From Alistipes montrealensis (lineage in GTDB: Bacteria; Bacteroidota; Bacteroidia; Bacteroidales; Rikenellaceae): DNA of 64,000 nt. Below the pieces are notes generated by a model that was not told where the DNA came from, ran no database searches, and worked only from the letters and a program-made list of their open reading frames with translations. Where the stretch lies: the NCBI RefSeq assembly GCF_018362775.1, contig NZ_JAGYXY010000004.1:295630-359629 (forward strand), in the 5' to 3' direction. Shown in pieces: positions 1 to 64,000 of the stretch. How positions within the stretch are numbered: the first letter of the stretch is position 1; each line of letters opens with the position of its first letter. The position numbers and the translations under genes were made by a program.

Positions 1-1125
1 CGCGAGTCGCTCCGGGAGTGGGCTGCCAAGCAGGCCGCCGTCGAAAAATCGTGGCGCAGCGAGCACAAGGACCTGGCGCGCAAACTCGACGATTTCCTCT
101 CGGGAAAACTTCCCGAGATCGACTATAAGTCCATCGAAATGAAACCCAACGTGGCTACGCGCGCCGCATCGGCGACGGTGCTGGGCGTTTATGCCGAAAA
201 GATCGACAACATGATCGTCGCGTCGGCCGACCTTTCGAATTCGGACAAGACCGACGGTTTCCTCAAAAAGACCAAGGCGTTCACGAAGGGCGATTTCTCC
301 GGGAAATTCTTCCAGGCGGGCGTCTCGGAACTGACGATGGCCTGCGTGATGAACGGCATGGCGCTGCACGGAGGCGTGATTCCGGTCGGCGGCACGTTCT
401 TCGTCTTCTCCGATTATATGAAACCCGCCGTGCGCCTTTCGGCGCTGATGCGCCTGCATGTGGTTTACGTCTGGACGCACGACTCGTTCCGCGTGGGCGA
501 GGACGGCCCGACGCACCAGCCTGTCGAGCACGAAGCGCAGATTCGCCTGATGGAGCACCTCAGAAACCACCACGACGAGCGTTCGATGCTCGTGCTGCGT
601 CCTGCCGACGGCGACGAGACCGTCATGGCGTGGAAACTGGCTGTCGAAGAGCACCGTCCCGTGGCGCTCGTGCTTTCGCGTCAGGATATCAAGACCCTGC
701 CGACGCTGGGCGCCAGCCGCCGCGAGGAAGCCGCACAGGTCGCCAAAGGCGGTTATGTGGTTGTCGACGCCGCCAAACCCGCTGCGGTGCTGATCGCTAC
801 GGGTTCGGAAGTCGCGACGCTCGTCGAGGGCGCCGAACTGCTGGCTGCCGAAGGTATTCCGGTCCGTGTGGTGGGTGTTCCGAGTGAAGGCCTGTTCCGT
901 GACCAGCCCCGTTCCTACCAGGAGAGCATCCTGCCTGTGGGTATTCCGCGCTACGGCATGACCTCGGGCCTTCCGGTGAACCTCCAGGGCCTCGTGGGTG
1001 AAAACGGCGTGATCCACGGCCTCGACCACTTCGGCTGGTCGGCTCCCTATAAAGTGCTGGACGAGAAGTTCGGCTACAACGGGGCGACCGTTGCCGCGGA
1101 AGTGAAGAAGATGCTGGGAAAATAA
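1..1125 (+). CDS. tkt: Transketolase, C-terminal part (5' end outside window)
   Basis: Transketolase moves two-carbon ketol units between sugar phosphates in the cytosolic non-oxidative pentose phosphate pathway, using thiamine diphosphate. The reading frame is already open at base 1, so the gene enters from the left and about 374 residues are visible. They cover the end of the first domain, the pyrimidine-binding domain (TRAASATVLG, then the region around GEDGPTHQPVEH, whose histidines contact the substrate) and the C-terminal domain with VLIATGSEV. An ATG at 139 is internal: the sequence upstream of it continues a normal transketolase. A strong hairpin terminator follows at 1170-1216. The family assignment is secure; the N-terminal cofactor-binding domain lies outside the window. 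Confidence 0.95.
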   Translation, partial: RESLREWAAKQAAVEKSWRSEHKDLARKLDDFLSGKLPEIDYKSIEMKPNVATRAASATVLGVYAEKIDNMIVASADLSNSDKTDGFLKKTKAFTKGDFSGKFFQAGVSELTMACVMNGMALHGGVIPVGGTFFVFSDYMKPAVRLSALMRLHVVYVWTHDSFRVGEDGPTHQPVEHEAQIRLMEHLRNHHDERSMLVLRPADGDETVMAWKLAVEEHRPVALVLSRQDIKTLPTLGASRREEAAQVAKGGYVVVDAAKPAAVLIATGSEVATLVEGAELLAAEGIPVRVVGVPSEGLFRDQPRSYQESILPVGIPRYGMTSGLPVNLQGLVGENGVIHGLDHFGWSAPYKVLDEKFGYNGATVAAEVKKMLGK

Positions 1126-1153
1126 GACGATAGCCCTTTGGTTTCAGGGGGCA

Positions 1154-1161
1154 TATCTTTG
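1154..1161 (+). promoter_or_regulatory. TAnnTTTG box directly before the post-tkt hairpin
   Basis: TATCTTTG matches the Bacteroidetes -7 consensus perfectly, but the predicted start (about 1166) falls at the foot of the terminator hairpin, so any transcript would begin with the hairpin. It could make a very small RNA or be a chance match. Confidence 0.35.
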
Positions 1162-1169
1162 CACTTGCA

Positions 1170-1216
1170 GGGCGCAAATGGGTAGTGTAGTAGTACATCC
1201 CATTTGCGCCCTCTTT
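1170..1216 (+). terminator. Intrinsic terminator after tkt
   Basis: GGGCGCAAATGGG (1170-1182) and CCCATTTGCGCCC (1199-1211) form a perfect 13-bp stem with a 16-nt loop, followed by TCTTT. Its position 44 bases past the transketolase stop fits a terminator. Confidence 0.8.
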
Positions 1217-1379
1217 ATCCGGATGCGAATCCGGGTCCTGAATCGGATCTTTTAATTATTACTGCATCCTGAGCGTCACCTAAGGGACGGGCGGTATCTG
1301 AACAATCGCTGTTTTATTCCGGGTTCGGCCTGCCCGGAAAGAATTTCCCGGAATATTTTTCATATTGCGATATTATCCC

Positions 1380-1387
1380 TATCTTTG
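1380..1387 (+). promoter_or_regulatory. metK promoter, -7 element
   Basis: TATCTTTG is a perfect TAnnTTTG box. The predicted start near 1392 gives a leader of about 130 nt, which is long for this genome and contains the SAM-II-like element. Confidence 0.75.
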
Positions 1388-1412
1388 CAGTCCCGTCTGT
1401 CAAGCGGGGAAA

Positions 1413-1467
1413 TGTGGAAAGATTTGACTGATTGCAAACCACAATAAAAAAGCGCTAAAGCAGCATC
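1413..1467 (+). promoter_or_regulatory. Probable SAM-II riboswitch in the metK leader
   Basis: The leader matches the SAM-II pattern recalled from the family. A short P1 stem (TGTGG 1413-1417 with CCACA 1439-1443) encloses GATTTGACTGATTGCAAA. An A-rich linker follows, then GCTAAAG (1454-1460), the conserved pseudoknot strand. CAG (1461-1463) can pair with CUG (1428-1430) in the P1 loop, as an H-type pseudoknot requires. SAM-II aptamers act on translation of methionine and SAM genes. Here the pseudoknot ends about 60 nt before the start codon, so the expression platform is not obvious. Promoter position and the downstream SAM synthetase gene fit this function. Confidence 0.72.
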
Positions 1468-1525
1468 TTTTTTTATTACCAACAGCCAATTTTTCCCATT
1501 TTATACGTTTAACCATTAAAAATGT

Positions 1526-2836
<1,311 letters not shown>

Positions 2837-2853
2837 TGTCGGTATATGCCGAG

Positions 2854-2888
2854 AAATCGGGACATCCGCGATGGATGTCCCGATTTTT
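2854..2888 (+). terminator. Intrinsic terminator after metK
   Basis: AAATCGGGACATCC (2854-2867) and GGATGTCCCGATTT (2873-2886) form a perfect 14-bp stem with a 5-nt loop and a T tail. Confidence 0.85.
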
Positions 2889-3012
2889 GTACGAAATGAA
2901 CATACTAACCGGACGTTATTGATCGTTTGTCATTCGAAAATAGAAATCTAAAAACACAGCTTATGCGATGAAGTTGCCTCTGATTAATAGAAACTAACAC
3001 TTTAAATTTATT

Positions 3013-4503
3013 ATGAAAAAGGCATTTTTAATTTTAGGACTCGTTGCCGTGTCGGCTGCCGCCGGCGGACTTACGGCATGGACTGTTTCCGGAGACCGTG
3101 ACGGTTCCGTGGCATACATCGAGCGTGAGGTGGAACGTACGCCTGCGCTCGGGAATCACTTTACATCTTATCAGGCCGAACAATATCCCGACCTCACCTA
3201 TGCCGCCGAAAATGCGGTGAAGGCCGTGGTCAACATCGAGGCCATCCAGCAGGTCGAGATGCCGCAGCGCCGGGGCGGTTACGATCCGTTCCTGGAGTTC
3301 TTCGGGATTCCGCAGGACTATGGCCGTGGTCGCGGCGACGGCCGGCCGCAGTTCCGCGAACAGCGGGCCGGCGGTTCGGGCGTGATCATCTCGGAGGACG
3401 GTTATATCGTGACGAACAACCACGTCGTGGACGGGGCTTCGAAATTGCGGGTAAAACTCAACGACGGCCGTTCGTTCGACGCCAAACTCATCGGCAAGGA
3501 CTCGGCGACGGACCTCGCGCTGCTGAAGGTCGAAGCCAAGGAGCTGCCTACGCTGGCGTTCGGATCGTCCGATGCCCTTCGTCTGGGCGAGTGGGTGCTG
3601 GCGATCGGTTCGCCGTTCGACCTGCAGTCGACCATCACGGCAGGTATCGTGAGCGCCAAGGCCCGCCAGTTGGGAGCCATTCCCAACGATTTTCGCATCG
3701 AGTCGTTCATTCAGACCGACGCAGCGGTGAATCCCGGTAACTCGGGCGGTGCGCTGGTCAACACCCACGGCGAACTGGTGGGCATCAATACGCTGATCAA
3801 GTCGCAGACGGGAAGTTATGTAGGTTATTCGTTCGCCATTCCCGAGTCGATCGTCCGCAAAGTCGTGGTCGACCTGAAGGAGTTCGGCGTTGTGCAGCGG
3901 GCCCTGCTGGGCGTTCAGTTCCGCGTCGTGGATCAGGACTTCCTCGAAGGCGAGGGCAAGGAACTGGGAATTAAGGAGATCGGCGGAGCCTATGTGGCCG
4001 CTGTGGTCGAAGGCGGAGCCGCTTCCGAGGCGGGCATCCGTAAAGGTGATGTGATTTTGGACATTGATGGCGTGAAAATTGTTGAGCCTTCGACGCTCCA
4101 GGAGCAGATTGCAAAGCGCCGACCCAACGATACGGTTAAATTATCCGTAAAAAGAGACGGAAAGGTGAAACAATTTGACGTTACTTTGCGTAATAAAGCA
4201 GGTAAAACGGAATTGGTTACTAAAGAGGATGTCGATGTTGTCGATGCGCTCGGAGGTAAGTTCGCCGATGCGGGCGCCAAACTGTGCCGCGAGCTCGACA
4301 TCAAGGGCGGCGTACAGGTGGTCGGCATCAAGGCCGACGGAATTCTGGCCCGAGCCCGTGTTAAGCAGGGATTTGTGATCACTCACATCAACGACCGCCC
4401 GGTCTATTCGCTCAGCGATATGCAGCGTATGACAGAGAAGGTCAGTTCGATCGACGGCGTTTATCCCAACGGCCGTTCGGCAAGCTACACGCTTGTGGAG
4501 TAG
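3013..4503 (+). CDS. degP: HtrA/DegP-family periplasmic serine protease
   Basis: A Do-like serine protease and chaperone that deals with misfolded envelope proteins. An uncleaved or signal-anchor hydrophobic segment spans about residues 3-25. The trypsin-like domain has the full triad: His137 in TNNHVVD, Asp167 in SATDLALL and Ser244 in NPGNSGGAL. The first PDZ domain runs over about 290-400 (GVVQRALLGVQF onward) and a second, more diverged one over about 405-496. There is a Gly/Arg-rich LA-loop-like insertion near 100-120. It stands alone, 174 bases after metK and 55 bases before rpoD. No clear TAnnTTTG box was seen upstream. Confidence 0.94.
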   Translation: MKKAFLILGLVAVSAAAGGLTAWTVSGDRDGSVAYIEREVERTPALGNHFTSYQAEQYPDLTYAAENAVKAVVNIEAIQQVEMPQRRGGYDPFLEFFGIPQDYGRGRGDGRPQFREQRAGGSGVIISEDGYIVTNNHVVDGASKLRVKLNDGRSFDAKLIGKDSATDLALLKVEAKELPTLAFGSSDALRLGEWVLAIGSPFDLQSTITAGIVSAKARQLGAIPNDFRIESFIQTDAAVNPGNSGGALVNTHGELVGINTLIKSQTGSYVGYSFAIPESIVRKVVVDLKEFGVVQRALLGVQFRVVDQDFLEGEGKELGIKEIGGAYVAAVVEGGAASEAGIRKGDVILDIDGVKIVEPSTLQEQIAKRRPNDTVKLSVKRDGKVKQFDVTLRNKAGKTELVTKEDVDVVDALGGKFADAGAKLCRELDIKGGVQVVGIKADGILARARVKQGFVITHINDRPVYSLSDMQRMTEKVSSIDGVYPNGRSASYTLVE

Positions 4504-4558
4504 GCGAAACCCGGGCGGGTTCATGGAATGGAATATTATTGGATAGTTAGGAAAAAAT

Positions 4559-5419
4559 ATGCGTCAATTAAAAATTACAAAGTCCATCACCAACCGCGAA
4601 AGCGCCTCGCTGGACAAGTACTTGCAGGAAATCGGCAAGGAGGAGCTCATCACGGTCGAGGAGGAGGTGGAACTCGCCCAGCGAATTAAAAAAGGAGACC
4701 AGGAAGCGCTCGAAAAGCTTACCAAAGCCAACCTGCGTTTCGTGGTGTCCGTCGCCAAACAATACCAGAACCAGGGACTGAGCCTCCCCGACCTGATCAA
4801 CGAGGGTAACCTCGGCCTGATCAAAGCCGCCGAGAAGTTCGACGAAACCCGCGGTTTCAAGTTCATCTCCTACGCCGTGTGGTGGATTCGCCAGTCGATC
4901 CTCCAGGCTTTGGCCGAGCAGTCGCGCATCGTGCGTCTGCCGCTCAACCAGGTGGGGTCGCTCAACAAGATCAACAAGGCCTTCGCCCGCTTCGAGCAGG
5001 AGCACGAGCGTACGCCGTCGCCCGAGGAGCTGGCTACGGAACTGGAACTCCCGAAGGAGAAGGTTACCGACACGCTGCGTGTCGCAGGCCGCCACGTATC
5101 GGTCGACGCTCCGTTCGCCGACGGCGAGGACAACTCGCTGCTGGATGTACTGGTGAACCCCGATTCGCCCAACGCCGACCGCGGACTGATCAACGAATCG
5201 TTGTCGACCGAGGTGGACCGTGCGCTGGAGACCCTGACGGAGCGTGAGCGCGACATCATCAAGTACTTCTTCGGCATCGGAACTTCGGAGATGACACTCG
5301 AAGAGATCGGCGAGAAGTTCGACCTGACGCGCGAACGCGTGCGCCAGATCAAGGAGAAGGCAATCCGCCGCCTCCGCCACTCGTCGCGGTCGAAGCTTCT
5401 GAAATCCTACCTGGGGTAG
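4559..5419 (+). CDS. rpoD: RNA polymerase primary sigma factor (RpoD/SigA)
   Basis: The housekeeping sigma factor directs RNA polymerase to promoters. At 286 residues it is the short form normal for Bacteroidetes, lacking region 1.1 and the non-conserved insert. Region 1.2 starts near residue 15 ([11 protein letters not shown]). Region 2 spans about 60-130, with [19 protein letters not shown] and the melting segment [10 protein letters not shown]. Region 3 follows ([13 protein letters not shown]), and region 4 is at about 220-280, with [12 protein letters not shown] and the helix-turn-helix [21 protein letters not shown]. This sigma reads the TAnnTTTG promoters seen through the window. A hairpin terminator lies 37 bases past the stop. 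Confidence 0.97.
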
Positions 5420-5455
5420 TTTTCGATTTTAAGCGGCAATTTCCGCACATCCCTC

Positions 5456-5506
5456 GAACGGGACGAATGGAATGTACCTGAGTACTATCCATCCGTCCCG
5501 TTCTTT
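5456..5506 (+). terminator. Intrinsic terminator after rpoD
   Basis: The arms 5456-5471 and 5488-5503 pair over 16 bp with one G-U wobble, and TTTA follows. The loop contains two GTAC half-sites that can extend the hairpin. Confidence 0.8.
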
Positions 5507-5580
5507 ACGATGCACGAAACCTGCTCGCTTAAAATGCAAAAACTGATGTTCTGCTTTTCTCGGTTATATATTCACAATAA

Positions 5581-5613
5581 AATAATCCGGATGCCAAAGG
5601 TATCCGGATTATT
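5581..5613 (-). terminator. Terminator for the minus-strand ung operon
   Basis: AATAATCCGGAT (5581-5592) pairs with ATCCGGATTATT (5602-5613), a perfect 12-bp stem. On the minus strand it ends in a T-rich stretch. Confidence 0.7.
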
Positions 5614-5635
5614 CAGTTTTATACGGCCCGAAAGG

Positions 5636-6439
5636 CTACACGTCGTAGTTGATCGTCGTGCCGGTTCCGTCGTAGCCGCCGGAATCGCTGTCGTCGCCCG
5701 AAGAGTCGGATTCCGTGCCGTCGAACGAGGAGACGCAGACACAGAGACTGATGGCCGTGATGATCATCCATAGCTTCCGGCCGAAAAACGGCTCGAAATA
5801 GATCAGCAGGCCGCCGACAATCCCGATCAGCAGCAGGAACAGCCACATCCGGGTGTTATGGGCGTTTTCCCGCAAGGTATAGAGCACATACAGGCCGCCC
5901 AATCCGAGGACGAGGTATCCCAGCAGTTGGGAGATGAGATACCAGCCCCGGTCGAGGAGATGTCCGACGGAGAGCTGATAGCGCTGGCCGGAAGCGATCC
6001 GGTCTGCTATTTCCCACTCCGGCTGTTTGCTCTCGGCGATCAGGAATCCGATTCCTTTGCGGTCGACATAGCGGTAAACGCGCAGGTATACCTGGTCGTT
6101 GCGGTAGTCGCTGACTTTGTCGTAGCGTTTCCAGAGCGAATTGGATTGATTGATAAGTGTAAGTTTGGAGAGGGCAGGCAGCCATTTGTCGTCGCGCTGC
6201 GAAAGGCAGCTCGAACGGTCGATCCGCTTGTCGGTCGTGATGCGGAAAAGGGTCGTTTTAACGCCGTCCTTTTCGGCTGTGAAGCCTGTGATGCCTTGTT
6301 GCTCGTTGTTGAAAGGCTCGTAGCTGTAATCGTCGGGGACTGTAAAGCGCATGGTGGCGTCTTTGTAGTCGTGTGCCCGGAGGGCCTGGGGTGCAAGCAC
6401 CAAAAGCGCTGCTGTAATCAGTAGTGCGAAGTGTTTCAT
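5636..6439 (-). CDS. Exported membrane protein of unknown function
   Basis: I do not recognise this 267-residue protein. It has a clear signal peptide (MKHFALLITAALLVLAPQALRA, cleavage after ALRA) and an extracytoplasmic domain of about 150 residues. Three closely spaced hydrophobic segments follow in about residues 165-240 (LISQLLGYLVLGLGGLYVL, MWLFLLLIGIVGGLLIYF, KLWMIITAISLCVCV). The tail is acidic and low in complexity, rich in Ser, Asp and Gly. The layout (secreted domain, membrane anchor, Gly/Ser tail) recalls TPM-type membrane proteins, but no family motif was confirmed. It starts 24 bases after ung on the same strand, so the two are probably cotranscribed. Confidence 0.7.
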   Translation of the reverse strand: MKHFALLITAALLVLAPQALRAHDYKDATMRFTVPDDYSYEPFNNEQQGITGFTAEKDGVKTTLFRITTDKRIDRSSCLSQRDDKWLPALSKLTLINQSNSLWKRYDKVSDYRNDQVYLRVYRYVDRKGIGFLIAESKQPEWEIADRIASGQRYQLSVGHLLDRGWYLISQLLGYLVLGLGGLYVLYTLRENAHNTRMWLFLLLIGIVGGLLIYFEPFFGRKLWMIITAISLCVCVSSFDGTESDSSGDDSDSGGYDGTGTTINYDV

Positions 6440-6463
6440 CCGAAGGTCGTTTTTAGTATGGTT

Positions 6464-7126
6464 TTACCACACGATGGGCTCTTTGCCGATCGAGCGGAGG
6501 TATTCGTTGGCACGCGAAAAATGGCGGCAGCCGAAAAATCCCCGGTAGACCGAAAGCGGCGAGGGGTGTACGGCTTTGAGAATCAGGTTGCGCTGCGGAT
6601 CGGCGATGGCGCCTTTCTTCTGGGCATAGCTGCCCCAGAGCATGTAGACGATACCCTGTTTGCGTTCGGCGATGGCGCGGACTACGGCGTCGGTGAAGGT
6701 CTCCCAGCCGTGTCCGGCGTGCGATGCCGCTTCATGGGCGCGGACCGTGAGCACGGCGTTGAGCAGCAGCACGCCCTGTTCGGCCCACCGGTCGAGATTG
6801 CCTGTCGACGGTACGGGGGTTCCGGTGTCGTCGGCGACCTCCTTGAAGATGTTTTGCAGCGAGGGCGGGAAAGGTACGCCGTCCGCGACCGAGAAACAAA
6901 GCCCGTTGGCCTGCCCGGGACCGTGGTAGGGGTCCTGGCCGATGACGACGACTTTCAATTTCTCGAACGGACACTTGTCGAAGGCCCGGAAGATGTTGCT
7001 GCCGCGCGGGAAGATGCGCTGCGAGGCGTATTCCTGCCGTACGAACCCGGTAAGGGCGGCGAAATAGGGTTTTTCGAATTCCGGAGCGAGGAGCTCTTTC
7101 CAGTCGGAGGCTATCTTTACATCCAT
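6464..7126 (-). CDS. ung: Uracil-DNA glycosylase, family 1
   Basis: This enzyme removes uracil from DNA at the start of base-excision repair. The 220-residue length is typical. The water-activating loop reads IGQDPYHGPGQANG, with catalytic Asp at residue 65 and His at 68. The DNA-intercalating loop HPSPLSVYRGFFG lies near residues 185-197. FLLLNAVLTVRAHEAASH corresponds to the uracil-recognition region (VLLLNAVLTV in this protein). It is the first gene of a two-gene unit with the downstream membrane protein. No obvious promoter box was seen in the 190 bases before it. Confidence 0.97.
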   Translation of the reverse strand: MDVKIASDWKELLAPEFEKPYFAALTGFVRQEYASQRIFPRGSNIFRAFDKCPFEKLKVVVIGQDPYHGPGQANGLCFSVADGVPFPPSLQNIFKEVADDTGTPVPSTGNLDRWAEQGVLLLNAVLTVRAHEAASHAGHGWETFTDAVVRAIAERKQGIVYMLWGSYAQKKGAIADPQRNLILKAVHPSPLSVYRGFFGCRHFSRANEYLRSIGKEPIVW

Positions 7127-7251
7127 GGTTTTTGAGGGTTATCGGACCGGTTCTTTCTATGGCGCGGCTTGGCCGGGAGCGGTAGAAAGGACCGTCGGGT
7201 TTTCAAGGGTCGGATTTTTAATCTCGTAAATATAATGAAAAATCCGGCAAA

Positions 7252-7296
7252 CGCAAAAAACAGGCGGCATCCGCTCCTGAGAGGGACGCCGCCTGT
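7252..7296 (-). terminator. Terminator after the BlaR1-like gene
   Basis: ACAGGCGGC (7260-7268) pairs with GCCGCCTGT (7288-7296). On the minus strand the stem is followed by a run of six T, as expected for the end of the blaI-blaR1 unit. Confidence 0.8.
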
Positions 7297-7317
7297 CTTT
7301 GATGGGGCGGGAAAGGG

Positions 7318-9825
7318 TTATTTTTTGGGAGTGCTGTAGCCTACGACGACAATTTCATCCACGCTGCCGCTGACTTTTTCAGCCTGCCCGGGGGCTTTGC
7401 CGCTGCCTTGCAGGCGGAAATCCACGGGTACGGTGAGTTTCACCCGGACGGCCTGCCCGCGCTGCCTGCCCGGAGCCCAGGCGTCCGCCGGTACATTTCC
7501 GATCACGCGACTGGCCTCGTCGGAGAGCAGTTTGCCGGGCGACTGCAATACGTTGATATTGCTTACCGAACCGTCTTTCTCGACGATGAACGATGTGACG
7601 ACACGTCCCTGGATGTTTTGTTTCATGGCTTCTGCGGGGTATCTTACGTGCATCTGCACCCATTGGCGGAAGGCGCTGAGATCGCCGCCCTGGAACGAGG
7701 GCATGACTTCGGTTATGAGGAACGGCTCGTCGCCGGCAGGAGCGGTTTGTGCGGTTGCCTGTTTCGCCGCGGCGGTACGGAAATCGACCGGCAGCGTATA
7801 TTTCACGGTTACTTTCTGGCCGCGCTGTTCGCCGGGCGTCCATTTGGGGGAAGATTCGATGACGCGGCAGGCCTCGTCGGAGAGCAGTTTGTCGGGTGAC
7901 TGCAACACCTTCAGATCGGCCAGCGAACCGTCGGCTTTGATTTCGAACGACACGACGACACGGCCCTGGATATTCTGCTTTGCGGCTTCGGCAGGGTACT
8001 GGATGCGTTCCTGTACCCACGTACGGAAGGTGTTGAGGTCGCCGCCCTGGAACGAAGGCATCTTCTCGGCGATGATGAACGGTTCGACTTCGTCGTAATT
8101 GACGGCGGTTTTTTTGATCGCCCCTGTCTTTTCATCGAAAGCGGCTTCTTCGGTCACCGGCTTGGCTGCGCCTTTCGTGGTGACTACTACTACGCCGTTT
8201 TTACCCCGCGGGCCGTATAATGCGGTGGCGGACTGGTTTTTGAGGACTGAGACGCTCTCGATGCTCCGGGGGTCCAGGTTGTCGATGCTCGCCTGTTCGA
8301 CGCCGTCGACGACAAAGAGCGGTTTCGGTGTAGCGTTGTCCCCGCTGGCGGGGTGCTTCCCTGTTTTGGAATTTTCGGGGACGAGCCGGACCACGTAATC
8401 GCTCTGCTTGCCGACCACGACCGAGGCGGACAGGTAGTCGGGATAGCCCACCTCCAGCACGGCCCCTTCGGGCGCTTCGATCGAGGCCTCTCCCTTGGCG
8501 TCGGCAACGACACCCGTCTTTGTCCCGGCGATCACTACGGTAGCGCCGACGGCCGGTTCCGTTGTATTCGCCAGCGTGATTTTCAGCACGGCTTTCCCGG
8601 CAGCAGCTTTTTTATCGGCCTTTTTGGCGCCGGGGGTTATGCTGATCGCGTCGAGCTGGTTGTCGGTCGAGGTCAGCGTGAGGGCATGGGCCTCCCCGCC
8701 GGGAGTGTCGGATACACGGATTTTTTCCGTTTTGCAGCCGACGTAGGAAATAGCCAGTTCGCTGCCGGGAGCTGCTGAAATCCGGGCTGTGCCGTTGGTG
8801 TCGGTAACGGTCCCGGCATTTGTACCCGTGATCAGCACGATGGCGCCGGAGAGCGGTTTGCCGTCTTTGATAACCGTAACGGAAACCTCCTTTTTCGTCT
8901 CGTCGGAGGCGGTCGCAACGTTGTCGGCCGGGGTCTTTTCGGTCTCCGCAATCCGGATTTCGGCGGCGCGCGTGGTGAAGGAGAAGGCGCACAGGAGACC
9001 TATCACGGCGGGAAGCGTGCCCGCCAGTCGCAGCAGGGAGTGCCTGCCGGGAGTTTTAGTTGTCATCATTTTAAAGCGTTTTTTGGTTAAGGAATCCCGC
9101 AGCCCGTTGGCTATTTCCGGACTATAACCGAAAAGCTGCCTGAATATGGTTTTCATGTAGTGTTCGATGTCGTATCCGCTGGCCAGCACGTCGCTGTCGG
9201 CCTCGAACTCCTCGGCTTCGGTGAGCCGCCGTGCGGTGAGCCACACGAAGGGGTTCCACCACAGGGCAGCCTTCATGCACTCCATGGCGACGCGTTCGGC
9301 CGAGTGGCGGTGGGCGATGTGGCTCGCTTCGTGGGCTACGATGGCCTGCAACTCGGCGGCCGGGGTTTGGTCCCAGATATAAATCGAGCGGAAGAACGAG
9401 AACGATGCGATTCGCTGCGGAGTCCGTACGAGCGTGAAGCGGTCGGTGCGGGTGATGGCTGCACCCCGGCGGAGCCTGCGGATGCGCACGACCTGCCACA
9501 GCATGACGCCTGCGATCAGACTGACGCCCACGAGATAGCCTGCGAGGCACAGGATTTCGGGCGTAACGACGGGGGCGGCCTCTTCGATCACTTCGGCGGT
9601 CCACTCCTCTGCGGGGAGGGCGACCGTGGGGGCAACCTCGATTACCTTGCCCGGCCAGACGGGGATGCGCAGCAACGGAATGAGGGCCGCGACGAGGGTC
9701 GATGCGAGCAGGTAGGCCCTGCACCAGCGGAACCGTACGCGCCGGTCGAGCAGGATGGCGTAGGCGCCCAGCAGCACGCCGCTGCAGGCGAGCACTTCGA
9801 GGGCGTAGATGGCGAGGGCTTTCAT
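7318..9825 (-). CDS. BlaR1/MecR1-like M56 metallopeptidase with TonB-type C-terminal domains
   Basis: An 835-residue integral membrane zinc peptidase. Its partner, a BlaI repressor, is the likely target or relay. Four hydrophobic segments lie in residues 5-26, 38-56, 90-115 and about 265-285. The zinc motif HEASH (165-169) sits in the cytoplasmic M56 domain. The C-terminal half is extracytoplasmic. It has three carboxypeptidase-regulatory-like segments (about 310-480), a short TonB-receptor plug-like segment (PLFVVDGVEQ, about 505-555) and two consecutive TonB C-terminal domains (about 585-690 and 705-815). The two TonB domains share FQGGDL, QNIQGRVV and KLLSDEA. It begins 6 bases after blaI. 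The signal sensed is unknown; a beta-lactam sensor domain is absent. The duplicated end is discussed as a finding. Confidence 0.88.
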   Translation of the reverse strand: MKALAIYALEVLACSGVLLGAYAILLDRRVRFRWCRAYLLASTLVAALIPLLRIPVWPGKVIEVAPTVALPAEEWTAEVIEEAAPVVTPEILCLAGYLVGVSLIAGVMLWQVVRIRRLRRGAAITRTDRFTLVRTPQRIASFSFFRSIYIWDQTPAAELQAIVAHEASHIAHRHSAERVAMECMKAALWWNPFVWLTARRLTEAEEFEADSDVLASGYDIEHYMKTIFRQLFGYSPEIANGLRDSLTKKRFKMMTTKTPGRHSLLRLAGTLPAVIGLLCAFSFTTRAAEIRIAETEKTPADNVATASDETKKEVSVTVIKDGKPLSGAIVLITGTNAGTVTDTNGTARISAAPGSELAISYVGCKTEKIRVSDTPGGEAHALTLTSTDNQLDAISITPGAKKADKKAAAGKAVLKITLANTTEPAVGATVVIAGTKTGVVADAKGEASIEAPEGAVLEVGYPDYLSASVVVGKQSDYVVRLVPENSKTGKHPASGDNATPKPLFVVDGVEQASIDNLDPRSIESVSVLKNQSATALYGPRGKNGVVVVTTKGAAKPVTEEAAFDEKTGAIKKTAVNYDEVEPFIIAEKMPSFQGGDLNTFRTWVQERIQYPAEAAKQNIQGRVVVSFEIKADGSLADLKVLQSPDKLLSDEACRVIESSPKWTPGEQRGQKVTVKYTLPVDFRTAAAKQATAQTAPAGDEPFLITEVMPSFQGGDLSAFRQWVQMHVRYPAEAMKQNIQGRVVTSFIVEKDGSVSNINVLQSPGKLLSDEASRVIGNVPADAWAPGRQRGQAVRVKLTVPVDFRLQGSGKAPGQAEKVSGSVDEIVVVGYSTPKK

Positions 9826-9831
9826 GGCGTG

Positions 9832-10206
9832 TTATTTTTTGGCGTTACGCATGATTTCGAGAATTTCGTCCATCTCCCGGGCAGGGATGTTTTCGTGGCG
9901 CGAGAAGAACGATACCAGTTGGGCCAGCGAGCCGTCGAAATAGGTCGAAAGCATCGACGACATCACACCGCGGGCATAGGCTTCGCGGCCGATGAGCGGG
10001 TAATAGCGATGGCTCTTGCCTTCGGACGTGTGGCTGACGAAGCCTTTGTTTTCGAGAATCTTGAGGAACGTGGCGACGGTGGTATATTTGGGATGGGGTT
10101 CGTCGGTCTGGGCGATGATGTCGTTGACCACTGCGTCGCCCAGTCGCCAGAGAATCTGCATGATTTCCTCTTCGCCGCGTGTCAGTTCCGTGATGTCGGT
10201 ATTCAT
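9832..10206 (-). CDS. BlaI/MecI-family transcriptional repressor
   Basis: A 124-residue winged-helix repressor of the BlaI/MecI/CopY family. The opening TELTRGEEEIMQILWRLGDAVVNDI resembles the family's first helix and HTH region, and YTTVATFLKILENKGFVSH is the recognition helix and wing region. These repressors bind palindromic DNA and are usually inactivated by cleavage triggered by the M56 partner encoded next to them. Two palindromes just upstream (10245-10286) are probable operators, one overlapping a plausible promoter, so the pair is likely autoregulated. Confidence 0.93.
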   Translation of the reverse strand: MNTDITELTRGEEEIMQILWRLGDAVVNDIIAQTDEPHPKYTTVATFLKILENKGFVSHTSEGKSHRYYPLIGREAYARGVMSSMLSTYFDGSLAQLVSFFSRHENIPAREMDEILEIMRNAKK

Positions 10207-10234
10207 AGTTGCGCTTGTTTTCAGGTTTACGATA

Positions 10235-10242
10235 CAAGTTTA
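10235..10242 (-). promoter_or_regulatory. blaI promoter, -7 element (one mismatch)
   Basis: On the minus strand this reads TAAACTTG, one base off TAnnTTTG. It touches the first palindromic operator, where a bound repressor would block polymerase. Confidence 0.5.
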
Positions 10243-10244
10243 CT

Positions 10245-10286
10245 ACTAAATTTTTAGTAAAACAAATTTTCAATCTAAAATTTTAG
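10245..10286 (-). promoter_or_regulatory. Twin palindromic operators for the BlaI-type repressor
   Basis: ACTAAA-TT-TTTAGT (10245-10258) and the perfect 12-bp palindrome CTAAAATTTTAG (10275-10286) have centres about 29 bases apart. Each includes the same ACTAAA or CTAAAA half-site. They lie immediately upstream of blaI. Known BlaI operators are similarly sized palindromes containing TACA/TGTA; this TACTAAA form is a variant. Confidence 0.68.
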
Positions 10287-10469
10287 TAGATGGGGCGAAA
10301 ATAATTGATACCTATGTTTATATGGGATAAAAAGCCGGGAAGTACGGGAGGGGAGGGGTATAGCGGCAGACAGAATGAATCGTGGGAGAGATACGGAACA
10401 GAACGGTTGGAATGATGCGGTGACGGGCGATGATGGCCGTGGAGAGGCGTCGTAGGATCGGGAAGCCGC

Positions 10470-10825
10470 TTACCGGATCCACCGGCAGGTTTCGGCGCGG
10501 CTGTGCTCCCGGAATCCGCATTTTAGCAGGAGCCGCTGCGAGGCGAATCCGTCGGCATCCGTTTCTGCCGTGATGTGCCGGACGCCTTCCTGCTGCAAGG
10601 TCCAGGTGCAGAGGGCTTCGACGGCCTCGGCCATGTGCCGTTGTGTTCGAAGTCGCGGCCCAGTCCGTAGCCGATTTCGACGGTCGTCCGGAAATCGCCC
10701 GCGAGCGGTTCGGCCCGGTAACGGCATGTGAACTCCTGTTCCAGCCGGGGCAGGTCGTCCAGCCACAGGGCGAGGTGTTCCGGAGTCAGGATCCTGATTT
10801 CCAGCCGTTCGGTCCCGATCTGCAT
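10470..10825 (-). pseudogene. GNAT-family N-acetyltransferase, broken by a one-base frameshift
   Basis: The N-terminal part (from 10825) reads as a RimJ-like GNAT enzyme: TERLEIRILTPEHLALWLDD, then VEIGYGLGRDFEHNG. The matching C-terminal part continues in the next frame: MAEAVEALCTWTLQQEGV, then ITAETDADGFASQRLLLKCGF, ending at 10470. The join falls at about 10634-10637, where GGC-AC-ATG stands in place of an expected three-base codon (compare the common GYMAEAV motif). A single base is missing. In other respects both halves look intact, so this is a recent mutation or a sequencing error. The gene begins 15 bases after trmB on the same strand. Acceptor substrate unknown. Confidence 0.82.
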
Positions 10826-10840
10826 GCCGGAGTGGGCGGG

Positions 10841-11590
10841 TTATCGAAGCTGCCTTTCGGCCTCGTTGTCCTTTTCGGTCTCGTCGTCCCCGTCCCAGTC
10901 GAACCACGGAAAATCGTGTCTCCCGCCGAGCCCAAAGCGCGTATAGGTGATCGGAAGTCCCATTTCGAGGAAGCGTTTTTCGTAGGCCGTCTTGACCGAA
11001 AGCACTTCGTCGGCATAGCCCGAACCATAGATGTCGGGCTGGGAGACTTCGCAGGGCAGGCCGTAGTGGCGGATAACCTCGTTGGTGTAGGCGTAGAGAT
11101 GTTTGGAGTCGGTTTTGAGGTTGATCCACCCCTCGGGACGGAGGATGCGGGCGTAATAGTCGAGGTAGAGCGGCGAGGTGAGGCGTTTCTTGGCGCGCCG
11201 GGTCTTGAGTTGCGGATCGGGGAAGGTGATCCAGATTTCGGACACCTCGTTTTCGGCGAACAGCCCGTTGATGAACTCGACGCGCGTGCGCAGGAAGCCC
11301 ACGTTATGCATCTTGTTGTCTGTGGCAGTCTTTGCACCGCGCCACATGCGCGCACCCTTTATGTCGATGCCGATGTAGTTGCGCAGCGGGTCCCGCTGGG
11401 CCAGCGCTACGGTGTATTCGCCCTTGCCGCAACCCAACTCCAGGACGATGGGGTTGTCGTTGCGGAAAAAATCACGGTTCCAGTTCCCTTTGAGCGGGTG
11501 GTCGCTGTGGAACACCTCGTCGAATTCGGGTTGTACGAAACATTCGAAAGTCAGGTTCTCACGGAACCTGCGGAGTTTGTCTTTGCCCAT
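10841..11590 (-). CDS. trmB: tRNA (guanine-N7-)-methyltransferase
   Basis: TrmB methylates G46 in the variable loop of tRNAs using S-adenosylmethionine. The SAM-binding motif is IVLELGCGKGEYTVALA near residue 50, followed by NYIGIDIKGARMWRGA and the catalytic-region signature EIWITFPDPQLK. I start it at the ATG at 11590 (MGKDKLRRF), giving 249 residues. The longer open frame adds a Cys-rich stretch without family resemblance that overlaps an upstream GC-rich repeat. C-terminal residues are acidic and charged (DWDGDDETEKDNEAE). The broken GNAT gene follows directly. A similar GC-rich element is found before the DUF2723 gene. Confidence 0.94.
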   Translation of the reverse strand: MGKDKLRRFRENLTFECFVQPEFDEVFHSDHPLKGNWNRDFFRNDNPIVLELGCGKGEYTVALAQRDPLRNYIGIDIKGARMWRGAKTATDNKMHNVGFLRTRVEFINGLFAENEVSEIWITFPDPQLKTRRAKKRLTSPLYLDYYARILRPEGWINLKTDSKHLYAYTNEVIRHYGLPCEVSQPDIYGSGYADEVLSVKTAYEKRFLEMGLPITYTRFGLGGRHDFPWFDWDGDDETEKDNEAERQLR

Positions 11591-11640
11591 GGCAGTTAAT
11601 AAAATAGGATATAATATACAAGTCGGCTGCAAATGGCGCC

Positions 11641-11702
11641 GACGGCGTCGTTTGCGCGGCGTACTGCCGCGTTTGCAAATCCGGCCCTTCTCCGAATCCC
11701 TC
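11641..11702. repeat. GC-rich upstream element, copy 1
   Basis: GGCGTCGTTTGC and, about 40 bases on, CCGAATCCCTC occur here upstream of minus-strand trmB. The same two blocks, in the same order and orientation, recur at 47713-47750 upstream of minus-strand DUF2723. Copy number elsewhere is unknown. Confidence 0.45.
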
Positions 11703-11758
11703 TCCCGGGGTGGGGCTGCCTCTTTGCGGTAAAACCGGCATTTCGGAGAGCCTGTGAA

Positions 11759-12199
11759 TTACCGGCTCTTTTCCAGGTCGATGCCAATGGCCTCGATCCC
11801 GCGGACGGGGCGGATGGGCATGACGACGAAGCGGTAATCGCCGGCCTGGGTGAGGCCGATGCGGCGGCGGTAGGGGATGGCGGCTTCGCGCACAAGGGCT
11901 GCAGGGCCTTCCGGGCGCGGAACTACCAACAGGAACCATTCGCCGAAACGGAGCGAGTCGGGTGTTATGGTGGTGATGCGGACCGTCAGCGTGTCTTCCG
12001 TGAAACGGTCGTTGCAGCGCAGGAAAATCGTCGCATCGCGCAACGTTACGGTATCGGCATTCGGCAGGCGGATTTCGGCCCGGGAATCCCACCGGACGGG
12101 GTCGACATCGGTCGCCGCCGACTGGTTGGGCGAAATGCAGCCTCCGGCCAGGAGCGCGGCGACTGCGGCCGCAGCGATATGCCCTGCCGAGTGTCTCAA
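11759..12199 (-). CDS. gldH: GldH-like lipoprotein, TTG start
   Basis: A small exported lipoprotein of about 146 residues that matches the GldH family in size, lipoprotein signal and position after the PSP1/RicT gene. GldH is one of the gliding proteins first defined in Flavobacterium, and it is kept in many non-gliding Bacteroidetes, where its role is unclear. No ATG is available after the ricT stop. TTG at 12199 gives RHSAGHIAAAAVAALLAGGC, a short n-region, hydrophobic core and lipobox, 4 bases after the ricT stop, suggesting coupled translation. The mature part is beta-rich (VTLRDATIFLRCND, DSLRFGEWFLLVV). Family assignment is moderate because GldH sequences diverge. Confidence 0.65.
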   Translation of the reverse strand: MRHSAGHIAAAAVAALLAGGCISPNQSAATDVDPVRWDSRAEIRLPNADTVTLRDATIFLRCNDRFTEDTLTVRITTITPDSLRFGEWFLLVVPRPEGPAALVREAAIPYRRRIGLTQAGDYRFVVMPIRPVRGIEAIGIDLEKSR

Positions 12200-12203
12200 T
12201 GCG

Positions 12204-13772
12204 TTATTGGTTTTGGGGCGCTCCGCCGTCGTTGCCCTGGCCGCCCTGGTTGCCGCCTCCGTTGCCTCCGTTGCCTCCGTTGCCGCGGCGGCGGTTGCGG
12301 TTGTTGCGGTTGCGGTTTCCGCCTTCGCGGTTAGCTCCGTTGTTTTCGCGGGGCTCGCGATTATCGTTGCCGCCGTTGTTTTCGCGGGGGTCGCGATTGC
12401 CGTTGTTTTCGCCGCGGTTGTTATGCTCGCTGCGCGGCCGGTCGTTGTTCCCGCTCCCGTTGTTCGGACGTTCCCCGCCGTTGCCGCCATTGCGCGGACG
12501 GTCGTTGCGGCGCGGACGCTGATCGGAACGGCCGGACTGGCCTTCACGCGGCTGGCGGGCTTCTCCGTTCCCCTCCTGCGGGGCGGCCTGCGCCTGTCCG
12601 TTCTGGCCTGCAGGGCGGCCCTGCTCGCCGCGGCCTTTGTTGTTGCGGCCGCCGCGTTTGCGGCGTTTGGCCTGGTCGAAGCGTGTGATGCTGTCCTCCT
12701 CCGAACGGTAAGTCGGCTCTTCGACCACCGGGCGGATGTCGTCGGCATGCTGCAACTGCTCGACCTTTTTGCCCTGGCGGTTCAGCGAGATGATCTCCCG
12801 TACGCGGGAAACAGGCAGCGTGGTGACGTTGGCCATCGCATCCTTCGACGAAGAGAAGGTCATCGTACCGGCCAGCACGTCGCTCTTGACGAGGAACCAT
12901 TCGCCTTCGGCGGCCTGCAGCGGTTCGCGCAGGCGCGGGAACTCCTTGCGGGCGTCGACGTAGGTGTCGTATTCGTACATCATGCAGCATTTGAGTTTCG
13001 AACACTGCCCGGCGAGTTTCTGGGGGTTGAGCGAGATGTCCTGCACACGGGCGGCTCCGGTCGTGACGCTCGAAAAACTCGACATCCACGACGCGCAGCA
13101 CAGTTCACGGCCGCAGGCGCCCAGTCCGCCGATGCGTCCCGCTTCCTGGCGGGCGCCGATCTGCTTCATCTCGATGCGGATGTGGAACCGTTCGGCGAAG
13201 ACCTTGATCAGTTCGCGGAAGTCGACGCGTTCGTCGGCGATGTAGTAGAAGATGGCTTTGATCTTGTCGCCCTGGTACTCCACGTCGCCGATCTTCATGT
13301 TGAGTCCCATGTCGGCGGCAATCTGGCGCGAGAGGATCATCGTCTCGTGCTCCATGGCGATGGCTTCCTGCCATTTTTCGATGTCGTAGGGCTTGGCCTT
13401 GCGGTAAATCTTTTTGTATTCGCCGTTGAAGGGGTTGAAACCCGTGCGGCGCATCTGGCGCGCCACGAGGTCGCCCGTCAACGAGATCACACCGATGTCG
13501 TGACCCGGCGAAGCCTCGACGGCTACGATATCGCCCCGTTTGAGCGGCAGGTTGTTGACGTTCTGGTAGAACGAACGGCGGGTATTCTTGAAGCGCACTT
13601 CGACGATGTCGCTCGGTATGTTGACCGGGTATTCGTCGAGCCATGCCGTTTCGTGGAGCTTGAAGCATCCGTCGCAGAGCTTGGCTTCGGGTTCCGCGCC
13701 GCAGTTGCAGAAGGCGCATCCGCGGCCCACTTCGGGTTTGCAGGCGCCTGTATGTTGTTTTTCGGTATCCAT
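12204..13772 (-). CDS. ricT: PSP1-domain protein (RicT/YaaT-like) with long Arg/Asn/Gly-rich tail
   Basis: A 522-residue cytosolic protein. The N-terminus holds a Cys cluster (CAFCNCG, then LCDGC, residues 20-35). The PSP1 domain fills roughly 60-260, with the Cys-containing segment GRIGGLGACGRELCCASWM and LAGQCSKLKCCMMYEYD. In Bacillus, RicT is part of an Fe-S Y-complex that influences RNase Y and mRNA processing; the function in Bacteroidetes is not settled. Residues from about 350 onward are low-complexity, built from Arg, Asn, Gly and Gln (RENNGGNDNREPRENNG, then GNGGNGGNGGGNQGG). This tail looks disordered and RNA-binding. gldH follows with 4 bases between. The promoter is probably TATCTTTA at 13790-13797, one base off consensus. 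Confidence 0.88.
   Translation of the reverse strand: MDTEKQHTGACKPEVGRGCAFCNCGAEPEAKLCDGCFKLHETAWLDEYPVNIPSDIVEVRFKNTRRSFYQNVNNLPLKRGDIVAVEASPGHDIGVISLTGDLVARQMRRTGFNPFNGEYKKIYRKAKPYDIEKWQEAIAMEHETMILSRQIAADMGLNMKIGDVEYQGDKIKAIFYYIADERVDFRELIKVFAERFHIRIEMKQIGARQEAGRIGGLGACGRELCCASWMSSFSSVTTGAARVQDISLNPQKLAGQCSKLKCCMMYEYDTYVDARKEFPRLREPLQAAEGEWFLVKSDVLAGTMTFSSSKDAMANVTTLPVSRVREIISLNRQGKKVEQLQHADDIRPVVEEPTYRSEEDSITRFDQAKRRKRGGRNNKGRGEQGRPAGQNGQAQAAPQEGNGEARQPREGQSGRSDQRPRRNDRPRNGGNGGERPNNGSGNNDRPRSEHNNRGENNGNRDPRENNGGNDNREPRENNGANREGGNRNRNNRNRRRGNGGNGGNGGGNQGGQGNDGGAPQNQ
12215..12440 (-). repeat. Degenerate short tandem repeats encoding the RicT tail
   Basis: The coding strand contains consecutive 9-base units encoding GGN (GTTGCCTCC on the plus strand, around 12256-12282). 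Longer degenerate units encode RENNG/NREP. Repeat number may vary between strains. Confidence 0.6.
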
Positions 13773-13789
13773 TATGGGTATAATTTGCG

Positions 13790-13797
13790 TAAAGATA
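13790..13797 (-). promoter_or_regulatory. ricT promoter, -7 element (one mismatch)
   Basis: TATCTTTA on the minus strand, 18 bases before the ricT start, differs from TAnnTTTG only at the last base. Confidence 0.5.
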
Positions 13798-13808
13798 CGA
13801 AAAAAAAT

Positions 13809-15167
13809 TTATTTCGTCACGTAGAGTTTCCGGATGCTGCGGCGGATACGCAGAATCATCATCACGGCGGCGGCAGACAGTCCGAACGAGAAGCCCAGGA
13901 AGAGGCCCGAGGGGCCCATGCCCATCGTGAAACCGAACAGGTAGCCCACCGGCAGGTTGAGCAGCCAGTAGGACACGAAGGCGATCGGCATGATGATCTT
14001 TACGTCCTGGATGCCGCGCAGGATGCCCACCGAGACGTTCTGGATGCCGTCCGAAAGCTGGTACAGCGCGGCGAAGATCATCAGTTGCGAGGCGATGGCG
14101 ATCACTTCGGCATTGGAGGTAAAGAAGGTCGGGATAATGTGGCGCATCGAGATGAAGACGATGGCAGCGAAAGCGTTCCACGCCAGCACGAGGTGGTACG
14201 ACGCCTTGGCCGCCAGCGACAGTTCGCCGATGTTGCGGGCTCCGTAACAGTGCGATACGCGGATCGTGGTGGCCGCACCGATCGACATGACGATCATGAA
14301 GGCGCAGTTGCCGATGGTGGTGGCGATCTGGTTGGCGCCCATCGTCTCCTTGTTGAACCAGCCCATCATGATCCCCGTGCCGACGAACGCCGAGGCTTCG
14401 AGGAACATTTGCAGCGAGATCGGAAGGCCCATGTGGAGCAGTTGTTTGACCGCGGCCCACGAATATTTGCGGGGTGAGAATCCGTCGAGGTAGACGCGGT
14501 ATTTGTCGCGGCTGTAAAAGTAACCGATCATCAGCATCGGGGCGATGATGCGCGACATCAGCGTGCCCAGGCCGGCGCCCTCGGCGCCCATTTCGGGGAA
14601 TCCGTAGCGGCCGTAGATGAATACCCAGTTGAAACCGATGTTCGCCAGGTTGGCGACGATCGTGACGACCATCTCGACTTTTGTGTTGCCCACGCCTTCG
14701 AGGAATTGTTTGAAGGTGAAGAACAGCATGATGAAGGGCATGCTGTAAACCAGCATCTTGTAATAAGGAATGGCCATGTCGACCACTTCGGCGGGTTGGC
14801 CGAGATGGTACAGCAGCGGGATGGCGGCGTATTGCACGACGGCCATCGCGATACCCAGCAGCCCGTAGAAGAGAATGCCGTTCTGCAACAGTCCCGACGA
14901 TTTCTCGCGGTCGCCCTGGGCATAGAGTTCGCCCACGAGGGGCGTCATGCCGAGCGCGATGCCGATGGCGGCGATAAAGAGGATGAAAAAGACGGCGCCG
15001 CCGAACGACACCGCAGCCAGCGGTCCCGGGTCGTCGCCGCCGTAGCGGCCCACCATCAGGTTGTCGGCGACCTGCGTCAGGATCTGCCCCAACTGCGTCA
15101 GCACCACGGGAAGCGCCAGTTTCAGGTTGGCTTTATATTGGTCCTTGTATGTTGCGAATTTGTACAT
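13809..15167 (-). CDS. MATE-family multidrug/sodium exporter
   Basis: A 452-residue inner-membrane protein with twelve predicted helices, the normal MATE size. The two homologous halves begin with ALPVVLTQLGQILTQVADNLMVGRYG and GLPISLQMFLEASAFVGTGIMMGWF. MATE proteins export organic cations and other drugs in exchange for Na+ or H+. Sequence alone does not fix the substrate; the NorM subgroup is the best guess. The C-terminus is basic (RIRRSIRKLYVTK). It has its own perfect promoter box at 15188-15195 and ends 36 bases before the ricT start. A second, different MATE gene lies at 52117. Confidence 0.93.
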   Translation of the reverse strand: MYKFATYKDQYKANLKLALPVVLTQLGQILTQVADNLMVGRYGGDDPGPLAAVSFGGAVFFILFIAAIGIALGMTPLVGELYAQGDREKSSGLLQNGILFYGLLGIAMAVVQYAAIPLLYHLGQPAEVVDMAIPYYKMLVYSMPFIMLFFTFKQFLEGVGNTKVEMVVTIVANLANIGFNWVFIYGRYGFPEMGAEGAGLGTLMSRIIAPMLMIGYFYSRDKYRVYLDGFSPRKYSWAAVKQLLHMGLPISLQMFLEASAFVGTGIMMGWFNKETMGANQIATTIGNCAFMIVMSIGAATTIRVSHCYGARNIGELSLAAKASYHLVLAWNAFAAIVFISMRHIIPTFFTSNAEVIAIASQLMIFAALYQLSDGIQNVSVGILRGIQDVKIIMPIAFVSYWLLNLPVGYLFGFTMGMGPSGLFLGFSFGLSAAAVMMILRIRRSIRKLYVTK

Positions 15168-15187
15168 CGGATTCGGATATTAGGGTG

Positions 15188-15195
15188 CAAAGATA
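15188..15195 (-). promoter_or_regulatory. MATE gene promoter, -7 element
   Basis: TATCTTTG on the minus strand, 20 bases before the start codon, is a perfect -7 box implying a leader of about 15 nt. Confidence 0.7.
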
Positions 15196-15225
15196 GCCAT
15201 TTCCGGCAGGATTACAATTCATAGG

Positions 15226-15259
15226 CCCCTCCCGGGGCTGAAAAAAACACCGGGAGGGG
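15226..15259 (-). terminator. Hairpin after the histidine kinase gene
   Basis: CCCCTCCCGG (15226-15235) pairs with CCGGGAGGGG (15250-15259). The T run is in the loop rather than after the stem on the minus strand, so termination may be inefficient. Confidence 0.6.
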
Positions 15260-15286
15260 TTGGAATGTGTTTATATCCGGAATGGA

Positions 15287-17332
15287 TCAGTAGGGCAGTT
15301 CGATGCGTATGCAGCAGCCTCCGCGGTATTCGGGGCAGACGCGGATGTCTCCCCCGAGGCGGGTGACGATCAGGCGGCAGAGGTAAAGCCCGATGCCCGA
15401 GCCGGGTTTGAAGGGGTCGACTTTCGTGAAGCGTTCGAACACCCACTCCCGTTTTTCGGGTTCGATGCCGATACCCGTGTCGCTGACGCTGATTTGCAGG
15501 GTGCGCCGGACTTCGTCGTTGCGGCAGGAGAGTGTGATACGCCCCGTGGCGGTGAATTTGGCCGCATTTTGCAGCAGGTTGTCGACGACACGCATCAGGT
15601 AGAAGGCGTTGGTGGAAACAAGGCCGTCACCCCCCCCCGCTTCGTAGACGTATTCGACAGCCGGGTTGCCGGACAGCTGCCGCTGCGCTTCGAGCCGCTC
15701 GGCGCAGAGCAGGCAGACATCGGTTTCGGTCCGCGGTAGGGGTTCCTCGCTGCTGATCAGGCCCGAGAGTTCGAGCATGTTTTCCAGCAGGGTGGTCAGC
15801 GCCGTGGTGCTTTTCTGGATTTCCGATTGGAACTCGTGCCGGATTTCGGGGTCCTCTTCGGTCAGCAGCAGCCCCGAGAAGCCGTTGATGGCGTTCAGGG
15901 GCGTGCGGATTTCGTGGCACATCGAGTTGATGAAGGCGGTCTTCATCTTTTCGCTCTCCTGGGCGCGGCAGCTTTGCCGCTGCGCCTCCCCGTTGGCCGC
16001 CAGCAGTTGTGTGCGCGTCAGTTTCAGCCGCCGCACCATGACGTGCTGGAAGATACTCCAGATAGCGAGCAGCAGCAGGATGACACCGCCGGCGATAAGC
16101 ATGAAGAACTTGATGCGGTCGTCCAGCTGTGCCTTTTCGAGTTCGAGCCGGTTGACTTCGAACAGCGCCTGCATTTCGGCCAGGCGTTGCTGCGCCTCCG
16201 CCATCCGGTTGTTATAGCGCAGTTCGTTGGCTTCCCGAACGGTCCGGAGTGCATTTTTGTAATCTCCCGCTTTTTCGTACAGGCGCGACTGCACGGCATA
16301 AATCGCCGCCAGGTCGACCTTTTTGCCGGTTTGCCGGTAGAACATCAGGGCCGAATCGATATAGGCTATCGCCCGCAGGTCGTCGCCCATATACTGGTAA
16401 TAACGGGCGCTGGTCGTGTAAATCTCTTCCCGGTCGTTCCGTTCCCGGGCCAGCCGCATGCATTTGTTGAAATAATCGGTCGCCTGCTCGCGGGTGATCA
16501 GGTCGCGCAGGAAAACCATCTTGCCGTAGGCGCGCATCAGGTATTTGGTCGTGTCGCGGTGGGGCCTTCCGAAGCGGTTTTCCATCGCCATCCACCGGCG
16601 GTGCAGGTCGATGCACTTTTCGATTTCGCCCGCTGCCCGTTTGTCTTCGGTGTACATGTAGAGGTCGCAGAGTTCCTCGCGGCAGAGTTTTTCGAAATGA
16701 AGCCGCTCTTCCAGCGGGTACTTTTCGAGTTTTTGCAGGGCGCGCTCCACATAGGGGATCGCCTGCCCGATATTGCCGTAGGCTTCGGCGGCGATCGACG
16801 AGTAGTCGACGGAGAGTCCCGTCAGGAACTCCCATTCGATCAGTTCTTCGGGGGTGAGACCTCCCGGTTCCTTCTGTTTGAGTTTCTCCAGCGCGCTGTC
16901 GACCGCTTCGGACGAATCGGAGACGATCATCTGTTTCCAGAGCCGGAAAACCCGGAGCGATGCGCGGAACAGGGCATAGCGGCGTTCGGGAAGGAGGCTG
17001 TCGGCGAGTTCGACGCAGGCCAGGGCCTGCTGCGGATCCTTGTCGGAGAGTGTGGATACCAGCATATCGAGCGCATCCATGCAGCCGTAAGCGTCACCGG
17101 CCTTGTCGGCTTCGGCGAGCGCCTTTTCCCAATAGCCGGTGGCGAGCATGACGCTGTCGGCGTGCAGGTCGGCCAGTTGGATGTATATCTGTTCCCGTTC
17201 GGCGGCGGTGCGCGCGCCGGGCAGTGTTGTCAGCAGACTGTCGGCTGCCGGGGATGCGGAATGCGCCGTCAAAGCGGCGCAGATTGTCAGGAATGCGACC
17301 CCGGAAAGGGTCTTCGAGATAATCGGACGCAT
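15287..17332 (-). CDS. Membrane sensor histidine kinase with TPR-type sensor domain
   Basis: A 681-residue two-component sensor. The signal peptide (residues 1-25) is followed by a periplasmic region of about 370 residues made of TPR-like helices. One transmembrane segment (about 408-428, FFMLIAGGVILLLLAIWSIF) comes next, then a coiled linker. The kinase core follows. The H box is INSMCHEIRTPLNAINGFSG (phosphorylated His near 475), the N box is VVDNLLQNAAKF, G1 is SDTGIGIEP and G2 is GSGIGLYLC. No receiver domain is fused and no response regulator is adjacent, so the partner is encoded elsewhere. A nine-G tract in the coding strand encodes AGGGD just before the N box; a one-base change there would remove the ATPase domain. 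Promoter at 17366. Confidence 0.93.
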   Translation of the reverse strand: MRPIISKTLSGVAFLTICAALTAHSASPAADSLLTTLPGARTAAEREQIYIQLADLHADSVMLATGYWEKALAEADKAGDAYGCMDALDMLVSTLSDKDPQQALACVELADSLLPERRYALFRASLRVFRLWKQMIVSDSSEAVDSALEKLKQKEPGGLTPEELIEWEFLTGLSVDYSSIAAEAYGNIGQAIPYVERALQKLEKYPLEERLHFEKLCREELCDLYMYTEDKRAAGEIEKCIDLHRRWMAMENRFGRPHRDTTKYLMRAYGKMVFLRDLITREQATDYFNKCMRLARERNDREEIYTTSARYYQYMGDDLRAIAYIDSALMFYRQTGKKVDLAAIYAVQSRLYEKAGDYKNALRTVREANELRYNNRMAEAQQRLAEMQALFEVNRLELEKAQLDDRIKFFMLIAGGVILLLLAIWSIFQHVMVRRLKLTRTQLLAANGEAQRQSCRAQESEKMKTAFINSMCHEIRTPLNAINGFSGLLLTEEDPEIRHEFQSEIQKSTTALTTLLENMLELSGLISSEEPLPRTETDVCLLCAERLEAQRQLSGNPAVEYVYEAGGGDGLVSTNAFYLMRVVDNLLQNAAKFTATGRITLSCRNDEVRRTLQISVSDTGIGIEPEKREWVFERFTKVDPFKPGSGIGLYLCRLIVTRLGGDIRVCPEYRGGCCIRIELPY
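15630..15638 (-). repeat. G9 homopolymer inside the histidine kinase gene
   Basis: Nine consecutive C on the plus strand (G on the coding strand) encode three glycines upstream of the N box. The gene is in frame at this length. Tracts of this length are prone to slippage in other bacteria. Confidence 0.8.
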
Positions 17333-17365
17333 GTCGGTTCAGTTACGCTTATGAAAAATTCAGGA

Positions 17366-17373
17366 CAAATTTA
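17366..17373 (-). promoter_or_regulatory. Histidine kinase promoter, -7 element
   Basis: TAAATTTG on the minus strand, 33 bases before the start codon, fits TAnnTTTG. Confidence 0.6.
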
Positions 17374-17393
17374 ACGATAAATCAGGAAAATAA

Positions 17394-17423
17394 AAAAAGC
17401 CGGAGAAATTTCCCCGGCTTTTT
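17394..17423 (-). terminator. Terminator after the Clp ATPase gene
   Basis: AAAAAGCCGG (17394-17403) pairs with CCGGCTTTTT (17414-17423). A/T runs flank both sides, so it can act in both directions. Confidence 0.8.
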
Positions 17424-17438
17424 GGTGTTTGGGCGTTG

Positions 17439-19892
17439 TTACGCCACACGCAGTTTCACGCCGCGGGCTTTGTCGGATTCCACGACAATGGTATCGCCTT
17501 CGTGGAGTTTCCCGTCGATGATCAGTGCTGAAAGCGGTTCTTCGACGTTGTCCATCAGAGTCCGCTTGAGCGATCGGACGCCATAGCGTGATTCGTAGCC
17601 CATGGCCGCCAGCCGGCGTTTGGCCCCGTCGGTGATCTTCACCTTGTAGCCCAGTTTGCCTGTGCGGGCCATCAACCCTTGCAGTTCCAGGTCGACGATC
17701 CGTTCCACGTCGCCGATTTCCAGCGTGCGGAAGAGCACGATGTCGTCGATACGGTTGAGGAACTCCGGGGCGAAGGTGTGCTCCAGCGCCTTGCGGTACT
17801 CGCTCTGGGGCGTCACATCGGCCACGGCGCTCTTCGAAGTGGTGCTGTAACCCACCTGTACCGATTTCTGGACCACGGCGCGCGAACCTACGTTCGAGGT
17901 CATGATGATGATCGTGTTCCGGAAGTCGACCTTGCGGCCCGAACCGTCGGTGAGGTGTCCTTCGTCGAAGATCTGCAGCATGGCGTTGAAGACCTCGGGG
18001 TGGGCCTTCTCGATCTCGTCGAAGAGCACCACGGCGTAGGGCTGACGACGTACGGCCTCCGTTAACTGGCCGCCTTCGCCGTAACCGACATATCCCGGGG
18101 GCGAGCCGATCAGGCGCGCCACGTTGTGTTTCTCGCCGTATTCGCTCATGTCGATGCGAATCAGTCCGCGGTGTTCGTCGAACAGCCATTTCGACACCTC
18201 TTTAGCCAGCAGCGTCTTGCCTACGCCCGTGGGACCCACGAAGAGGAATACGCCGATGGGGCGGTTCTCGTCCTTGAGCCCGGCGCGCGAACGGCGGATG
18301 GTGCGTGAAATCTTCTCCACGGCCTCCTGCTGTCCCACGACGCGCTTCGCGAGGTGCTCGCGCAGGGTTTGCAGGCGGCTGATCTCGCCGCCCGAGACGC
18401 GCTCGGCGGGGATGCCCGTCATGGCGGTGATCACCTCCTGGATGTGTCCTGCGGTGATCTCCACAGGGTTGTTTTCGAGCGAACGTTTCCATTCGGCACG
18501 GGTTTCACCCAGTTTCGAACGCAGCGCGATTTCGCGCATGCGCGCCGACGCGGCTTTTTCGTAGACCAGCGCTTCGACCGCTTCGCGGCGTTCGCGTTTG
18601 GCGTCGCAGAGTGCTGTTTTCATGGCGCGGAGCTCTTCCGGTTCCCGGGCCGACTGCAGGTGTGCCCGCGAGCCGGCCTCGTCGAGTACGTCGATGGCCT
18701 TGTCGGGGAAATAGCGGTCGGTGATGTAGCGTCCGGTGAGCGTCACGCAGGCCTGCAACGCCTCCTCGGTGTAGCGCACCTTGTGGTGGCGCTCGTAGTG
18801 GGGAGCGATGTTGTGCAGGATCTGGAGCGTCTGCTCGGGCGTCGTCGGTTCGATCAGCACCTTTTGGAAACGGCGTTCGAGGGCCGAATCGGTCTCGATG
18901 TTCTCGCGGTATTCGTCGAGCGTCGTGGCGCCGATGGTCTGCAGCTCGCCGCGTGCGAGGGCCGGTTTGAGAATATTGGCCGTGTCGAGGCTGCCCTGCG
19001 TGGAGCCTGCGCCCACGATGGTATGTATTTCGTCGATGAAAATGATCGTATCCTTGGCCTTGCGCAGTTCGTCGAGCAGTTGCTGCATGCGTTCCTCGAA
19101 CTCGCCGCGGAACTTCGTGCCCGCCACGAGCGACGAAACGTCGAGCGAGAAGAGCGTTTTGTCGGCAATGGTGTAGGGAACTTCGCCGCGCGCGATGCGC
19201 AGCGCCAGCCCCTCGACGATGGCGCTCTTGCCAACGCCGGCCTCGCCGATCAGGATCGGATTGTTCTTCTTGCGGCGCGAAAGGATCTGTACCACGCGCT
19301 CGATCTCCTGTTCACGGCCTACGACCGGGTCGATCTTTCCTTCGCGGGCCAGGCGCGTGAGGTTCACGCCGAACTTGTCGAGCAAGTGGGCCGCGCTTTT
19401 CTCCTCGGCCTTGTTTTCCTCGCCGAAATCGAGCATGTGGACCTGCACCTCGGTGCGGAAATCGTCGCCCACGGTGAATTTCTCCAGGTCCCCGGACACG
19501 GTGTCGGGTGTTACGCCGTACATCTCCAATACGCGCGCGGTAGCCGTCGTGCGGTCGCTGATGATGGCCAGCAGCGCATGGGCCGTCGATACACTCCGGG
19601 CGACGCCCGGCATTGAGAGCAGTTCTTCGGTGAAGTCGCGGTAGTATTCCTCCGGCGACTGGGTTTCCTGTTGTTTGGCGGTAATCACCTCGCGCTCGAT
19701 GCGCAGGCGTACCTGGTAAAGTTCCCAGTCCTTGAGTCGGGCGGACAAAAGCTGGTAGGCGAGCGAACCCTCTTCACGCAGCAGTTCCAGCGTGAGGAAG
19801 TCCTTGAGCGAATGCGTCATTCCCGCCTTCGTAGTGTTAAATGCCGATCGGGCGATGATGCCCTCCAGCGTTTTCGAAATTTTTAATTGCAT
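17439..19892 (-). CDS. clpC: Clp/Hsp100 ATPase (ClpC/ClpA type)
   Basis: A hexameric AAA+ unfoldase that delivers proteins to ClpP or remodels aggregates. The 817-residue protein has an N-terminal Clp-N domain (to about 150). The first ATPase domain has Walker A GEAGVGKS and Walker B FIDEIH. A short middle segment (about 415-465) follows; it is far shorter than the ClpB coiled coil. The second ATPase domain has GPTGVGKT and [10 protein letters not shown], and the C-terminal D2-small domain closes the protein. The short middle region argues for ClpC/ClpA rather than ClpB. No UVR motif is obvious. An IGF/LGF-type ClpP loop was not securely identified, so ClpP partnership is inferred. No adaptor gene lies beside it. 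Confidence 0.9.
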
Positions 19893-20276
19893 GTTGCGTC
19901 GTCGTTATGAATTCACTCTAATAACGTAGGCCCATATGTGATTATTATATGAGCGTTTTTGTTTAGTGTATGAACTGTGGCAGTTGGCGCTGAGGGCATT
20001 CCGTCCCGGAGGCGATTTCGAGGGCGTCCCAAGCGTTCGGGTTTACCGGTTGGCGATCAGTGTGTTGCGGGCGATATTGGAGCTTTTTGGGGCGGAATTG
20101 TATAGCGTACTCTTTTTTGTGGTGCGTCCAGTCGGAATGTCGCCATTATTTCGTTGACGATCACGAAAATCCGCCGGGAATGTGTTCCCGGCTTTTTGGG
20201 GTATAAATTTTTATTTCGGGTGATTTTGTGACGGAAAAGGCTCTTCGAAGCAGTCGCTTTTAGCTCCGGCCGCCGC
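19893..20276. other. Intergenic stretch between divergent start of clpC and end of the phosphodiesterase gene
   Basis: This 384-base gap has no recognised gene. It is A+T-rich next to clpC (19910-19970). A 63-codon GTG-initiated frame (19966-20157, plus strand) ends 15 bases before a good plus-strand terminator. The predicted peptide is hydrophobic in its second half (SVLRAILELFGAELYSVLFFVV). It may be a small membrane peptide or a small RNA, but neither promoter nor homology supports it, so I do not call a gene. Confidence 0.4.
20173..20197 (+). terminator. Plus-strand intrinsic terminator without an obvious gene
   Basis: GCCGGGAA (20173-20180) and TTCCCGGC (20185-20192) form a perfect stem with a TGTG loop and a T5 tail. 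The orientation points to a plus-strand transcript starting in 19893-20170. Confidence 0.65.
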
Positions 20277-20771
20277 TTATTTGCGGGGCCATTCGCCGAC
20301 TTCCATGTCGCGCATTTCGCTGCCGTCGATCGTGAGGCGAACGGCCGTGCGGACTTTATGGAATCCGAACTCTCCGGCGGCTCCGGGATTGACGTGGAGC
20401 AGGTCGTAGACGGGATCGTAGACGACCTTGAGGATGTGGGAGTGTCCGGCGATGAAGAGTTTCGGGTGCAGGGACTGTATTTTCTGCACGGCGCGCGGAT
20501 CGTAGTGGCGGGGATAGCCGCCGATGTGGGTAATCAGCACCCGGACCTGTTCGCATTCGAAGCAGAGGAACGCAGGGTAGACGCGGCGGGTCATGCCGCC
20601 GTCGATGTTGCCGCTCACGGCACGCAGCGGCTTGAAAGCGGCGATCTGGTCGGCAAGTTCGATCGAGCCGATGTCGCCGGCATGCCAGATCTCGTCAACG
20701 TCCTTGAGAAATTCGCGGAGCGTCGCGTCGAAGGTTCCGTGGGTGTCGGATATGATGCCGATGCGTTTCAC
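20277..20771 (-). CDS. YfcE/MJ0936-type metallophosphodiesterase
   Basis: A cytosolic calcineurin-like phosphoesterase of about 164 residues. Metal-binding motifs appear in order: IGIISDTHG (D-x-H), HAGDIGS (GD), GNID (GN), ITHIGG (H) and IAGHSH (GHxH). Relatives hydrolyse simple phosphodiesters; the physiological substrate is usually unknown. The start is taken as GTG at 20771 (VKRIGIISDTHG), because no ATG precedes the first motif and the upstream in-frame sequence belongs to rarA. The rarA stop is one base away, so translation is likely coupled and the two genes cotranscribed. Confidence 0.88.
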   Translation of the reverse strand: MKRIGIISDTHGTFDATLREFLKDVDEIWHAGDIGSIELADQIAAFKPLRAVSGNIDGGMTRRVYPAFLCFECEQVRVLITHIGGYPRHYDPRAVQKIQSLHPKLFIAGHSHILKVVYDPVYDLLHVNPGAAGEFGFHKVRTAVRLTIDGSEMRDMEVGEWPRK

Positions 20772-20772
20772 T

Positions 20773-22047
20773 TTACTTATATTTATCTTTCCACAACAGA
20801 GCCATGCGTTCGGCGATCTTGGCCTCGGTGGCGTTCTGCGTGTCGGGTTCGTAGAATTTCGTACCCGAAAGGCTTTCGGGCAGGAACTCCATCTCGGCGA
20901 AATGGCCGGCGTAGTCGTGGGCGTATTTATAGCCTTTGCCATAACCCGCCTTGTCCATCAGGCGGGTCGGGGCGTTCCTGAGATGCAGCGGCACGGGGCG
21001 GTTCGTCGTGTCGTGCTCGACGAGCGACATGGCTTTGTTGATGGCCATATAGGCCGAGTTGCTCTTGGGGCTGGTGGCGAGGTAGATCGTCGTCTCGGCC
21101 AGTGTAATGCGCGCTTCGGGCATGCCGATCTTGTGCACCGTGTCGAAGCAGGCGTTGGCCAGCAGCAGGGCGTTGGGGTTGGCCAGCCCGATGTCCTCCG
21201 AGGCCAGGATCACCAGCCGCCGGGCCAGGAAACGCGGTTCCTCGCCCCCGGCGAGCATCCGCGCCAGGTAGTAGATCGCGGCGTTGGGGTCGCTGCCGCG
21301 GACTGATTTGATGAAGGCCGAGATAACGTCGTAGTGCTGTTCGCCGTTCTTGTCGTAGAGGGCGATGTTTTGCTGGAGGCAGTCGGTGACGTATTGGTCG
21401 CTGATCGTCACCTTGCCGTCGGTGGCTCCGACGACGATGTCGAGGATGTTGAGCAGCTTGCGCGCATCGCCGCCCGAGAAGCGGAACAGCGCGCCGGTCT
21501 CCTTGACCTCGATGTCGCGCTCCTTCAGTTCGATGTCGGTCGTCAGGGCGCGGTCGAGCAGCACCTGCAGGTCTTTGTCCTCGAGCGATTTGAGGATGTA
21601 GACCTGGCAGCGGCTCAACAACGGCGAGATCACCTCGAACGAGGGGTTCTCGGTCGTTGCGCCGATCAGCGTGAAGACGCCCTGTTCGACGGCCCCCAGC
21701 AGCGAATCCTGCTGCGATTTGTTGAAGCGATGGATTTCGTCGATGAACAGCAGCGGCGCTTTCTGGTCGAAAAAACGCTGTTTGCGCGCCGACTCGATCA
21801 CTTCGCGTACGTCCTTCACGCCCGACGTGACGGCCGAGAGGGTGAAGAACGGGCGTTCGAGCTGCGTGGCGACGATCTTGGCCAGCGTGGTTTTACCCAC
21901 GCCCGGAGGTCCCCAGAGGATGAACGACGGGACGTTGCCCGTCTCGAAAAACTTGCGGAACACCCCGTTTTTACCCACAAGGTGCTCCTGCCCGATATAT
22001 TCGTCTATCGTGCGGGGACGGAGTCGTTCGGCTAAGGGTGCGGACAT
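20773..22047 (-). CDS. rarA: Replication-associated recombination protein A (MgsA/WRNIP1 family)
   Basis: A tetrameric AAA+ ATPase acting at stalled or damaged replication forks. At 424 residues it has normal length. Walker A is GPPGVGKTTLAK (near 46-57), Walker B is LLFIDEIHRFNKSQQD, sensor 1 is GATTENPSFE and the C-terminal MgsA domain includes KSVRGSDPNAAIYYLARML and GYKYAHDYAGHF. It has a perfect promoter box at 22068-22075 and leads a two-gene unit with the phosphodiesterase. Confidence 0.95.
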   Translation of the reverse strand: MSAPLAERLRPRTIDEYIGQEHLVGKNGVFRKFFETGNVPSFILWGPPGVGKTTLAKIVATQLERPFFTLSAVTSGVKDVREVIESARKQRFFDQKAPLLFIDEIHRFNKSQQDSLLGAVEQGVFTLIGATTENPSFEVISPLLSRCQVYILKSLEDKDLQVLLDRALTTDIELKERDIEVKETGALFRFSGGDARKLLNILDIVVGATDGKVTISDQYVTDCLQQNIALYDKNGEQHYDVISAFIKSVRGSDPNAAIYYLARMLAGGEEPRFLARRLVILASEDIGLANPNALLLANACFDTVHKIGMPEARITLAETTIYLATSPKSNSAYMAINKAMSLVEHDTTNRPVPLHLRNAPTRLMDKAGYGKGYKYAHDYAGHFAEMEFLPESLSGTKFYEPDTQNATEAKIAERMALLWKDKYK

Positions 22048-22067
22048 GGCAGGTTCGTTTTATGGTT

Positions 22068-22075
22068 CAAAGATA
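22068..22075 (-). promoter_or_regulatory. rarA promoter, -7 element
   Basis: TATCTTTG on the minus strand, 21 bases before the start codon. Confidence 0.7.
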
Positions 22076-22096
22076 CGAATTTCCAAGAATTATTCC

Positions 22097-22104
22097 TATA
22101 TTTG
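22097..22104 (+). promoter_or_regulatory. Divergent plus-strand promoter, -7 element
   Basis: TATATTTG on the plus strand faces the orphan gene. The predicted transcript has a leader of about 240 nt with an inverted repeat TATCCA-N5-TGGATA (near 22207-22223). A 34-codon frame (ATG near 22176, ending DLRF) also lies in this leader. Confidence 0.5.
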
Positions 22105-22348
22105 TCAAACATACTGACAAACACGGAAAGTGTAAGTCTGTTCCCGAATCGTGAACGTAGGAAATTCACTCTGGCATGGGAATGGCGGACATCTTGCCGC
22201 GTCGTATCCATAATTTGGATATAGGCGTGGGAGCTGTTGCTTATTTTGTGCCAAAGGTATCCTACGACCTACGATTCTGAAATAAGTCTTCGGCACCACG
22301 CTTTCTGTATACATGTGGGCTGCAAAGGGTGTCTTGCGTCAAATACGA

Positions 22349-22705
22349 ATGATTTTCATGAAAGCGAAAACCTGGTATGATGATTTTATCGGCACGGTTG
22401 CGGCCGATATCAGCGATTACCTCGACAAGGAGTGTTTGAATACATTGATTCCCCGGAATGTTCCCGACTTCGAACGTTATACGGTCGTAGGATTCGAATT
22501 TTATGCACGTTACGAAGAGATGATCTTCGCACTTCTGTGCCGCGACATGCAGGCCGGAGACGATGGTTCGCTGGTCGCTGTCGAAGTCAACTGCGACCTC
22601 TCGTCGTTCTTCAACCTGTTCAAGCGGTTCAACCTGAATTTGTTGCCCAGAGGCTATGAAGAATCCGCCGTAAAGACGCGGATCAAAATGCAAGAGCCGG
22701 TTTGA
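22349..22705 (+). CDS. Hypothetical protein, small and cytosolic
   Basis: I do not recognise this 118-residue product. It is acidic at the front and rich in aromatic residues (TWYDDFIGTVAADISDYLD, SSFFNLFKRFNLNLLPRGYE), with no signal peptide or membrane segment. The start could be ATG at 22349 or 22358 (MKAKTWYDD); the frame also extends to 22313. It sits alone on the plus strand between divergent rarA and convergent aspS, behind a promoter at 22097 and a long leader. Codon use is less G+C-biased than its neighbours. It is probably a real gene, but coding status rests on frame length and promoter only. Confidence 0.55.
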   Translation: MIFMKAKTWYDDFIGTVAADISDYLDKECLNTLIPRNVPDFERYTVVGFEFYARYEEMIFALLCRDMQAGDDGSLVAVEVNCDLSSFFNLFKRFNLNLLPRGYEESAVKTRIKMQEPV

Positions 22706-22745
22706 GTGTCCGCCGCCAGTTTTTGGGAATCGAATAAAACAACAA

Positions 22746-22768
22746 CAGGCGGACGAGAGGTCCGCCTG
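22746..22768 (-). terminator. Terminator after aspS
   Basis: CAGGCGGAC (22746-22754) and GTCCGCCTG (22760-22768) form a perfect 9-bp stem between convergent genes, with a T-rich tail on the minus strand. Confidence 0.75.
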
Positions 22769-22791
22769 CCGTATGCTGTCGGTTTTCCGGG

Positions 22792-24546
22792 TTATTCCTC
22801 CGGCTTCCGCAGTTCCAGATACAGTTCGTCCAACTGCGCCTGGTCGATGTAGCCCGGGGCGTCGAGCATCACGTCGCGGCCCGCGTTGTTCTTCGGGAAG
22901 GCGATATAGTCGCGGATCGATTCCGAACCGCCGAACAGCGAGCACAGGCGGTCGAAACCGAACGCCAGGCCGCCGTGAGGGGGCGCGCCGTATTTGAAGG
23001 CGTTCATCAGGAAGCCGAAACGCACCTGGGCTTCTTCGGGCGTGAAGCCCAGCAGGCCGAACATCTTGGCCTGCAGAGCCGAATCGTGGATACGGATCGA
23101 GCCGCCGCCGATCTCCGTACCGTTGCAGACGAAGTCGTAGGCGTTGGCGCGCACGCGGCCCGGGTCGCTGTCGAGGTATTGCACGTCCTCGAGTTTGGGC
23201 GAGGTGAAGGGGTGGTGTACGGCGTAGTAACGCTGCGTCTCATCGTCCCACTCGAACAGCGGGAAGTCCACGACCCACAGCGGTGCGAACTTCTGCGGAT
23301 CGCGCAGGCCCAACTGCTGGGCCACTTCGAGGCGCAGGGCGCACAACTGTGTCAGCGTCTTGAACTTCTTGCCGCAGAGGATGAAGACCATGTCGCCGGT
23401 CTTGGCGCCGCAGCGCGAAGCCATGGCGGCGACCTCTTCGGGTGCGTAGAATTTGTCGACGGACGACTTCACGTCGTCCTCCCCGACACGTATCCAGATC
23501 AGTCCTTTCGCGCCGATCTGCTGGCGCTTGACGAACTCCGTCAGCGCGTCGATCTGCTTGCGGGTGTACGCGGCGCAGCCCGGGGCGGCGAATCCGGTGA
23601 TGTATTCGGCATCGTCGAAGACGCTGAAGCCGTGTCCTTTGGCAAGATCGGTAATGTCTGAAAACTCCATGCCGAACCTGAGGTCGGGTTTGTCCGAACC
23701 GTATTTCTCCATCGCCTCGATCCACGGCATGCGGCGCAGCGGTTCGGTCAGGTCGATCCCCATCACATGCTTGAACATGTGCTTGGCCCAGCGTTCGAAA
23801 ATCTCCAGCACGTCCTCCTGCTCGACGAACGACATCTCGCAGTCGATCTGCGTGAATTCGGGCTGGCGGTCGGCGCGCAGGTCCTCGTCGCGGAAGCAGC
23901 GCACGATCTGGAAATATTTGTCGTAGCCGGCGACCATCAGCAACTGTTTGAGCGTCTGCGGCGACTGCGGCAGGGCGTAGAACTGGTTGGGCGACATGCG
24001 GCTGGGGACGACGAAGTCGCGGGCGCCTTCGGGCGTCGAACCGACCAGGCAGGGGGTTTCGATTTCGAGGAATCCCTCGTCGGAGAGGAACCGGCGAATC
24101 TCCTGGGCCATCTTGTGACGCAGGATCATGTTACGCTGCAGGGGCGGGCGCCGCAGGTCGAGGTAGCGGTATTTCATCCTGAGGTCGTCGCCGCCGTCCG
24201 AGACCTCCTCGATGGTGAAGGGCGGCACTTCGGCGTCGTGCAGTACGGCGATCTTTTCGGCCGTGACCTCGATGTCGCCGGTGTCCATCTTCGGGTTCTT
24301 CGACTGGCGCTCGACTACTTTGCCGACGACCTGGATGACCCACTCGCGGCCCACTTTCGAAGCCGTTTCGCGCGCCTCGGCCGGGGAGTGCTCCTCGACG
24401 ACGATCTGGGTGATGCCGTAGCGGTCCCTCAGGTCGATGAAGGTCATGGCGCCGAGGTTTCTCACTTTCTGCACCCAGCCGGCCAGGGTGACGGTCTCGT
24501 TGACATTGCAGGCCCTTAAACAGCCGCAGGTATGGGTTCTGTACAT
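22792..24546 (-). CDS. aspS: Aspartyl-tRNA synthetase (bacterial type)
   Basis: A class II aminoacyl-tRNA synthetase charging tRNA-Asp. The N-terminal OB-fold anticodon domain contains [22 protein letters not shown]. Motif 2 is [21 protein letters not shown], a GAD insertion domain lies near 300-420, and motif 3 is [15 protein letters not shown]. The start is ATG at 24546 (MYRTHTCG), giving 584 residues. A longer frame upstream adds 53 residues that run past the promoter at 24592, so they cannot be translated from that promoter. Presence of the GAD domain marks the bacterial enzyme. It may be non-discriminating, but asnA alone does not show this. Confidence 0.97.
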
Positions 24547-24591
24547 AGGGAAAATTATTTTGTACGATTTACGATTTGTCCTAGTAACCCG

Positions 24592-24599
24592 CAAAGTTA
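24592..24599 (-). promoter_or_regulatory. aspS promoter, -7 element
   Basis: TAACTTTG on the minus strand, about 46 bases before the start codon. It fixes the start choice for aspS. Confidence 0.7.
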
Positions 24600-24760
24600 A
24601 GTAAAAGTCCCGAAAAAACGGAATCGGGACGGTTATTTTATTTGCCGTTCCGGCCGGGCGGGGGATAAAAAAACGGCGCATGGGAAAAACAGGCGGAAAT
24701 GGCACGAAATTGTATGCCTTCGTTTCCTGTCAAACCGTTTAATTCTAAATGCACTGAATT

Positions 24761-25294
24761 ATGAAAAAAATCGCTACGCTCCTGCTGGCTGCCTTTGCGC
24801 TCGTGGCCGTCGAATCCCACGCACAGGGCATCCACATCATCCCCAAAGTGGGTCTGAACCTTTCGAGCCTGTCGCATGTCGACGGCAAATCGATCGCCGG
24901 GCTGAATGCCGGCGTCGCGCTGGAAATCCTCCTTTCCGAGAAGTTCGGCATCGAACCGGGCGTCCTCTTCTCGATGCAGGGAACGAAGATCGACACCGAG
25001 AAGGTCCATCTCGACTACATCAACATTCCCGTTTATGCGAAGTACTATGTGCTGGGCGGGCTGAATGTTTTCGCCGGTCCGCAGGTGGGCTTCAACGTAC
25101 GCGCCAAGAGCGGCGGCGAGAGCATAAAGAGCCTGGTCAAGACGGCCGATTTCGGTCTGGGCCTCGGCGTGGGTTATCAGTTCGGATGGGGACTGATGTT
25201 CTCGGCCAACTACAACTTCGGATTCGTCGACATCGAGAAGAGCACTTCCACGAAGAACGGCGTGTTCCAGCTCAACGTCGGCTGGCGGTTCTGA
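24761..25294 (+). CDS. Small outer-membrane beta-barrel protein (PorT/OmpA-barrel-like)
   Basis: A 177-residue exported protein. The signal peptide is MKKIATLLLAAFALVAVESHA, cleaved before QGIHII. The rest alternates hydrophobic and polar residues as in an 8-stranded barrel (VGLNLSSLSHVDG, FGIEPGVLFSMQGT, FAGPQVGFNVRA, FGLGLGVGYQFGWGLMFSANYNFGF). It ends in WRF, the terminal aromatic used by the BAM machinery. Such 'porin family / outer membrane beta-barrel' proteins are numerous in Bacteroidetes and mostly of unknown role. It is monocistronic, with a terminator at 25315. Confidence 0.87.
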   Translation: MKKIATLLLAAFALVAVESHAQGIHIIPKVGLNLSSLSHVDGKSIAGLNAGVALEILLSEKFGIEPGVLFSMQGTKIDTEKVHLDYINIPVYAKYYVLGGLNVFAGPQVGFNVRAKSGGESIKSLVKTADFGLGLGVGYQFGWGLMFSANYNFGFVDIEKSTSTKNGVFQLNVGWRF

Positions 25295-25314
25295 GGCGGA
25301 ACCTCTGCGAACGG

Positions 25315-25344
25315 TCCGTCCGGGGGATTCCCGGGCGGATTTTT
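25315..25344 (+). terminator. Terminator after the beta-barrel gene
   Basis: TCCGTCCGGG (25315-25324) pairs with CCCGGGCGGA (25330-25339) with one G-U pair, followed by T5. Confidence 0.7.
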
Positions 25345-25353
25345 GCATTAAAA

Positions 25354-25383
25354 TAATCCCCGGGACATTTGCCCCGGGGATTA
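25354..25383 (-). terminator. Terminator after the alpha-galactosidase gene
   Basis: TAATCCCCGGG (25354-25364) and CCCGGGGATTA (25373-25383) form a perfect 11-bp stem with T-rich sequence following on the minus strand. Confidence 0.75.
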
Positions 25384-25405
25384 GAATCGTGTTACTGCGG
25401 CCGGA

Positions 25406-27583
25406 TTACTCCGCCGCTTTGATTTCGAGTACGCGGCTCGCGTACTCCTTGCCTACCGAAAATTCGAGTCCGTTCTCCATCAGGAAGGCGCCGCTGAAAG
25501 TTTTGCCGTGCTGTGGGATCGGCTTGCCTTCGATGTTCAACTCGGTGATCGTGTAGCGCTTGCCGGGGTCGAGGCCCGCCATCCGGAAAGCCGGGGACGG
25601 CATGTTGAGGTAGTGCTCCAGCTTATAGACGAACCAGACGGCGCGTTCCTTGCCGGGCGTGACGTACATCAGCGAAGCGTAGCCCGTCTTGTCGTAGGGC
25701 GAGATCAGCCGGTAGAGGTCGCCCTGCTGTACGACGGGGCGGATGTCCTTGTAGGCGGCGATCGCCTTGCGGGCGAACTCCTTCTCTTTGTCGCTCATCT
25801 TTGCGGGTTGCAGTTCCAGCCCCAGGCGTCCCGACATGGCCACGTCGAAGCGCAGCTTGAGCGGCACGCTGCGGCCTGTCTGGTGGTTGGGCGAGGCGCT
25901 CACGTGCGACGCCATCGCCGCGGCGGGATAGAAGTTCGACACGCCCCACTGCATGTAGATGCGTTGCAGGGCGTCGGTGTTGTCGCTGGTCCAGAACTCG
26001 TCGTAATAGGGCAGTACGCCGTAATTGACGCGCCCGCCGCCGCTGGCGCACGACTGCATCACCAGGCGGGGATATTTCTCCTGGATGCGGCGCAGCACCT
26101 TGTCCATGCCGCGGTGGTAGTCGATGTAGAGGTGCGACTGCCGGTCGGCCGGGAGGTATGTCGAACCGTAATTGTAGAGGGTCATGTTGTCGTCCCACTT
26201 GATGTAGGCGATTTCAGGATGGGCGGTCATCAGGTTGTCGACCACGCCGAAGACGAACTCCTGCACCTCGGGATTCGAGAGGTCGAGCACCTGCTGCGTG
26301 CCGCCGCGGCCCAGGCGGTTCTCCCGGTAGGGCTGCTGAATCACCCAGTCGGGGTGCTTCTCGTAGAGTTCGCTTTTGGTGTTGGTCATCTCGGGTTCGA
26401 TCCAGATGCCGAATTTCACGCCGTGTTTTTTAGCTGACTCCGTCAGGCCTTCGATACCCTGCGGGAGTTTCTCTTTGCAGACCATCCAGTCGCCCAGGCT
26501 CGTCGAGCCGTCGTTGCGCGGGTATTTGTCGCCGAACCAGCCGTCGTCCATCACGAACAGTTCGCCGCCCAGGTCCGAGAGGTCGGCCATCATCCGGTCC
26601 ATCACCTCCTGGTTCACCTTGAAATAGACGCCCTCCCACGAGTTGAGCAGCACGTCGCGCAGCTCGGTCCCGTGGTTCAGCCGGTGGAGCCGCGCCCATC
26701 GGTGGATGTTTCGGCTCACGCCGCTTTTGCCCTCGTCGCTGAAGGTGAACGCGAAAACCGGGGTCGTGAAGAGCTCTTTGGGCTGGAGCGTATACTGGGA
26801 CTGCTCTTCGTTGATGCCGGCGAAGACGTGCGTCGTGTGGGTGTTGTCGTTGTCGAAGGCGATGCGGTAGTTGCCGCCCCATGCGAGCGTGCCGCCGATG
26901 ACGCGGCCCGCCAGTTCGCGGGGCTGTCCGTCGAGCGAAATCATGAACGACGGGTTGTCGGTCTGCGTATTGCGCACGCCGTTCTTGTTCTTGAGCACTT
27001 TCATGCCGTCGGTCAGGGGCTCCTCGTAGAGGTAGCATTCCGCGCCCCACGTACCGTGGAAATGCGAAAGCCATGTGTCGCCACGGCGGACGGGCATGTA
27101 GGCCGATGCAAAGCGGTAGAGCGTCACGGGTTTCTTCTCCGCATGGCTGATCTGGGTCCAGGTCTCGATGACCTCGCAGTCGTCGTAGGTCTTGTAATAG
27201 AGCGTTACGAAGAACGGATAGTGTTTGTCCTTCATGGCTATGGCGGTCGTTTCGGCCCCGTCTTTCCGGTCGCGCGATACCGATTCGACGACGAGTTCGA
27301 GCGACATGCTGCCGTCGTTGTGCGTCGCCTGGACGGCGACTTCGCGGTAACACTGGGCGCCGAACTGCGGGTAGGCGGGATCGCCGAATGCCACGCCGCT
27401 GTCGAGGATGTCGCCCGGCGAGGCGACATGCGCCCCGAAATACTGGAACAGGGGCGCTTTGCCCTTCTCGGCGGTCAGCAGCAGCGAGGAGTTTTTGGTC
27501 GAGAGCAGGATGTTTTCCGCCCGGAGCATGCCGCCGGACAGCAGTGCAGCGCCGACCCATGCCAATACTAAAAGTCTCTTCAT
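25406..27583 (-). CDS. Alpha-galactosidase, glycoside hydrolase family 36
   Basis: A secreted 725-residue GH36 enzyme that releases terminal alpha-galactose from oligosaccharides. The signal peptide MKRLLVLAWVGAALLSGGMLRA is followed by an N-terminal beta-sandwich (to about 300) and a TIM barrel. YIKWDDNM (near 475) supplies the nucleophile Asp, and SCASGGGRVNYG, then WTSDNTDALQR, supplies the acid-base Asp. VMDDGWFGDKYPRNDG is the usual GH36 substrate-contact region. No lipobox is seen, so it is probably periplasmic. It lies downstream of the SusCD-GDPD genes but after a palindromic terminator and with its own near-consensus box (TATGTTTA, about 27621), so it may be expressed separately. Confidence 0.94.
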   Translation of the reverse strand: MKRLLVLAWVGAALLSGGMLRAENILLSTKNSSLLLTAEKGKAPLFQYFGAHVASPGDILDSGVAFGDPAYPQFGAQCYREVAVQATHNDGSMSLELVVESVSRDRKDGAETTAIAMKDKHYPFFVTLYYKTYDDCEVIETWTQISHAEKKPVTLYRFASAYMPVRRGDTWLSHFHGTWGAECYLYEEPLTDGMKVLKNKNGVRNTQTDNPSFMISLDGQPRELAGRVIGGTLAWGGNYRIAFDNDNTHTTHVFAGINEEQSQYTLQPKELFTTPVFAFTFSDEGKSGVSRNIHRWARLHRLNHGTELRDVLLNSWEGVYFKVNQEVMDRMMADLSDLGGELFVMDDGWFGDKYPRNDGSTSLGDWMVCKEKLPQGIEGLTESAKKHGVKFGIWIEPEMTNTKSELYEKHPDWVIQQPYRENRLGRGGTQQVLDLSNPEVQEFVFGVVDNLMTAHPEIAYIKWDDNMTLYNYGSTYLPADRQSHLYIDYHRGMDKVLRRIQEKYPRLVMQSCASGGGRVNYGVLPYYDEFWTSDNTDALQRIYMQWGVSNFYPAAAMASHVSASPNHQTGRSVPLKLRFDVAMSGRLGLELQPAKMSDKEKEFARKAIAAYKDIRPVVQQGDLYRLISPYDKTGYASLMYVTPGKERAVWFVYKLEHYLNMPSPAFRMAGLDPGKRYTITELNIEGKPIPQHGKTFSGAFLMENGLEFSVGKEYASRVLEIKAAE

Positions 27584-27651
27584 AAAGGGTTTGGTATAAG
27601 GTTGAATTCCGGTATAAACATACGAAAAAAAATGTGAAATCCCGAAAAGGT

Positions 27652-27677
27652 GCAGGCCGGACGATCGTCCGGCCTGC
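27652..27677 (-). terminator. Perfect 26-base palindrome after the GDPD gene
   Basis: GCAGGCCGGACG-AT-CGTCCGGCCTGC is a perfect self-complementary palindrome (27652-27677), followed on the minus strand by CACCTTTTC. It probably ends the SusCD-DUF1735-GDPD transcript before the alpha-galactosidase gene. Confidence 0.75.
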
Positions 27678-27709
27678 GAACCCTGGAATTTACAGCAAAG
27701 CGTTCACGG

Positions 27710-29890
27710 CTATTTCGGGGCCGTGACGAACGGCCTGGCCAGCAGTTTTTGCAGCGTGGCGGGGTTGTCGGTGGTGATGTAGTCGACGCCCAGCCCGATG
27801 CAGGCGATCATGTCGGCCGTCGAATTGACGGTCCAGGCGTTGACTTCGATTCCGCTCGCGTGGGCTTCGGTCACCCATTCGGGCTTTTTCGAAAGGACGG
27901 TCGAATACTGGTAGTCGATGCCCGTGAGTTTGTCTGCCGCAACCTCGGCCGGGGCCTTGTCGCCGCCGAGATACTGTACGCTGGCTGTGGGCATGGCCGC
28001 CTTGAGTTGTTTGCAGACCTCGTAGTCGAAGGCGATGTAATCGACCCGGGCCTCCATCGATTTCGCCTTGACGGCGGCTACGACGGCGTTGACGGCCCGG
28101 GTGTTGATCGAGGCCGAACTGTGGGTCTTGATCTCGCAGATCAGTTTCATCGCGGCGTCCTTGGCGCCCTGCTCCAGATAGGCGTCGAACGTCGGCAGCA
28201 CTTCGCCGTTGGCCAGCGTGAGGTCCTTGATCTGTGCATAGGCGCTCTCTTCGATCTTCAGGTCGCTGCCCGCGACGGTCGCATTGTGGTTGATGACCAG
28301 TACGTCGTCGGTCGTGATCCATACGTCGAACTCGGCGCCGTAGATGCCCAGTTTCTGGGCGTTGGCCAGCGCAGCGATCGAATTTTCGGTGGCGTCCTGT
28401 ACGCCGTCCTGGTGCTGGCCGCGGTGTGCGATGATTTTGGGCGTCGCGATGCGGGGATTGTCGTTGACGGTGAATTCGACGATGCCGAGCGGATACTGGC
28501 TGCTGCCGCGGACGAGCGTCATGAAGTACCGGTCCTGTCCGTCGGGAAGCGCCGGGAGCGTTGCGGCCAGCGACTGCTGGGTCGCCTCGCCCGAGGGCTC
28601 GGTAAGCGCGGCGTCGGCCGTGAAGGCTGCGGTCACATCGGTCGCCGAGGTGAACCTGACCTTGTCGCCGGTTTCGAAGCCGTTGCCGTAGATCGTGTAG
28701 GTGTAACCCGCGCCGATCTCGCACCTGGCCAGATAGGTGAGGTTCGAAACGGCGAATTCGACGGGAGCCTGGTTCTCGAACTTTGCGTCCTTGTAGAGCA
28801 GGGCTACCTGCTCGTCGGTCAGCGCATCGTCGAATATGCGGGCCAGGACCACCTCGCCGTTCCACGCGTTGCCCATCGAGCCGACTGCCGAGTCGCCGCC
28901 CAGTGCGAACCAGCGCGCTCCGTCCTTGGCGTGGTTGAGGTTGCCGACTGCGTCGGCCGTGCCTTTCAGCTCGCCGTCGACGTAGATGTACGCTTTTCCT
29001 TCGGTTTTGTCCCATACGCCCACGACGTGGTAGTAGCGGCCCGGTTCGGGATAAACGTCGCTCTGCGCCCAGATCCATTTGCTGCTGCCGGTGGTGCTCA
29101 CGTTGGGAAGGAACGTAATGCAGGCCGAATGGCCTCCCTGGCCCTCCTTGCAGATCAGGAAGCCCGTGCCGCCGGCTTCATGGGCCGAGAACGGTTTGTA
29201 CTCTTTCGTGCCGTCGTTCTTGTTCGAACGCAGGACCACCTCCATCGAGTGACCGTCGTCGAGCCCGTTTTTGAAGGTCTCGTTCTGGTAGTAATCAACC
29301 CGGTAATAGGAGTTGGTGCGGGAGCCCTGGCCGGGGGTATGCGTATAATTGCTGACGATGCGCTTGTAAACGTCGTGGTAATAGTAGGTCAGCGCCGCTC
29401 CGGGGTAGCTGATCACCTCGTTCTTCAGCGGCGATACGTCTTCGGCTGTGCCGTCCGCATGGAAAACAACGTCGAGCAGGTCGGCTTTCGGGGCTTCGGG
29501 CTCGGGGGCTTCGGGCGAAGGATCCTGCGTGATGGTGAACTCCTCGATCAGGGTGGGGTCCGAAACCGAGATGAACCGGAGTGCGCCGGAGCGCTCCTTG
29601 CTCACGGAGTTTTCGGGAATCACGATCGCCAGCGTCATGCCGTCGACCGTAGGTCGGGTGAACCAGTTCGTCTTGCTCTGGTCGATTGCGTAGGTCCATT
29701 TGCCGTTGGTCGTCACGGTGAACACGACCGTGGCGCCTTCATAGGGAACGGTTCCGGTTTCGGTGGTAAGGTTGGAGGTTACCGAGAAATCGAAGTCTTT
29801 CCATTCGGCCGTCTCGTCGTCTTTACACGATGTGCTGAGAGCCAGTGCAAAGGCCGTGAACAGGAAGACCGATAAAAAACCTTTTTTCAT
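27710..29890 (-). CDS. Surface lipoprotein: BACON, LamG-like, IPT-like and glycerophosphodiester phosphodiesterase domains
   Basis: A 726-residue multidomain lipoprotein. The lipoprotein signal ends at LSTSC (Cys near 22). A BACON domain (about 40-115; WTYAIDQSKTNWFT, then EEFTITQDP) is followed by a Pro/Glu linker. A concanavalin/LamG-like domain (about 125-345; PGRYYHVVGVWD, KAYIYVDGELKGT) is followed by an IPT/TIG-like segment (about 350-455). The C-terminal GDPD domain (about 460-720) has IIAHRG with ENSIAAL, GAEFDVWITTDD, a catalytic His in VINHNAT, CEIKTH and TTDNPATL. GDPD enzymes cut glycerophosphodiesters to glycerol 3-phosphate and an alcohol. The setting predicts it trims a phosphodiester-bearing ligand at the surface for SusCD import. 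Confidence 0.87.
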   Translation of the reverse strand: MKKGFLSVFLFTAFALALSTSCKDDETAEWKDFDFSVTSNLTTETGTVPYEGATVVFTVTTNGKWTYAIDQSKTNWFTRPTVDGMTLAIVIPENSVSKERSGALRFISVSDPTLIEEFTITQDPSPEAPEPEAPKADLLDVVFHADGTAEDVSPLKNEVISYPGAALTYYYHDVYKRIVSNYTHTPGQGSRTNSYYRVDYYQNETFKNGLDDGHSMEVVLRSNKNDGTKEYKPFSAHEAGGTGFLICKEGQGGHSACITFLPNVSTTGSSKWIWAQSDVYPEPGRYYHVVGVWDKTEGKAYIYVDGELKGTADAVGNLNHAKDGARWFALGGDSAVGSMGNAWNGEVVLARIFDDALTDEQVALLYKDAKFENQAPVEFAVSNLTYLARCEIGAGYTYTIYGNGFETGDKVRFTSATDVTAAFTADAALTEPSGEATQQSLAATLPALPDGQDRYFMTLVRGSSQYPLGIVEFTVNDNPRIATPKIIAHRGQHQDGVQDATENSIAALANAQKLGIYGAEFDVWITTDDVLVINHNATVAGSDLKIEESAYAQIKDLTLANGEVLPTFDAYLEQGAKDAAMKLICEIKTHSSASINTRAVNAVVAAVKAKSMEARVDYIAFDYEVCKQLKAAMPTASVQYLGGDKAPAEVAADKLTGIDYQYSTVLSKKPEWVTEAHASGIEVNAWTVNSTADMIACIGLGVDYITTDNPATLQKLLARPFVTAPK

Positions 29891-29936
29891 AATAGGAAGG
29901 TTATGTGGTTAATTTTTCAGTTGTTTGATCCGGTTG

Positions 29937-30440
29937 TCAGCCGGCATTTTCAGGCTCTTCGGCTTCGGGCCGAACCGGGTGGAGCAGTACTGTAGCTCCG
30001 GACTCGCTGATCGCCGTGTCGGGACTGCCGACCGTGATCGGAAGTACGTAGAGACTGCCCGCCGTGATCGCCGACACGTCCAGACTGACGCTGACTTTGA
30101 CGGTGTTGTCGTCGTTGCCGAGCCGCACGGTCGCAGCCGGGAGGTCGTAGTAGGCCTCGGGCATCAGCACGTAAGACGTGCCGTTCGCCGCGTTATAGTC
30201 GGCCAGCGCCTTGGCATCGACGGTCAGTGTAGCCGTCGAACGGCCGTCGTTGTAGCCGCTCCGGTAGACCCAGACGTTGTAGTCGACCCGGGTCGCGGTT
30301 TCGGTCAGGTCGATCTGTTGCAGCCCGCTTTTCGGCAGCAGCAGTTTCGAGTCGATGTCGTATCCGACCTCTTCGTTGTCGGAGCACCCGGCGACGCAGG
30401 CGGCCGCCGACAACGCAAGCGCTAAAAATATTTTTTTCAT
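29937..30440 (-). CDS. DUF1735-type surface glycan-binding lipoprotein
   Basis: A 167-residue lipoprotein with the signal MKKIFLALALSAAACVAGC. The mature part resembles DUF1735 domains found directly after SusD in many loci (NVWVYRSGYNDGRSTATLTVDAKALADYNAANGT, split here for brevity as NVWVYRSGYNDGRS and ADYNAANGTSY). The segments AYYDLPAATVRLGND and YVLPITVGSPDTAISES fit the paired beta-repeat pattern of that family. It is unusually short and appears to hold one domain only, without the C-terminal LamG module common in its relatives; that module is instead present in the next gene. A split of one ancestral protein into two is possible. Spacing to SusD is 18 bases. Confidence 0.75.
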   Translation of the reverse strand: MKKIFLALALSAAACVAGCSDNEEVGYDIDSKLLLPKSGLQQIDLTETATRVDYNVWVYRSGYNDGRSTATLTVDAKALADYNAANGTSYVLMPEAYYDLPAATVRLGNDDNTVKVSVSLDVSAITAGSLYVLPITVGSPDTAISESGATVLLHPVRPEAEEPENAG

Positions 30441-30458
30441 AGTCGTTTCCTTGAATGA

Positions 30459-32402
30459 TTAATAACCCGGATTCTGGACCAGTTGGCCGTTGATGTTGAG
30501 CTGCGAGTTGGGAATCGCCAGCCAATAGTGCTTCGGCGAAGAGAAAATGCGCGTGTCGTTCTCCTTCATGTCGCCCAGTTTGTAGAATTTCTCGGCGGTG
30601 TCGCCCTCGATGTTCCAGGCTTTCGGGATGGGACGCAGGCACTCCTCGGCGATCTTCCAGCGGCGGATGTCGTGGAAACGGCGTCCCTCCATCATGAACT
30701 CGATCGAACGCTCGCGGCGGATGATGTCGCGCAGTTTCTGGCCCGACGGGATGCCGCCGGCCTTGCTCCACGACTCCTGGAACGTCGGCAGGCCGCAGCG
30801 TTGGCGGATTTTGTTCAGGCAGTCGTAGCCGTAGTCGCTCAGCGTGCCGTCGTATTCGAAATCGGCCTCGGCGTAGCTCAGGTAAAGTTCGGCGACGCGC
30901 ATGTAGGGGTAGACGTAGCTCATGTAGGTGCTGACGGCGTAGTTGCCGCTCGAATTGAGCGACATCTTCGACTGCTCGTTGACCCATTTCTGGCAGAAGT
31001 AGCCGTTGTAGGACTGGTACTCGTTGTCGTAGCTGCCGGTGAAGCCCTGGGGCTCGCCCTTGCGCGCCTTGATGGTCATTTTACCGCCGTTGAACCGGTA
31101 CGTGCCGCGGTCGTAACCCACCGACGCGTAGAAACGCGGCTCCTTGTGGAGGTGCATCTCGACCGTTCCCGCCTCTGCGTTGTAGGCCAGCGGGTCGATG
31201 TCTTTCGTTTCGGGGTCGTCCTCCCACGGAAGGCCGTTTTTGGTGTAGTACATCTGGACGGCCTCGACCGTCGGACACGAATAGCCGCGGTAAGCGCCCG
31301 AAACCTTCGTGTAGTCGTTGGCCAGGTGGCAGCCGAACTGCCGCTGCGTGTAGGTGATCGAACCCGACTTGTTGAGGCTCATCAGGTATTCGTTCTGGTT
31401 CATGAACTGCGTCGAGTTGCCGTCGCCGGTGAAGATATACGTGTAGTTGATGCGTCCCAGTTCGAAGGGGTCGGTTACGCCGGAGGTCTTCGATACCGAC
31501 AGGCCGAGTTTGCGGCTGTCCATCGTGTAGGCTCCCGTGTCTTCCGAGGCTTCGACGCAGTCGATGGCGTCTTTGGCGGCGTCCATCGCACGCTTCCACT
31601 TCTCGGCGTCGTAGGTCTGGTTGATCAGGTGCGTGCCGTCCTTGTTGACGAAGTCCGAGTAGAACTCCGTGTTGCCGTTAACGAGCGGCGATGCGGCGTA
31701 GAGCAGCAGCCGGGCGCGGTAAGCCAGTGCCGTGGCTTTGATGGCGCGGCCGTACTGGATGGGACCCCAGTAGTCGGGCAGCATCTGGGAGGCTTTCCAG
31801 TACTCGCTTTCGATGAAGTCGACGCATTCGTCGTAGGTGCTGCGCGGCACGTTTACGCTGCTCGACGGAGAATTCAGGTCGATCTCCTCGCGGACCAGCA
31901 CGACCGGGCCGTAGTACTCCAGCAGGATGTGGTGCAGGCGGGCGATCAGGAAGTGCGCCTCACCCGACCAGTATCGCAGGTTGGCTTCCGTGATGTCGGG
32001 AACCGATTCGATGTTGTTGAGGAAGTTATAGGCGTAACGCAGGCCCTCGTAAATGTTATACGAGTAGTTGCCCGTCGGAAGCCCCGTGGTCGTTCCCCAC
32101 AGGTTGAAGTAGGTGTTGGTCGGGGACTCCTGCGAGGTGGCGTACACCAGGCTCTTCCACGAGAAATAACGCACCGAGCCGTAGTAGCTCGAAATCAGGT
32201 CGTCGCCGCCGTTCAGGTCGGGCATGGCCTGTGCGTGGAAGAGGTCGGGACACTTGCCGTAGATCATGAAGAGCATCTTCTCGGCCTGGGCCTGGGTCTT
32301 GTAAATGTCGTCCTGCGTAGGACTGCCCTCGGGGACCACATCCAGGAAATCGCAGGATGCGGTTGCGAGAAGGAGGGCTAAAGCCAATACTATTTTTTTC
32401 AT
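30459..32402 (-). CDS. SusD/RagB-family nutrient-binding outer-membrane lipoprotein
   Basis: A 647-residue surface lipoprotein that caps its partner SusC and captures the ligand. The lipoprotein signal is MKKIVLALALLLATASC, followed by the typical DFLDVVPEG start and the early segment DDIYKTQAQAEKM. TPR-like helices recur (EAHFLIARLHHILLEYYGPVVLV). The C-terminal SusD segment includes MRVAELYLSYAEADFEY, LNKIRQRCGLP, IRRERSIEFMMEGRRFHDIRRW and a final NPGY. It is slightly longer than typical (500-600), suggesting extended ligand loops. It starts 20 bases after SusC and shares its transcript. Confidence 0.95.
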   Translation of the reverse strand: MKKIVLALALLLATASCDFLDVVPEGSPTQDDIYKTQAQAEKMLFMIYGKCPDLFHAQAMPDLNGGDDLISSYYGSVRYFSWKSLVYATSQESPTNTYFNLWGTTTGLPTGNYSYNIYEGLRYAYNFLNNIESVPDITEANLRYWSGEAHFLIARLHHILLEYYGPVVLVREEIDLNSPSSSVNVPRSTYDECVDFIESEYWKASQMLPDYWGPIQYGRAIKATALAYRARLLLYAASPLVNGNTEFYSDFVNKDGTHLINQTYDAEKWKRAMDAAKDAIDCVEASEDTGAYTMDSRKLGLSVSKTSGVTDPFELGRINYTYIFTGDGNSTQFMNQNEYLMSLNKSGSITYTQRQFGCHLANDYTKVSGAYRGYSCPTVEAVQMYYTKNGLPWEDDPETKDIDPLAYNAEAGTVEMHLHKEPRFYASVGYDRGTYRFNGGKMTIKARKGEPQGFTGSYDNEYQSYNGYFCQKWVNEQSKMSLNSSGNYAVSTYMSYVYPYMRVAELYLSYAEADFEYDGTLSDYGYDCLNKIRQRCGLPTFQESWSKAGGIPSGQKLRDIIRRERSIEFMMEGRRFHDIRRWKIAEECLRPIPKAWNIEGDTAEKFYKLGDMKENDTRIFSSPKHYWLAIPNSQLNINGQLVQNPGY

Positions 32403-32422
32403 AGCTGTATCGTTCTTATGGA

Positions 32423-35400
32423 TTAGAATTGGTATTGAACACCGATCTTCGCCGTGCGCTGAAGCGGGTAGGTCAGGCCGTGGCCGCCGCCTTTCTCGGG
32501 ATCCCAGTAGTCGAACGGGGAGATGACGAAGAGGTTGTTGCCCGAGAGGTATACACGGAATTTCTTGATGGTGTAGCCCAGTTCCACGGTCTTCAGACGC
32601 AGGTATTTCGCATCGTGGATGTAGAAGGTCGAACTCTGGGTGTTGTTGGAACTCATCTGCGAGGTCAGGCGCGGATAGGCCGCGTCGGCGCGGTTGTTAT
32701 CCTCCGACCAGTGGTTGTCGGCGATGTACTGCGTGATGCCGTATCCGAAGTGCGAAGCGTCGCAGAACGGGTGCATGTTGTACATCCGCAGCGATACGTT
32801 GGCCGCGCCCTGGAACATGAACGAGAAATCGAACCTGCGCCATTTCACCGTCGCGCCGAAGCCGTACTGGATTTCGGGGATCGTGGGACTGCCGGCCGTC
32901 GTCACGTCGTTGCCGTCGACGATGCCGTCGCCGTTCAGGTCACGGTATTTGATGTCGCCGACCGTGTAGTTGCCGAACTGCTGTTTGGGCGAGTTGTCGA
33001 TCTCCTCCTGCGAGGTGAACAGGCCGTCGGCGATCAGTACGCCCGTGATGGCGTTGACCGGATGGCCTACGACCGACATATAGTCGTACATCAGGTCGCC
33101 TTCGTCCTTCTCGATCACTTCGTTGCGCGAGAAGGTGAACGTGCCGCGCAGGCTCAGCGACCAATCCTTGTTGAGCTGCTTGTTATAGACGGCCGAAAGA
33201 TCGAGTCCGTGCGACTTCACGCGGCCGATGTTGCCGTAGGGCGTAACGCCCAGCAGGCCGGTCGACGAAGGCAGCGAGGTGCGCCGCATGAAGATGCCCG
33301 TACGGTCTTCGGTGAAGTAGGCGGCCTCGATGCTCAGTGCGTTGAACAGCCCCAGTTCGAGGCCGATGTCGAACTTCTTGGACTCTTCCCACGTCGCGTT
33401 GGGGTTGCCGTAGGTGGTGATCTTCGGGCCTTTGCCCTGGGTGTTCCAGTTGTAGTAGAACCCCGAATCTTCGCCCATGGCCACGATCGAGCGGTAGGGG
33501 AAACGTTCGCTCAGGGCGTCGTTACCCGCCAGGCCGTACGATGCCCGGATCTTCAGGTTGTTGACCGTCTGGCGGATGCCGTCCCAGAACGACTCGTTCG
33601 AAATCACCCAGCCGGCGGCGGCCGAGGGGAAGAAACCCCAACGCTTGCCGGGGGCGAAGTTCTCCGAACCGTTGTAGCCGAAGCTGGCCTCGAACAGGTA
33701 GCGGTTGTCGAATCCGTAGGTCACACGGCCGGCCATGCCCTGTTCGCGGTAAGGCAGCAGGTTTTCCTCGCTCGTGCCGGCGATGTTGTTCTTCTTCTCG
33801 TTCATGCGGTAGACGAACATCGCGCCCACGTCGTGCCTGCCGAATTTGCGGGCGTAGTTGAGCGATGCCTGCAACGCGTAGCGGCGGTGGCCGCCGTTGC
33901 CGTCGGTGCTGGTCAGGTAGGTCGTACCCGTGTCGCCGATCGAGTTGGTGATCAGGTTGGCTGTGCCGTCGGGATTCAGCGAACTTCCGTCCTCGACCTT
34001 GAAGTAGTAGGGGGTCGCCGTGCGGTAGGTCGCCGAATAGGTGTAGTTGTAGAACGACGCCGTGAGGTTGGCACTCAGGCCCTTGGTGAAGAAATCCAGG
34101 TTCTGGTCCAGCGTAAAGGCCGTTGTCATGTAGGAGTAGTAGCGTTTTCCGTAGCCGCGGGCCAACTTGGCCAGCGGGTTGAGGTCGGTGGCGCCGGTGT
34201 CCCACGAAGCATTGTTGCCGTAGCGGACGAACGTGTCGCCCTCTTCGGCCGGAAGCGTGGCCGGGAAACGAACGGGGTTGGCGCGCATCGAGTAGTAGAA
34301 CAGGTCGCCGATATCCTCGATCGGGCGGGTGTTGTACTCCAACTGGGCGTTGACCTTGATGCCGACGGTCGTCGTCTTGGTGATGTTGGCGCTGACGTTG
34401 CTCTGGAAGATGTATTTCTGGTGGTTCATCTTCACGTCATAGGGGTTCTGCTCGATGTCGGCGATGATGCCGTTCTCGTTCGAGACCGCCGCGTTGAGGA
34501 AATAGCTGACTTTCTGGCCGCCGCCGCGAATATTGAGGTTCAGGTTCTGGTTGACCGTGAAATCCTTGAACAGCAGGTCGTACCAGTCGTTGTTGGGGTA
34601 GAGGTATTTGTTGAGGCCCGCCTTCGTTCCGTTGATCTTGTCGGCCGAGTAGAACGGTTGGTAGGTGTGGAGCGTTCCGGTCTCCTTGGCCGTGTTGAAA
34701 ACGGCTTCGTTGTAGAGCTGCATGTAGGTCACGCCGTCGGCGACATCCTGCACCATCGTAGGCAGCGAGAAGGTGTTTTCCAGGCGGACCGAGACGTTCA
34801 TCTTCTCCGAGTTGCGGCCGTTTTTCGTGTTGATGAGGATTACGCCGTTTGCTCCGCGCGAACCGTAGACGGCCGTTGCGGCGGCGTCCTTCAGCACCGA
34901 GAACGACTCGATCGATTCGGGAGGCATGTTGTTCAGCATGTTGCTCAGTACCTCCACGCCGTCGAGGATGATCAGCGGGCTGTTGCTCGAACCGAAGGTC
35001 GAGATACCGCGGACGTAGAAGGTGGCGCTGTCGTAGCCGGGTTCGCCGGTGGTCTGGCGCGAGATCATGCCGGCGATGTTGCCGGCGAACGCCGTGGTCA
35101 GCGAACTCGACGTGATGTTCAGGTCGGAGGGTTTGACGGAGGTGATCGACGATACCATCGACTCCTTTTTCTGCGTGCCGTAGCCGACGACGACGACTTC
35201 GTCGAGCGTGTTGTTCTGTTCGACGAGCGATACGAGTTTGAACAACTCTGCGTCCTCGGTATGGAGTTTCTTGGTGTCGAAACCGACATACGAGAAGGTT
35301 ACATATTTGGATTTGGCGGGAATGGTGAAGGTGTACGAACCGTCGCCGTTGGTGATCGTGCCGGCATTCGTGCCTTCGACATAGATCATAACGCCCGCGA

Positions 35401-35835
35401 GCGGGGAGTTGTCGGTTCCGGAGATTACCGTGCCGCTGACCGTTTGGGCGACATCGCGCGAACCGCTGGCGGCCTGGTGGATGCGGACCTGAGTGCCGCT
35501 GACCGAGTATTGCAGCCCGACGCCGGGCAGGATCTGGTCGAGAATTTTGTTTGCGCTTACATTTTTTTCCTTGACCGTGACGACTTTTGTCAGGATGGAT
35601 TTTACCTCATCGGGGTAGGTGAAGCGCAGTTCGCTCTGCGACTCGATGGATTCGAGGACCTCCCTGAGGCTTGCGTTGGTTACATCTATCGTTACATAGA
35701 TGCCGCGGATTTGGGCGGATACATTTCCCCCCCCCACAGGCAGGGTAGAATTCCGGACATCAGCAAAACGGCGATGAATCGCAGGATTGCCGGAAAATGC
35801 CCGTTCCCAAGTGTTTTTTGGCGAGTTTCTTCCAT
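32423..35835 (-). CDS. SusC/RagA TonB-dependent transporter with STN domain; out of frame at a G9 tract (apparently phase OFF)
   Basis: The 22-stranded outer-membrane transporter of the locus, about 1137 codons in all. From ATG at 35835 the frame encodes MEETRQKTLG, then RFIAVLLMSGILPCLWGG, a good signal peptide, then runs into nine G (35727-35735). The mature protein (NVSAQIRG onward) is in the next frame. It has an STN domain (TIDVTNASLREVLESIESQ), a carboxypeptidase-like domain (GTVISGTDNSPLAGVMIYVEG), a plug (VVVGYGTQKKESMVSSI, LIILDGVEV, SVLKDAAATAVYGSRGANGVI) and a complete barrel. As sequenced, translation stops 11 codons after the tract, giving a 47-residue peptide. Seven or ten G would restore one protein. 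A GTG at 35737 opens the mature frame but gives no signal peptide. STN domains usually mean FecIR-type control, but no such genes lie nearby. Confidence 0.92.
35727..35735 (-). repeat. G9 homopolymer at the SusC frame junction
   Basis: Nine C on the plus strand (nine G on the coding strand) lie between the signal-peptide core and the mature start. The two coding frames meet exactly here. Confidence 0.93.
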
Positions 35836-35976
35836 AATGGTTTTAATAAGGTTCTGGTTAGTAATTGATGAAGTTTCGAAATGTAGTGGGCGTGTGGTTG
35901 TGTCTGGTTTGGAGTCTGAAATGTCTGTTTTGTAGAATCGGCTTGAATTTAAAGGTTTTGTGGACTATTCCATATG

Positions 35977-36006
35977 CAAATATAGAAAATAAGATGTACA
36001 ATGCAA
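35977..36006 (-). promoter_or_regulatory. SusC operon promoter with -33 and -7 elements
   Basis: On the minus strand TTG (36004-36006) and TATATTTG (35977-35984) are 19 bases apart, the standard Bacteroidetes spacing. The predicted leader is about 135 nt. The surrounding 35836-36155 gap is otherwise A+T-rich and without genes. Confidence 0.72.
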
Positions 36007-36131
36007 GTAATTTTTAATTTTGATTTTATTCTTTTTGGTGGAAGTATTGTTTTGAATCGAAATAAGCCGTGCAGCGGCATTCCGGGGCGGGATTCGAAGG
36101 GTAAAGAGGTGCGTTCTTCGGAAAAAATGGT

Positions 36132-36139
36132 TACTTTTG
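36132..36139 (+). promoter_or_regulatory. tadA promoter, -7 element
   Basis: TACTTTTG, with the start codon 17 bases later, implies a leader of about 12 nt. Confidence 0.7.
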
Positions 36140-36155
36140 CCGAAAACGATCCGAC

Positions 36156-36602
36156 ATGGAACAGCAGCAAACCGACGAAAAATTCATGCGCCTGGCACTA
36201 AACGAGGCACAAAAAGCGTTAAAACAACAGGAGGTCCCCATCGGGGCGGTCGTCGTGGCCGACGGTGCGGTGATCGGGCGGGGGCACAACCTCGTCGAAA
36301 CCCTTGCCGACCCGACGGCCCATGCCGAGATGCAGGCCCTGACGGCCGCTGCCTCGACGCTCGGGGGCAAGTACCTGCAAAACTGCACGTTGTACGTCAC
36401 GGTCGAACCGTGTATCATGTGCGCCGGGGCGATCGGATGGGCACAGGTAAGTCGCGTGGTGTGGGGCGCGGACGATCCCAAGAAGGGTTACAGGCGCTAT
36501 TCCGAGGCGGTATTCCATCCCAAAACCACAGTGGCACGGGGTGTGCTCCGGGAGGAGTGCGAGGAGTTGATGAGCAGTTTTTTCGCGGGTTTACGCGGAT
36601 AG
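36156..36602 (+). CDS. tadA: tRNA-specific adenosine deaminase
   Basis: TadA converts A34 to inosine in the anticodon wobble position of tRNA-Arg(ACG). The 148-residue protein has the deaminase zinc motif: HAEMQAL (zinc His and proton-shuttling Glu, near 57-59) and PCIMCAGAI (two zinc Cys, near 86-89). The substrate-contacting tail region YRRYSEAVFHPKTTVARGVLREEC is normal for TadA rather than for nucleoside deaminases. It is monocistronic or leads the TPR gene. A separate promoter for the latter lies at 36604-36636. Confidence 0.95.
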   Translation: MEQQQTDEKFMRLALNEAQKALKQQEVPIGAVVVADGAVIGRGHNLVETLADPTAHAEMQALTAAASTLGGKYLQNCTLYVTVEPCIMCAGAIGWAQVSRVVWGADDPKKGYRRYSEAVFHPKTTVARGVLREECEELMSSFFAGLRG

Positions 36603-36603
36603 A

Positions 36604-36636
36604 TTTGGTAAAAAAGGAATTTTTTTTATACTTTTG
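36604..36636 (+). promoter_or_regulatory. Promoter of the TPR protein gene (-33 and -7 elements)
   Basis: TTTG (36604-36607) and TACTTTTG (36629-36636) are 21 bases apart, close to ideal. The start codon follows 65 bases later. Confidence 0.75.
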
Positions 36637-36701
36637 CATCCAACGCATTCCGGGAACGGGGTGTATGAACCGAAAACTAAAAAAACGTATAGGAAACAAC
36701 C

Positions 36702-37640
36702 ATGAAAAAATTATTAGTACTTGCAATTGTGCTGTTGGCGGCGGGGTCGCTCTCGGCGCAGGATGTCACAGCAATCTACAATGAAGCGGGCGCCGCTTAC
36801 AACGCCAAGGATTTTGCCGGCGCAGCCGCGAAATTCGAGCAGGTGATCGAACAGGGCATGGACAACGAAGATGCCGCTTCGCAGGTGGCCACCGCTAAAA
36901 AGACGCTTCCCACGTGTTATTTCATGATGGGTGGCGGCGCCATCCGGACCAAAAAGTACGACGAGGCACTGAAGAATTTCACCAAGTCTGCCGAGTTGGC
37001 CGAACTCTACGGCGATATGAGCCAGATGGCCAAGGCCAACGGGTGGGTAGCCAAGATCTACCAAATCCAGGGCGGCGAGGCTTTCAACAACAAGGATTAT
37101 GCAACCGCTGCAAGCGTGTTCGAGAAGGGCTACAAGGCCGACCCCGACAATACCGCGATGGCGCTTAACCTCGCGATGAGCTATTGCGAGATGGGCGAGT
37201 ACGAGAAGGGTATGGACATCTACGAGGCCGTTGCTGCCAAGACGCATCCCAAGTATGCCGAGGATGCAGCCAAAGCCAAGGAGATGATTGCCCTTTACAC
37301 CAATAACAAAGTGGCTACGCTGCAGGCAGCGAACGATTTCGACGGTATCATCGCGATGGCCGACGCGCTGCTCGCGAAGAATCCCGCCAACGCCCTGGCT
37401 GAGAAAGTCCGCCTGCAGGCTTATGCCAGCAAGAAGGATTTCAACAAGGTGATCGAACTGGGCCAGTCTGCTGCCGATGCACAGACCGATCCCGAGGACA
37501 AGAGCCTGATGTACCTGACGCTCGGCGCTGCTTACAACGCCAAGGAGATGAAGCCGCAGGCTATCGCCGCCTTCCAGAAGGTGACGGCAGGTCCCGCTGT
37601 CGAAAGTGCGAAAGCCGCGCTTGCCGAGCTGACGAAATAG
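36702..37640 (+). CDS. Exported TPR-repeat protein
   Basis: A 312-residue periplasmic or surface protein. The signal peptide MKKLLVLAIVLLAAGSLSA is cleaved before QDV. The remainder is made of about seven TPR-like helix pairs (AIYNEAGAAYNAKDFAGAAAKFEQVI, given as AYNAKDFAGAAAKFE; MALNLAMSYCEMGEYEKGM; YLTLGAAYNAKEMKPQAIAAF). TPRs mediate protein contacts; no catalytic motif is present. Similar one-domain TPR proteins are common in this phylum and have no assigned role. A strong promoter and a terminator bracket it, so it is a single-gene unit. Confidence 0.85.
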   Translation: MKKLLVLAIVLLAAGSLSAQDVTAIYNEAGAAYNAKDFAGAAAKFEQVIEQGMDNEDAASQVATAKKTLPTCYFMMGGGAIRTKKYDEALKNFTKSAELAELYGDMSQMAKANGWVAKIYQIQGGEAFNNKDYATAASVFEKGYKADPDNTAMALNLAMSYCEMGEYEKGMDIYEAVAAKTHPKYAEDAAKAKEMIALYTNNKVATLQAANDFDGIIAMADALLAKNPANALAEKVRLQAYASKKDFNKVIELGQSAADAQTDPEDKSLMYLTLGAAYNAKEMKPQAIAAFQKVTAGPAVESAKAALAELTK

Positions 37641-37733
37641 TCGGGAAGTCGGTGCGCGAAACCCGACGGTGCGCGCTGCGGCAACCCTTTCGCCTCTGAA
37701 CTCCGCGTTTTACGCGGGCGACGGGCCGAACTG

Positions 37734-37764
37734 AAAGCGGACTTCACTGTGGGGTCCGCTTTTT
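37734..37764 (+). terminator. Terminator after the TPR gene
   Basis: AAAGCGGAC (37734-37742) and GTCCGCTTT (37754-37762) form a 9-bp stem with a T5 tail. Confidence 0.8.
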
Positions 37765-37833
37765 CGTGCCCTGCGGTGAATGGGGTTTGGTACGGTATGT
37801 GCTTCCTTTTCCGGCGTTTAACGATTTTTGGCA

Positions 37834-37959
37834 ATGGAAAAGGAAACGTATTTGCGGCCGGAGGTCGAAGTGGTGGAGGTGCGCATCGGGCGCGGATTCG
37901 CCGGATCGACCGTAGACGGCGGGGTCGAAGGTTTCGACCGGGAGGACTGGAATGAATAG
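37834..37959 (+). CDS. 41-residue small protein overlapping the fimbrillin-like gene
   Basis: ATG at 37834 opens a 41-codon frame (MEKETYLRPEVEVVEVRIGR, then GFAGST, ending EDWNE and TAG). The peptide is acidic, with a beta-prone EVEVVEVRI stretch and a GFAGS motif. This resembles the short acidic peptides often found in front of fimbrillin-like genes in Bacteroidales, which share a P-x-hydrophobic-E core followed by GFA. Its last 8 bases overlap the next gene's start codon, so translation is coupled. No signal peptide is present. Function unknown. Coding status is supported by the overlap and composition, not by homology search. Confidence 0.6.
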   Translation: MEKETYLRPEVEVVEVRIGRGFAGSTVDGGVEGFDREDWNE

Positions 37960-40105
37960 GTTTACGATTGCGGCGTTGGCCGGATGCGGGCTGTTGTGCG
38001 CCTGTACGGCCGATCGGACCGGGGACCCGGTCCCGCCGCAGGCCGTGACGCGCAGCATCCGGATTGCGGCGGCGGTCCCTTCGACCCGCACGGAACTGGC
38101 TCCGGACGGTTACAACGTCCTGTGGACGCCCGGCGACCGGATCGGAATTTATGTCAAAAGCGGCGATACGTTCACCACGGTCAATGCCCCGCTGACGTTC
38201 GAAGGCACGGAAGCCGCGGCCAACGGCACTTTCGGCGGCGATATTACACTTACCGAAGGTGCTTCGGATTATACCCTTTATGCCTATTACCCGTGGTCGG
38301 AGCAGGCGTCGGACGACGCTTCGGCGGTCGCCTTTACGCTGGGAACATCCCAGGTACAGGCCGCTGCGGGCGATTCTTCGCATCTGGGCGATTCCGATTT
38401 CCTCGTGGCGGGAGCCGTCGTGAGTGCGACGGGGGATTTTCCGGCGCTGGCGTTCCGCCACGCCTTCGCGGTGATCGAAGTCGACCTGACGGGGTCGGGG
38501 ACGATGGCCGGCAAACGACTCTCGGAGGTGACGCTCTACTGTACGGACGCCGCATCGGTCGATTCGGCGGGCAACCTCGGGGAGATGTCCAACATGACCG
38601 GAGCGTTCACGTTCGACCTGACGGCCGCTTCGGGCAACAACACGGCGGCGTATGCGGGCGGTTCGGCGCAGATCAACTATTGCAGCCTCGGGTTTACGGA
38701 GGCTCCGGTTTTGGGGAGTGAACCCGTAAAGGCCTATCTGACGGTCAATCCGGCGGATTATTCGCGCGGCGGCGGAAAAGTATATGTCGTGGTGCGGACC
38801 GCCGACGGTTATACGGCGACCTACACCCGTCCGGGACTGGCGATCGCTGCGGCACAAATGAAAGTCATCACGCAGGCTGTCGCTGCGGGCACGGCCCCGC
38901 AGCCTGTGGCGGACCTGTCGGGCAGCGGTCCCCGGGCAAATTGCTATGTGGCTTCGCAAGCGGGGCAGGAGTATTCGTTCGACGCCACGATGGCCGGGAA
39001 CGGCTCGATTTCGCAGGCCCTTTCCGAAGCCGTACAGCGTTACGAAGGCCGTACGCTTTCGGCTTCGCTGTCGGGCTCGGCGGCCCGCCTGCTGTGGCAG
39101 AGCAATCCCCACCTGATCGACCCGGCGAGCGTGCGTGTGGAGGGCGGCAGAATCTATTTCACGCTTACGACGCGCCCCACGTCGCTGGGCGGCAATGCCG
39201 TTATCGGACTTTATGCCGACGCGTCGTCGGACGAGGCACTGTGGAGCTGGCACATCTGGATTACGGATGCGGACAACGAAACCCTGACATCGCTTGCCGA
39301 AACCTATATCCTTTCGTCCGATTACGAACAGGAGTACGGCTCCGGATCGGTGCAGATGATGGACCGCAACCTGGGGGCGATCTACAAGGAGGACGGGCCT
39401 TATGCCCGCTCGTTCCGGGCGCCGCTCTACCAGTGGGGCCGCAAGGATCCCTTCCCGTGGGGAACGGTGATTTTCGATGCGCAGGATGCACCGCACACCT
39501 ACCTTTCGGAGTGGACGGCCGTGCAGACCTCGGGATCGCCCGGGCAGTCTGCCGGCTATACGGGCAACACGCGGTATGCCACGGCGCACCCCGTTACCTT
39601 CATTGCCACGACCGGCGAGTCGTCTTACGACTGGTACTGGGGCGGCGGCAAAGGCAACGGTCCGTCGTTCCGCAACGACGAACTGTGGGGCAATCCTACG
39701 GGATATGAGGTCGGACAGAAGACCGTGAAGACGCTTTTCGACCCCTGTCCCCCGGGGTGGGTCATGCCGCACCCTTACGCATTTACGGCTTTCACGAAAA
39801 CGGGCGCGACGGCGACCGTCGCCAGCGGCGAGGTGCGGACGCAGGGTCCGTTCGTGCAGGGATGGAATTTTCTCTACGGCGATTCCGGTACGACCTATTA
39901 TCCGGGCGTGGGTTACCGCTATGATGAATACGGATTGTTCCGGTTCACGCCTTCGGGTTATTATTGGTCGAGTTCCCCGGCGCCGTCCGACACGTTCGGG
40001 GCATGGGTCTTCGGCCTGACTGCGACGACCGTTTACCAGCGTATCTCGGACCCGCGCGGCTTCGGGCTTCCGGTGCGCTGCATGCGCGATCTGCCTACTC
40101 CCTGA
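37952..40105 (+). CDS. Fimbrillin-like surface lipoprotein with FISUMP-type C-terminal domain
   Basis: A 717-residue lipoprotein. The lipobox LLCAC (Cys near 18) ends the signal. Residues about 30-310 resemble fimbrillin/Mfa-type Ig-like domains, with the recurring opening RTELAPDGYNVLWTPGDRIGIYV. A middle region of unclear fold follows. The last 280 residues match the FISUMP pattern: MMDRNLGA, YQWGRKDPFPWG, FDPCPPGWVMP and YWSSSP, ending GLPVRCMRD. Fimbrillin relatives polymerise or act as surface adhesins. The FISUMP end suggests an anchored or tip-type subunit rather than a stalk protein. No other pilus genes are adjacent. It overlaps the 41-codon gene at its start and converges with queG, overlapping it by 11 bases. 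Confidence 0.8.
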   Translation: MNRFTIAALAGCGLLCACTADRTGDPVPPQAVTRSIRIAAAVPSTRTELAPDGYNVLWTPGDRIGIYVKSGDTFTTVNAPLTFEGTEAAANGTFGGDITLTEGASDYTLYAYYPWSEQASDDASAVAFTLGTSQVQAAAGDSSHLGDSDFLVAGAVVSATGDFPALAFRHAFAVIEVDLTGSGTMAGKRLSEVTLYCTDAASVDSAGNLGEMSNMTGAFTFDLTAASGNNTAAYAGGSAQINYCSLGFTEAPVLGSEPVKAYLTVNPADYSRGGGKVYVVVRTADGYTATYTRPGLAIAAAQMKVITQAVAAGTAPQPVADLSGSGPRANCYVASQAGQEYSFDATMAGNGSISQALSEAVQRYEGRTLSASLSGSAARLLWQSNPHLIDPASVRVEGGRIYFTLTTRPTSLGGNAVIGLYADASSDEALWSWHIWITDADNETLTSLAETYILSSDYEQEYGSGSVQMMDRNLGAIYKEDGPYARSFRAPLYQWGRKDPFPWGTVIFDAQDAPHTYLSEWTAVQTSGSPGQSAGYTGNTRYATAHPVTFIATTGESSYDWYWGGGKGNGPSFRNDELWGNPTGYEVGQKTVKTLFDPCPPGWVMPHPYAFTAFTKTGATATVASGEVRTQGPFVQGWNFLYGDSGTTYYPGVGYRYDEYGLFRFTPSGYYWSSSPAPSDTFGAWVFGLTATTVYQRISDPRGFGLPVRCMRDLPTP

Positions 40106-41000
40106 CGTTGCCTTTGATGCGGGCGAGGCCGCTGCGCGTCAGCGGCGTATGGGCGCAGAGGGCTTCGAAGGCCGCGTCGTCCATTTCGAGCCATGCCGCG
40201 GCGTCCATCGCCAGCGGATCGAAAACAGGGTCGAAAGCCGTGTTGCGGTGCAGCGGGGTTCGGGTGTTGTAGGGACAGGTGTTCTGGCAGCAGTCGCAGC
40301 CGAAGATCCAGCCGTGAAGGCTGATTCCGGCAGCGGGCTCTTTTTCGATCGTGTGGCACGAAATGCAGCGCCCCGTGTCGATCGTCCGGTCGGGGGTGAC
40401 GGCTCCCGTGGGGCAGTTGTCGATACAGTTGTGGCAGGTTCCGCAGCGCGATGTCCGGGTCGGGGTGTCGTAGAGATCCGTTTCGTCGGTCAGGATCAGC
40501 TCGCCCAGCAGGACGAACGTCCCGAAGCGGGGTGTTACGAGCAGCGACTGGCGGCCTACCCAGCCCAGTCCGGCCTCTACGGCGAGTTGTTTTTCGGCCA
40601 GCGGCGCCGTGTCGACGAAGGCGCGGCCCGAGAGCCCGGGATAAGCGGCCCGCAGGGCGTCGAGCATCCGGGTGAGCATCGTCCGGATCGTCGTATGGTA
40701 GTCCGCTGCACAGGCGTAGGAGGCCACTTTGGCGCGGTGTTGCGGGGGATAGCCTTCGCTGATGCGGTTCTTGTAGCTTACGGCGCAGACTACCGCCGTG
40801 CGGGCATGCTCCACCAAAAGGCGCGGGTCGAAACGCTTCTCCGTATTGCGTTCCATGTAGTCCAGCGACGACTGGTAGCCGTTGGAAAGCCACTCCCGGA
40901 AATAGGACTCGTTTTCGGCCAGGTGGCGGCACGGAGCAATGCCGCAGAGGTCGAACCCCGCATCGGCGGCAAGTTTTTTGATGTGCAGATGGTCGAGCAT
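40095..41000 (-). CDS. queG: Epoxyqueuosine reductase
   Basis: QueG carries out the last step of queuosine synthesis in tRNA, reducing epoxyqueuosine with cobalamin and two 4Fe-4S clusters. The 301-residue protein is shorter than the E. coli enzyme and lacks C-terminal HEAT repeats, as is common in Bacteroidetes. The cluster motifs are CGTCHNCIDNCPTGA and CDCCQNTCPYN. LGWVGRQSLLVTPRFGTFVLLGE is the family signature, holding the active-site region. It has a TATTTTTG promoter only 16 bases before the start. The final 11 bases overlap the convergent fimbrillin-like gene. Confidence 0.95.
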   Translation of the reverse strand: MLDHLHIKKLAADAGFDLCGIAPCRHLAENESYFREWLSNGYQSSLDYMERNTEKRFDPRLLVEHARTAVVCAVSYKNRISEGYPPQHRAKVASYACAADYHTTIRTMLTRMLDALRAAYPGLSGRAFVDTAPLAEKQLAVEAGLGWVGRQSLLVTPRFGTFVLLGELILTDETDLYDTPTRTSRCGTCHNCIDNCPTGAVTPDRTIDTGRCISCHTIEKEPAAGISLHGWIFGCDCCQNTCPYNTRTPLHRNTAFDPVFDPLAMDAAAWLEMDDAAFEALCAHTPLTRSGLARIKGNVRE

Positions 41001-41015
41001 ATTGATAATTTACGC

Positions 41016-41023
41016 CAAAAATA
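41016..41023 (-). promoter_or_regulatory. queG promoter, -7 element
   Basis: TATTTTTG on the minus strand, with a predicted leader of about 10 nt. On the plus strand a near-consensus TAATTTCG (41045-41052) probably serves the divergent ligase gene. Confidence 0.6.
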
Positions 41024-41099
41024 GTGTTTTTTAACCGGAAATTAGTAATTTCGCCCCAAAGTTTCGCGTTATCGAAACGTAGTTAAAAGAGAACACAAT

Positions 41100-42770
41100 A
41101 TGACGATCAATACACTGTACGAACTGGCCCGCAACAGCGTGGAGAAGTTCGCGTCGAAAATCGCCTTTGCGATGCACGAAGGCGAGGACGTGACTTACGC
41201 CGAAGTGGGGAATCGTATTGCCAAAGTGCAGGAAATCCTGACCGGTGCGGGGCTTCGCGCCGGGGACAAGGTGGCCCTGCTGAGCAGCAACATGCCCAAC
41301 TGGGGCGTTTGTTATTTCGCCGTCACGTCGGCGGGTATGGTGGCCGTGCCGATCCTGCCCGACTTCTCGGGCGAGGAGCTGGACATGATCATCGAGCACT
41401 CGGAGGCGAAGGCCCTGCTCGTGTCGGACAAACTCTTCACCAAACTCTCGAAGCAGACCATCGAACGGCTCAACGTGGTGGTCCGTACCAAAAACCTCGG
41501 GGTCATTTCGCAGCGCGTCAAGGAGGAGGGTTCGACGGGTATCCCCCAGCCGCAGGACATCGCCGTGATCATCTACACTTCGGGCACTACGTCCAAACCC
41601 AAGGGCGTGATGCTGACCCATGCGGCGCTGTGTGCCCAAGTCGGCATTTCGTCGTCGATCTTCCCGGTCGACGGCAACGACACGTTCCTTTCGGTGCTGC
41701 CCCTGTCGCACACTTACGAGTGTTCGATCGGCATGATCTATCCCTTCTCGATGGGTGCGCGGGTCGTCTATCTCGACCGTCCGCCCACGGCCTCGGCGCT
41801 GATGCCCGCACTGCGCGCCATCCGCCCGACGGTGATGCTGATCGTGCCGCTGATCATCGAGAAAATCTACCGCCACCAGGTGCTTGCCAAGTTCAATTCG
41901 AACTCCTTCTGGCGCACGCTCTATAAGATCGGTTTCATGCGCCGTTACCTGCACCGCGTTGCCGGTAAGAAGCTGACGAAGCTCTTCGGAGGCCGCCTGC
42001 GCTTCCTCGGAATCGGAGGGGCGAAACTCGACGGCGGGGCCGAGAAGTTCCTGCTCGAAGCCAAGGTTCCCTACGCCATCGGTTACGGACTGACCGAGAC
42101 TGCGCCCCTGCTGGCCGGAGCGGCTCCTTCGATGGTGCGTCTGGGCTCGACGGGGCCCCAGGCCCCGGGCGTGCAGCTGCGGCTCGAAAACATCAATCCC
42201 GAGACCCGGCAGGGCGAAATCGTGGCCCTCTCGCCGAGCGCCATGGTGGGTTATTTCAAGAATCCAGAGGCGACGAAGGAGGTTTTCACGGCCGACGGCT
42301 GGTTCCGCACGGGCGACCTCGGCGAATTCGACAAGGACGGCTGGCTCTACATCAAAGGCCGCCTGAAGAATATGATCGTAGGCCCGGGCGGTGAGAACAT
42401 CTACCCCGAAGACATCGAGACGGTGTTGAACTCGCATGTCTGCATCGCCGATTCGATCGTCACGGAGCAGGAAGGGCGCCTGATCGCCCTCGTGCACTTC
42501 AACCGCGAGGAGATCGAGTCGATGATCGACGACTGGCGCGAAGAGTGGGAAGGCAAAAAGGAGGCGTGGGAGGCCAAGACCGAGCAGTTGAAGAAAGAGA
42601 TCATGGATTTCGTGAATGCCAAGGTCAACCGGTTTTCGCGCATCTCCGAGGTCGTCGAGGAGAAGGACGACTTCGCCAAGACCCCTACGCATAAGATCAA
42701 ACGCTTCCTGTACAATAAAAACAAGAAGGACAACAAGACCCCCGACCAGCCGGCCGCCGGGAAACAATAA
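41100..42770 (+). CDS. Long-chain fatty-acid-CoA ligase (AMP-binding)
   Basis: An ANL-superfamily adenylating enzyme of 556 residues. The P-loop-like A3 motif is IYTSGTTSKPKGVMLTHAAL (near 160-180). A5 is GYGLTETAPL, A7 is WFRTGDLGEFDKDGWLYIKGR and A10 contains the catalytic Lys region (THKIKRFLYNK). Length and the RLKNMIVGPGGENIYPEDIE segment match bacterial long-chain acyl-CoA synthetases, which activate fatty acids at the inner membrane face. A closely related role (acyl-ACP or aryl acid activation) cannot be excluded. The C-terminus carries a Lys-rich tail (NKNKKDNKTPDQPAAGKQ). Terminator at 42774. Confidence 0.92.
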   Translation: MTINTLYELARNSVEKFASKIAFAMHEGEDVTYAEVGNRIAKVQEILTGAGLRAGDKVALLSSNMPNWGVCYFAVTSAGMVAVPILPDFSGEELDMIIEHSEAKALLVSDKLFTKLSKQTIERLNVVVRTKNLGVISQRVKEEGSTGIPQPQDIAVIIYTSGTTSKPKGVMLTHAALCAQVGISSSIFPVDGNDTFLSVLPLSHTYECSIGMIYPFSMGARVVYLDRPPTASALMPALRAIRPTVMLIVPLIIEKIYRHQVLAKFNSNSFWRTLYKIGFMRRYLHRVAGKKLTKLFGGRLRFLGIGGAKLDGGAEKFLLEAKVPYAIGYGLTETAPLLAGAAPSMVRLGSTGPQAPGVQLRLENINPETRQGEIVALSPSAMVGYFKNPEATKEVFTADGWFRTGDLGEFDKDGWLYIKGRLKNMIVGPGGENIYPEDIETVLNSHVCIADSIVTEQEGRLIALVHFNREEIESMIDDWREEWEGKKEAWEAKTEQLKKEIMDFVNAKVNRFSRISEVVEEKDDFAKTPTHKIKRFLYNKNKKDNKTPDQPAAGKQ

Positions 42771-42773
42771 TTG

Positions 42774-42807
42774 AAAACCCCGCTTCCGAAAAGGAGCGGG
42801 GTTTTTG
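42774..42807 (+). terminator. Terminator after the fatty-acid-CoA ligase gene
   Basis: AAAACCCCGCT (42774-42784) and AGCGGGGTTTT (42795-42805) form an 11-bp stem with a T5 tail. Confidence 0.85.
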
Positions 42808-42834
42808 TCTGTTGGCTGCGGCTTCTTCGCAGGA

Positions 42835-42843
42835 GGGGGGGGG
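42835..42843 (+). repeat. G9 homopolymer, intergenic
   Basis: Nine G lie between the ligase terminator and the asnA terminator. No frame or promoter depends on it visibly. It is noted because two other nine-G tracts lie in genes. Confidence 0.75.
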
Positions 42844-42961
42844 TATACGGTTGAACAGGATCGTCTGCGTATCGCAATCCTTTCGTCTTTAATCCCGCCT
42901 TTTAGGCTGCCGGGCGCAGAACTGGACAGTTTGCGAGCCGGCGGCCCTTCCGCCCTTAAAT

Positions 42962-42978
42962 CCCGCCTCTTAGGCGGG
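42962..42978 (-). terminator. Terminator after asnA
   Basis: CCCGCCT-CTT-AGGCGGG forms a 7-bp stem ending close to the asnA stop; on the minus strand ATTTAA follows. Confidence 0.65.
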
Positions 42979-42982
42979 CGGG

Positions 42983-44017
42983 TTATTTGAGATAGATGCC
43001 GTGGGCGGCGCACTCGTCGATCATCTTCTCGGGCCAGATGCTGACCTGGACCTCGCCGATATGGGCGCAGCGCAGGTAGAACATGCAGAGCCTCGACTGC
43101 CCGATACCGCCGCCGATCGAAAGCGGGAGGCGTCCTTCGAGCAGCATGCGGTGGAACTCCATTTCGCGGCGTTGTCCGCAGCCGCAGATTGCAAGCTGGC
43201 GTTCGAGGGCCTCGCTGTCGACGCGGATACCCATGCTCGAAAGTTCGAAGGCGCTCTCCAGAACCGGATTCCATACGATGATGTCGCCGTTGAGCCCTTT
43301 GTATCCCCCTTCGGTCGGGGTGCTCCAGTCGTCGTAGTCCGGGGCGCGTCCGTCGTGGCGCTGCCCGTTCGACAGTTCGGCGCCGATGCCGATCAGGAAC
43401 AGCGCACCGTATTTCCGGGCGGCCGCCTGCTCGCGCTCCTTGGGCGTGAGGGTAGGAAACTCCTGCAACAGTTCTTCGGCCTGGAGGAAGGTGATCCGCT
43501 CGGGAAGGATGGGCGTAATGTGCGGGTAGAGTTCGTAGACCTCTTCTTCGACGGCTTTCATCGCTTCGTAAATCGTTTCGACGATCCCCTTCAGGAAGCC
43601 GAGGTTGCGCTCTTCGGGGCGCATCGTACGTTCCCAGTCCCACTGGTCGACGTAGAGCGAGTGGATGTTGTCCAACTCTTCGTCGGCGCGAATGGCGTTC
43701 ATGTCGGTATAAAGCCCGTATCCCGGGGCGATCTTGTAGGCTCCGAGTTTCATGCGTTTCCATTTGGCCAGCGAGTGCACCACTTCGGCCCGACGGTCGC
43801 CCAGGTCGCGGATCGGAAACGATACGGCGCGTTCCACGCCGTTCAGGTCGTCGTTGATGCCTGTGCCCGAAAGTACGAAAAGCGGGGCCGTAACGCGGCG
43901 CAGACGCAGGCTGCGGGCGAGCATGTCGGGGAAAATCTCCTTGAGGTAGCTGATGGCCTGCTCCATCGTTTCGGGAGCGAGTTTGGCCGTATAATCTTCC
44001 GGAATGAAAAGCGGCAT
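42983..44017 (-). CDS. asnA: Aspartate--ammonia ligase (asparagine synthetase A)
   Basis: AsnA makes asparagine from aspartate, ammonia and ATP. It is a class II tRNA-synthetase paralogue. The 344-residue product has FPIRDLGDRRAEVVHSLAKWKR near the front and VDQWDWERTM, where the substrate pocket is formed. The C-terminal ATP-binding region is PLSIGGGIGQSRLCMFYL. I choose ATG at 44017 (MPLFIPEDY): the longer frame from 44059 overlaps the promoter box at 44057-44064, so it cannot be translated from that transcript. It is a single-gene unit flanked by a terminator and a MITE-like element. Confidence 0.96.
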   Translation of the reverse strand: MPLFIPEDYTAKLAPETMEQAISYLKEIFPDMLARSLRLRRVTAPLFVLSGTGINDDLNGVERAVSFPIRDLGDRRAEVVHSLAKWKRMKLGAYKIAPGYGLYTDMNAIRADEELDNIHSLYVDQWDWERTMRPEERNLGFLKGIVETIYEAMKAVEEEVYELYPHITPILPERITFLQAEELLQEFPTLTPKEREQAAARKYGALFLIGIGAELSNGQRHDGRAPDYDDWSTPTEGGYKGLNGDIIVWNPVLESAFELSSMGIRVDSEALERQLAICGCGQRREMEFHRMLLEGRLPLSIGGGIGQSRLCMFYLRCAHIGEVQVSIWPEKMIDECAAHGIYLK

Positions 44018-44056
44018 AAGTTCAGGGTTTGGGTTCGTAAAATACGGATTATCGCA

Positions 44057-44064
44057 CAAATATA
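44057..44064 (-). promoter_or_regulatory. asnA promoter, -7 element
   Basis: TATATTTG on the minus strand, 40 bases before the chosen start. It decides between the two possible asnA starts. Confidence 0.65.
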
Positions 44065-44099
44065 CGTAAAATGTCGTTTTAAAAAAACCGGACCGGGTT

Positions 44100-44263
44100 T
44101 TAGAGCCTGTTTAAAAATATTTCTCTCGTTCTTTTATGCTTCTTTTTGCGCTTTTTTCGCCTGAAAATCGTTGTATAGAACCACTATGCGCCTCTTTCCA
44201 GACGAAAAAAGCCCTGAAAAGCATCTGTAAATAACTTCGGTAACATTTTTAAACAGGCTCTTA
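44100..44263. mobile_element. MITE-like element with 16-bp terminal inverted repeats and TTA duplication
   Basis: GAGCCTGTTTAAAAAT (44103-44118) and its exact reverse complement (44245-44260) bound a 158-base element with no coding capacity. TTA directly flanks both ends (44100-44102 and 44261-44263), a probable 3-bp target duplication. The inside is A+T-rich and includes short complementary pieces. Size, repeats and a TNA target fit non-autonomous relatives of IS5-type elements, although no matching transposase is in the window. Confidence 0.75.
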
Positions 44264-44360
44264 GTTTGCCGAAATATGCGTTCCGGGTGGGCCGGATGCG
44301 GCGTTTTCCGGGGTTACGGGTTGCTTTCGGATGCAGGCCGAACACCGGGCTGCCTTATTA

Positions 44361-44398
44361 AAACGACGCACGGAACAAAACTGTTCCGTGCGTCGTTT
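44361..44398 (-). terminator. Terminator after the DUF2723 gene
   Basis: AAACGACGCACGGAAC (44361-44376) and GTTCCGTGCGTCGTTT (44383-44398) form a perfect 16-bp stem with a 6-nt loop, followed by T-rich sequence on the minus strand. Confidence 0.85.
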
Positions 44399-44420
44399 CG
44401 TTACCGGGAATATGTTCCGG

Positions 44421-47400
44421 TTATTTCGCGGCGGGCAGCAGTGCCGAGTCGGGCTGCTGGCGCTTGTCGCCTACGTCGATGAGGTTCTCTTCCGAGACGC
44501 CCAGCGAACGGTAGTAGTCGTTCAGTTCGGCGATGACATCCTTGCGGCTGGCGTAGCTGGCCAGGTAGTAGATGTCGCCCAACTGGTCGAGTTTCTCGTC
44601 GATGATACCCGAAACCATGTCGCCCTGCGCTCCTTCGAAACGGAGGTAGTACTCGATGTATTCGATCAGCGTCTGGGCATAGGCGCGCAGCAGGGCATCG
44701 CCCTTTTCGGCGGCCTCCTTGTCGCCCAGGGCCGAGGCGGCGTAGTAAGCCTCCAGGAACGGATAGGTGTTGGTGTCGGTGAAACGTATCTGCGAGGTCG
44801 GCATCCGCTCCAGCCCCAGGTCGAGCAGCTCGACGGCTTCCGCCACACGGTTCTGCCGCAGCAGTTCCTTCGCCACGCGGGCAAATGCGTCGCGGGCGTG
44901 CGAGGCCGAGAGGTTGTACTGGATGAAATAGTCGACGTATACCCGCGGGTCTTCGAGGTTGCCGTAACGGAACGTGTCTTTGAGCAGCGGTGCGGCATAA
45001 TCGGCGTCGATGCGTCCGATTTCATAGGGATTCGTCGTCGGGGTGAGGATCGGCACGAGGCGGTAGGCGTAGCCGTCGAACTGGAGGTAGTCCATCAGCC
45101 CGAAGTCCTGCAGGATGTAGACCTGCGTCATGTAGATCGGGCGTTTCCAGTCGAAGTTGGCCAGCATGTCGAGGATCATCAACTGGTTTTTGTCCAGCGA
45201 ATTCTTCTTGATGTTGATGAATACCGTGTCGACCATCTTGTCGCGGTCCTTTTCGGCCACGATGCCCGAAGCGATGGCGTTTTCCTTGTTGACGGGTATC
45301 GCGATGCGCTTGGCCGGGATGTAGTCGGCCATCGAGCCGTCGGCGAGTTTCACCTTGCTGCGCGGGTCGTCGCTGCGCACGAAGTCGATCACCTCCTTGA
45401 TCTCCACGGGACGGTCGATGCTGTTGGTCACGTAGATCATGTCGTTGTTATAGGTGTACTTGTGCTTGGGCAGCGAGAAGGGCACGCCCTCGGCCTCGTT
45501 GGCCTTGGTCTTCATCTCGTCGATGTACCATTCGCCGCCGAGGTAGGAGGTGTTCATGATCCTTACGTCGGGACGCACGCCGTAGACCTCCTGGTTGTTC
45601 CACAACGGGAAGGTGTCGTTGTCGCCGTAGTTGAGGATGATCGAGTTGGGGAGTGTCGACATCAGGTAGTTCCAGCCGATGTCGCGCGCCATGGTGCGGT
45701 GCGACCGGTCGTGGTCGTCCCAGTTCTGGGCCGCCAGGATAGCCGGGACGGCCATCGAGACGACGGTGGCTGCGGCCGCCGTGGCGACGTTGTTGCGCTT
45801 GGTGATCCACGCCGCGAAGTCACGCAGGGCCAGGACGCCGAATCCGATCCAGATCGAGAAGGCGTAGAACGAACCTGCATAGACGTAGTCGCGTTCGCGC
45901 GGCTCGCCGGGCGAGGTGTTGAAGTAGAAGACCAGCGCGATGCCCATCATGACGAAGAGCCACAGGACGATCGAGAAGTTCCGCTGGTCGCGGTTGAGCT
46001 GGTAGATCAGTCCGATGAGGCCCAGGATGAAGGGGAGGAAATAGTAGGTGTTGCGCCCCTTGTTCTCGGCGATTTCGCGCGGCAGGTTGTCCTGCGGACC
46101 GACGTATTTCTCGTCGAGCCATTTGATGCCCGAGAGCCAGTTGCCGTCGGTGATCGTCGTGCGCGAAGGCTGTATGTCGCTCTGGCGTCCTACGAAATTC
46201 CACATGAAGTAGCGCCAGTACATGTACGAGAGCTGGTAGTTGAAGAAGAAGTAGATGTTTTCCGCGAACGTCGGCTGGACGACCGTACGGGTTTCGCCGT
46301 AGGAGTCGGTGTAGGCCCGTTTGCGGCCGAAGTCGAGCACCTCGCCGCGCAGCGGGCGGCCCTGGGAGTCACGGCGGATTTCGCCCTTCTCGTCGCGCAG
46401 CGTCTCGGTCTTGGTGCGGAAAGCGCCCCATTGCTTATACTCCTTCTCGCCTTTCGAGTAGTTCCACATGCGGGGGAACAGTTGCAGGAATTCCGGGGAG
46501 TGGGTGTAGCCCGTGAGCACCGTGGCGGTTTTGTACTTGCCGTCCTCGTCGAGATACCACACCGTCTTCTCCTTCACGCCTTCGGGGGGAGCCGAATACT
46601 GGGCGCCGTACAGCAGCGGGCGGTCGCCGTACTGGTCGCGGTTCAGGAGCGACAGCAGGGCGTGCGGGTTGTTGGGGTTGTTGGAGTTCATCGGCGGGTT
46701 GGCTGCGGCGCGGATCGTCACCGATGCGTAGGACGAGTAGCCGATGAGGATCATCGTCGTCGAGAGCAGGATGATGTTGAGCAGGACGTGGCCGCGTTTG
46801 TGTGCGACCCACGTAGCCCAGCCCATGCCGACGATCAGCGCCAGTGCGAAGAGCGTGATGCCCGAGTTGACGGGCAGCCCGAACGTGTTGACGAACAGCG
46901 TGTCGATCTGGGCCCCGATCCAGACGGTATAGGGGATGATGAAGTTGTTGACGAAGACGATCAGCGCCCCGGAGATCAGCGTGGAGAGGCCGATGCCTTT
47001 CCACGTCACTTTGTCGGTCTTGCGGAAGTAGTAGATGAAGACCAGTGCCGGGATACACAGCAGGTTGAGGATATGTACGCCGATCGAGAGGCCCATCAGG
47101 TAGGCGATCAGCACGATCCAGCGCGACGAGTGCGGCTCGTCGGCCTGCTCCTCCCATTTGAGCATCAGCCATACCACGAGGGCCGTGAACATCGACGAGA
47201 GGGCATAAACTTCGCCCTCGATGGCCGAGAACCAGAACGTGTCGGTGAAGGTGTAGGCCAGGGCCCCGACGGCTCCGGCGCCCAGGACGGCGAAGACGTT
47301 GGCTTTCGAGAGTTCCTCGCCGTTGCGCGTCAGGAGGCGGCGCGCCAGGTGGGTGATGGTCCAGAACAGGAACAGGATGCAGAAGGCGCTGGCCAGCGAG

Positions 47401-47648
47401 TTCATGGCGTTGACGGCGATGCCCACGTAGTCGGGGTTGCCGAAGGCGAAGAGCGTAGCCAGGCGTGCCAGCATCATGAACAGCGGTGCTCCGGGAGGGT
47501 GTCCCACTTCGAGTTTGTAGGAGGTGGCGATGAACTCCGAGCAGTCCCAGAGGCTCGAGACCGGTTCCATCGTCATCAGGTAGACGATCGCCGCGATGGC
47601 GAAAACCGCCCAGCCCGTGATGTTGTTCCAGCGTTTGTAAAAGTACAT
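44421..47648 (-). CDS. DUF2723 membrane protein, TMEM260-like glycosyltransferase
   Basis: A 1075-residue inner-membrane protein. The first 300 residues carry about eight membrane helices with the family opening ITGWAVFAIAAIVYLMTMEP, then SLWDCSEFIATSYKLEVGHPPGAPLFMML. The conserved acidic D-C-S-E in the first loop corresponds to the catalytic loop of GT-C enzymes. More helices lie around 520-640. The C-terminal region (about 800-1060) is soluble and TPR-like (FARVAKELLRQNRVAEAVELL). The family relates to TMEM260, a protein O-mannosyltransferase, which fits the O-glycosylation of exported proteins known in Bacteroidetes. Direct evidence for the substrate is lacking. A GC-rich element shared with trmB lies upstream. 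Confidence 0.85.
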   Translation of the reverse strand: MYFYKRWNNITGWAVFAIAAIVYLMTMEPVSSLWDCSEFIATSYKLEVGHPPGAPLFMMLARLATLFAFGNPDYVGIAVNAMNSLASAFCILFLFWTITHLARRLLTRNGEELSKANVFAVLGAGAVGALAYTFTDTFWFSAIEGEVYALSSMFTALVVWLMLKWEEQADEPHSSRWIVLIAYLMGLSIGVHILNLLCIPALVFIYYFRKTDKVTWKGIGLSTLISGALIVFVNNFIIPYTVWIGAQIDTLFVNTFGLPVNSGITLFALALIVGMGWATWVAHKRGHVLLNIILLSTTMILIGYSSYASVTIRAAANPPMNSNNPNNPHALLSLLNRDQYGDRPLLYGAQYSAPPEGVKEKTVWYLDEDGKYKTATVLTGYTHSPEFLQLFPRMWNYSKGEKEYKQWGAFRTKTETLRDEKGEIRRDSQGRPLRGEVLDFGRKRAYTDSYGETRTVVQPTFAENIYFFFNYQLSYMYWRYFMWNFVGRQSDIQPSRTTITDGNWLSGIKWLDEKYVGPQDNLPREIAENKGRNTYYFLPFILGLIGLIYQLNRDQRNFSIVLWLFVMMGIALVFYFNTSPGEPRERDYVYAGSFYAFSIWIGFGVLALRDFAAWITKRNNVATAAAATVVSMAVPAILAAQNWDDHDRSHRTMARDIGWNYLMSTLPNSIILNYGDNDTFPLWNNQEVYGVRPDVRIMNTSYLGGEWYIDEMKTKANEAEGVPFSLPKHKYTYNNDMIYVTNSIDRPVEIKEVIDFVRSDDPRSKVKLADGSMADYIPAKRIAIPVNKENAIASGIVAEKDRDKMVDTVFINIKKNSLDKNQLMILDMLANFDWKRPIYMTQVYILQDFGLMDYLQFDGYAYRLVPILTPTTNPYEIGRIDADYAAPLLKDTFRYGNLEDPRVYVDYFIQYNLSASHARDAFARVAKELLRQNRVAEAVELLDLGLERMPTSQIRFTDTNTYPFLEAYYAASALGDKEAAEKGDALLRAYAQTLIEYIEYYLRFEGAQGDMVSGIIDEKLDQLGDIYYLASYASRKDVIAELNDYYRSLGVSEENLIDVGDKRQQPDSALLPAAK

Positions 47649-47853
47649 AGCGTAATGTTTATCCTAAATTTTGTACCGATCCGGCGTTCCGCAGGGCGTA
47701 TTCGCCGCTTTCGGCGTCGTTTGCAAACCTGACCTCACCCCGAATCCCTCCCTCTGGAGGGGCTTGTCGCGCGCGGCCGGAAATCCCTTAATTGATCGTC
47801 AAAAGTAGTGATTTAACGTATTATTTCCAACCTTATTTTGCGAAAAGCCGTTT
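47649..47853. repeat. Intergenic region with GC-rich upstream element, copy 2
   Basis: GGCGTCGTTTGC (47713-47724) and CCGAATCCCTC (47740-47750) repeat the pattern upstream of trmB. An inverted repeat CCCTCC..GGAGGG (near 47746-47761) follows. No gene is visible in this 205-base gap. Confidence 0.45.
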
Positions 47854-49527
<1,674 letters not shown>

Positions 49528-49537
49528 ATAATCGGCG

Positions 49538-49545
49538 TAAAGATA
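49538..49545 (-). promoter_or_regulatory. rhlE promoter, -7 element (one mismatch)
   Basis: TATCTTTA on the minus strand, 11 bases before the start codon, one base off consensus. Confidence 0.5.
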
Positions 49546-49587
49546 CGATAATTTCCCGGTTGACGCGCAGGAAGTATGCAGATTTCT

Positions 49588-49595
49588 TATCTTTG
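49588..49595 (+). promoter_or_regulatory. Promoter of the VanX-like gene, -7 element
   Basis: TATCTTTG on the plus strand implies a leader of about 16 nt before ATG 49617. It is divergent from the rhlE box 43 bases away. Confidence 0.7.
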
Positions 49596-49616
49596 CAGCC
49601 ATATAGAGCAAAAATT

Positions 49617-50288
49617 ATGACACGAAAACTCCTGCTGGCGGCATGCGCCCTGTTGCTTTGCGCCGTCGTGCGGGCGCAGGGCGGCCTCGACCGGAAAATG
49701 CAGGCCGCGGGGCTGGTGGATGTCCTCGGGGCCGATTCGACGCTGCGCGTGCGGCTGATGTATTCGACCGCCGACAACTTCATGGGGCGCGACGTTTACG
49801 GTGACCTCGAAACGGCCTACCTCCTGCCGCATTTCGCCGCGAAGGTGGTTCGGGCGCAGCGGTTGCTGCGGCAGCGCAAACCCGGCTGGCGGCTGCTGGT
49901 GTGCGATGCGGCGCGATCGATCAGCGTCCAACGGCTGATGTACAGCCTGGTCGAGGGAACTCCGAACCAGGTTTACGTGGCCAACGGCGCCCGCGGAGGA
50001 CGGCACAATTACGGCGTGGCGGTCGACGTGACGCTGCTCGACGCCTCGGGGCGCGAGGCAGACATGGGGACGCCGGTCGATTTCTTCGGCGAGGAGGCCC
50101 ACACCGGGAACGAAGCCGCGCTGGTCGCCGCAGGGAAGATCACGGCCGCGGCGGCCCGCAACCGCGAACTTCTCCGGTCGGTGATGCGCGAAGCCGGGCT
50201 GGTTCCCTACCGCCGCGAATGGTGGCACTACGAGGAACCGATGCCGATGCCCGAGGTGCGCGAACGCTTTCGCCTGCTCGATTTTTAG
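49617..50288 (+). CDS. Exported D-alanyl-D-alanine dipeptidase (VanX/DdpX, peptidase M15D)
   Basis: A 223-residue zinc dipeptidase. The signal peptide is MTRKLLLAACALLLCAVVRA, cleaved before QGG. The zinc and catalytic motifs are complete: GRHNYGVAVDVTLLD (SxHxxGxAxD-type His and Asp), a Glu-containing EWWHYEE (catalytic Glu and third zinc ligand His), and CDAARSISVQ. VanX enzymes cut free D-Ala-D-Ala. A periplasmic form such as this one more likely recycles cell-wall-derived dipeptide than confers glycopeptide resistance, and no vanHA genes are present. The start at 49617 is set by the promoter at 49588. Confidence 0.92.
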   Translation: MTRKLLLAACALLLCAVVRAQGGLDRKMQAAGLVDVLGADSTLRVRLMYSTADNFMGRDVYGDLETAYLLPHFAAKVVRAQRLLRQRKPGWRLLVCDAARSISVQRLMYSLVEGTPNQVYVANGARGGRHNYGVAVDVTLLDASGREADMGTPVDFFGEEAHTGNEAALVAAGKITAAAARNRELLRSVMREAGLVPYRREWWHYEEPMPMPEVRERFRLLDF

Positions 50289-50360
50289 GGGCCAAACGGC
50301 TGTTGTTTGCCGAAAAAGTCGTAACTTTACCCATTCAAAACGATTATAACCGATAACGAT

Positions 50361-51836
50361 ATGAATTCCAAACTCGTACTTTACAATACGCTTACCCGCC
50401 GCAAGGAGACCTTCGAGCCCCTCGTTCCGGGGCGCGTCGGCATGTATGTCTGCGGTCCCACGGTTTACGGCGATCCGCATTTGGGTCATGCCCGTCCGGC
50501 CGTGACGTTCGACCTGCTGTTCCGTTACCTCAAGGCCTCGGGCTACAAGGTGCGTTACGTGCGCAACGTGACCGATGTGGGCCACCTGGAACACGACGCC
50601 GACGAGGGCGAGGACAAGATCGCCAAGAAGGCCCGGCTCGAACAGCTCGAACCGATGGAGGTGGCGCACTACTACACGGAGCGCTACCACCGTGCGATGG
50701 AGGCCCTGAACGTCGAGACCCCCTCGATCGAACCCTATGCCTCGGGACACATCATCGAGCAGATCGAGTTCGTGAAGAAGATCCTGGCCGACGGCTACGC
50801 CTACGAGGCCAACGGCTCGGTCTATTTCGACGTGGAGAAGTACAACGCCAAATACAACTACGGCAAGTTGTCGGGCCGCAACCTCGACGACATCATCGCC
50901 AACACGCGCGAACTGGACGGACAGAGCGACAAGCGCCATTCGTACGACTTCGCATTGTGGAAAAAGGCTTCGCCCGAACACATCATGCGGTGGCCGTCGC
51001 CCTGGGGCGAGGGATTTCCGGGGTGGCACATGGAATGCTCGGCGATGTCGACCCGTTACCTCGGGGAGCGTTTCGACATCCACGGCGGCGGCATGGACCT
51101 GATGTTCCCGCACCACGAGTGCGAGATCGCGCAATCGACTGCCGCACTGGGGCATGATTCGGCCCGCTACTGGGTGCACAACAACATGATCACGATCAAC
51201 GGCCAGAAGATGGGCAAGTCGCTGGGCAATTTCATCACCCTCGAAGAGTTGTTCACCGGGTCGCACAAGCTGTTGGCGCAGGCCTATTCGCCGATGACCA
51301 TCCGCTTCTTCGTGCTGCAGGCCCAGTACCGCTCGACGCTCGACTTCTCGAACGAGGCCTTGCAGGCCGCCGAGAAGGGGCTGGACCGCCTGATGAAGGG
51401 CATCGAGACACTCGGGAAGATCAAACCCGCGGCCGCTTCGACGGTCGACCCTGCCGAACTGGAGACCCGCTGCGCCGAGGCGATGGCCGACGACCTGAAC
51501 TCGCCGATGGTCATTTCGGCGCTGTTCGACTGGGTGCGCATCATCAACCAGCTCGCCGACGGCACGCAGACCATCACGGCCGCCGACCTCGAAACGCTGA
51601 CGGCCACCGTCCGCCGCTACGCCTTCGACATCCTGGGCCTGCGCGACGAGAAAGCCGCCGGGGCGGCTTCGGGCCGGGATTACGTGACGCCGCTGGTCGA
51701 GATGCTCCTGGACGAGCGCCTGAAAGCCCGTGCCGCGAAGGACTGGGCCGCTTCGGACCGCATCCGCGACGGCCTGACTGCCGCCGGCATCCGCGTCAAG
51801 GACCGCAAGGACGGCACGGACTGGGAGTTGGAATAG
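50361..51836 (+). CDS. cysS: Cysteinyl-tRNA synthetase
   Basis: A class I synthetase of 491 residues charging tRNA-Cys. The HIGH-type motif is [15 protein letters not shown], with the first zinc Cys just before it (YVCGPTVY). The remaining zinc ligands are in GWHMECSAM and FPHHECE. The KMSKS motif reads KMGKSLGNF, a common variant. The C-terminal DALR domain (about 345-420) and anticodon end ([12 protein letters not shown]) are present. Its promoter may be TAACTTTA at 50322-50329, one base off consensus. It is separated from the dipeptidase by 72 bases and so may be independently transcribed. Confidence 0.97.
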
Positions 51837-51860
51837 CTTTCCGGTTAAGAATTGGGGCGG

Positions 51861-52106
51861 GTTCTTCATCCTGTACCTAATATTGTTTGCGACGTACGAT
51901 TCCGGCCCTATGCCGGAGCCGAGAAGCGACGATTCGGCTAAAAGCGCGAGCGGAGGGGACGGTTTGCTTGCAAACCCGCGAATAGCCGCCCGGAGCCAGC
52001 GTTAGACGCTTCGTCGCAGGCGTAGGCATCCGTCGGAGAGTTTTTGGTACTTTTTGCGGAAAAAAGTACAGAGAAGTCTGCGTCGCGGAGACGCAGTAAT
52101 GACGTA
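51861..52106. repeat. Intergenic hairpin-rich element, possible dispersed repeat
   Basis: The 280-base gap between cysS and the second MATE gene has no gene but four hairpins. These are TCCGG/CCGGA (51900-51916), GGTTTGC-TT-GCAAACC (51960-51975), GTACTTTTT/AAAAAAGTAC (52047-52069) and CTGCGTC/GACGCAG (52078-52096). The first arms and the GTACTTTTT block resemble repeats I recall from related genomes, which is not verified here. The last hairpin lies about 20 bases before the MATE start and could affect its translation. Confidence 0.4.
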
Positions 52107-52116
52107 ACAATTTTAT

Positions 52117-53514
52117 ATGGCAACAGAAATAAAATCGGCGGCACTGGAGCTCGGGACCGAGCGCATCCGGAAGCTGCTCATACAATATGCCGTGCCGGCG
52201 ATCATCGCCATGACGGCGTCGTCGCTCTACAACATGGTCGACAGCATCTTCATCGGCCACGGCGTGGGGCCGCTGGCCATTTCGGGCCTGGCGCTGACCT
52301 TCCCGCTGATGAACCTTGCTGCGGCGTTCGGTTCGCTGGTGGGCGTGGGCGCCGCGACGCTGATCTCGATGCGCCTGGGCCAGCGTGACTATGAAACGGC
52401 CCAGCGGGTGTTGGGCAACGTTTTGATTCTCAATTTGATTATCGGCGTGGCGTTCGGCGCCGTGACGCTCGTCTTCCTCGATCCGATTCTCTATTTCTTC
52501 GGGGCCAGCGAGGCCACGATCGGCTACGCCCGCGAATACATGACCGTCATCCTGCTGGGTAATGTCGTCACCCACATGTACCTGGGTCTGAACTCGGTGC
52601 TGAGGGCTTCGGGGCATCCCCGCAAGTCGATGTACGCCACGATCATCACGGTGGCCATCAACGCCGTCCTCGACCCGCTGTTCATCTTCGGGTTCGGCTG
52701 GGGCATCCGCGGTGCGGCTATCGCCACGGTGCTGGCGCAGATCATCGCGCTCGTATGGCAGTTCCAGATACTTTCGAACAAGGAGGAACTGCTCCACTTC
52801 CGCCGCGGCATTTACCGCCTGCGCAGGAAGATCGTGCGCGACATGCTCGCCATCGGCATGTCGCCGTTTCTGATGAACCTTGCGGCCTGCTTCATCGTGA
52901 TCCTGATCAACAAGGGGCTGAAGGAGTACGGCGGCGACCTGATGATCGGTGCTTACGGCATCGTCAACCGCCTGGCGTTCTTCTTCGTGATGATCGTGCT
53001 GGGCGTCAACCAGGGCATGCAGCCCATTGCGGGTTATAACTTCGGTGCGAAGCAGTACGACCGTGTGATGCGGGTGCTGAAGCTGACGATGATCGGCGCC
53101 ACGTGTGTCACCACGGCCGGATTCATCCTCGGCGAATTCATGCCGCGGATGGCAGTCGGGCTTTTTACGACCGACGAGGAGCTGATCCGCCTTGCCGTCG
53201 AGGGTATGCGCATCGTCTTCTTCTGCTTCCCGATCATCGGGTTTCAGATGGTGGCCACGAACTTCTTCATGAGCATCGGCATGGCCGGCAAGGCGATCTT
53301 CCTGTCGCTGTCGCGCCAACTGTTGTTCCTGATGCCCGGGCTGATCTTCCTGCCGCACATTTTCGATGTCCACACCCAGTGGAACGGAAGTTGGGGCGTG
53401 TGGTGCTCGATGCCGCTGTCGGACTTCCTGGCTTCGCTGGTGGCCTTCTTCATGCTGACTTACCAACTGCGGAAATTCCGGGCCTACGGGGCGGAAAACG
53501 CCGCTAAAGATTGA
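52117..53514 (+). CDS. MATE-family efflux protein (DinF/MepA type)
   Basis: A 465-residue inner-membrane exporter with twelve helices. The opening LIQYAVPAIIAMTASSLYNMVDSIFIG and the half-repeat DMLAIGMSPFLMNLAACFIVILI are MATE hallmarks. The first resembles the MepA subgroup more than the NorM-like protein at 13809, so the two exporters are not recent duplicates. The substrate is unknown. It is followed after 7 bases by the kinase-like gene and then prfB, suggesting an operon of three. No TAnnTTTG box was seen close upstream. Confidence 0.93.
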   Translation: MATEIKSAALELGTERIRKLLIQYAVPAIIAMTASSLYNMVDSIFIGHGVGPLAISGLALTFPLMNLAAAFGSLVGVGAATLISMRLGQRDYETAQRVLGNVLILNLIIGVAFGAVTLVFLDPILYFFGASEATIGYAREYMTVILLGNVVTHMYLGLNSVLRASGHPRKSMYATIITVAINAVLDPLFIFGFGWGIRGAAIATVLAQIIALVWQFQILSNKEELLHFRRGIYRLRRKIVRDMLAIGMSPFLMNLAACFIVILINKGLKEYGGDLMIGAYGIVNRLAFFFVMIVLGVNQGMQPIAGYNFGAKQYDRVMRVLKLTMIGATCVTTAGFILGEFMPRMAVGLFTTDEELIRLAVEGMRIVFFCFPIIGFQMVATNFFMSIGMAGKAIFLSLSRQLLFLMPGLIFLPHIFDVHTQWNGSWGVWCSMPLSDFLASLVAFFMLTYQLRKFRAYGAENAAKD

Positions 53515-53521
53515 TAAGATT

Positions 53522-54154
53522 ATGGAAAAATTCGTCATCAACATCGGCCGCCAACTGGGCAGCGGCGGCAAGACCGTCGGGGAGATCATCGCCCGCAGGC
53601 TGGGCGTCCGTCTTTACGACAAGGAGCTGATCAACCTGGCCGCCGAGCAGAGCGGACTTTGTCCCGAGGTTTTCGAGAAGGCCGACGAGAAGGAGTCGCG
53701 CGGCGTGATTTCGACTATGATCGGTTACCTGCGCGCCCCGTTCGTGGGCGACGACGGAGGTACGGCCAACGTGCTGTCGAACGATGCGCTGTTCAAAATC
53801 CAGAGCGACGTGATCCGCGAGGTCGCGGCGCGCGAATCGGCTGTCTTCGTGGGTCGCTGCGCCGACTATATCCTGCGCGAAAATCCGCGCTGCGTCAACG
53901 TCTTTATCACGGCCGACGATGCCGACCGCATCGAGCGCATCCGCCGCCGGCAGGGGGTGAGTGCGGAAGAGGCCCGTGCGGTGATGGAGCGCATCGACGC
54001 CAAACGCGCGTCCTATTACGACTATTACAGTTCGCGGACGTGGGGCGTGGCTTCGACCTACCACCTCTGCGTCAGCACTTCGGTGTTGGGAGACGAGGGT
54101 ACGGCGGACTTCATCCTGGAATTTGCCGCCCGGAAATTGCAAACGAAATTTTAA
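53522..54154 (+). CDS. Cytidylate-kinase-like family protein
   Basis: A 210-residue P-loop protein of the cytidylate kinase-like (AAA_26) family. The N-terminal phosphate loop is INIGRQLGSGGKTVGEIIA, deviating from the classical GxGKS. The nucleotide-binding and lid region contains VGRCADYIL and TADDADRIERIRRRQG, with the arginine-rich lid. Unlike true CMP kinase it lacks the CMP-binding insertion, and its substrate is unknown. The gene lies between the MATE gene (7 bases) and prfB (5 bases), an operon arrangement. Chromosomal cmk is expected elsewhere. Confidence 0.87.
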   Translation: MEKFVINIGRQLGSGGKTVGEIIARRLGVRLYDKELINLAAEQSGLCPEVFEKADEKESRGVISTMIGYLRAPFVGDDGGTANVLSNDALFKIQSDVIREVAARESAVFVGRCADYILRENPRCVNVFITADDADRIERIRRRQGVSAEEARAVMERIDAKRASYYDYYSSRTWGVASTYHLCVSTSVLGDEGTADFILEFAARKLQTKF

Positions 54155-54159
54155 GAGAT

Positions 54160-55272
54160 ATGGTACTTGCGGAACAGATCAAGGAGATCGAACAGCGCCG
54201 GGAGGCACTGGAACGCTGTCTCGACATCGACCAGAAGCGCATCGACCTGCGCAACGAAGAGGAAAAGACCCAGGAACCGAATTTCTGGGACAACCCCGAC
54301 AAGGCGCGCGAGCAGTTGCGCAAGGTGGCGGGGATCAAGGCGTGGGTCGACGATTACGACGCCATTCGCAAGGACGCCGAGGACCTTCAGTTGATGCCCG
54401 ACTTCGTGAAGGAGGGTGTGGTGACCGAAGATGAGATGGACGCCCACTACGCTGCGACGCTCGACCGCATCGAGAAACTCGAAATGCGCAACATGCTGCG
54501 CCGCGAGGAGGATAAACTCGGGGCCATCCTCGACATCAACGCCGGAGCCGGCGGCACGGAAGCGCTCGACTGGGCTTCGATGCTGATGCGCATGTACACC
54601 CGCTGGGGCGAGGCGCACGGCTACAAGGTCAAGGTGCTCGACTACCAGGCCGGGGACGAAGTGGGCGTGAAGTCGTGTACGCTCGAATTCGAGGGCGACT
54701 ATGCTTACGGTTACCTCAAGAGCGAGAACGGCGTGCACCGCATGGTTCGTCTCTCGCCGTTCAATGCCAACAACAAGCGCCAGACTACGTTTGCATCGGT
54801 TTTTGTGTCGCCCGCCGTGGACGACTCGATCGAGATTACGGTCAACGCCGCGGACATCGAGTGGGACACGTTCCGGGCGTCGGGGGCCGGCGGCCAGAAC
54901 GTCAACAAGGTCGAAACGGCTGTGCGCCTGCGTTATCACGCGAAGGACCCCGACACGGGCGAAGCGGTCGAATACCTGATCGAGAACATGGAGACCCGTT
55001 CGCAGTTGATGAACCGCGAGAACGCCATGCGCATCCTCCGGTCGAAACTCTACCAGCGCGAACTGGACAAGCGTATGGCGACGCAGCAGGCGCTCGAAGC
55101 CTCGAAGAAAAAGATCGAGTGGGGTTCGCAGATCCGCTCCTACGTCTTCGACGACCGCCGCGTGAAGGATCACCGCACGGGGGTTCAGACCTCGGCCGTG
55201 GAGTCGGTGATGGACGGCGACCTGGACGCCTTTATCAAAGGTTACCTGATGGAGTTCGGCGCGCAGGCGTAG
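54160..55272 (+). CDS. prfB: Peptide chain release factor 2
   Basis: RF2 ends translation at UGA and UAA. The 370-residue protein has the stop-recognition tripeptide SPF (in VRLSPFNANNKR) and the peptidyl-hydrolysis motif GGQ (SGAGGQNVNKVET). The start is ATG at 54160 (MVLAEQIKEIEQ). The programmed +1 frameshift site of many prfB genes is absent: the corresponding place reads CGC TGT CTC GAC in one frame (ERCLDIDQKR), where frameshifting species have CTT TGA C. Expression is therefore not autoregulated this way. It follows the kinase-like gene by 5 bases. Confidence 0.97.
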   Translation: MVLAEQIKEIEQRREALERCLDIDQKRIDLRNEEEKTQEPNFWDNPDKAREQLRKVAGIKAWVDDYDAIRKDAEDLQLMPDFVKEGVVTEDEMDAHYAATLDRIEKLEMRNMLRREEDKLGAILDINAGAGGTEALDWASMLMRMYTRWGEAHGYKVKVLDYQAGDEVGVKSCTLEFEGDYAYGYLKSENGVHRMVRLSPFNANNKRQTTFASVFVSPAVDDSIEITVNAADIEWDTFRASGAGGQNVNKVETAVRLRYHAKDPDTGEAVEYLIENMETRSQLMNRENAMRILRSKLYQRELDKRMATQQALEASKKKIEWGSQIRSYVFDDRRVKDHRTGVQTSAVESVMDGDLDAFIKGYLMEFGAQA

Positions 55273-55273
55273 G

Positions 55274-56155
55274 CTATTCCTCCCAATGATAAAGTCCTTT
55301 TACTTCTTTCCATCCTGAATGTGTTTTATGTAAAAGGACACCGTTGCCGTTGTATTCTCCCAGTACCTCGACAACGGCTTTGTCGAGTGATTTGTTCAGG
55401 ACGATGTACCCTATTTGAGGGATTCCGAGATTCCATCCTTCCCAATGTCCGTTGATGATGTACCAATAGTTTTGCAGGAAACGCATCCGCTTCCGGCCCG
55501 ATTCTGCGGATGTCTGGTCTTCGTCGGGCCAGTATCCGTTTTTGCCCAGAAACAGTTCGAGAGCATCCTTGTATTCATCGGTGAGGTAGAGCCGTTTTAG
55601 CCCCGCCTGTCGGATTTGCGGTCGGAAATCGGTCAAAATCTTATAATAGGCTCCCGCTTCGCGGAGAAGGTAAAATCCGTCGGTCGGAAATTTGGGAGGA
55701 GGGGAGCTTTCGTAATAATAATCAAACATACTGTCCTCTGCGACACAGAACATCAATTGCGATTGGATAACGACGTAGCGATAAGCCGAGTCGCTTCGGT
55801 AACCCCTCGGGCGAAGTGTAGGGTCGGGGTTGAAGAGGGTCGTAAAGAGATTGTAAACGTTTCGCAGCGTGTCGTTTTGTTTGCCTAGAGTCGATGCGTT
55901 GGACGTGTATTTCCGATGCCATGTGTCCAAGAACTTTTCCATCCTCGGTCCCGATTTGCAGGAATAAATGGAGTCTAGTTCTTGAGTTAGCTCGTTTGCC
56001 CGGGATGGAGCGTAGAGAAAATCCGTATTGTCCGCCTCCAATGGCAACACATCTTTCGTTGTCCAAAGGAAATAGCCCCCGATGAAACAGACAATCAGAA
56101 AAGACAGGACCAGAAAAAGGTTCAGCCCGGAGTGATCTGTTTTACGAAGGTTCAT
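55274..56155 (-). CDS. Membrane-anchored protein of unknown function
   Basis: I do not recognise this 293-residue protein. A single N-terminal membrane segment (LNLFLVLSFLIVCFIGGYFLW, about residues 11-31) is followed by an extracytoplasmic domain rich in Tyr and Trp (DSAYRYVVIQSQLMFCV, NYWYIINGHWEGWNLGIPQ, ending GWKEVKGLYHWEE). The pattern suggests an exported globular domain without catalytic motif. Base composition is clearly lower in G+C than its neighbours prfB and namZ, which hints at acquisition by transfer. A perfect promoter box (56175-56182) drives it. It converges with prfB, with one base between stops. Confidence 0.75.
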   Translation of the reverse strand: MNLRKTDHSGLNLFLVLSFLIVCFIGGYFLWTTKDVLPLEADNTDFLYAPSRANELTQELDSIYSCKSGPRMEKFLDTWHRKYTSNASTLGKQNDTLRNVYNLFTTLFNPDPTLRPRGYRSDSAYRYVVIQSQLMFCVAEDSMFDYYYESSPPPKFPTDGFYLLREAGAYYKILTDFRPQIRQAGLKRLYLTDEYKDALELFLGKNGYWPDEDQTSAESGRKRMRFLQNYWYIINGHWEGWNLGIPQIGYIVLNKSLDKAVVEVLGEYNGNGVLLHKTHSGWKEVKGLYHWEE

Positions 56156-56174
56156 GATATAGACGCTTTTTTAC

Positions 56175-56182
56175 AAAGATAG
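56175..56182 (-). promoter_or_regulatory. Promoter of the orphan membrane protein, -7 element
   Basis: TATCTTTG on the minus strand, 20 bases before the start codon. Confidence 0.7.
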
Positions 56183-56203
56183 CATTTTCCGGCTCAAAAT
56201 GTT

Positions 56204-56211
56204 ATCTTTGC
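56204..56211 (+). promoter_or_regulatory. namZ promoter, -7 element, adjacent to the start codon
   Basis: TATCTTTG ends only 3 bases before ATG 56215. With a transcription start about 4-6 bases after the box, the mRNA would begin at or within the start codon, giving a leaderless or near-leaderless transcript. Confidence 0.6.
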
Positions 56212-56214
56212 TCT

Positions 56215-57396
56215 ATGAAACGATTTGTTTTTATCCTTTTGTTTTCGCTTTTTGCGGCGTTCGCGGCGCCGGCGCAGGTGAAAGTCGGCATGACCGACAC
56301 TGCGGCTTATTACCCGCTGCTCAGGGGACAGCGCGTGGCCGTGCTGGCCAACCAGACCTCCGTAGCGGAGCTGCCCGGCGCGCCGGGAGCCGATGCCGCC
56401 GGGCGGGTGCACCTCGTGGACCTGCTGCACGGAAGCGGCTTCGACGTGGCGGCGATTTTCTCGCCCGAGCACGGATTCCGCGGTACGGCCGATGCCGGGG
56501 AGCATGTCAAAAGCTCGGTCGACGCCCGGACGGGCATCCCGATCCGCTCGCTCTACGACGGCAACACGAAACGGCCTTCGGACGAGGCGATGCGCTCGTT
56601 CGACGTGCTGGTCGTCGACATGCAGGACGTGGGACTGCGCTTCTATACCTATTATATTTCGATGCTCAGGATGATGGACGCCTGCGCCGATTTCCGAAAG
56701 CAGGTCGTGGTGCTCGACCGTCCCAATCCCAACGGGCATATTGTCGACGGGCCGGTACTCGATATGAGCTACAAATCGGGTGTCGGGGCGATTCCGGTTC
56801 CGGTGCTGCACGGCCTGACGATGGGCGAGATCGCCCGCATGGCCGTTGGCGAAGGGTGGGCCCGGAAGTGCGGTCTCACCGTGGTGAAATGCCGCAACTA
56901 TACCCACGCGACCGAATATGTCCTGCCTGTCGCTCCGTCGCCCAACCTGCCGACGCAGCGGTCGGTCTACCTCTATGCCGCGCTGTGTCCTTTCGAGGGC
57001 ACGGTCGTGAGTCTCGGGCGCGGGACCTCTGCGCCGTTCGAGGTCTACGGCCATCCGGCCATGACCGGGCGGACCTTCTCCTTTACGCCCCGTCCGACGG
57101 CGGGTTCGAAACATCCGCCGCTCGAAGGGCAGTTGTGCCGCGGTGTCGACCTGAGCGGGATGCCGCTGAACGAGGCCCGCGAAGTGGGATTTTCGTTGAA
57201 ATATGTGATCGACGCCTATGCCGACCTGAGGCTGGGCGACAAGTTCTTTACCCCGATGTTCGAGAAACTCGTGGGCGTGGGCTGGGTGCGCGGAATGATT
57301 CTTTCAGGAGCTTCGGACGCCGAGATCCGCGCCCGCTGGGCCGACGACGTTGCGCGCTACCGGGAACGCCGGGCGAAATACCTGCTGTACGAATAA
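56215..57396 (+). CDS. namZ: Exo-beta-N-acetylmuramidase NamZ (DUF1343)
   Basis: NamZ releases N-acetylmuramic acid from peptidoglycan fragments; the family was described from Bacillus and Tannerella. The 393-residue protein has signal peptide MKRFVFILLFSLFAAFAAPA, then QVKVGMT. The DUF1343 hallmarks are present: RVAVLANQTSV, FSPEHGFRG, PIRSLYDGNTKRPSDEAM, DMQDVGLRFYTY, LDRPNPNGH and GRGTSAPFEVYGHP. Periplasmic cell-wall recycling is the likely use, complementing the VanX-like dipeptidase at 49617. A promoter box lies next to the start codon. Confidence 0.93.
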   Translation: MKRFVFILLFSLFAAFAAPAQVKVGMTDTAAYYPLLRGQRVAVLANQTSVAELPGAPGADAAGRVHLVDLLHGSGFDVAAIFSPEHGFRGTADAGEHVKSSVDARTGIPIRSLYDGNTKRPSDEAMRSFDVLVVDMQDVGLRFYTYYISMLRMMDACADFRKQVVVLDRPNPNGHIVDGPVLDMSYKSGVGAIPVPVLHGLTMGEIARMAVGEGWARKCGLTVVKCRNYTHATEYVLPVAPSPNLPTQRSVYLYAALCPFEGTVVSLGRGTSAPFEVYGHPAMTGRTFSFTPRPTAGSKHPPLEGQLCRGVDLSGMPLNEAREVGFSLKYVIDAYADLRLGDKFFTPMFEKLVGVGWVRGMILSGASDAEIRARWADDVARYRERRAKYLLYE

Positions 57397-57400
57397 ACTG

Positions 57401-57434
57401 AAAAACCGCTCCGGAACATTTCGGGGCGGTTTTT
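57401..57434 (+). terminator. Terminator after namZ
   Basis: AAAAACCGCTCCG (57401-57413) and CGGGGCGGTTTTT (57422-57434) form a 13-bp stem with one G-U pair. Confidence 0.85.
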
Positions 57435-57530
57435 CGTAAGGGGCGGGACGCCGCGGTACAGATTCTATGAAGAATTAGTGACGCAACTCCGCTTTACTGC
57501 GCCCCGCCGAAAACTTCGCTGCCGCCCGGA

Positions 57531-57744
57531 AATAAAAAGAGGGCGCAGGTACTCTTTCCTCCGAAGGCCCTAGCATGCCCTTCTGCGAAATTTCCCTACG
57601 CCCAAGTCCGCCGCCTGCCTTGCGGCAGGGGCATAACTCGGGTTTCAGACAAATTTATGCGCAGGTTTCAACTTGCTAGGTTTTCGGAGGCATAAAGGTT
57701 TGTCTTAACCTTTTCTATGTATGTCCCGGCTTACGCCGTACTGT
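57531..57744 (-). ncRNA. Candidate structured non-coding RNA (6S-like rod), about 215 nt
   Basis: A minus-strand RNA is predicted between a promoter (57749-57756) and a terminator-like hairpin (AAAGAG/CUCUUU, 57536-57557, with U-rich tail). Two small 5' hairpins come first: CGGC/GCCG with GUAA loop (57727-57738) and a 7-bp AAAGGUU stem (57694-57713). Then a long rod of helices: CCUCCGAA/UUCGGAGG (57683-57690 with 57558-57565), CCUAGCA/UGCUAGG (57674-57680 with 57569-57575), CUGCG and AAAUUU pairs (57651-57664 with 57583-57593), CCCGAGU/ACUUGGG (57636-57642 with 57601-57607) and an apical CCUGCC-GCAA-GGCAGG. Symmetric internal loops of 7-9 nt separate them. A G-U pair and both GNRA loops exist only on this strand. 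The family is unknown; the long rod with bulges recalls 6S RNA. Confidence 0.6.
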
Positions 57745-57748
57745 TCTG

Positions 57749-57756
57749 CAAAGTTA
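57749..57756 (-). promoter_or_regulatory. Promoter of the candidate RNA, -7 element
   Basis: TAACTTTG on the minus strand. The predicted start near 57743 is just before the first hairpin, and no open frame follows. Confidence 0.6.
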
Positions 57757-57861
57757 GCATTTTATTTGATATGGTTTTCATCTGCAAATATAGAATAATA
57801 TTTCGAATGCTATACCGATCGGTATGCAAAAAGAATCTAAAAGTGCCCTTATTTTGTATAA

Positions 57862-58107
57862 ATGAGCGTTCCGAGAACAGATGCCCGATTCCTCGCCGAC
57901 ATTGCGCAAAGACTGAAATCGTTGCGCAACGAGCGTCGTTTGTCCCAGATCCGGGTAACGATGGATACCGGAGTGAATGTCAGTCGTGCTGAATCGGGAA
58001 AGCGTTCGTTGTCCGTCTATTCCGTCGCCGTGCTTTGCAAATATTACGGAATTGCGCTGGATGAATTTTTCCGGGAAATCGGATTGGAGGAAACGCCGTG
58101 GGAATAA
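57862..58107 (+). CDS. XRE-family helix-turn-helix regulator
   Basis: An 81-residue DNA-binding protein. The HTH is IAQRLKSLRNERRLSQIRVTMDTGVNVSRAESGKRSLSVYSVAVLCKYYGI, given by its parts: helix 2 LSQIRVTMDTG, helix 3 NVSRAESGKR. It continues into a short acidic tail (FREIGLEETPWE). Length and lack of an effector domain resemble small phage- or toxin-related repressors, yet no toxin gene is adjacent. The 5' region is A+T-rich. The start is the ATG at 57862; no TAnnTTTG box is clear. It lies on the opposite strand from, and 100 bases away from, the candidate RNA promoter. Confidence 0.85.
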   Translation: MSVPRTDARFLADIAQRLKSLRNERRLSQIRVTMDTGVNVSRAESGKRSLSVYSVAVLCKYYGIALDEFFREIGLEETPWE

Positions 58108-58130
58108 CCGGAATGAAACGGACACAATAA

Positions 58131-58154
58131 AAACGCCCCTGAAAAGGGGCGTTT
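58131..58154. terminator. Bidirectional terminator between the XRE gene and the acetyltransferase
   Basis: AAACGCCCCT (58131-58140) and AGGGGCGTTT (58145-58154) form a 10-bp stem with a GAAA loop between two convergent genes. Confidence 0.85.
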
Positions 58155-58157
58155 GCT

Positions 58158-58742
58158 TTATTCTGCGATTTCCGTTACCCGGTCTGCCTCGGTAATCTCC
58201 CGCAGGACGCGGCAGGGCGAGCCGACGGCGATCACCCCGGCCGGGATGTCGCGCGTGACGACGCTCCCGGCCCCGATGACTGCGTTGTCGCCGATCGTTA
58301 CGCCCTGCATGATTACCGTGTGTCCCCCGATCCAGACGTTGTTGCCGATCGTGACAGGCAGTGAGCGCATGATGCCGGCGTTGCGTTGGTCGGGCAGCAG
58401 GGCGTGGTTGACGGTGTAGATGCCGACGTTGGGCCCGATGAAGACGTAATCGCCGATCGTAACCGGGGCTTCGTCGAGGATCGTCAGGTTGTAGTTGCCG
58501 GTAAAGTGGTCGCCGACCGAAATCTGTTCGCCGAAATCGCAGTGAAAGGGGCTGTGGAGGCACACCGATTCGCCGACATGTCCGAACAGTTGCCGGATAA
58601 TCGTCTCCCGTTCTTCCCGCTGGCTCGGCGGCAGTTGGTTGAGCCGGAAAACCAGTTCTTCGGTGCGCCGCAGTGCATCGCCTATCTGCGGGCAGATGGC
58701 GTGGAGCCAGAGCCCGGCTTTCATTTTTTCGAGATCGTCCAT
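58158..58742 (-). CDS. Maltose/galactoside O-acetyltransferase-type hexapeptide-repeat acetyltransferase
   Basis: A 194-residue left-handed beta-helix acetyltransferase (MAA/LacA/NodL type), trimeric, using acetyl-CoA. The N-terminal helical domain (DLEKMKAGLWLHAICPQIGDALRRTEELVFRLNQLP, in parts LEKMKAGLWL and TEELVFRLNQ) is typical. Hexapeptide repeats follow (IGDYVFIGPNVGIYTVNHAL, with the catalytic His; IGNNVWIGGHTVIMQGVTIG; IGAGSVVTRDIPAGVIAVG). The acceptor sugar is not deducible. The start is ATG at 58742. It lies just downstream of the ferredoxin gene but after its terminator. Confidence 0.9.
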   Translation of the reverse strand: MDDLEKMKAGLWLHAICPQIGDALRRTEELVFRLNQLPPSQREERETIIRQLFGHVGESVCLHSPFHCDFGEQISVGDHFTGNYNLTILDEAPVTIGDYVFIGPNVGIYTVNHALLPDQRNAGIMRSLPVTIGNNVWIGGHTVIMQGVTIGDNAVIGAGSVVTRDIPAGVIAVGSPCRVLREITEADRVTEIAE

Positions 58743-58770
58743 CTTGTTGTCAGGTTTCTTGCTGTGAATG

Positions 58771-58804
58771 AAAAAAGCACACCCCGTTGCCAAGGTGTGC
58801 TTTT
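58771..58804 (-). terminator. Terminator after the ferredoxin gene
   Basis: AAAAAAGCACACC (58771-58783) and GGTGTGCTTTT (58794-58804) form an 11-bp stem; on the minus strand a T run follows. Confidence 0.85.
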
Positions 58805-58822
58805 CTTTCGGATATTCCGTGA

Positions 58823-58990
58823 TTACTCCGAAACGATAGCCTCGCTCGGGCAAACGCCTGCGCAGGTTCCGCAATCGATGCATTTGTCGGCGTCGATCAC
58901 ATAGATATCGCCGGCCGAAATAGCCTCCGTGGGGCACTCGCCGATGCAGCTGCCGCATGCAACGCAGGAGTCGGTAATTTTGTAAGCCAT
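58823..58990 (-). CDS. Small 2[4Fe-4S] ferredoxin
   Basis: A 55-residue ferredoxin (MAYKITDSCVACGSC, then IGECPTEAI; CIDCGTC, then AGVCPSEAI; ending VSE). The two CxxCxxCxxxCP motifs are complete, so it should hold two 4Fe-4S clusters and act as a low-potential electron carrier in the cytosol. Such clostridial-type ferredoxins serve pyruvate:ferredoxin oxidoreductase and hydrogenases in anaerobic gut Bacteroidales; the partner is not in the window. A clear promoter (59025-59032) and terminator show a single-gene transcript. It is short enough to be missed by simple gene calling. Confidence 0.95.
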   Translation of the reverse strand: MAYKITDSCVACGSCIGECPTEAISAGDIYVIDADKCIDCGTCAGVCPSEAIVSE

Positions 58991-59024
58991 TGTTTTGAAA
59001 ATTTATTGTTAAAATGTGTGTGTG

Positions 59025-59032
59025 CAAATATA
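59025..59032 (-). promoter_or_regulatory. Ferredoxin promoter, -7 element
   Basis: TATATTTG on the minus strand, about 35 bases before the start codon. Confidence 0.7.
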
Positions 59033-59037
59033 AAAAC

Positions 59038-60309
59038 TTATTTGATAATATCAAAACCCGTATAGGGAATCAGCGCCTCGGGGATGCGGATGCCGTCGGG
59101 GGTCTGGTAGTTCTCCAGCAGCGCCGCCACGATGCGCGGGAGGGCCAGCGAAGAGCCGTTCAAAGTATGTGCCAGTTGGATTTTCTTCTCCTCGTCGCGG
59201 TAGCGGAGCTTGAGGCGGTTGGCCTGGAACGACTCGAAATTCGATACCGACGAAACTTCGAGCCAGCGTTTCTGGGCCTCGGAGTAGACTTCGAAATCGT
59301 ACGTCAGCGCCGAGGTGAACGACATGTCGCCGCCGCACAGGCGCAGGATGCGATAGGGGAGTCCGAGTGCCTTGACGATACTTTCGACGTGGGCTACCAT
59401 GCCGTCCAGTGCCTCGTAGGAGGCGTCGGGCAGCGACAACTGTACGATCTCCACCTTGTCGAACTGGTGCAGGCGGTTCAGGCCGCGTACGTCCTTGCCG
59501 TAGGAACCGGCTTCGCGGCGGAAGCAGGGGGTGTAGGCGGTCATCTTGACCGGGAAATCCTCTTTTTCGAGGATCACGTCGCGGTAGATGTTCGTCACGG
59601 GAACTTCGGCCGTGGGAATCAGGTAAAAATTGTCGACCGTGGCGTGGTACATCTGCCCCTCCTTGTCGGGAAGCTGTCCCGTGCCGAAGCCCGAGGCTTC
59701 GTTGACCATGATCGGCGGCTCGACTTCGAGGTAACCGGCCTTGGTGTTGCAGTCGAGGAAAAAGTTGATCAGCGCGCGCTGGAGCCGTGCACCCTTGCCT
59801 TTGTAGACGGGGAATCCGGCGCCGGTGAGCTTCACGCCCAGGTCGAAGTCGATGATGTCGTATTTGCGGGCCAGCTCCCAGTGGGGCAGCGGGTTCTCGG
59901 GCAGCGCGGTGTAGTTCTCTTCGAGTTTTACCACGAGGTTGTCCTCGGCGGTCCTGCCTTCGGGGACGATCTCGGCGGGAAAGTTGGGCAGTGAGACGAT
60001 GGCGGCCTGCAACTCCTGCTGGGCGTCGGTAAACTCGGCCTGCAGGCGCGAGGATTTGTCCTTCAGGTCCGAAACGAAGCGTTTGCGCTCCTCGGCTTCG
60101 TCACGGCGGCCCTGGCCCATCAGTGCGCCGATCTCCTTGGCAGCCTTGTTCTGGGCGGCAAGCGTGTTGTCCAACTCCAACTGGAGAGCCTTGCGGCGGT
60201 CGTCGAGGTCGATGATCTTTTCGATGACCGGCGCGGCGTCCACGCCCTTCTTGGCCAACTTGCGGATAGCGGCCTCTTTGTCATCGCGGATTTGCTTTAT
60301 CGTAAGCAT
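59038..60309 (-). CDS. serS: Seryl-tRNA synthetase
   Basis: A class II synthetase of 423 residues charging tRNA-Ser and tRNA-Sec. The N-terminal coiled-coil arm (about 25-105; KAAKEIGALMGQGRRDEAEERK) contacts the tRNA's long variable arm. Motif 2 contains CFRREAGSYGKDVRGLNRLHQF and motif 3 has LNGSSLALPRIVAALLENYQ. The start is the ATG at 60309 (MLTIKQIRDDKEAA). A longer frame to 60378 adds residues without family resemblance. It ends 6 bases from the ferredoxin promoter. Confidence 0.97.
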   Translation of the reverse strand: MLTIKQIRDDKEAAIRKLAKKGVDAAPVIEKIIDLDDRRKALQLELDNTLAAQNKAAKEIGALMGQGRRDEAEERKRFVSDLKDKSSRLQAEFTDAQQELQAAIVSLPNFPAEIVPEGRTAEDNLVVKLEENYTALPENPLPHWELARKYDIIDFDLGVKLTGAGFPVYKGKGARLQRALINFFLDCNTKAGYLEVEPPIMVNEASGFGTGQLPDKEGQMYHATVDNFYLIPTAEVPVTNIYRDVILEKEDFPVKMTAYTPCFRREAGSYGKDVRGLNRLHQFDKVEIVQLSLPDASYEALDGMVAHVESIVKALGLPYRILRLCGGDMSFTSALTYDFEVYSEAQKRWLEVSSVSNFESFQANRLKLRYRDEEKKIQLAHTLNGSSLALPRIVAALLENYQTPDGIRIPEALIPYTGFDIIK

Positions 60310-60410
60310 AGTATCGTGAGTTTTTTGTGTTTTCGCGTTACAACCTGCAAAATTAGTAAATTCGCGCCAAACTGTCACGCTGAGGCGCTGTTTTTTGCGA
60401 ATTTACTGAA

Positions 60411-60446
60411 AAACCGGGTCCCTGCTCTTCGCGGGGACCCGGTTTT
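60411..60446 (-). terminator. Terminator after the second locus lipoprotein gene
   Basis: AAACCGGGTCCC (60411-60422) and GGGACCCGGTTT (60434-60445) form a perfect 12-bp stem. T-rich flanks are present on both strands. Confidence 0.85.
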
Positions 60447-60468
60447 ATCGGTTGTCGGCACTTCTCGT

Positions 60469-62745
60469 TCAGAGGGTGCGGAGCACGAGGTCCGTGCGCA
60501 TCCGCTTGCCTTCGGCGGCTTTTGCCGGCGCTGCGGCCGCAGCGCTCTCGGCGATTTTCGCCGGAAGAGCGATGCTTTCGCCCGCGAGATAGGTCTTGAA
60601 GTGTCGCCCGTCGGCTTCGATGTGCCCGGTCCGGGTTTCTTCGGAATTCCGGACGGTCGTTTGCGAGGGCGCGAGTTTCATGGGTTTCATCTTGATGGCC
60701 GAATAGGTCTTCGAACCGGCGTACTTGCGCAGGTAGCTCGAACTCGAAGCCTGCGGTTCGCTGAACAACAGGAACATGTATCCGTTGACTTCTTCCGGCG
60801 AGTAGGGGCTTGCAGCCCAGTAGAGCGTGTCGCCGATGTATCCGACAGCCATGCTTGCACCGCCCCAGAAAATCGACAGGCCGTTGGTGAAGCCGAGCGT
60901 GGCATAAGCGTCGTCGTACGGACCGGCATACTGCGGCTCGATGATGAGCATGTGCAGGTCCTTATCGTAGTAGCCCTTTAGCCGGGGTGCGAAGTCGCGC
61001 ATGTCGGTCATGCCGTTGATGACGACATCGCGGTCGTTGATGCGCGAGATGTCCATGCGGAAAGTCGCTTCCGTCGATTGCGAATCGATGTCGACGGTCG
61101 CCGTGACGCCGAACGCTCCCGTGAAGTCGGCCAGGGTTTTGGTCTGGTCGAAATCCTTGGCGAAGTAACCGAGCGTCGAAGTGCTCTTTGAAACGAACGC
61201 CGTGTCTCCGAACGAGTTGTACATTAACAGGGCGAGGACGTAGGTGCTGCCTTCGTCGAGTGTGGTGAATGCCGTGCTGCGCCCCTCGTCGGAGTTGAGT
61301 TGTTCGATCATCTCCTCGGCGATGTCATAGCCTCGGATTGCGGTCAGTTCTTCGAGCGTTACGCCCATTGCCTCGCACAGGTAGTCGGCGACGTTGGTCT
61401 TGACGCAGAGATACTTCATTGCTGCTACGTTGCTGGTCTGCATCTGCCAGATGAGCGAGGTGTAGGGCGAGTAGTTGGGGTTGTTCTGCGGTGCGTAGAA
61501 CTCGAATTCATTCGATTTGGGCGCATATTCGCCGTTGGGGTCGCACGTGAACCGCTCGGTGTAGAGTTTACAAGGGTTGCTCAGCGAGTCGTAAGCCAGT
61601 GCTACGGCCGTATAGCTGCCTTTGGGGACGTTCCATACCGACTCGTCGGCCTTGTGGAGCGTTACGACCGGAGTTACGGCCTCCAGTTTCTCGTCGATGA
61701 TCTGCTGGCGGACCTGCTCCTGTGTGTCCTTGTCGGCCGTGATGTCGCCGGCTACGACCGCGGCCTTGTAGGATCTCGCATACTCGTTGGGCGAGAACGC
61801 GAGTTTCGGGGCCTGGAATCCGGTGGAGGTGGTTTCGATCCCTTTGAACGAAATCTTTACGACGGGTGTCGTGTCGATGTCGGTGTCGAAGACCAGTTTC
61901 TCGATTCCTTGCGCGAAATAGCCCGTCGAAACGTAGTAGATCAGGTAGAACGAGAAGGTGTCCTTGCCGTCGAATGTACAGGGATAGGAACTGTAAGCCG
62001 CATCGTTACCGGTGTAAACCGCCATGTCGGAGACGTAGACGTATTCGTTGTAGTTCGAGTTGTAGTAGCCGATGGATTGCGCAGGTACGGTGCAACTGTT
62101 GTCGTCGTGGACGATGAACTTGAATGTTACGCCGCTCGCCCAGTCTTTCAGGCGGTAGATGTTGGCGCCGATGGCCTTCTCGACCTCCAGACCCGAGTCG
62201 CGGCCCGTGTAGTAGCCGTTGTAATGGTAGGTCGCGAGCTGGGGAATCACCTCGCCATCGCCGTTGGTGCGGTAGAAGGTCTCCCATTCCAGTTCGTAAG
62301 TAGCCGAAAGAGTGACCTTGTCGGTGTACTGCGCGACTTGTGCTGCATTGTCGCCCGGGCGGACTTCACGGCTGCTGATGTAGAGCGTAGCTTTGTAGCT
62401 GGAGCCCATGACGAGGTTCGAGAGGTCGACTCCGACCGGGATCGTTACGGCGTGCTTTCCGTCGGGGATGACCACCTCGGACGGCACGGTGAACAAGCCG
62501 GCGTTGTCGCCTTTGGCCGTCAGATAAACCTTGTAGGAGCCTTTGTCGCCCGGGCGGGCGATCTCGACATCGATCATGCCGCTCGAAGCATCCTGTGCAA
62601 ACTCCTTCTCGATGGACGACTGGATGAAATGAATCTCCTTCGCATCGTCCTTGTTGGGGGTGTAGAAGGTTCCCTCCTGCGTCTGGCTGCATGCAGCCGC
62701 GAGGAGCAGCAATCCCGCACCCAGGTATTTCGATATGTTTTTCAT
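60469..62745 (-). CDS. Surface lipoprotein of the second SusD-type locus, function unknown
   Basis: A large lipoprotein of about 758 residues downstream of a SusD gene. The signal peptide MKNISKYLGAGLLLLAAAC has a lipobox Cys near 19. Upstream ATG at 62754 or a GTG would lengthen it slightly. The mature part appears built from beta-rich Ig or Calx-beta-like segments (GMIDVEIARPGDKGSYKVYL, GKHAVTIPVGVDLSNLVMGS, TPVVKISFKGIETTSTGFQAP) and a final Ala/Lys-rich tail (AAAAPAKAAEGKRMR). I recognise no catalytic motif. By position it likely plays the SusE/SusF-like ligand-binding role. It starts 33 bases after SusD and shares the terminator at 60411. Confidence 0.75.
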   Translation of the reverse strand: MKNISKYLGAGLLLLAAACSQTQEGTFYTPNKDDAKEIHFIQSSIEKEFAQDASSGMIDVEIARPGDKGSYKVYLTAKGDNAGLFTVPSEVVIPDGKHAVTIPVGVDLSNLVMGSSYKATLYISSREVRPGDNAAQVAQYTDKVTLSATYELEWETFYRTNGDGEVIPQLATYHYNGYYTGRDSGLEVEKAIGANIYRLKDWASGVTFKFIVHDDNSCTVPAQSIGYYNSNYNEYVYVSDMAVYTGNDAAYSSYPCTFDGKDTFSFYLIYYVSTGYFAQGIEKLVFDTDIDTTPVVKISFKGIETTSTGFQAPKLAFSPNEYARSYKAAVVAGDITADKDTQEQVRQQIIDEKLEAVTPVVTLHKADESVWNVPKGSYTAVALAYDSLSNPCKLYTERFTCDPNGEYAPKSNEFEFYAPQNNPNYSPYTSLIWQMQTSNVAAMKYLCVKTNVADYLCEAMGVTLEELTAIRGYDIAEEMIEQLNSDEGRSTAFTTLDEGSTYVLALLMYNSFGDTAFVSKSTSTLGYFAKDFDQTKTLADFTGAFGVTATVDIDSQSTEATFRMDISRINDRDVVINGMTDMRDFAPRLKGYYDKDLHMLIIEPQYAGPYDDAYATLGFTNGLSIFWGGASMAVGYIGDTLYWAASPYSPEEVNGYMFLLFSEPQASSSSYLRKYAGSKTYSAIKMKPMKLAPSQTTVRNSEETRTGHIEADGRHFKTYLAGESIALPAKIAESAAAAAPAKAAEGKRMRTDLVLRTL

Positions 62746-62778
62746 AGTGTACATGATTTTCACCGTTTCAATCGCTTG

Positions 62779-64000
62779 TTAGGGATTCTGGTCCTCTTCG
62801 TTGATGTTCGGGTTGGCGTCGAGCTCGGCTTTGGGAATGGTCAGCACCCAATCGTAGGTGTCGGGTTTGGTGATGTTTACATTCCGGCGGTTCATGGTCG
62901 AGATGCACTCTTCGGAAAAACCGTCGTCCGCGCGGCGGTCGATGCCCTGCCCCAGGCGGCGTACGTCGAACAGGCGTCCGTACTCGCCCCACAGTTCGAT
63001 GCGGCGCTGGGTGATGATGTCTTCGAGCAGCGAACCGGTCCAGGTCGTGGTCGTGGCGCCGAGCAGCGTGCCGCTGCGGTTATTGGCATTGTAGCCGGGG
63101 TCGCGGTCGGCCATGACGGTGTTCATCAGTTCGCGGGCGCTCTTGATGTCGTCCTGCCTCAGCGCGGCTTCGGCGGCGGTGAAATACATTTCTTCGACGC
63201 GCATGTAAATGTAGTCGCCCAGATACGACGCGAGGTTGCTGAACGAAAACTTCCTGCTGACGTAAGGCGATTCCTTGTCCGAGGGGTCCCACCAGTCACG
63301 GCGGATGTCGGTCGCGCTGATGCGGTTGTAGAGCTGCCTGTTGATCAGTTTCGGAGCTGCTTTGGCATAGGCCCCGTCCTTGTTGTCCATGTGGGTGAAG
63401 AAGCCGGCGTAGACGCCCGACTGGTCGGCGACCTGGATGCCTGCACCCCACATGACGTTGGGTTTGTCGAGCGAGTTCATGCCGCCCATCAGTTCGCTTT
63501 TGGCTCCGACCGTGTAGCCGCCTTCGTCGATCACGCGCTTGGCCGATTTGAACGCGCCGTTCCAGTCGCCTTCGGCCAGGCAGGCGCGCGATTTGATGCC
63601 CAGCGCCACGAAGAGCGAGATGTGCGACTTGTTGTTCTCGGCCAGCGTGGTCTTCAGTCCCTTTTCGAGCAGTTCGATGGCGCGGTCGATGTCCTGGTCG
63701 ATCCGGTCATAAACCGTGCGCAGCGACTCGCGGGGTTTTCCTCCCGTGTCGATCGACGTTCCGGTGGTGTAAACCGGAACACAGGCTTCGGTCCAGCGCG
63801 AGGTGTTCGTCATGGCGTTGTACGGCGCACGCGAGAACCACGTCGCCAGATTGAGGTAGCAGAGCGCGCGGATGGCGTAGGCCTGTCCCACGACGTAAGC
63901 CACGTCGGCTTCGCTCCCTTCCATCGTGGATTCAACGTCGATGATGTAGTTTACGTTAGCGATCCATTTGTAGTTAGCGTACCAGACATCGTACGAGCGG
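62779..64000 (-). CDS. SusD/RagB-family lipoprotein, C-terminal part (5' end outside window)
   Basis: The frame is open to the right edge, so at least 406 residues of a SusD-type protein are visible. Typical segments are YVVGQAYAIRALCYLNLATWF, a TPR-like VALGIKSRACLAEGDWNGAFKSA (VALGIKSRACLAEG), YMRVEEMYFTAAEAALR, IITQRRIELWGEYGRLFDVRRLGQGI and the terminal NPNINEEDQNP. The upstream edge has VWYANYKWIANVNYIID, the early helix of this family. The cognate SusC should lie to the right. It begins a second import locus, distinct from the SusCD locus at 30-36 kb, whose ligand is not indicated here. Confidence 0.93.
   Translation of the reverse strand, partial: RSYDVWYANYKWIANVNYIIDVESTMEGSEADVAYVVGQAYAIRALCYLNLATWFSRAPYNAMTNTSRWTEACVPVYTTGTSIDTGGKPRESLRTVYDRIDQDIDRAIELLEKGLKTTLAENNKSHISLFVALGIKSRACLAEGDWNGAFKSAKRVIDEGGYTVGAKSELMGGMNSLDKPNVMWGAGIQVADQSGVYAGFFTHMDNKDGAYAKAAPKLINRQLYNRISATDIRRDWWDPSDKESPYVSRKFSFSNLASYLGDYIYMRVEEMYFTAAEAALRQDDIKSARELMNTVMADRDPGYNANNRSGTLLGATTTTWTGSLLEDIITQRRIELWGEYGRLFDVRRLGQGIDRRADDGFSEECISTMNRRNVNITKPDTYDWVLTIPKAELDANPNINEEDQNP

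Follow-up and report, generated by a model that had tools for sequence, protein, structure and literature searches.

In Campylobacter, 53% of poly-G tracts have 9 G and 26% have 10, the two peak lengths, and switching occurs in tracts from 8 G upwards, according to the accessible part of the report (PMC6321876). Phase variation of SusC genes is known from Bacteroides, where the accessible text of two studies ascribes it to DNA inversion (PMC4747536, PMC10939037). A third kind of element, AIMS, consists of leading-strand octamers with a gradient towards the terminus, as far as the available portion of its description goes (PMC5993296). The locus described here lies in a 64,000-nucleotide stretch of the Alistipes montrealensis genome (henceforth the window), in which a SusC gene is interrupted at a run of nine G (G9). 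From sequence comparisons, we consider this tract to be probably one locus of a genome-wide poly-G contingency set, with phase variation by slippage as the best explanation (probability about 0.65). An earlier description of a poly-G system in Alistipes was not found among the open-access papers listed in the searches, which covered the starts of abstracts.

On the minus strand of the window, the signal peptide (ATG at 35835) and the mature SusC protein are in different reading frames, and the break falls at a G9 tract (35727–35735, minus strand) at the end of the signal-peptide region. From the ATG up to the tract this strand encodes MEETRQKTLGNGHFPAILRFIAVLLMSGILPCLWGG. As sequenced, the frame (35692–35835, minus strand) yields a truncated product of 47 residues, in which the signal peptide MEETRQK...PCLWGG continues out of frame to a stop, and the transporter frame downstream of the tract (32423–35737, minus strand) is open throughout its 1104 codons. 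Pfam recognised Plug and CarbopepD_reg_2 domains and a weak STN match in this protein, and none was found to the beta-barrel model PF00593 at E 1e-6. Given these domains and the SusD/RagB partner gene that follows (30459–32402, minus strand), we assign it as a TonB-dependent SusC (SusC/RagA) gene product. Further downstream on the same strand are a glycerophosphodiester phosphodiesterase with a lectin domain (27710–29890) and a GH36 melibiase of the alpha-galactosidase family (25406–27583). When the tract was varied in silico from 6 to 12 G, translation gave a single SusC frame of 1136 or 1137 residues with 7 or 10 G, and only 46–76 residues with 6, 8, 9, 11 or 12; a change of a single base, from 9 to 10 G, restores the frame. 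The first-pass annotation had claimed that the SusC frame is split exactly at the nine-G tract with a stop after 47 residues, that seven or ten G would give one intact protein and that the rest of the gene is undamaged, and the sequence and its translations bear out all three points. Gene decay was rejected, since the 1104-codon frame is still open. As to transcription signals, the -7 box of Bacteroidales has the consensus TAnnTTTG, to which TATATTTG (35977–35984, minus strand), about 140 bases upstream of the ATG, is a match; the 3.4-kb SusC locus holds five matches against a shuffle mean of 1.17.

DNA inversion, the usual mechanism in Bacteroidales, might control the window SusC gene and make the tract irrelevant. 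The precedent in Bacteroides cited above and the head-to-head copies of another SusC family of the genus speak for it, but no inverted repeats of at least 14 bp were found within 35400–37000, the range searched, and promoter inversion close to the SusC start was rejected on this ground. We therefore regard control by inversion as highly improbable at this gene.

A separate observation concerns the SusC leader TTTTTATTTTAAAAAC..AATTAACGCTTATGGTAAGAAA, which is conserved at the DNA level in many congeners. Loci with this leader include L134 (G000:C8, end 446966) and G000:C10:157462-158307 in the genome of the window, as well as G051:C1:311103-314763, G007:C11:13502-21948 and G009:C216:1798-5156. 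In three genomes a pair of SusC matches is found at a distance of a few kb with opposing orientations, and in the window's genome two contigs terminate about 100 bases or less from the leader; an invertible SusC locus would be expected to look like this.

Runs of seven or eight G are absent from the window, which has three of exactly nine. For G/C runs of 6, 7, 8 and 9, the observed numbers are 1, 0, 0 and 3, against 25.5, 6.2, 1.7 and 0.4 expected from a first-order Markov model that ignores codon structure. Plain 8-mer counting reached no significance (6 matches, shuffle mean 3.16, with 15 of 100 shuffles reaching 6). The second G9 (15630–15638, minus strand) is in frame within a histidine kinase gene (15287–17332), near its catalytic domain, where slippage would cut off the ATPase domain. 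The third (42835–42843, plus strand) lies between convergent genes on the G-rich strand and is one of just two such exceptions on contigs with skew.

The whole genome to which the window belongs (G000; 3.48 Mb in 13 contigs) has 81 G runs of 7 or more, of which 73 are exactly nine bases long; there are two each of 7, 8 and 10, one of 11 and one of 12. Leaving out an assembly duplicate copy (L097) reduces the exact-G9 count from 73 to 72. The window SusC tract exceeds 8 G, lies within an ORF and is of a length found above chance. In the genome as a whole, 31 of the 72 G9 runs are outside any called ORF, some of them between convergent genes. Two features of one contig deserve mention. At L097 (4001–4165; G000:C6:240613-240777) a 156-bp tandem repeat carries a G9 at the start of each copy, and a single N precedes the second copy, probably marking a scaffold join at a G9. 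At about 382,000–392,000 of G000:C6 there is a direct duplication of some 4.8 kb, either real or assembly redundancy, near a sign change in GC skew; it covers the start of what we take to be a polA-like gene, together with its neighbours.

To characterize the genes involved, 48 ORFs that contain or adjoin tracts were scanned with Pfam, a set outside which most neighbours of intergenic tracts fall. Seventeen of them are tract-bearing TonB-dependent SusC genes with a Plug domain. Regulators comprise four ECF sigma factors, one FecR, four hybrid two-component systems and one LytTR protein, and there are three histidine kinases, one with the G12 run. Glycan-related functions are represented by three glycosyltransferases, a sulfatase, a polysaccharide deacetylase and a nucleotide-sugar dehydratase/epimerase; two PCMD and two BACON proteins, a few others and three ORFs lacking any Pfam match complete the set. 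No ribosomal, polymerase or tRNA-synthetase gene is among these 48; the neighbour of one intergenic tract (L100) resembles, from its translation, what is presumably the housekeeping gene tex. Within the SusC genes the tracts lie early, 15 of the 17 falling in the first 160 codons (for uniform placement, P is about 4e-11; positions were entered by hand, those in signal peptides were counted by eye and the second copy of L097 was left out). The early sites are signal peptides, the stretch between STN and plug, and early loops, with two tracts (L079, L060) in the barrel, and one SusC paralogue has its own G9 at a different early site. In the ECF sigma genes L045 (9414–9422) and L053 (3001–3009) the tract appears as poly-C, in both at codon 110, between sigma regions 2 and 4. 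Tracts placed early, in genes of surface and regulatory classes, are the anatomy of contingency loci.

At nine G, 38 of the 42 assignable intragenic tracts were in frame when read by eye, against the one third expected under free drift; this tally omits ambiguous 3'-end cases (L035, L056, L080, L092) and small ORFs (the first tract of L040, L049, L066). The four out of frame are the window SusC, a PAS-kinase gene (L086), L096 and a gene in L093. On this by-eye reading of the frames, the window SusC is an unusual tract gene, predicted to be OFF by default at nine G. Its frame break could alternatively stem from an error in sequencing or assembly, or from a recent loss of function, in a stable population with a single tract length and no switching at this locus. 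Homopolymers are error-prone, the locus is represented by a single sequence and most other tracts are in frame, all of which would fit an error or a loss; but nine, as the most frequent length in both the genome and the genus, is no odd value, three more genes are out of frame at G9 and the remainder of the SusC gene is open. An error or a loss thus appears distinctly improbable.

The preference for nine extends to the genus. In 41 genomes of the genus Alistipes, exactly nine G is the length of 895 of the 1345 runs that have at least 8, and it makes up the majority of such runs in 32 of the 41. Within a sample of 148 genomes from the order, that of the window included, its 72 G9 runs compare with 24 in the next highest and with 0–5 in most. 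In the congener G153, a single-contig genome sampled as 20 evenly spaced stretches of 20 kb (400 kb), runs of 6, 7, 8 and 9 numbered 29, 3, 3 and 14 against Markov expectations of 155, 37, 12 and 2.7, so that in this sample as in the window runs of 6–8 are far below expectation and runs of nine above it. Unlike most congeners, G030 has exactly nine G in just 28 of its 80 runs of at least 8, and is a candidate for freer length drift. Two others, G041 (98% complete) and G053 (97%), have no match to HG9WA. Because the tracts are genome-wide and genus-wide, sit early in SusC genes and concern surface and regulatory genes, the case for phase variation is strengthened well beyond one locus. A mode at nine is itself compatible with switching poly-G tracts, as Campylobacter lengths peak there in the part of that report accessible to us (PMC6321876).

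Tract length was also compared at matched sites between species. For the window SusC, matches were found in 8 of 180 genus genomes, its own included, and no foreign match extends to the tract; a scan of genome contigs with the protein confirmed no relative, and a search for tract alleles in viral contigs gave no match. Other SusC genes were more informative. At a SusC signal-peptide site (query L050; 31 loci including L111), six loci have G9, all six in frame, and two carry interrupted glycine-triplet alleles, GGGAGGGGG, without a frame shift; two of the 31 did not reach the site and the remainder have other signal peptides. In named Alistipes records with this signal-peptide tract the length was exactly nine in 7 of 7, using a pattern that permitted seven or more G, at least one of these records belonging also to the first genome set. 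G153 was also aligned with two close species, G155 and G159, and none of five alignable tract sites differed by one G. G153 and G155 share the SusC signal-peptide G9 (88% identity over 608 bases), which is interrupted in G159; at one intergenic site both species compared have a G9, but an 18-base gap breaks the site; and each of the other three tracts is present in one species and either missing or interrupted in the second. G000 and G153 have the same SusC barrel tract despite 58 synonymous differences in the 203 codons around it. SusC tracts can thus stay conserved at exactly nine. An origin of G9 as an inserted 9-base unit was rejected, the peptide up to the glutamine having 23 residues with the tract and 22 or 23 without it; with lengths this close, substitution or expansion is the more likely source of the signal-peptide tract. 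The first-pass proposal of a phase-variable SusC in the OFF state thus gains from the tract set, the gene classes and the early positions, but not from these comparisons, which are between species only: single-base length variants were found at no locus, and uninterrupted tracts at the SusC signal-peptide site all have nine G.

The G9 runs are also strongly oriented. Skew was measured at four-fold sites and averaged over both gene orientations, and contig C7, with nine G9 runs and a skew near zero, was left out of the polarity test. Of the 72 exact-G9 runs (duplicate left out), 61 are on the G-poor strand, two on the G-rich strand and nine on the skewless contig, so that on contigs with skew the G-poor strand holds 61 of 63, against just 1 of 5 runs of other lengths. 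This share is 13/13 for tracts antisense within genes, 22/22 for sense tracts and 26/28 for those outside called ORFs, and since all three favour the same strand the orientation of G9 tracks replication and not the gene. By the usual skew rule the G-rich strand is the leading one, and a ribosomal protein L2 gene is found on the G-rich strand within the same arm; from this rule and this one gene, G9 would be on the lagging strand. In the G153 sample, as we read it, the agreement of G9 with local skew is looser, and runs of six lean to the G-rich strand. On the 3' side, A and T prevail at positions +1 to +4, and HG9WA is more frequent than its reversed control, by 45 to 5 in the window's genome, 64 to 13 in G049, 43 to 10 in G052 and 43 to 9 in G138, with a weak bias in G023 (22 to 19) and G043 (40 to 30). 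We know of no mechanism for this flank bias. Slippage or tract survival dependent on orientation could produce the polarity. The near-fixed length and the replication-strand polarity are not obviously predicted by simple slippage.

These properties are the basis of the main rival explanation, in which G9 is a fixed-length, replication-oriented DNA element, either protein-bound or made strand-specifically, comparable to KOPS or AIMS, and its effect on the SusC frame is incidental. A length of nearly always exactly nine, inside and outside genes, the strand polarity seen at this length and the directional 3' flank all speak for it. A chromosome motif does not, on the other hand, predict that SusC tracts should crowd into the first 160 codons. 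The concentration of tracts in surface and regulatory genes among the 48 scanned ORFs also speaks against it, as does a flank bias that is only slight in certain congeners; and AIMS are leading-strand octamers in the available part of the literature (PMC5993296), the opposite of the strand on which G9 probably lies. As the sole account of the tracts we hold such an element to be unlikely. It does not exclude phase variation: tracts may be generated by a process linked to replication, and selection may exploit the ones that lie at gene starts. A tentative and more specific combination, to which we give a low probability, is that Alistipes might actively maintain length-locked, replication-oriented G9 elements, either through a protein that binds G9 or through slippage that depends on orientation and is drawn sharply to nine. 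Elements lying early in SusC and regulator genes would then serve the whole genus as frame switches for polysaccharide utilisation.

Under phase variation by slippage, our preferred reading, replication slippage would alter a tract by one base and bring the downstream reading frame in or out. At nine G the window SusC would be OFF, leaving the 47-residue peptide and losing the transporter, perhaps with a polar effect on SusD and the genes behind it; 10 (or 7) G would put a cell in the ON state. The majority of the other tract genes would be ON at nine and turned off by a slip. Should tract length be drawn to nine, the window SusC would be OFF in most cells and ON in a minority with ten G. We infer that length changes at a useful rate, that expression changes as a result and that this has a role in nutrient uptake or in exposure to phages and antibodies. 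If so, common gut commensals would have, beside DNA inversion, a second independent route to diversify nutrient uptake and the targets of phages and antibodies, a genus-wide poly-G system would act on SusC transporters, sigma factors, an anti-sigma factor and hybrid two-component regulators, and some apparent Alistipes pseudogenes would be switchable genes. The near-exact nine and the replication polarity offer, in addition, a way into the question of how homopolymer tracts arise and are maintained.

What is new, on the best explanation, is thus poly-G phase variation, a known kind of switch, in a group known for DNA inversion. With Bacteroidales inversion systems, as presented in the accessible parts of their descriptions (PMC4747536, PMC10939037), it would share the stochastic control of surface proteins, but the tract would change the reading frame and not the orientation of a promoter, and the start of the window SusC lacks the inverted repeats sought around it. 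Like AIMS and KOPS, going by the available text on these motifs (PMC5993296), G9 is a short strand-biased motif spread over the chromosome; it differs in its 72–73 copies, in their concentration near SusC 5' ends and in its strand, with enrichment on the G-poor, putatively lagging strand (61 of 63) instead of the leading one. The closest likeness is to the Campylobacter phasome, in which, from the portion of the report at hand, many poly-G tracts per genome peak at nine, lie mostly in ORFs and set the frame by their length (PMC6321876). Alistipes, however, belongs to a different phylum, and its targets are SusC genes together with sigma, FecR and hybrid two-component regulators. Variability between homologues is shown for Campylobacter, whereas the Alistipes comparisons gave no single-base variant. 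The Alistipes tracts display a strong replication polarity, of which the accessible text on Campylobacter makes no mention, and a greater dominance of nine, which accounts for 73 of 81 runs of at least 7 as compared with 53% nine and 26% ten in the same accessible portion of the Campylobacter report (PMC6321876).
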